DNA of 18,276 nt. Source: Acidithiobacillus sulfuriphilus (GTDB lineage Bacteria > Pseudomonadota > Gammaproteobacteria > Acidithiobacillales > Acidithiobacillaceae). The DNA is taken from contig NZ_RIZI01000134.1 in NCBI RefSeq assembly GCF_003721225.1, forward strand, positions 1 to 18,276, read 5' to 3'. The position numbers were made by a program, and so were the translations under genes. The notes beneath the pieces are model-generated. The model was not told the DNA's origin. It made no database searches and saw only the letters and a list, made by a program, of their open reading frames with translations. Shown here piece after piece: positions 1 to 18,276 of this stretch (its first letter is position 1; each line of letters begins with the position of its first letter).

Positions 1-1
1 G

Positions 2-421
2 GCCATACCCGCCAATTCCCCCCTATACGTCGTTGATGTCCAAAAAGGGGTCACGCCGGCCCAGATCAAGATGGGCATCGAGACAGCGGCGGAAGGCGAA
101 AACATGAATCTGGTGGGCACCCTGGATATCCAGCAGGGGCTCCAGCAGCGCGGCATCAAGAGCAACACGCCTTATGTCATTTATGAGGTGTGCAATCTCG
201 TGTTAGGGGCCAAGATCCTGCAAAGCATGCCCGAATTCGGGGCCTTTGCGCCCTGCAAGATCGTCATGTATGAGCAAGGGGGAAAGCTCAAGCTGCTCAC
301 CTATCTCCCCACTTATGCCCTGAAATATTTCCCCAAGAACCCCGCGGCCGAAAAGGTCGCCCAGGAGCTGGACCGGCAAATCATCACCATCATGAAGCAA
401 GCGGCGTCCGGCGGTTTATAA
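2..421 (+). CDS. DUF302 family protein, 5'-truncated by window edge
   Basis: The reading frame is open from base 2, so the true start lies upstream; 139 codons are visible before the TAA stop. An internal ATG at 71 is in frame but lies within the conserved domain and is unlikely to be the start. The sequence fits DUF302. It has a hydrophobic strand (LYVVDV), a helix, the YEVCN motif, and the APCKIVMYE strand near the end, with the two cysteines the family often conserves. DUF302 proteins have no settled biochemical role; some occur in sulfur-oxidation gene clusters. The gene ends 18 bases before soxB and shares its strand, so the two are probably co-transcribed. An accessory role in Sox thiosulfate oxidation, such as thiol or redox handling, is inferred from context only. 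The family call is fairly secure; the function is not. Confidence 0.75.
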   Translation, partial: AIPANSPLYVVDVQKGVTPAQIKMGIETAAEGENMNLVGTLDIQQGLQQRGIKSNTPYVIYEVCNLVLGAKILQSMPEFGAFAPCKIVMYEQGGKLKLLTYLPTYALKYFPKNPAAEKVAQELDRQIITIMKQAASGGL

Positions 422-439
422 TTCTCAGCGGAGGTTTCC

Positions 440-2170
440 ATGCATTTGAGTAGACGTGATTTTTTACAATTGATGGGGGTGGCTGGAGCTACCGGGTTTT
501 TCGGCCCGGGGGCCATACAGGCAGCATGGGGAGCAGCCGGCGATCCTTACGAGATCCCCGATTATGGCAATGTCACACTCCTGCACATGACCGATTCCCA
601 TGCCCAGCTCCTGCCCGTCTGGTGGCGGGAACCTGACATCAACATCGGTGTCGGCCCGGTCCTCAATCAGCCGCCCCACCTCACCGGCAAATGGTCGCTG
701 GATTATTACGGCGTCCCGGCCAAGACCGCCAACGGCTATGCCTTTTCCTGCCTGGATTTTGACACGCTGGCGCACAAATATGGAAAAATCGGTGGTTATG
801 CCCACATCGCCAGTCTCGTGAAACGTTATCGCCACGAACGCGGCGACAAGGTCCTGATGCTGGACGGCGGAGACACCTGGCAGGGCTCGGCAACGAGTCT
901 GTGGACCAAGGGCGCAGACATGGTGGGGGCACAAAATCTCCTCGGCGTCGACGATATGGTCGGCCATTGGGATTTCACCTATGGCCAGGATCAGGTGGAG
1001 CATTTGGTCAAGACGGAGCTGAAAGCCAATTTCCTCGCCCAGAACGTATTCAGCAACACCTGGCAGGAACTGGTATTCAAGCCCTACCATATCCATGAGG
1101 TGAGTGGGCGCAAGATCGCCGTCATCGGCCAGGCCTTTCCCTTCACCCCCATCGCCAATCCGGGATACATGATCCCCGACTGGGTCTTCGGCATCCATAC
1201 CGAGCATATGCAGAAGATGGTGGACGAATGCCGCCAGCAGCAGAAGGCGGATCTGGTCGTGCTGCTTTCCCACAACGGTGCCGACGTGGACAAGAAAATG
1301 GCATCCCTGGTCAAGGGCATCGACATCATCCTCGGCGGCCATACCCACGACATCATGGGCCCCAAGCCCTTCATGGTCGGCAAGACCTTGATCATCAACA
1401 CCAGCACCAACGGCAAGATCCTCGCGCGCTTCGACCTGGATGTGGGCAAGGGCAAGCTCAATGGCTGGCGTTTTTACTATCTGCCCGTCTTCTCCAATCT
1501 CATCAAGGCCGACCCGGAAATGACGGCCTATGTGGAAAAAGTCCGCGCACCCTACAAGGAAAAGCTCGCCCAGCCCCTGGCCACCACCGAAAGCCTCCTC
1601 TATCGCCGGGACAACTTCAACGGCACCTTCGACCAGCTCCTCTGCGACGCCCTGCGCGAAGAGATGGATTGCGAGGCGGCGTTCTCGCCGGGATTCCGCT
1701 GGGGTTACTGCAAGCTGCCCGGGGAGACCATCACCATGGAAGATGTGATGGGTCAGACCGCCATTACCTATCCCCAGGTCACCATCAATGAATATACCGG
1801 CGCACAGATCAAAAACATCATGGAGCAGGTGGCGGACAATATCTTCAATGTCGACCCCTACTACCAGCAGGGCGGCGACATGATCCGCGTGGGCAACATC
1901 CAGTATGATTTCGATCCCGACGAGAAGATCTACCATCGCTGCAGCAACATGCGGGTCGGCGGCAAGGCCATGTCGGCCACCAAAAAATACAAGGTGGCCG
2001 GGTGGGCGGCAACGACCGCCCCGGTGGAAGGCAAGCCCGTCTGGGAGGTCTTTGCCCAGTGGTTGCAAGCCAAAAAACATGTGCGCGTGGAAAAAATGGA
2101 TCTGCCCCGTCTCAACAGCGACATGAAGAGCAATCATGGCATCGCCTTTCCCAAGGAATATGGCCTCTGA
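440..2170 (+). CDS. soxB: SoxB, periplasmic thiosulfohydrolase of the Sox system
   Basis: SoxB hydrolyses the terminal sulfone of the SoxYZ-bound S-thiosulfonate and releases sulfate during thiosulfate oxidation in the periplasm. The 576-residue product starts with a twin-arginine signal (SRRDFLQ, residues 4-10) and a hydrophobic stretch, so it should be exported folded by Tat. Metallophosphoesterase/5'-nucleotidase motifs follow in order: MTDSHAQ (D52, H54), LDGGDTWQG (about 141-149, D145), AQNVF (N202), LLSHNGAD (H278) and LGGHTHDI (H301, H303). These are the expected ligands of the dinuclear manganese site. The 5'-nucleotidase C-terminal domain fills roughly 380-560. A GGAGG ribosome site (430-434) supports the ATG at 440. 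A strong terminator follows, so this is the last gene of its operon. A plain 5'-nucleotidase is the alternative, but the VGHWDFTYG block and overall length fit SoxB. Confidence 0.95.
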   Translation: MHLSRRDFLQLMGVAGATGFFGPGAIQAAWGAAGDPYEIPDYGNVTLLHMTDSHAQLLPVWWREPDINIGVGPVLNQPPHLTGKWSLDYYGVPAKTANGYAFSCLDFDTLAHKYGKIGGYAHIASLVKRYRHERGDKVLMLDGGDTWQGSATSLWTKGADMVGAQNLLGVDDMVGHWDFTYGQDQVEHLVKTELKANFLAQNVFSNTWQELVFKPYHIHEVSGRKIAVIGQAFPFTPIANPGYMIPDWVFGIHTEHMQKMVDECRQQQKADLVVLLSHNGADVDKKMASLVKGIDIILGGHTHDIMGPKPFMVGKTLIINTSTNGKILARFDLDVGKGKLNGWRFYYLPVFSNLIKADPEMTAYVEKVRAPYKEKLAQPLATTESLLYRRDNFNGTFDQLLCDALREEMDCEAAFSPGFRWGYCKLPGETITMEDVMGQTAITYPQVTINEYTGAQIKNIMEQVADNIFNVDPYYQQGGDMIRVGNIQYDFDPDEKIYHRCSNMRVGGKAMSATKKYKVAGWAATTAPVEGKPVWEVFAQWLQAKKHVRVEKMDLPRLNSDMKSNHGIAFPKEYGL

Positions 2171-3391
<1,221 letters not shown>

Positions 3392-3417
3392 TGCGCTTCT
3401 GACCAAAGGCCGCGATC

Positions 3418-4260
3418 ATGCCTTCCTTGTTTTTTCCGCGGCGGCTTCCCCAAACCGTACGCCTTCTGGCTCTGGCCCTGTTCAGCGTGCTCCTGAGTGT
3501 ATTTACTCAGGGACAGGGTGATTTGCGCAGTATGGCCCTGGATGCGGCGCTGCCGGTGCAATGGTTCAATGGCCGCACCGCGGCCCTCTGGGACGAGGTC
3601 TGGAGGAATCTGCATAGTCGGGCCGCGCTGGAAGCCGAAAACGCCCGGCTTCGCCAGGCGTTGGCCGCTGCCCAACCCCTCTTGCTCGACCGCGATATAT
3701 TACACAGCGAAAACCGTCAATTGCTGGCCTTGCTGGACAGCTTCCCGCAAGCGCCGGGGCGGGTCATGGCGGCACGCGTCATCGCCGAGAATTTCACCGC
3801 CGGCAACCAGATCATCACCGTCGATCACGGGCAGAACGACGGGGTATTCAACGGGCAGGCGGTACTCGCTGCGGGGGGCTTGGCTGGACAAGTGGTGGCG
3901 GTGGGCACCATGACCAGCCAGATTGCCCTGTTGTCGGACCTCGACAGCAGCGTTCCCGCGCAAAGCGCGGAGAACGATCAGCCCCTGCTGGTCAGCGGCA
4001 CGGGCAATCCGCGGGAGCTGCAGATCCCCTTCCAGGCCCGCAATACCCCCTTACGGGCGGGGGAGCGCCTGGTGACCTCGGGTCTGGGCGGCCGTTATCC
4101 GCCGGGCCTGCCCATCGGCACCATTCAAAGCATTCGCCGCAATGGCACGCAGGCCTTTGCCGACATCCAAGTGCGCCCCGCCGTAGCCCTGGGGCGCCTG
4201 AATACGGTACTGCTGCTCTGGCCCCAAGAAGGGCAGCCGCAGGCCGCCAAGTCGCCATGA
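3418..4260 (+). CDS. mreC: MreC, periplasmic elongasome scaffold
   Basis: MreC links cytoplasmic MreB to the periplasmic enzymes PBP2 and RodA. The 280-residue protein has a short cytoplasmic N-terminus, one membrane segment (about 14-32) and a coiled coil (about 60-108, with ALEAENARLRQAL and SENRQLLALL). The C-terminal beta domain (about 115-270) has the family signatures ITVDHGQNDGV and LSDLDSSVPAQ. The tail (270-280) is short and Gln/Pro-rich. The ATG at 3418 follows mreB by 26 bases. Its stop overlaps the mreD start as ATGA, which implies translational coupling. Length and domain order are normal for the family. Confidence 0.95.
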   Translation: MPSLFFPRRLPQTVRLLALALFSVLLSVFTQGQGDLRSMALDAALPVQWFNGRTAALWDEVWRNLHSRAALEAENARLRQALAAAQPLLLDRDILHSENRQLLALLDSFPQAPGRVMAARVIAENFTAGNQIITVDHGQNDGVFNGQAVLAAGGLAGQVVAVGTMTSQIALLSDLDSSVPAQSAENDQPLLVSGTGNPRELQIPFQARNTPLRAGERLVTSGLGGRYPPGLPIGTIQSIRRNGTQAFADIQVRPAVALGRLNTVLLLWPQEGQPQAAKSP

Positions 4261-4727
4261 ATGCCCTCTTGCTCGCCCTGGGCTTTTTTCTGGCATTGGC
4301 GGGCGACAGTCTGCCCATGGGCCCGCTCTACCTCGCCCTGCGCCCCGATTTCGTGGCCCTGCTGCTCCTCTATTGGGCCATCACCAGCGCCACGGAATTG
4401 GGTCTGGGCGTGGCCTGGATCATCGGGCTGGTGCAGGACGTGGTGGACGGCGGAATCCTGGGCGCCCATGCCATGGCGGCGGCCGTCATGATCTTTGTCC
4501 TCTATGCAGGGCTGGGCAAGGTGCGCAATCTCCCTCCCTGGGAACAACTTTTCTTCATCTTCATCCTGCTCCTGGCAGAGCGTCTGGTGGCTTGGAGTTG
4601 GCAGATCTGGGGGGGCCCCATCGCCTGGAACTTTGCGCTTTTGCTGGGCCCATTGACGGGGGCACTGCTCTGGCCCGTCTTTGTGTATCTTCTGGACCGT
4701 ATACGCCATCGGTTGCGTAGCGCCTAA
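4257..4727 (+). CDS. mreD: MreD, membrane component of the elongasome
   Basis: The product is 156 residues and almost wholly hydrophobic, with about five membrane helices. Its middle block, GLGVAWIIGLVQDVVDGGILG, matches the MreD pattern of a helix followed by Asp-x-x-x-Gly-Gly and then another helix. MreD works with MreC and stabilises the shape complex; its molecular activity is unknown. The start overlaps the mreC stop by four bases and mrdA begins two bases after its stop. Position and topology make the call secure, since the MreD sequence itself is poorly conserved. Confidence 0.92.
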   Translation: MNALLLALGFFLALAGDSLPMGPLYLALRPDFVALLLLYWAITSATELGLGVAWIIGLVQDVVDGGILGAHAMAAAVMIFVLYAGLGKVRNLPPWEQLFFIFILLLAERLVAWSWQIWGGPIAWNFALLLGPLTGALLWPVFVYLLDRIRHRLRSA

Positions 4728-4729
4728 GC

Positions 4730-6571
4730 ATGGATATCCGTCAACCACAGCGTGAACAACAACGTTTCTCCCGGCGCATGGTCCTGGCCCTTGGGCTGAT
4801 CGCGGTCATGGCCGCCATCCTCCTTGGGCAGCTCCTGAAAATCCAGGTACTGCAACATCCCGACTATGCCACCCAGTCCACCCGCAATGCCATTGCCCTG
4901 CTGCCCATTGCGCCGGCCCGCGGTCTCATTCTGGATCGCCATGGGCAGGTCCTGGCCGATAACCGGGTCACCTTCACCCTGGCCATTACGCCCAATACCG
5001 CGGGCGATCTCAGCGACACCATCGGGCGCCTGCGCTCCGTTCTCCCGGTGAGCGGTGACGATCTGGAAGCCTTTCAGCGCGACCTCGGGCGCAGCCACCC
5101 CTATCAGCCGGTGGTCATCCGCCGTAACCTCAGTGCCGCCGAACTGGCCGCCTTTGCCGTGCATCGCCATGAGTTTCCCGGCGTTGAGCTGCAGGCGCGC
5201 CTCAAGCGCTTTTATCCCTACGGTCCCCTCTTTGCCCATGTGGTCGGCTACGTCGGGCACCTCACCCCTGCCGACTTGGACGAGGCGAGCGCAAACCATT
5301 ACGCAGGCATTGATTACATAGGAAAAAATGGCCTGGAGGCCGAATACGAAGAGATCCTGCGCGGGGAACCCGGCAATCAGAACGTGGAAGTGGATGCCCG
5401 CGGTCGCCCCTTGCGCACCCTGCGCGACACTCCGCCCGAACAGGGGGAAAACCTCACGGTCACCCTCGACCTTGCCCTGCAGCAGGCGGCGGCGCGCGCC
5501 ATGGGGACTCATAGCGGTGCCGTAGTCGCCCTCGACCCGGCCAATGGGGAGGTGCTGGTCGCCTATTCCTCCCCCGCCTTTGATCCCAACGCCTTCGTGG
5601 ACGGACTGAGCGGCACTGCCTGGGCCGCCTTGCAGGATGATCCGGCCACCCCCATGACCAACCGCTTTTTGCGCGGCGCCTACCCGCCAGGATCCACCAT
5701 CAAACCCTTTGTCGCCCTCGTTGCCCTGCAAAACGGCGTCATCACCCCGGACGAAAAACTCCCCGGCGGGGCCACCTACCAAATCCCGGGCAGTACCCAC
5801 AAATATTACGACTGGAAGCCCGGCGGGCACGGGGCGGAAAACCTCGGCGAAGCCATTCGCGACTCCAACGATGTCTATTTCTATCAGTTAGCCATGCGTC
5901 TCGGCATTGCCCGTTTGTCCGCAGGACTTGCGCCTTTTGGCTTCGGCAAGCTCGCGGGTATTGACCTGCCGGGGGAGGCCGCCGCGGTTCTCCCCAGCCC
6001 GGAGTGGCTACAGCGGCGCTATCATCAGCCCTGGTATCAAGGGCAAACGGTCATGGTCGGCATTGGCCAGGGCTATCTCCTGGCCACCCCCCTGCAACTG
6101 GCACGGGCCACCGCCGCCATCGCCAATGGCGGAAAGCTGGTGACGCCCCATCTGGTACGCAGCAATGCCGACATCGACAACCCTGCCGATGCCATACCCC
6201 AAGGCATCGGACTTTCGGCCGCCGCCATGAGTGAAGTCCAGGCCGCCATGCGCGCCGTGGTCACCAGTGGCACCGCCCACAATTTAGCCAATGACCCCAA
6301 CGCCATTGCGGCCAAGACCGGCACCTCCCAGGTACGGCGCGCCCGCCGCAATGATGCCGGCCGCGCGCTGACGGGGGATCCCACCGCCCTTCAGGACCAT
6401 GCCTTGTTCATTGCTTACGCCCCCGCCGACCATCCGCGCATTGCCGTTGCGGTCATCGTGGAACATGGGGGCCATGGCGGCAGCGCCGCAGGCCCCGTCG
6501 CCCGGGCGGTGATTGATGCCTATTTGCAGGGAAGCGCATCCCCTCTCCCAACTCCCGGAGCCACCCCATGA
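4730..6571 (+). CDS. mrdA: Penicillin-binding protein 2, elongation transpeptidase
   Basis: PBP2 is the class B transpeptidase that cross-links peptidoglycan during elongation as partner of RodA. The 613-residue product has a cytoplasmic N-terminus, one membrane anchor (about 17-37) and a dimerisation/pedestal region up to about 240. The transpeptidase domain shows all three active-site motifs: S322-T-I-K325 (nucleophile Ser322), S379-N-D381 and K529-T-G531. The N-terminal block APARGLILDRHGQVLADN is typical of PBP2. It starts two bases after the mreD stop and its end overlaps rodA as ATGA. PBP3/FtsI is less likely because of the mreBCD-rodA context. Confidence 0.96.
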   Translation: MDIRQPQREQQRFSRRMVLALGLIAVMAAILLGQLLKIQVLQHPDYATQSTRNAIALLPIAPARGLILDRHGQVLADNRVTFTLAITPNTAGDLSDTIGRLRSVLPVSGDDLEAFQRDLGRSHPYQPVVIRRNLSAAELAAFAVHRHEFPGVELQARLKRFYPYGPLFAHVVGYVGHLTPADLDEASANHYAGIDYIGKNGLEAEYEEILRGEPGNQNVEVDARGRPLRTLRDTPPEQGENLTVTLDLALQQAAARAMGTHSGAVVALDPANGEVLVAYSSPAFDPNAFVDGLSGTAWAALQDDPATPMTNRFLRGAYPPGSTIKPFVALVALQNGVITPDEKLPGGATYQIPGSTHKYYDWKPGGHGAENLGEAIRDSNDVYFYQLAMRLGIARLSAGLAPFGFGKLAGIDLPGEAAAVLPSPEWLQRRYHQPWYQGQTVMVGIGQGYLLATPLQLARATAAIANGGKLVTPHLVRSNADIDNPADAIPQGIGLSAAAMSEVQAAMRAVVTSGTAHNLANDPNAIAAKTGTSQVRRARRNDAGRALTGDPTALQDHALFIAYAPADHPRIAVAVIVEHGGHGGSAAGPVARAVIDAYLQGSASPLPTPGATP

Positions 6572-7662
6572 ACTGGTCGCGCTGGCTCATCCGCCCCTGG
6601 CAGCGTCTGGACCCGGCCCTCACCACCGGGATTTTGCTGCTGATGGCCATCAGTCTGGCGGTGCTCTACAGCAGCAGTCAGGGTAATCTTGGCATCGTGC
6701 TCCAGCAATCGCTGCGCTTTGGCATCGCCTTCACTGCCTTACTCGCCATCGCCAACACCCCGCCGGAGCGCCTGCGCGCCTGGGCCCCGTTCCTCTATGC
6801 CATCGGTTTGGTCCTGCTGGCCGCCACCCTGGTGGCCGGGCACAGCTATCTGGGGGCGCGGCGCTGGTTAGGCATCGGCCCCCTCAGCTTTCAGCCCTCT
6901 GAGCTCATGAAACTCGCCCTGCCCCTCTTTCTCGCCTATTACTACGCGCAGCAGGAGCACGTACAAAACTGGCGCGCCGCCATCACCGGCTTCTTCGTCA
7001 TCGGCGTACCCTTCCTGCTCATTGCCAAGGAGCCGGATCTCGGCACCGCCGGCCAGATTGCCGCCGCCGGTCTTTTTACCATGTGGCTCGCCGGCGTCCG
7101 GCGGCGCTGGTTCATCGGCCTGATCGTCATTGCCGCGGTCAGCGCACCGATCCTCTGGCATTTTCTCCATGGCTATCAAAAGGACCGCATCCTCACCTTC
7201 CTGGATCCCCAAAGGGATCCTCTGGGGTCCGGTTACCATATCATCCAGAGCATGATCGCCGTCGGCTCGGGGGGGGTGTTCGGCAAAGGCTGGTTCAACG
7301 GCACCCAGGTCAATCTGGACTTCTTGCCGGAAGCGCAAACGGACTTTGTTTTTGCCGGTTTTGCCGAAGAGTTCGGCCTGGTGGGCGTACTCTTCCTCAT
7401 CGCCGTGTATCTGCTCATCGTCCTGCGCGGGCTGGCCATCGCCTATGAAAGCCGCGACCCCTTCGGCCGACTCATTGCCGGCACCCTCAGCCTCACCTTC
7501 TTTCTCTATGTGTTCATCAACATGGGCATGACTACCGGGATCCTGCCCGTAGTCGGTGTCCCTCTACCCCTCATCAGCTATGGCGGCACGGCCATGCTGA
7601 CCTTTATGGTCGGACTGGGTATCCTGATGTCCGTCCATGCCCACCCTCGGCTGCACGAGTGA
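6568..7662 (+). CDS. mrdB: RodA, SEDS peptidoglycan glycosyltransferase
   Basis: RodA polymerises lipid II into glycan strands and works with PBP2. The 364-residue integral membrane protein has about ten predicted helices and the SEDS motifs: KEPDLGTA, the extracellular segment with TDFVFAGFAEEFGLVG, and GVPLPLISYGGTAML near the C-terminus. The conserved Asp essential in RodA proteins is expected in the large loop (DFLPEAQTDF region). The ATG at 6568 overlaps the mrdA stop by four bases. The stop overlaps or abuts the next gene, giving tight coupling. FtsW is the paralogue alternative, but pairing with mrdA favours RodA. Confidence 0.96.
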   Translation: MNWSRWLIRPWQRLDPALTTGILLLMAISLAVLYSSSQGNLGIVLQQSLRFGIAFTALLAIANTPPERLRAWAPFLYAIGLVLLAATLVAGHSYLGARRWLGIGPLSFQPSELMKLALPLFLAYYYAQQEHVQNWRAAITGFFVIGVPFLLIAKEPDLGTAGQIAAAGLFTMWLAGVRRRWFIGLIVIAAVSAPILWHFLHGYQKDRILTFLDPQRDPLGSGYHIIQSMIAVGSGGVFGKGWFNGTQVNLDFLPEAQTDFVFAGFAEEFGLVGVLFLIAVYLLIVLRGLAIAYESRDPFGRLIAGTLSLTFFLYVFINMGMTTGILPVVGVPLPLISYGGTAMLTFMVGLGILMSVHAHPRLHE

Positions 7663-8705
7663 TCATGATCCATCGACTCCTCCTCTCCCTCTGCCTGATC
7701 GCGCCCCTGGCCCAGGCCGGCGGTCTGCCCCTGGACAGCCAGCAACGGGCCCGGCTCAAGCCCCTGGAGACCACCCTAGCCGCACGCTACGGCTTCTCTG
7801 CGGAGGACCTCCAGCGGCTTTTTGCCCAGATCCGTTATGATCCCACGGTCATGGACAGCATGAATGCACCGGCCGAGAATCTCCCCTGGTGGCGTTATCG
7901 GGCCATTTTTCTCACCCCCGAACGCATTGACGCCGGCGCCGCTTTTCTCACCACCCATCAGGCTTCCTTACAATCGGCCGCACAGCAATACGGCGTAGCC
8001 CCCGCCCTCATCGTTGCCATCCTGGGTGTGGAGACTTATTACGGCAAAAACATGGGTGCGATTCCCGTCCTGGATGCCAACGCCACCCTCTATCTGGCCC
8101 ATCCCCGGCGCTACGCGTTTTTTGGCCGCCAGCTCGTCGACTTCCTGCGCCTGTGCCGGGAAAACCATCTCGACCCCCTGGAGACCAAGGGCTCCTACGC
8201 CGGCGCCATGGGCATGCCGCAATTCATCGCCAGCAGCTACCGGCGCTATGCCGTGGATGCCGATGGCCACGGTGCCGATCTCTGGACCTCCATGCCAGAC
8301 ATTACGGCCTCCGTCGCCCATTACTTTGCCGCCAGCGGCTGGCACCCCGGCCAACCGGTGGCCATGGCCGCCAAGCTCATGGCCGATGCCCAGCCGGACG
8401 CCTTTGTGAGCGCCAATGGCACCGGCCATTTCACCCTCGCCCAACTGGCGGCGGCGGGCATTCATCCCCAAGGCAAGGTCCAGGACATCGACCCTGATCT
8501 CCCCGTCGGCCTGCTGCGGCTGGTTGGTAAAAATGGGCCGGTTTATTTCATCTGCTGGAACAATTTTGCCGTGATCCAGCGCTATAACAGCAGTCCCCTC
8601 TACGCCATGGCCGTCGCCCTGCTCATGCAGGACATTCGGAACAAGCGCAGCGCGGAACCGACGGCCCCCGTCACGGTCACAACACCAACCCCCATTGATC
8701 AATAA
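7659..8705 (+). CDS. mltB: MltB-family lytic murein transglycosylase, apparently soluble
   Basis: This enzyme cleaves glycan strands between MurNAc and GlcNAc, leaving 1,6-anhydro ends. The 348-residue product carries the SLT_2/GH103 signatures: ILGVETYYG with the catalytic Glu125, GSYAGAMGMPQFIASSYRRY, VAHYFAASGWHPG, and the end block RYNSSPLYAMAV. The N-terminus is a signal peptide (about 1-20, probable cut after AQA). It lacks a lipobox cysteine, unlike E. coli MltB, so a free periplasmic form is likely. Translation may start at GTG 7659, overlapping the rodA stop, or at ATG 7665, two residues later; neither has a clear ribosome site. It sits between rodA and dacA, where enterobacteria carry rlpA, another glycan-cleaving or glycan-binding protein. 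Confidence 0.92.
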   Translation: MIMIHRLLLSLCLIAPLAQAGGLPLDSQQRARLKPLETTLAARYGFSAEDLQRLFAQIRYDPTVMDSMNAPAENLPWWRYRAIFLTPERIDAGAAFLTTHQASLQSAAQQYGVAPALIVAILGVETYYGKNMGAIPVLDANATLYLAHPRRYAFFGRQLVDFLRLCRENHLDPLETKGSYAGAMGMPQFIASSYRRYAVDADGHGADLWTSMPDITASVAHYFAASGWHPGQPVAMAAKLMADAQPDAFVSANGTGHFTLAQLAAAGIHPQGKVQDIDPDLPVGLLRLVGKNGPVYFICWNNFAVIQRYNSSPLYAMAVALLMQDIRNKRSAEPTAPVTVTTPTPIDQ

Positions 8706-8720
8706 TCATCAAGGAGTCCC

Positions 8721-9899
8721 ATGCTCGCCCGTTCGCGTTTTTTCACCCGGATTTTCTGTCTCTTCCTCTGCCTGCTGACCATCTCCGGCACCGCTGCGCT
8801 CGCCGATACCGGCACACCCACGCCGCTGCTGCCCATTCCGCCAGCCCCCGGCCTGCCGGCCATCAGGAGCTATGCCCTCATGGACTACAGCACCGGACAG
8901 GTCATCGCCGCCAAAAGCGAACACATGAAGCTCGCCCCGGCCAGCCTGACCAAGCTCATGACCGCCTACCTCACCTATCAATCCTTGCAGGGTGGCACGC
9001 TTACCCTCAACGAGCAGATTCCCATCTCCAATACCGCCTGGAAGGCCGGCGGCTCCAGCATGTTCGTTCAGCCCGGCCTGCCGGTCACTGTCGACCAGCT
9101 CCTGCACGGCCTTCTCATCGACTCGGGCAACGACGCAGCCGTAGCCCTGGCCGAGGCCGTGGGTGGCAGCCAGTCGGGTTTTGTGACTCTGATGAATGAC
9201 GCTGCCCAGCGGCTGGGTCTGACGGACACCCATTACAGCAATGTCGATGGCCTCCCGGACCCCAATCTCTACACCAGTGCCCTGGACGTCGCGCTGCTGT
9301 CCCGCGCGCTGCTCCAGCAGTACCCCCAGATCACCAAAATTACGGTAGAAAAATCTTATACCTACAACAAGATCACCCAGCGTAGCTGGAACCCGGTCTT
9401 GTTTCGTGATCCCACGGCGGATGGCCTGAAAACGGGCCTCACCGATGCTTCAGGCTACTGCATCGACGCCACGGCCCTGCGCAATGGGCGCCGTCTCATT
9501 GCGGTCGTCATGGGCGGTCCGAGCTGGAGCGGCAGCACCAATGCCGTAGAGGCCCTGCTCGACTATGGCTATCGTTTCTTCGTCAACCATCCGGTTTATC
9601 AGGCCGGTCAAAAAGTCGGAGAGATCACCCGCGCCGACCTCTCCCCCATGCAGGTCCCCGTCGGCGTAGCCCAGGCCGTATCCATCACCGCCCCCAAGGG
9701 CCGCTTCAGCCAGGTGAAAACCCAGTTACAACTCAACCCGGGACTGCAGGCCCCGGTACAAAAGGGCCAGGCGGTGGGCGTACTGGTCTTCACGCTGGAT
9801 GGCAAGGTCCTGAAGACCGTTCCCGCCGTTGCCCTGGAAAGCGCCGGCAAGGCCGGCTGGTTGGGTCGCCTCTTCAACAAAGCGCGGCAATCCTTGTGA
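8721..9899 (+). CDS. dacA: D,D-carboxypeptidase (PBP5/6 type)
   Basis: It removes the terminal D-alanine from pentapeptide stems, trimming potential cross-links. The 392-residue product has a signal peptide (about 1-28, cut near ALA-DT). The peptidase S11 motifs are S75-L-T-K78, S135-G-N137 and K237-T-G239. A PBP5-type C-terminal beta domain spans about 290-375. The last 18 residues (GWLGRLFNKARQSL region) form a basic amphipathic helix of the sort that anchors PBP5 to the outer face of the inner membrane. An AAGGAG ribosome site (8711-8716) fixes the ATG at 8721. The dacA-ybeD-lipB-lipA order matches E. coli. Confidence 0.96.
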   Translation: MLARSRFFTRIFCLFLCLLTISGTAALADTGTPTPLLPIPPAPGLPAIRSYALMDYSTGQVIAAKSEHMKLAPASLTKLMTAYLTYQSLQGGTLTLNEQIPISNTAWKAGGSSMFVQPGLPVTVDQLLHGLLIDSGNDAAVALAEAVGGSQSGFVTLMNDAAQRLGLTDTHYSNVDGLPDPNLYTSALDVALLSRALLQQYPQITKITVEKSYTYNKITQRSWNPVLFRDPTADGLKTGLTDASGYCIDATALRNGRRLIAVVMGGPSWSGSTNAVEALLDYGYRFFVNHPVYQAGQKVGEITRADLSPMQVPVGVAQAVSITAPKGRFSQVKTQLQLNPGLQAPVQKGQAVGVLVFTLDGKVLKTVPAVALESAGKAGWLGRLFNKARQSL

Positions 9900-9980
9900 G
9901 GGATTGGTCACTTGGGATCGGGGCACGGGTCCGGGCTTCCCGCCGGCGGGCGGGTGATTTACCATGAATGCAAATAACCT

Positions 9981-9985
9981 GGAGG
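9981..9985 (+). promoter_or_regulatory. Ribosome binding site deciding the ybeD start
   Basis: GGAGG lies eight bases before the ATG at 9994. Upstream ATGs at 9964 (in frame) and 9968 (out of frame) have no comparable site, so 9994 is the better start and 9964 would add ten unconserved residues. Confidence 0.7.
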
Positions 9986-9993
9986 AAAGGCCC

Positions 9994-10260
9994 ATGGAAG
10001 CCAGTGACCATCCTACGGATGATTTCCCGCACACCCATCATGTCAAAGCCATCGGCCAGAACAGCGACCTCCTCGCTGCGGTGCGCCAGGCGGTGGCGAT
10101 GCATGCCCCGGAACTGCCCGAAACGGCCTTCTCCTGCCGCGCCAGCCGGGAGGGCAGGTACCTTGCCGTCACCTGCACCTTGGAAGCGCAAAGCCAGGCG
10201 CAACTGGAGGCCATCTATCAGGCCCTGCGCAGCGTGGACGGAGTGATACTCTGTCTATGA
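9994..10260 (+). CDS. ybeD: YbeD/DUF493 family small protein
   Basis: The product is 88 residues, matching the usual length of YbeD (87 in E. coli). It has the DUF493 ACT-like layout: a strand with THHVKAIG, a helix (LLAAVRQAVAMHAP), a strand with SREGRYLAVTCTLEAQS, and a helix followed by VDGVILCL. DUF493 proteins may be small regulatory or ligand-binding domains; no activity is established. The start at 9994 is chosen because of the well-spaced GGAGG; an in-frame ATG at 9964 is possible. The stop overlaps the lipB start as ATGA. The dacA-ybeD-lipB neighbourhood is conserved in proteobacteria and supports the assignment. Confidence 0.9.
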   Translation: MEASDHPTDDFPHTHHVKAIGQNSDLLAAVRQAVAMHAPELPETAFSCRASREGRYLAVTCTLEAQSQAQLEAIYQALRSVDGVILCL

Positions 10261-10892
10261 AACCCGTCCTCGTGCGCTGCTGGCCCGGCCTGCTTCCCTA
10301 CTACACCGTCCTGGAGGCAATGAAAGAATTCACCGCCCAACGGGATGCCGAAACCCCTGATCAATGCTGGCTGCTCCAGCACCCGCCCGTCTTTACCATG
10401 GGGCGCAATGCCGACCCCGGCGACATCCTCGACCCCGGCCCCATTCCTGTGGTGCAGAGTGATCGTGGGGGCAAGGTCACCTATCACGGTCCGGGTCAGT
10501 GGGTGATTTACTTGCTCATCGACCTGCCGCGCATGGGCGCCACGGTGCGCACCTTGACCAGCGGCATGGAGGAGGCGGTCATCCGTCTCCTCGCCCGGCG
10601 CGGCATCGTCGGCGAACGCCGTCCCGGCGCCCCCGGTGTCTATGTGAACGGTGCCAAGATCGCCTCCCTGGGGCTGCGTATTCAGCGCGGACGCAGTTAT
10701 CATGGGCTGAGCCTCAACACCCACATGGACCTGGCCCCCTTCCAGCGCATCCACCCCTGCGGCATGCCCAACCTCCCCGTCACCCAGGTCCACGACCTCA
10801 GTCCCGACTGGCCCCTGCGCGCCGTCGGCGAAGCCCTGCTGGAAGAACTCGCCGGCGCATTGCAGCGCAGCTTTCGCAAAGGGGAAGAATAA
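10257..10892 (+). CDS. lipB: LipB, octanoyl-ACP:protein octanoyltransferase
   Basis: LipB moves octanoate from acyl carrier protein to a lysine of lipoyl domains, the first step of lipoate synthesis. The 211-residue product carries the acyl-thioester cysteine C168 in HPCGM and the partner lysine K134 in NGAKIASLGLRI. It also has the substrate-binding block SDRGGKVTYHGPGQWVIY (about 68-85) and HGLSLN. It is cytoplasmic with no signal. The ATG overlaps the ybeD stop by four bases and its TAA directly abuts the lipA GTG. Length and motifs are normal for the family. Confidence 0.97.
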   Translation: MKPVLVRCWPGLLPYYTVLEAMKEFTAQRDAETPDQCWLLQHPPVFTMGRNADPGDILDPGPIPVVQSDRGGKVTYHGPGQWVIYLLIDLPRMGATVRTLTSGMEEAVIRLLARRGIVGERRPGAPGVYVNGAKIASLGLRIQRGRSYHGLSLNTHMDLAPFQRIHPCGMPNLPVTQVHDLSPDWPLRAVGEALLEELAGALQRSFRKGEE

Positions 10893-11858
10893 GTGTCTTA
10901 CGATACCACCTCCCCCAAAGCGGGGCGCGGAGCGGAAAAGACTGCGCGCAACCCCATCCCCATCATTCCCGTGGAGACGCTGCGCCAGCCCAAACCCCGG
11001 TGGCTGCGGGTGCGCTCGCCCCTGTCGCCGGAGGTGGATCGCCTCAAACACATCCTCCGCGACGCCGGTCTGCACACAGTCTGCGAAGAGGCTTCCTGCC
11101 CCAATCTGGGAGAATGCTTCGGGGGTGGCACCGCCACCTTCATGATCCTCGGTGACCTCTGCACCCGCCGCTGCCCCTTTTGTGACGTCGCCCATGGCCG
11201 GCCCCTGCCCCCCGATCCAGAAGAACCGGCCCACTTGGCAACTACCGTGGCGCGCATGGGCCTGCGCTTCGTCGTAGTCACCTCGGTGGATCGCGACGAT
11301 CTCCGCGATGGCGGCGCCGGCCATTTCGCCGCCGTCATCGGGGCCTTGCGCGCGGAATGCCCGGACTTGCATATCGAAACCCTGGTACCCGATTTTCGCG
11401 GGCGCATGTCCAAGGCCCTGGAAATCTTGGGGAGAACACCGCCGGACGTTTTCAATCACAACCTCGAAACCGTCCCCCGGCTCTATCGCTGGGCGCGCCC
11501 CGGCGCGGATTATGCGCACTCCCTGCGACTCCTGGCGGAATTCAAGTCGCGCCAGCCCGCCGTACCGACCAAATCCGGCCTCATGCTGGGCCTGGGCGAA
11601 ACCCTCGACGAGATCCGCGCCGTCATGGCCGATCTGCGCCAGGCGGGCTGTGAACTGCTCACCCTGGGCCAATACCTGGCCCCATCCCGCCATCACCTGC
11701 CCGTGGACCGCTACGTTACGCCCGAAGAATTTGCCCAGTTGCAGCGGGACGGCGAAGCCATGGGCTTTCGCCATGTGGCCAGCGGCCCCCTGGTACGCTC
11801 CTCCTACCATGCGGAGCGCAGTTATCGTGAAATGGCCCCGGATGCGCACGATGCGTGA
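10893..11858 (+). CDS. lipA: LipA, lipoyl synthase (radical SAM)
   Basis: LipA inserts two sulfurs into protein-bound octanoate to make the lipoyl cofactor. The 321-residue product equals the E. coli length. It has both cluster motifs: the auxiliary 4Fe-4S set C64-x4-C69-x5-C75 ([12 protein letters not shown]) and the radical SAM set C90-x3-C94-x2-C97 (CTRRCPFC). The C-terminal [10 protein letters not shown] holds the serine that ligates the auxiliary cluster. Translation begins at GTG 10893, directly after the lipB stop, and a GGGGAAG-like site in the lipB end can serve as ribosome site. It completes a two-gene lipoate pathway with lipB. Confidence 0.97.
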
Positions 11859-11897
11859 GTTCCCCAGGCCGGTGCCCGGCTGAGGCGGTAAAGGCCC

Positions 11898-12692
11898 ATG
11901 CGCTACACGACGCTGCTCACCCTGGCCTCCGGGCTCCTGCAGCCGCCCGGCATCCTCTTTGCCGTGGCGATCTTCGGCTGGCTGCTGGAGATCCTGGGCT
12001 GGCGCTATTTCGGACGTATCCTCCTGCTCCTCGCCCTGGCGACCCTCTACTTTCTCTCCACGGCGGTAGGGGCGAGAATGCTGGTTTTCCCTCTGGAAAA
12101 CCGCTACCCACCCCTGCTCAAACCCGTGCATGGGTCCGCTGCCCCCCAGGCCATCGTTGTCCTCGGCGGAGGCGAAATCATGGATGCCCCCGGCAAAAAG
12201 GGTGAAACGGTCAACGCCCGCACCCTCATACGCCTTCTGGGGGCAGCCCGGCTCGCCAGCGCCACCGGCCTGCCCATCGTACCCAGTGGCGGTGCCCCAC
12301 GCCTGGGCGCCGCTCCCGAAGCGGTGACCATGGCCGCAGTCCTGCGCCAGGACCTCCACATCACCACTCTCATCTGGCCGGAGACCCATTCCTACAATAC
12401 CGCCGCCAACGCCTTCGACAGCGCCACCCTCCTCGCCAGCCACGATGTCCAGCGCATTTATCTGGTCACCTCCGCCCTGCACATGCCTCGGGCCATGGCC
12501 TGGTTTGCGCGTACTCCCTTACAAGTCATTCCGGTGCCCACCGATTACCGCCTGGACCGTGTTCGCGATGACACACTGGATGCCTGGCTGCCACGGGCCA
12601 TCTATCAGGAAGTCAGCAGCGAAGCCGTCCATGAATATCTCGGACTGTTCTGGCTTTGGGTTCAGGAACACAGTGCCAGCAAGGGCGTCTAG
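11898..12692 (+). CDS. Membrane DUF218 protein (ElyC/SanA/YdcF type)
   Basis: The 264-residue product has two hydrophobic segments near the N-terminus (about 15-32 and 40-57), then a DUF218 domain. Its motifs are IVVLGGGEIMD, VPSGGAP, EAVTMAAVL, ETHSYNTAANA and LVTSALHMPRAMAWF. Layout and length resemble E. coli ElyC (about 259 residues), an envelope factor linked to lipid-carrier availability for wall synthesis. SanA and YdcF are shorter relatives. The gene lies 39 bases after lipA on the same strand and may be the last of the run; its ribosome site is weak. A role in envelope maintenance is inferred from family and context. The family call is strong; the subfamily is moderate. Confidence 0.85.
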   Translation: MRYTTLLTLASGLLQPPGILFAVAIFGWLLEILGWRYFGRILLLLALATLYFLSTAVGARMLVFPLENRYPPLLKPVHGSAAPQAIVVLGGGEIMDAPGKKGETVNARTLIRLLGAARLASATGLPIVPSGGAPRLGAAPEAVTMAAVLRQDLHITTLIWPETHSYNTAANAFDSATLLASHDVQRIYLVTSALHMPRAMAWFARTPLQVIPVPTDYRLDRVRDDTLDAWLPRAIYQEVSSEAVHEYLGLFWLWVQEHSASKGV

Positions 12693-12748
12693 GACTGCGT
12701 GAGCAGGGGCTTCTCCGCCACCGCCATCCTTCCCGACGCCCGCTATCG

Positions 12749-13831
12749 CTACCGATCGGGGAAGCTCACCTCTACGTGCAAATGTTCTTCCGGAGCGCTG
12801 GCGTTCGCCAAGGCCAAAGGCGGTGGAACCGCGGCACCGTTAGCAGCCGGACCATAGGGCGCGTAGGCATAGGGCTTGGCTGGAAGGACGGCCGCGATCT
12901 CCTGATAGGCGGGCGCACCGGCACCGATGGGCAAGGCCACCGTATCACGGGCGTGCACCACCTGCTCCACCCGCTGCCAGTCGATGGACGCATGCAGATC
13001 GTGCCGGGCCATATAGGTCTTGATGCCCATGACCGCCCGCTGAAGGTCCGACATGCCATCTTTGTGGTAAGCGTGCAAGGGCTTGTAGGACTGCAAATAA
13101 ATCTGTCCATCCCGCTCTCCCACCAGATTGGGCTGGTCGATGATGCGCACCGGCGTACCGGTCGGCACCAAGGGGAATAGCTGCGCCACATTCTCGGGAT
13201 ACATCTGAAAGCAGCCCTGGCTGGCGCGCATGCCCACTCCCCAGGGATGGTAGGTCCCATGAATGTAGATCCCCGACAAACCCGTCTCCATGGCCAGTTC
13301 ACCCATGGGATTCTCTGCACCCGGCGGCCAATACCACGGGATATCCATGTGGTATTTCTTTTCGAACCAGGCATGGATGTTCTTGGGGACATTCCAGGCC
13401 GGCATGCGGAATTTGGCAATGATCCGCGTCGTCGTGAGACCCTCCTTCCAGCCGGGCAGGAAAACGCCCACCGGGTAAGTAAAAACGACCGGGTCGTTGG
13501 GGGGGAAGTAATAGAGGCGGCGAGCCGGGATATCCAGCACGATCCCCGTCCACGGGCGGGGCGGCAGGACATACTGCGCAGGAATGACCACCTTGGCCGC
13601 CTGCCCCGGCAGCCAGGGATTGACCCCCGGATTGGCACCCGTCACCTGGTTGTAACCCAGGTCGTAAAAGCGCCCGATATCCAGCAAGGTATCGTCCCTG
13701 TGGGTGGTGACCGCATGCAACTGGCCGACCACATCCCCATGGGAGGGGAGCGCATAAACGCTGGCCTGAGCCGCCGCGCCCGTCAACGCCAGTACTACGC
13801 CCAGCACCCATCGCTCCGACTGTTTTTGCAT
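12749..13831 (-). CDS. Periplasmic L,D-transpeptidase (YkuD family, ErfK/YbiS type)
   Basis: L,D-transpeptidases make 3-3 peptide cross-links or attach proteins to peptidoglycan, using tetrapeptide donors. From ATG 13831 the product is 360 residues, with a signal peptide (1-23), a LysM-like segment (about 35-85) and a YkuD domain (about 96-215). Its catalytic block has H191-G-T and A-S204-Q205-G-C207 (nucleophile Cys207). The usual His two residues before Cys is Gln here. The family block DQPNLVGERDGQIYL follows. The last 80 residues or so are Ala/Pro-rich. An in-frame ATG at 13876 would put 15 unlikely residues before the signal peptide. The gene is convergent with the DUF218 gene and divergent from the next. 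Whether it mainly cross-links or anchors protein cannot be told. Confidence 0.9.
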   Translation of the reverse strand: MQKQSERWVLGVVLALTGAAAQASVYALPSHGDVVGQLHAVTTHRDDTLLDIGRFYDLGYNQVTGANPGVNPWLPGQAAKVVIPAQYVLPPRPWTGIVLDIPARRLYYFPPNDPVVFTYPVGVFLPGWKEGLTTTRIIAKFRMPAWNVPKNIHAWFEKKYHMDIPWYWPPGAENPMGELAMETGLSGIYIHGTYHPWGVGMRASQGCFQMYPENVAQLFPLVPTGTPVRIIDQPNLVGERDGQIYLQSYKPLHAYHKDGMSDLQRAVMGIKTYMARHDLHASIDWQRVEQVVHARDTVALPIGAGAPAYQEIAAVLPAKPYAYAPYGPAANGAAVPPPLALANASAPEEHLHVEVSFPDR

Positions 13832-14037
13832 ATATTCTTTCGACTCCCCAATGATGATCACGGCATGACCGGGCATTTTTTACCCACGCCCCTTCATGAT
13901 CACGTAGACCACGAAGATGCGGGAAATACTCCCCGCCACGCAAAAAAAACCGCACCCTGCCCAGCGGGCCGCCCGAGCAAAAACCCCTTCGCCAACGGCC
14001 GGATCTAGGTTCATAATAATGCAAAAAGGAGTTGGGC
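13832..14037. promoter_or_regulatory. Divergent intergenic region with paired 9-bp direct repeats
   Basis: These 206 bases separate the minus-strand L,D-transpeptidase from the plus-strand signalling operon, so promoters for both should lie here. The 9-mer ATGATCACG occurs twice in the same orientation (13854-13862 and 13896-13904), with starts 42 bases apart, about four helical turns. A weak -10-like CATAAT (14012-14017) precedes the 14038 gene without a clear -35. No ORF of note is seen. Confidence 0.45.
14026..14031 (+). promoter_or_regulatory. Ribosome binding site for the 14038 gene
   Basis: AAGGAG lies six bases before ATG 14038 and would overlap the approach to the alternative TTG at 14032. 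This makes the ATG the better start. Confidence 0.65.
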
Positions 14038-14478
14038 ATGGAATCACCCCATATCGTTTTGCTGCGGGACGCCCTAGGCGGAACCCCTATTACCCAGGCA
14101 GAGCTCAGGGACGCCCTCCAGCGCGTTGACCGCCTGCTTGCCGATCTCGCCGGAGACTTGCAGGTCTCCTTTGCAGGGCCCTTCGTCGGCCCGCCGCTGG
14201 CGCCGGAACAACACCAGTTATGCGTGCGGGAGCACCACTGGCCACGCGCCGTTCACGCCTGGGGTGTCGCCTTGTGCAGCACCCACCCTACCCATGCCGG
14301 TCGCGCCGACTGGCGCCTAGGAGGCGTCAGCCGCGATCGCCTGCCCATTGTCCTCCAGGCGCTACCCGCTTTTTTCGCCGGATACGCCCAGTCCGCTGTG
14401 GACGCGGGCATGGCCCAGCGCGGCAGTTGCCGCCGCCTCCGGGAGATCGCCCACACCCTCGCATTGACAGGCGCCTGA
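14038..14478 (+). CDS. Unrecognised 146-residue protein, first gene of the GTPase locus
   Basis: I do not recognise this family. The product is soluble, with no signal or membrane segment. It begins with a helical, Leu-rich region (about 5-40, with ITQAELRDALQRVDRLLADL), then a mixed strand region rich in Trp/His (EHHWPRAVHAWGVALC). A helix-rich end follows (DRLPIVLQALPAFFAGYAQ and a basic RRLREIAHTLAL). It has good codon quality like its neighbours and an AAGGAG ribosome site, so it is probably real. It is 67 bases upstream of the TPR membrane protein on the same strand, so it may belong to the same operon. That suggests, but does not show, a role in the same process. Confidence 0.7.
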   Translation: MESPHIVLLRDALGGTPITQAELRDALQRVDRLLADLAGDLQVSFAGPFVGPPLAPEQHQLCVREHHWPRAVHAWGVALCSTHPTHAGRADWRLGGVSRDRLPIVLQALPAFFAGYAQSAVDAGMAQRGSCRRLREIAHTLALTGA

Positions 14479-14545
14479 AAGCATCTATTTAATCGGTATA
14501 TGGCAAGAAGCATTAGGCCTCCACGATCCTTTGAGAAAATTGCCA

Positions 14546-16048
14546 ATGATGGAACTACCCCTTACCAGCCTGATCCTCATTGCCAGTCTTGTCGTTCTGG
14601 TGCTGATCGCTGTTTTGTGGAAGCTGCGTACCCAAAAAACCCCCACAGCGGCGCCTCGTCCGAAAAGTACGGTGCAAAAAGCGCCCCGCCCCAGCGCTAG
14701 CACCGGCAAAGTCCAGGAAGCCGCCCCCGCGGCAAGCGCAGCGGCACAGATCGAAGAGGTCAGCATTCTCGATGAGGTGGAAATCTATCTGTCCTATGGT
14801 CACCTGGAGCAGGCCAGCACTACCCTGCGCTGGTATGTGGATCACCATCGGGGCGACCAGGAACAGGCCCGGCGCCTACTGGAGATTTATCTCGCCCTCG
14901 CGGATGTGGACCGCTACGCCGAAATTCTCGAACGGCTTTGTGAGCACCCGGCTCATGGGGGGGTGGACTGCCGGGAGGACATCTTTGCCGGCCTGCAGAT
15001 GGATCCGCAGAATCTGCAGCTACGGGTGCTCGCCGAGGCCCTGCTCGGCATGAGTGTCGCAGCCATCGAAGCAGAACTGGCCCAACGCCGGCCCCAACGC
15101 ACCGATACCGGACCAGCCCTGGCCCATATCGCCCTTGCCGAGGCGCGGCAGAACCTGGAGCAGGCCATAGTCAACCCCGAGCCCTTTGATCTCGGCGGCA
15201 TCAACCTCAGCGGCTTCAATGCCCCCACTGACAGGGGCCAGGGCCGGGAGGCGGAATCCCCGGGGCCGACTCAGGACAACCGTCCCCTGCTCGTCGGTGA
15301 AATGTCCCTTGGGGTGCTGGATGAAGCAGAAACAACCGCGGTGGCCGGCATCATTTCCCCGCTGACCGCCGCGCGCCAGTTGCGCGCCGCAGGACAGGAC
15401 GATGTAGCCGAACGCCTTCTCCGCCGCAATCTGATCCTCGATCCCCGGAAACTGGCCCTGCATGTGGAGTTGCTGGAACTGCTCTACCACCGCCGTCAGG
15501 CCGCCACCTATGCGGAAGAACTGCTGTATCTCTATCTCACCTTGTGGGGCGCAGGCGCCGCCTTGCGCCATCGCCTCCTCCATCATGGCCAGCACCTGGG
15601 TGCACATCCCCTCTGGTCCGAACTGGACAACATCGACGGCAATGAACATCGCCTGGCGCCTCTGGCGGAGCAATATGGCCTTTACGTTCCCATCACCGCC
15701 ATCCCCATCAGTAGTCCGCCCCTGATCCTGGAGCAGATCCGGCGGGACAACGTCATCGTCACCGCGGATCATGACGACAGCATCCTCCACGAGTTCAACC
15801 AGCTACTCGATTACGGGCAAGTCGAAGAAGCCGTATCCCTGCTGGAAATGGCCACTATCGCCCAACCCGCCAATGGCGACTATTATGCTCCACTCTTGGA
15901 GATGTACGAGCGTATGGATGCCCAGGATCGCTTTTCGGACTTTATCAAGAGCGTCCTGGCAGCCGACACCCAACCAGACGAGGAAATTATGCGGCAAATG
16001 TTTGACCTCGCCGAACGGCTCCAGCGCCGCACCCGGCATGCGATTTAG
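14546..16048 (+). CDS. Membrane-anchored FimV/TPR-like protein
   Basis: The product is 500 residues from ATG 14546 (ATG 14549 is equally possible; a TTG at 14531 is also in frame). It has one N-terminal membrane helix (about 5-26), a Pro/Ala/Lys linker to about 65, then a long cytoplasmic or periplasmic helical part. Three blocks share the pattern 'YG or G, x2-3, E/D, x, A, x3, L, ~20, LLE-x-Y': DEVEIYLSYGHLEQA with LLEIYLAL; AAGQDDVAERLL with LLELLY; and LLDYGQVEEAVSLL with LLEMYERM. This resembles FimV and other TPR scaffolds that recruit pilus or polarity proteins. It lacks a visible LysM domain, unlike full FimV. It is followed by the receiver-like gene after nine bases. A scaffold role is inferred; the TPR-like fold is moderately supported. 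Confidence 0.7.
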   Translation: MMELPLTSLILIASLVVLVLIAVLWKLRTQKTPTAAPRPKSTVQKAPRPSASTGKVQEAAPAASAAAQIEEVSILDEVEIYLSYGHLEQASTTLRWYVDHHRGDQEQARRLLEIYLALADVDRYAEILERLCEHPAHGGVDCREDIFAGLQMDPQNLQLRVLAEALLGMSVAAIEAELAQRRPQRTDTGPALAHIALAEARQNLEQAIVNPEPFDLGGINLSGFNAPTDRGQGREAESPGPTQDNRPLLVGEMSLGVLDEAETTAVAGIISPLTAARQLRAAGQDDVAERLLRRNLILDPRKLALHVELLELLYHRRQAATYAEELLYLYLTLWGAGAALRHRLLHHGQHLGAHPLWSELDNIDGNEHRLAPLAEQYGLYVPITAIPISSPPLILEQIRRDNVIVTADHDDSILHEFNQLLDYGQVEEAVSLLEMATIAQPANGDYYAPLLEMYERMDAQDRFSDFIKSVLAADTQPDEEIMRQMFDLAERLQRRTRHAI

Positions 16049-16057
16049 GACAGGATC

Positions 16058-17233
16058 ATGAACCAGCCTTTTGCTATGAGTGGTGAGATTTTCGTCCGCA
16101 CGGTAGGCATGGACAGCCGCAAAGAGGCCGTCTTTCGCATGGCCTTCAAGATGTACACGCGCCGTTCCTATCGCCTACTGGAAGCGCAGGAATCCCGGGA
16201 TCCCACCTTGGCCATCATCGATGTGGATGGCCCCGAAGGGATGAATCTCGCCCATCGCTTCCGTCAGGAGCATCCGCAGTTGCGCATCCTGATTACCAGC
16301 ATCACCCCCGATGCGACCAGCGGCTTCCCCGCCCTGCAAAAACCCGTGCGGATGGAAACCTTATTTCCCGCCCTGGAGGCCTTGCTGCAAGGAGGGGCGC
16401 AAGAGTCGGCCCCCGCCGCAGCGCCTACCCCGCCGGTAGCGGGCCAAGGCAAGACGACCACCGCCACCGTCACTCCCATCCGTCCCGAACTCAGTGGACG
16501 GACGGCGGCCATACCGGAAGCCCCCGCCGTCACCCCGCCCCCGGCACAGCCTGCCGCCGCGCCGCATCCGGCGGCACCCGTTCTGCGTCCCGAAGACGTG
16601 CGTCCCTTTGATCCGGAGCATGGCTTGCTGGGCCTGCTTCTCATGGTCCGCCGGGATCAGGTGCCGGCAGTGATCGTGGAAGGCGCTCAGCGGGTCATCC
16701 TCAAGATTGATCCCATTGCCGATCAGGTGCTATCCCTGGTGGACGACGAGACGCTCAAAACGCTTGCGCAGAATCCGGCTCAACGTTTGCAAGCCCGCGC
16801 TCCGAGCAGCGCCGACATCCCCGCCAACACCCCGGTGCGCCACCTGACCTTGCAGGCCCTCCTCTGGCAGGTCGGGGCCTGGACCGCGAACGGCCGGCTG
16901 ATCAACCGCTTGCAACCCAACACCCCGGTCCAGCTCAAGCACTGGCCCAATCTCACGCGCTTATCCATGTTACCGGAGGCCCTGCGTCTGGCGGCATTCC
17001 TGGCCAGGTCGCCCGCATCACCGGTCTTGGTCGTCAAAATGCTGCGCGTCGCGCCCGCTGATCTGTTCAACTTTCTGGCCGCCTCCGAAAGCCTGGGCCT
17101 GCTGCGCTATAGCCCCATCGGCGGCACCGAGGCCAAGGCAGTGACGCCGGCGGTGGAGCCTGGAAAACAAGAAATCCCCACCGCGCGTCGCGGCTTCCTC
17201 GGCCGGCTCCTGGCGCGTATTGCCGGCCTATAG
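16058..17233 (+). CDS. Degenerate receiver-linker-unknown C-terminal domain protein
   Basis: The product is 391 residues. Residues about 10-110 resemble a response-regulator receiver. The phospho-acceptor position is kept (D55 in LAIIDVDG), a T80-S follows a strand (ILITS), and K95-P96 precedes a final helix. The acidic pair expected at the end of strand 1 is missing (FVRTVGMD), so normal Mg-dependent phosphorylation is doubtful. Residues about 112-180 are Pro/Ala/Thr-rich and probably disordered. The C-terminal part (about 185-360) is not recognised. It includes a hydrophobic LLGLLLMVRR start and a possible winged-helix segment (PEALRLAAFLARSP to SLGLLRYSP), and the tail is basic. The receiver-linker-tail layout recalls RomR of Myxococcus, but no homology is claimed. 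It lies between the TPR gene and the GTPase. Confidence 0.65.
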   Translation: MNQPFAMSGEIFVRTVGMDSRKEAVFRMAFKMYTRRSYRLLEAQESRDPTLAIIDVDGPEGMNLAHRFRQEHPQLRILITSITPDATSGFPALQKPVRMETLFPALEALLQGGAQESAPAAAPTPPVAGQGKTTTATVTPIRPELSGRTAAIPEAPAVTPPPAQPAAAPHPAAPVLRPEDVRPFDPEHGLLGLLLMVRRDQVPAVIVEGAQRVILKIDPIADQVLSLVDDETLKTLAQNPAQRLQARAPSSADIPANTPVRHLTLQALLWQVGAWTANGRLINRLQPNTPVQLKHWPNLTRLSMLPEALRLAAFLARSPASPVLVVKMLRVAPADLFNFLAASESLGLLRYSPIGGTEAKAVTPAVEPGKQEIPTARRGFLGRLLARIAGL

Positions 17234-17275
17234 CCTAGATATAGTCGCCGCGTTTTTTTCTACGGTGCGCAAAAA

Positions 17276-17281
17276 AAGGAG
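17276..17281 (+). promoter_or_regulatory. Ribosome binding site for the GTPase GTG start
   Basis: AAGGAG ends eight bases before GTG 17290 and supports that start; the next in-frame ATG is at codon 39, inside the domain. Confidence 0.75.
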
Positions 17282-17289
17282 CGCCTGCA

Positions 17290-17856
17290 GTGAGAGAAGA
17301 CAATAAAATCATTTTTACCGGCCCGGTGGGAGCCGGGAAGACCAGTGCCATCTCCGCCCTTTCGGATACGCCGATCATTGCCACGGATGCGGCTGCCTCG
17401 GACATGACACTGAACCGCAAGGGCTACACCACCGTAGCCATGGATTACGGCATCCTCAATCTCGATGCCCAGACCAAGGTCCATCTCTATGGCACCCCGG
17501 GACAGGAGCGCTTCGATTTCATGTGGGACATCCTCACCACCGGCGGCCTGGGCCTCATCCTGATGCTGGACAATACCCGGCCCAATCCCAAAAAAGACAT
17601 GCACTTCTTTCTCCATGCCTTCAAGGATTTCATTGTCGATGTACCGGTAGTGATCGGCATTTCCAAGAGCGACATCAAGGCACAACCCACGCCCGCGGAT
17701 TACGCCGATGTCCTGCCCGAGATCACGGCAGACCTGCGGATGCTCAATCCCATGCCGCCCATCTTTGAAGTGGACGGACGGCGCAAGGACGATGTAAAAA
17801 ACCTCGTCATGGCCCTGCTCTATTCCATTGATCCCGGCATTGGGGAAAACCCATGA
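17290..17856 (+). CDS. Small Ras-like GTPase (MglA/CvnD, COG2229-like)
   Basis: The product is 188 residues with one small GTPase domain and no membrane segment. G1/P-loop is GPVGAGKT (11-18). Switch I is probably near KGYTTVAMDYG (44-54). G3 is YGTPGQERFDFMWD (67-80), where the canonical Asp of DxxG is Gly68 but Gln72, matching Ras Gln61, is kept. G4 is SKSD (125-128) in place of NKxD. The GTPGQERF-FMWD block resembles CvnD-type GTPases of actinobacterial conservons, and MglA has a related TPGQ. Such GTPases are usually paired with a Roadblock protein, as seen directly downstream in an ATGA overlap. The GTG start has an AAGGAG site. A role as a molecular switch for polarity or motility is inferred. 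The GTPase assignment is strong. Confidence 0.9.
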   Translation: MREDNKIIFTGPVGAGKTSAISALSDTPIIATDAAASDMTLNRKGYTTVAMDYGILNLDAQTKVHLYGTPGQERFDFMWDILTTGGLGLILMLDNTRPNPKKDMHFFLHAFKDFIVDVPVVIGISKSDIKAQPTPADYADVLPEITADLRMLNPMPPIFEVDGRRKDDVKNLVMALLYSIDPGIGENP

Positions 17857-18276
17857 GCGTCGACTTGGCCCCGTCCACAGAACAGCTCTACGCGCAGGTG
17901 ACTCCCGCCGGGGCCTTCTATGCCGTGTCCAGCCCGGAACATGAGGGTAATCGCGCCATCCTGCTGCGCATCCTGGAAGAAGGGGGCGTGGTGCCCTTTG
18001 CCACCTCGACAGCCATGAGCTGGACCCAGAGCAATGATGCAGAAGAGGCCCTACGCAGCATTTTCCGCCTCCAGCGCCTGGGACTGGTGCGCGGCAGCAC
18101 TGCGGCACCGCTACCCGTCGAGGATCGGCTGGAAGACATTCTCCCCTCCCTCCTGGCGCGCCTCTCCGACACCAGCAAGGCGTTGCTGGCCGACGAGAAT
18201 GGGTTCTACCTGGCCGCGGCGGGTTTTCTCCATGAGGCGGCCGAAGAGCTGGCCGGCCTCTCCGCCGACCTGCTCG
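17853..18276 (+). CDS. Winged-helix-like plus Roadblock/LC7-like protein, 3'-truncated
   Basis: The frame opens at ATG 17853, overlapping the GTPase stop, and stays open to the window end, giving 141 residues. Residues about 25-80 (AILLRILEEGGVV to RLQRLGLVRG) look like a winged helix. From about 92 the pattern changes to a Roadblock/LC7 start: a helix (EDILPSLLARLS), then SKALLADENGFYLAAAGF and a helix with AEELAGLSADLL. This matches the 'L-x-A-D-x-x-G-F-x-L-A-x-x-G' strand pair of MglB-like proteins. Roadblock proteins dimerise and act as GTPase partners; MglB acts as a GAP for MglA. Tight overlap with the GTPase supports a working pair. The rest of the domain is outside the window, so the call is provisional. 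Confidence 0.7.
   Translation, partial: MSVDLAPSTEQLYAQVTPAGAFYAVSSPEHEGNRAILLRILEEGGVVPFATSTAMSWTQSNDAEEALRSIFRLQRLGLVRGSTAAPLPVEDRLEDILPSLLARLSDTSKALLADENGFYLAAAGFLHEAAEELAGLSADLL

Follow-up and report, generated by a model that had tools for sequence, protein, structure and literature searches.

The closest described relatives of the locus analysed here are the Group 3 MglA systems, which were delineated in beta- and gammaproteobacteria by Wuichet and Sogaard-Andersen (2014, PMC4316618). As set out in the main text of that survey, Group 3 MglA is defined by a GTPGQ motif and by the lack of an arginine finger in G2, its G4 motif is often without the lysine and its G5 motif is of the DAR type; the GTPase is accompanied by a receiver-linker protein, with a winged helix predicted in the C-terminal region, and by one or two MglB proteins. 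The Snodgrassella version of the mgl operon was studied by Meng (2024, PMC11112851), in whose text an allele of an unlinked orphan mglB, located outside the operon, is described as altering spreading on soft agar; experiments on the GTPase, receiver or TPR gene of the operon were not found in the literature search. Other points of comparison are the Myxococcus proteins MglA, MglB, RomR and SgmX, the actinobacterial conservons (cvn) and the FimV/HubP proteins.

The window, that is, the entire 18,276-nucleotide stretch of Acidithiobacillus sulfuriphilus DNA that was analysed, contains five closely spaced, co-directional ORFs within positions 14038-18276 of the forward strand. All the reading frames noted in the preliminary description were found, including the ATGA overlap between the end of the GTPase gene (17856) and the start of the next gene (17853). 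Because the window is a complete contig, the 17853 gene is truncated, with the contig end falling inside it; the operon resumes on another contig of the same genome (G000:C151, exact 75-base contig overlap), where a second, canonical Roadblock gene lies downstream. The features are as follows:

14038..14478, +, first gene, unknown protein of 146 aa, lineage-specific and outside the widespread core
14546..16048 (alternative start TTG 14531), +, membrane TPR protein whose TPR domains are of the FimV type
14561..14635, +, membrane helix at the N-terminus of the TPR protein (a helix in the model, residues 6-30)
14756..14938, +, FimV-type TPR domain, first copy (domain E 3.9e-9)
15380..15502, +, FimV-type TPR domain, weak middle copy (domain E 0.0084)
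15794..15952, +, FimV-type TPR domain, C-terminal copy, common to short-form relatives (domain E 6.3e-8)
16058..17233, +, receiver-linker-output protein, 391 aa (model mean pLDDT 85.2; found in 97 of the 101 loci)
16079..16402, +, receiver domain, residues 8-115, with the acceptor residue Asp55 encoded at 16220-16222
16403..16591, +, linker rich in Pro and Ala, modelled with low confidence, about residues 116-178
16610..17110, +, folded C-terminal domain with a winged-helix-like end, about residues 185-351 (pLDDT mostly 89-98)
17195..17227, +, basic amphipathic helix at the C-terminus, residues 380-390 (model pLDDT about 52-77)
17290..17856, +, MglA-type small GTPase, 188 aa (start GTG 17290, preceded by AAAAAAGGAG)
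17853..18276, +, 5' part of the gene for the 212-aa divergent Roadblock protein (remainder on C151)
C151:3-287, residues 118-212 of the 212-aa Roadblock protein
C151:349-708, canonical Roadblock gene, 120 aa

By its motifs and gene content, the assignment of this locus to the Group 3 MglA systems is well supported: it shares with them, and with the Snodgrassella mgl operon, a GTPGQ GTPase without the G2 arginine, a beta- and gammaproteobacterial spread, an upstream receiver-linker protein with a predicted winged helix and one or two coupled Roadblock genes. The preliminary description had proposed a candidate new system; the operon is not one, since it fits the systems published in 2014 and its Snodgrassella version was studied in 2024. 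To the published Group 3 descriptions the present analysis adds the TPR partner, the amphipathic tail and the sensor linkage. The words TPR, tetratricopeptide, FimV and Acidithiobacillus are absent from the main text of PMC4316618 (supplements and figures lay outside the word search), and a literature search, supplements and figures aside, yielded no prior account of FimV-type TPR domains in the TPR protein, of a receiver that lacks the acidic pair and carries a basic amphipathic tail, of an Asp-Gly pair confined to one Roadblock protein or of the linkage to sensor genes. The function of the system we infer, and the reading that we favour, with a probability of roughly 0.6, is a membrane-associated polarity switch that would act on type IV pili via a FimV-like adaptor, resembling the Myxococcus module.

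The gene set, conservation, domains and motifs were computed as follows. Loci were counted by profile searches, with profiles built from the same loci, because longest-frame calling lost several loci, including the window, to antisense frames. The relatives are the best 80 of 146 confirmed, and the number of pattern matches behind them is a lower bound. One locus was counted twice (L039 and L054 are the same), and the alignment counts include both copies. The gene order TPR-receiver-GTPase-Roadblock-Roadblock is shared by 76 of the 101 loci (75 of 100 once the duplicate is removed); the locus is therefore more than a chance association, given that its last four genes and the second Roadblock gene keep one order. 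The unit is conserved in Acidithiobacillales and in many beta- and gammaproteobacteria, with 15 of the 76 full operons coming from relatives within the same taxonomic order. The linkage proposed in the preliminary description is thus kept in relatives, and the Myxococcus-like part list, namely, GTPase, Roadblocks, receiver-linker protein and TPR protein, is conserved as a unit. The first gene had been taken as part of the operon but does not belong to its widespread core. Its ATG (14038) is preceded by a good ribosome-binding site, AAAAAGGAG; profile matches to its product were obtained in 19 of 101 loci, all in Acidithiobacillales or same-order relatives, and scans of Pfam (to E 1) and NCBIfam (to E 0.1) gave zero matches.

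The small GTPase matches the Pfam families ATP_bind_1 (E 4.5e-14), Roc (2.5e-6) and Ras (1.7e-4) and carries the motifs GPVGAGKT, TTVAMDYG, GTPGQ, SKSD and DGR. These motifs are intact and give no sign of the lost GTP binding that would have counted against the preliminary description. In the motif alignment (98 of 101 loci, after three paralogues under 240 bits were dropped), GTPGQ is found in all 98 G3 motifs and the TT[VI]A pattern in 92, with the arginine variant of G2 in 0 of 98. The G4 lysine is kept here and in about 38 of the 98 GTPases, most others having Gln or Arg; G5 is DAR in 49 and DGR in 22, including the window, with 21 giving no pattern match. In contrast, Myxococcus MglA belongs to Group 1, with an intrinsic arginine finger, and the mglA gene is not near the genes of its response-regulator partners, according to the main text of PMC4316618, whereas here the genes are linked.

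The two Roadblock proteins differ in how readily they are recognized. The 120-aa protein matches Robl_LC7 with E 1.1e-17 (64 bits vs a cut-off of 23, via a 100% identical sister protein). For the product of the 17853 gene, which the preliminary description called a Roadblock-like partner, the truncated sequence yields E 0.041 and the full-length sister E 0.00041, the latter under the Pfam cut-off; within the 212-aa family, 18 of 27 relatives match Roadblock at E <=0.1, the best with 23.2 bits vs the cut-off of 23. Two HHalign comparisons of the C-terminal half of the 212-aa protein with the 120-aa family gave no significant match (E 0.013 and 0.03). A Roadblock fold is likely, but the similarity is remote, which counts against the polarity switch. 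In the alignments (88 rows for the 212-aa family and 87 for the 120-aa family, after score and length cuts), the Asp-Gly pair is kept in the 120-aa Roadblock only and is missing from the 212-aa protein. The closest solved structure to the 212-aa family is the conservon protein CvnB5 (3leq, E 0.0098), and the GTPases of Group 2 (the conservons) have motifs in common with those of Group 3 (PMC4316618, main text), so that membrane signalling of the conservon kind, with no polarity role, as in actinobacteria, has to be weighed. We regard it as very improbable: no Pfam match to a histidine kinase (CvnA) or to DUF742 (CvnC) was obtained among the operon proteins scanned, and receiver and TPR proteins stand in their place. 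The conservon comparison drawn earlier is accordingly weak, the shared features being the GTPase and Roadblock pair and the related GTPase motifs.

The receiver fold and the linker are visible in the model of the 391-aa protein (the fold search was run on residues 8-115), with pLDDT mostly 46-61 for residues 111-160 and higher beyond. Like RomR, the protein has an N-terminal receiver domain and a disordered linker. This receiver had been called degenerate; among the relatives (94 of 97 loci aligned, three under 200 bits being dropped), the acceptor Asp, the Ser/Thr and the Lys are mostly retained and the N-terminal acidic pair is missing, so the term is apt only for the latter. The C-terminus also departs from RomR, which ends in a short Glu-rich region: here, a folded domain is followed by a basic helix, and the short Glu-rich RomR-C is absent given that the last 20 residues are basic, with a net charge of at least +2 in 93 of 94 relatives. 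The folded domain has invariant W270, G279, W296 and P297 in the family alignment, and HHalign was negative both for this output domain against either Roadblock and for the last part of the protein against the N-terminal part of the 212-aa protein.

This domain bears on whether the system acts through transcription. Wuichet and Sogaard-Andersen (2014, PMC4316618) offered such an output in their main text, under which the receiver protein would be a DNA-binding response regulator controlled by the GTPase and the Roadblocks. Their winged-helix prediction for the C-terminal region, on which the designation of the output domain as winged-helix-like rests, agrees with the modelling of residues 308-351 as three helices and one strand, and the basic tail might contact DNA; such a domain fits a transcription factor equally well and counts against polarity. 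However, the tail is amphipathic as well as basic (83 of 94 relatives combine a high charge with a high hydrophobic moment, vs 108 of 1151 ORFs), which suits membrane binding, and the receiver protein is partnered by a TPR protein of the FimV type that in its long forms is a membrane protein. A transcription switch is, in our judgement, unlikely, albeit the strongest competitor of the polarity switch.

The adaptor of the proposed polarity switch would be the TPR protein. It matches a profile built from seven internal TPR domains of FimV (E 3.4e-16), and HHalign comparison of the two families gave 2.7e-12 and 7.8e-12. The model (mean pLDDT 78.5) consists of helical hairpins, and fold searches with it gave generic TPR and helical-repeat matches only, so the FimV link is based on sequence profiles. 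The invariant residues G337, L433, E434, L450 and Y454 all lie in the C-terminal half. Like FimV/HubP, for which an acidic cytoplasmic region is a described feature (PMC12918733, in the text available), the protein combines a membrane helix with the internal cytoplasmic TPR domain of FimV. It is not a FimV orthologue: a LysM domain was not matched, the membrane helix starts after no more than about five residues, so that the periplasmic LysM part is missing, the TPR domain comes in several copies, the C-terminal 'FimV domain' (TIGR03504) is without a match, and the genome has a separate FimV of its own (G000:C63). Of the earlier label, a FimV/TPR-like membrane protein, the domain type stands and orthology does not. 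The FimV genes linked in Thiotrichaceae-type loci gave no match to the internal-domain profile, and their products seem to be without this domain. An identification as SgmX (NF052243, 16.5 bits over 98 residues, the cut-off being 1800) was set aside; SgmX is a cytoplasmic protein of 1,060 aa, unlike the present one with its membrane helix. The N-terminal hydrophobic stretch is found in 29 of 35 long-form relatives; the helix is absent from the short-form proteins (48 of the 83 rows kept after cuts), leaving aside a figure of 36% of the long-form sample, and this counts against a membrane switch.

Elsewhere among the gammaproteobacteria, FimV/HubP proteins are organizers of flagella and of chemotaxis arrays (PMC12918733, in the text available), and sensor-type genes are linked to the operon in 49 of 95 loci (raw count). 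Both observations would suit a HubP-like role, in which flagella or chemosensory arrays are placed at the pole and the output is swimming. We consider this improbable, because FliF scores above the cut-off equally often in operon-positive and operon-negative genomes (25 of 31 in each set), leaving six positives without FliF. Operon-positive genomes are those with a receiver-profile match of at least 160 bits, a threshold of our choice (31 of 204), and the 31 operon-negative genomes were picked by hand, at similar size, from those without such a match. Evidence for pili is no more telling: PilQ is present in 173 of the 204 genomes of the class (Fisher p 0.006 or 0.05 vs the operon; one of the 31 positives, G160, scores near the PilQ cut-off), and its presence says little since it is nearly universal. 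Neither PilQ nor FliF discriminates the two sets of genomes. No type IV pilus structural genes were observed among the recurrent neighbours, which counts against a pilus output. In 21 of the 101 loci a divergent L,D-transpeptidase gene adjoins the operon, and bactofilin genes are nearby in 11 of 95, as would befit a shape or division module in which the switch places cell-wall or cytoskeletal factors; both links are limited to some lineages, most loci having neither, and we hold this to be more doubtful still than the flagellar alternative.

In the polarity switch on type IV pili that we favour, the small GTPase would be the switch itself; its GTPase-activating partner is likely to be the canonical 120-aa Roadblock, and the 212-aa Roadblock, in which the Asp-Gly pair is missing, would act as a co-regulator. 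The receiver protein would provide signal input from a membrane seat held by the amphipathic tail and may set the place or time of GTPase loading, and the TPR protein may be the effector or adaptor through which the GTP-bound switch reaches the type IV pilus machinery at the pole. A fuller version, which we put forward tentatively and consider distinctly less probable, has a self-contained, FimV-wired Group 3 Mgl switch with a TPR adaptor, a membrane-tethered receiver that is not a transcription factor, a two-part Roadblock regulator and redox sensors of its own setting pilus polarity. About half of the loci would bring oxygen- or redox-type sensors (PAS, PhnD-like, ODP, protoglobin, CZB); with these linked sensors, polarity might therefore be set directly by redox state, possibly giving surface energy taxis that needs no separate chemosensory relay.

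Most of what is known about Ras-like control of pilus polarity comes from Myxococcus. If the present reading is true, an MglA-type switch and a FimV-type adaptor are joined in one operon, a spatial output would supplant the published suggestion of a transcriptional one, and the linked sensor genes would make the oxygen or redox dependence of pole choice testable. The hosts of the operon include acidophilic mineral-oxidizers, bee symbionts, methanotrophs and filamentous sulfur bacteria, and it is a widespread, little-studied Ras-like switch that probably helps surface-living bacteria choose where to run their pili.

The final 4.2 kb of the window contig, C40 (a complete contig of 18,276 bases within a 2.81-Mb genome), contains five co-directional genes:

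start ATG at 14038, + strand, first gene, protein without an assigned family
14546-16048, + strand, membrane TPR protein
16058-17233, + strand, receiver-linker protein
17290-17856, + strand, small GTPase
17853 onward, + strand, Roadblock candidate, with an ATGA overlap with the GTPase gene, truncated by the contig end

The remainder of the 17853 gene is found at the start of contig C151 of the same genome, which shares an exact 75-base overlap with the window end. Directly after it, C151 carries a second gene, encoding a canonical Roadblock protein of 120 aa, followed by two genes that we take to resemble glyQ and glyS. On the other side, the operon adjoins a divergent YkuD L,D-transpeptidase gene (12749-13876, - strand; Pfam 4.2e-15), a relative of which occupies this or a nearby position in 21 of the 101 loci analyzed, including four Neisseriaceae loci.

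These loci comprise the best 80 of 146 relatives from a GTPase profile scan of genomes (among the genera are Acidithiobacillus, Neisseria, Snodgrassella, Methylomonas, Methylobacter, Thiothrix, Sphaerotilus and Halothiobacillus), 20 neighbourhoods from 17 further relatives, and the window. The operon is real and widespread: the parts list of the preliminary description (GTPase, Roadblock, receiver-linker and TPR proteins) proved right, and its linkage is conserved, with the exact order TPR-receiver-GTPase-Roadblock-Roadblock in 76/101 loci (61/80 scan loci and 15/20 added neighbourhoods), or 75/100 distinct loci once the duplicate pair L039/L054 is counted as one. The remaining 25 are the window itself, which is cut; three deliberately fetched paralogue loci (L049-L051); loci near contig ends; L075 and L094, mis-sorted because of a long frame; rearranged loci; and smaller versions, namely, receiver-GTPase-Roadblock (5 loci) and receiver-GTPase (3 loci). 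The first gene has a match in 19/101 loci, all from Acidithiobacillales or same-order relatives.

Among the matches listed, the closest relatives of the GTPase come from Acidithiobacillus. In Pfam, it matches ATP_bind_1 (4.5e-14), Roc and Ras; among solved structures, its profile matches MglA (1.4e-7), with eukaryotic GSP1 and SEC4 scoring slightly better. The GTPGQ motif is present in 98/98 GTPases and the Group 1 Arg finger in none of the 98, a combination that Wuichet and Sogaard-Andersen (PMC4316618) give as the pattern of MglA Groups 2-5; the Lys of the G4 motif is kept in the window GTPase and variable among relatives. The neighbourhood that they describe for Group 3 MglA systems is the same as that found here. 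Judged by GTPase motifs and neighbourhood, the operon belongs to these already known systems, and the proposal that it represents a new one was not borne out. Three features were not found in the portions of the literature searched: the TPR partner of FimV type, the amphipathic tail (the conserved basic C-terminal helix of the receiver-linker protein) and the linked sensor genes. A second MglA-like GTPase, with ~36-49% identity, is encoded outside the operon in many relatives (G003, G004, G006 and other genomes); the window's own genome yielded no such match.

The two Roadblock proteins differ substantially. The 120-aa protein scores 64 bits against Robl_LC7 (cut-off 23), and the Asp-Gly pair is kept in 87/87 members of its family. 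The product of the 17853 gene (212 aa) shows remote similarity: 18/27 relatives match Robl_LC7 at E <=0.1 (best 5.9e-5), the best solved-structure match of the family is CvnB5 (0.0098), the HHalign comparison with the 120-aa family is not significant, and the residue preceding the conserved Gly is Asp in only 4/88. From these sequence features, we read it as a probable non-canonical Roadblock partner. In Snodgrassella, according to PMC11112851, two coupled genes are named mglB-1 and mglB-2, and a third mglB is unlinked. The window's own genome contains three further weak Roadblock-like matches (E 8.8e-6 to 1.5e-4), possible orphan Roadblock genes, at G000:C98:41671-41898, G000:C169:2155-2445 and G000:C33:12226-12492.

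The suggested FimV/TPR-like nature of the membrane protein was corroborated at the level of its domains. A profile was built from the internal cytoplasmic TPR domain of seven true FimV proteins, which a search of eight genomes (including that of the window) had provided. Of the 16,862 frames in the 101 loci, it matched 74, every one the TPR gene (56 at <1e-5, 17 at <1e-2, one weaker). The window protein matches at 3.4e-16, in two clear copies and a third, weak one; aligned by HHalign, the TPR and FimV families match at 2.7e-12 and 7.8e-12 in two distinct copies. Unlike FimV, the TPR protein lacks the LysM part and therefore was rejected as a FimV orthologue. A membrane helix is predicted in 29/35 long-form TPR proteins (for example, Acidithiobacillales and Neisseriales) and in 0/48 short-form ones.

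Sensor-type genes on the same strand and no more than 6 kb away occur in 49 of the 95 loci with receiver and GTPase (PAS 35, PhnD-like 37, ODP 10, protoglobin 6, CZB 3); the window and the Acidithiobacillales loci have no match. Proteins of this kind can sense oxygen or redox state. Genes for a small PAS protein and for a PhnD-like binding protein come after the Roadblock genes in many of the loci (for example, L072:8630-9850); the PhnD-like protein has no obvious signal peptide and may be a cytoplasmic sensor. ODP family genes (PF19583) lie upstream on the same strand, mostly adjoining the TPR gene (L056-L062, L075, L085, L109); protoglobin genes lie inside or directly behind the operon (L073, L076, L080, L081, L106, L110); and genes for a small stand-alone CZB (chemoreceptor zinc-binding) protein adjoin the GTPase gene (L102, L103, L118, L127), with no Roadblock gene in the stretch examined of L118 and L127. 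FimV is linked in 10/95 loci and bactofilin in 11/95 (L084, L094, L095, L097, L099, L100, L104, L107, L114, L117, L124), many of the latter also with FimV genes beside the operon.

Co-occurrence with PilQ, which is over the cut-off in 173/204 genomes, is of little help, and FliF does not differ between operon-positive (25/31) and operon-negative (25/31) genomes; the window's own genome contains PilQ, FimV and, in pieces, FliF. In Snodgrassella, according to PMC11112851, an allele of the unlinked mglB-3 affected how the cells spread on 0.5% agar and how they competed in a non-native host; per the authors, all three mglB genes were beneficial in earlier gut Tn-seq data. In Myxococcus, the TPR protein SgmX is the route by which MglA-GTP promotes type IV pili (PMC7519303). 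A putative role in pilus polarity is the best reading of the operon.
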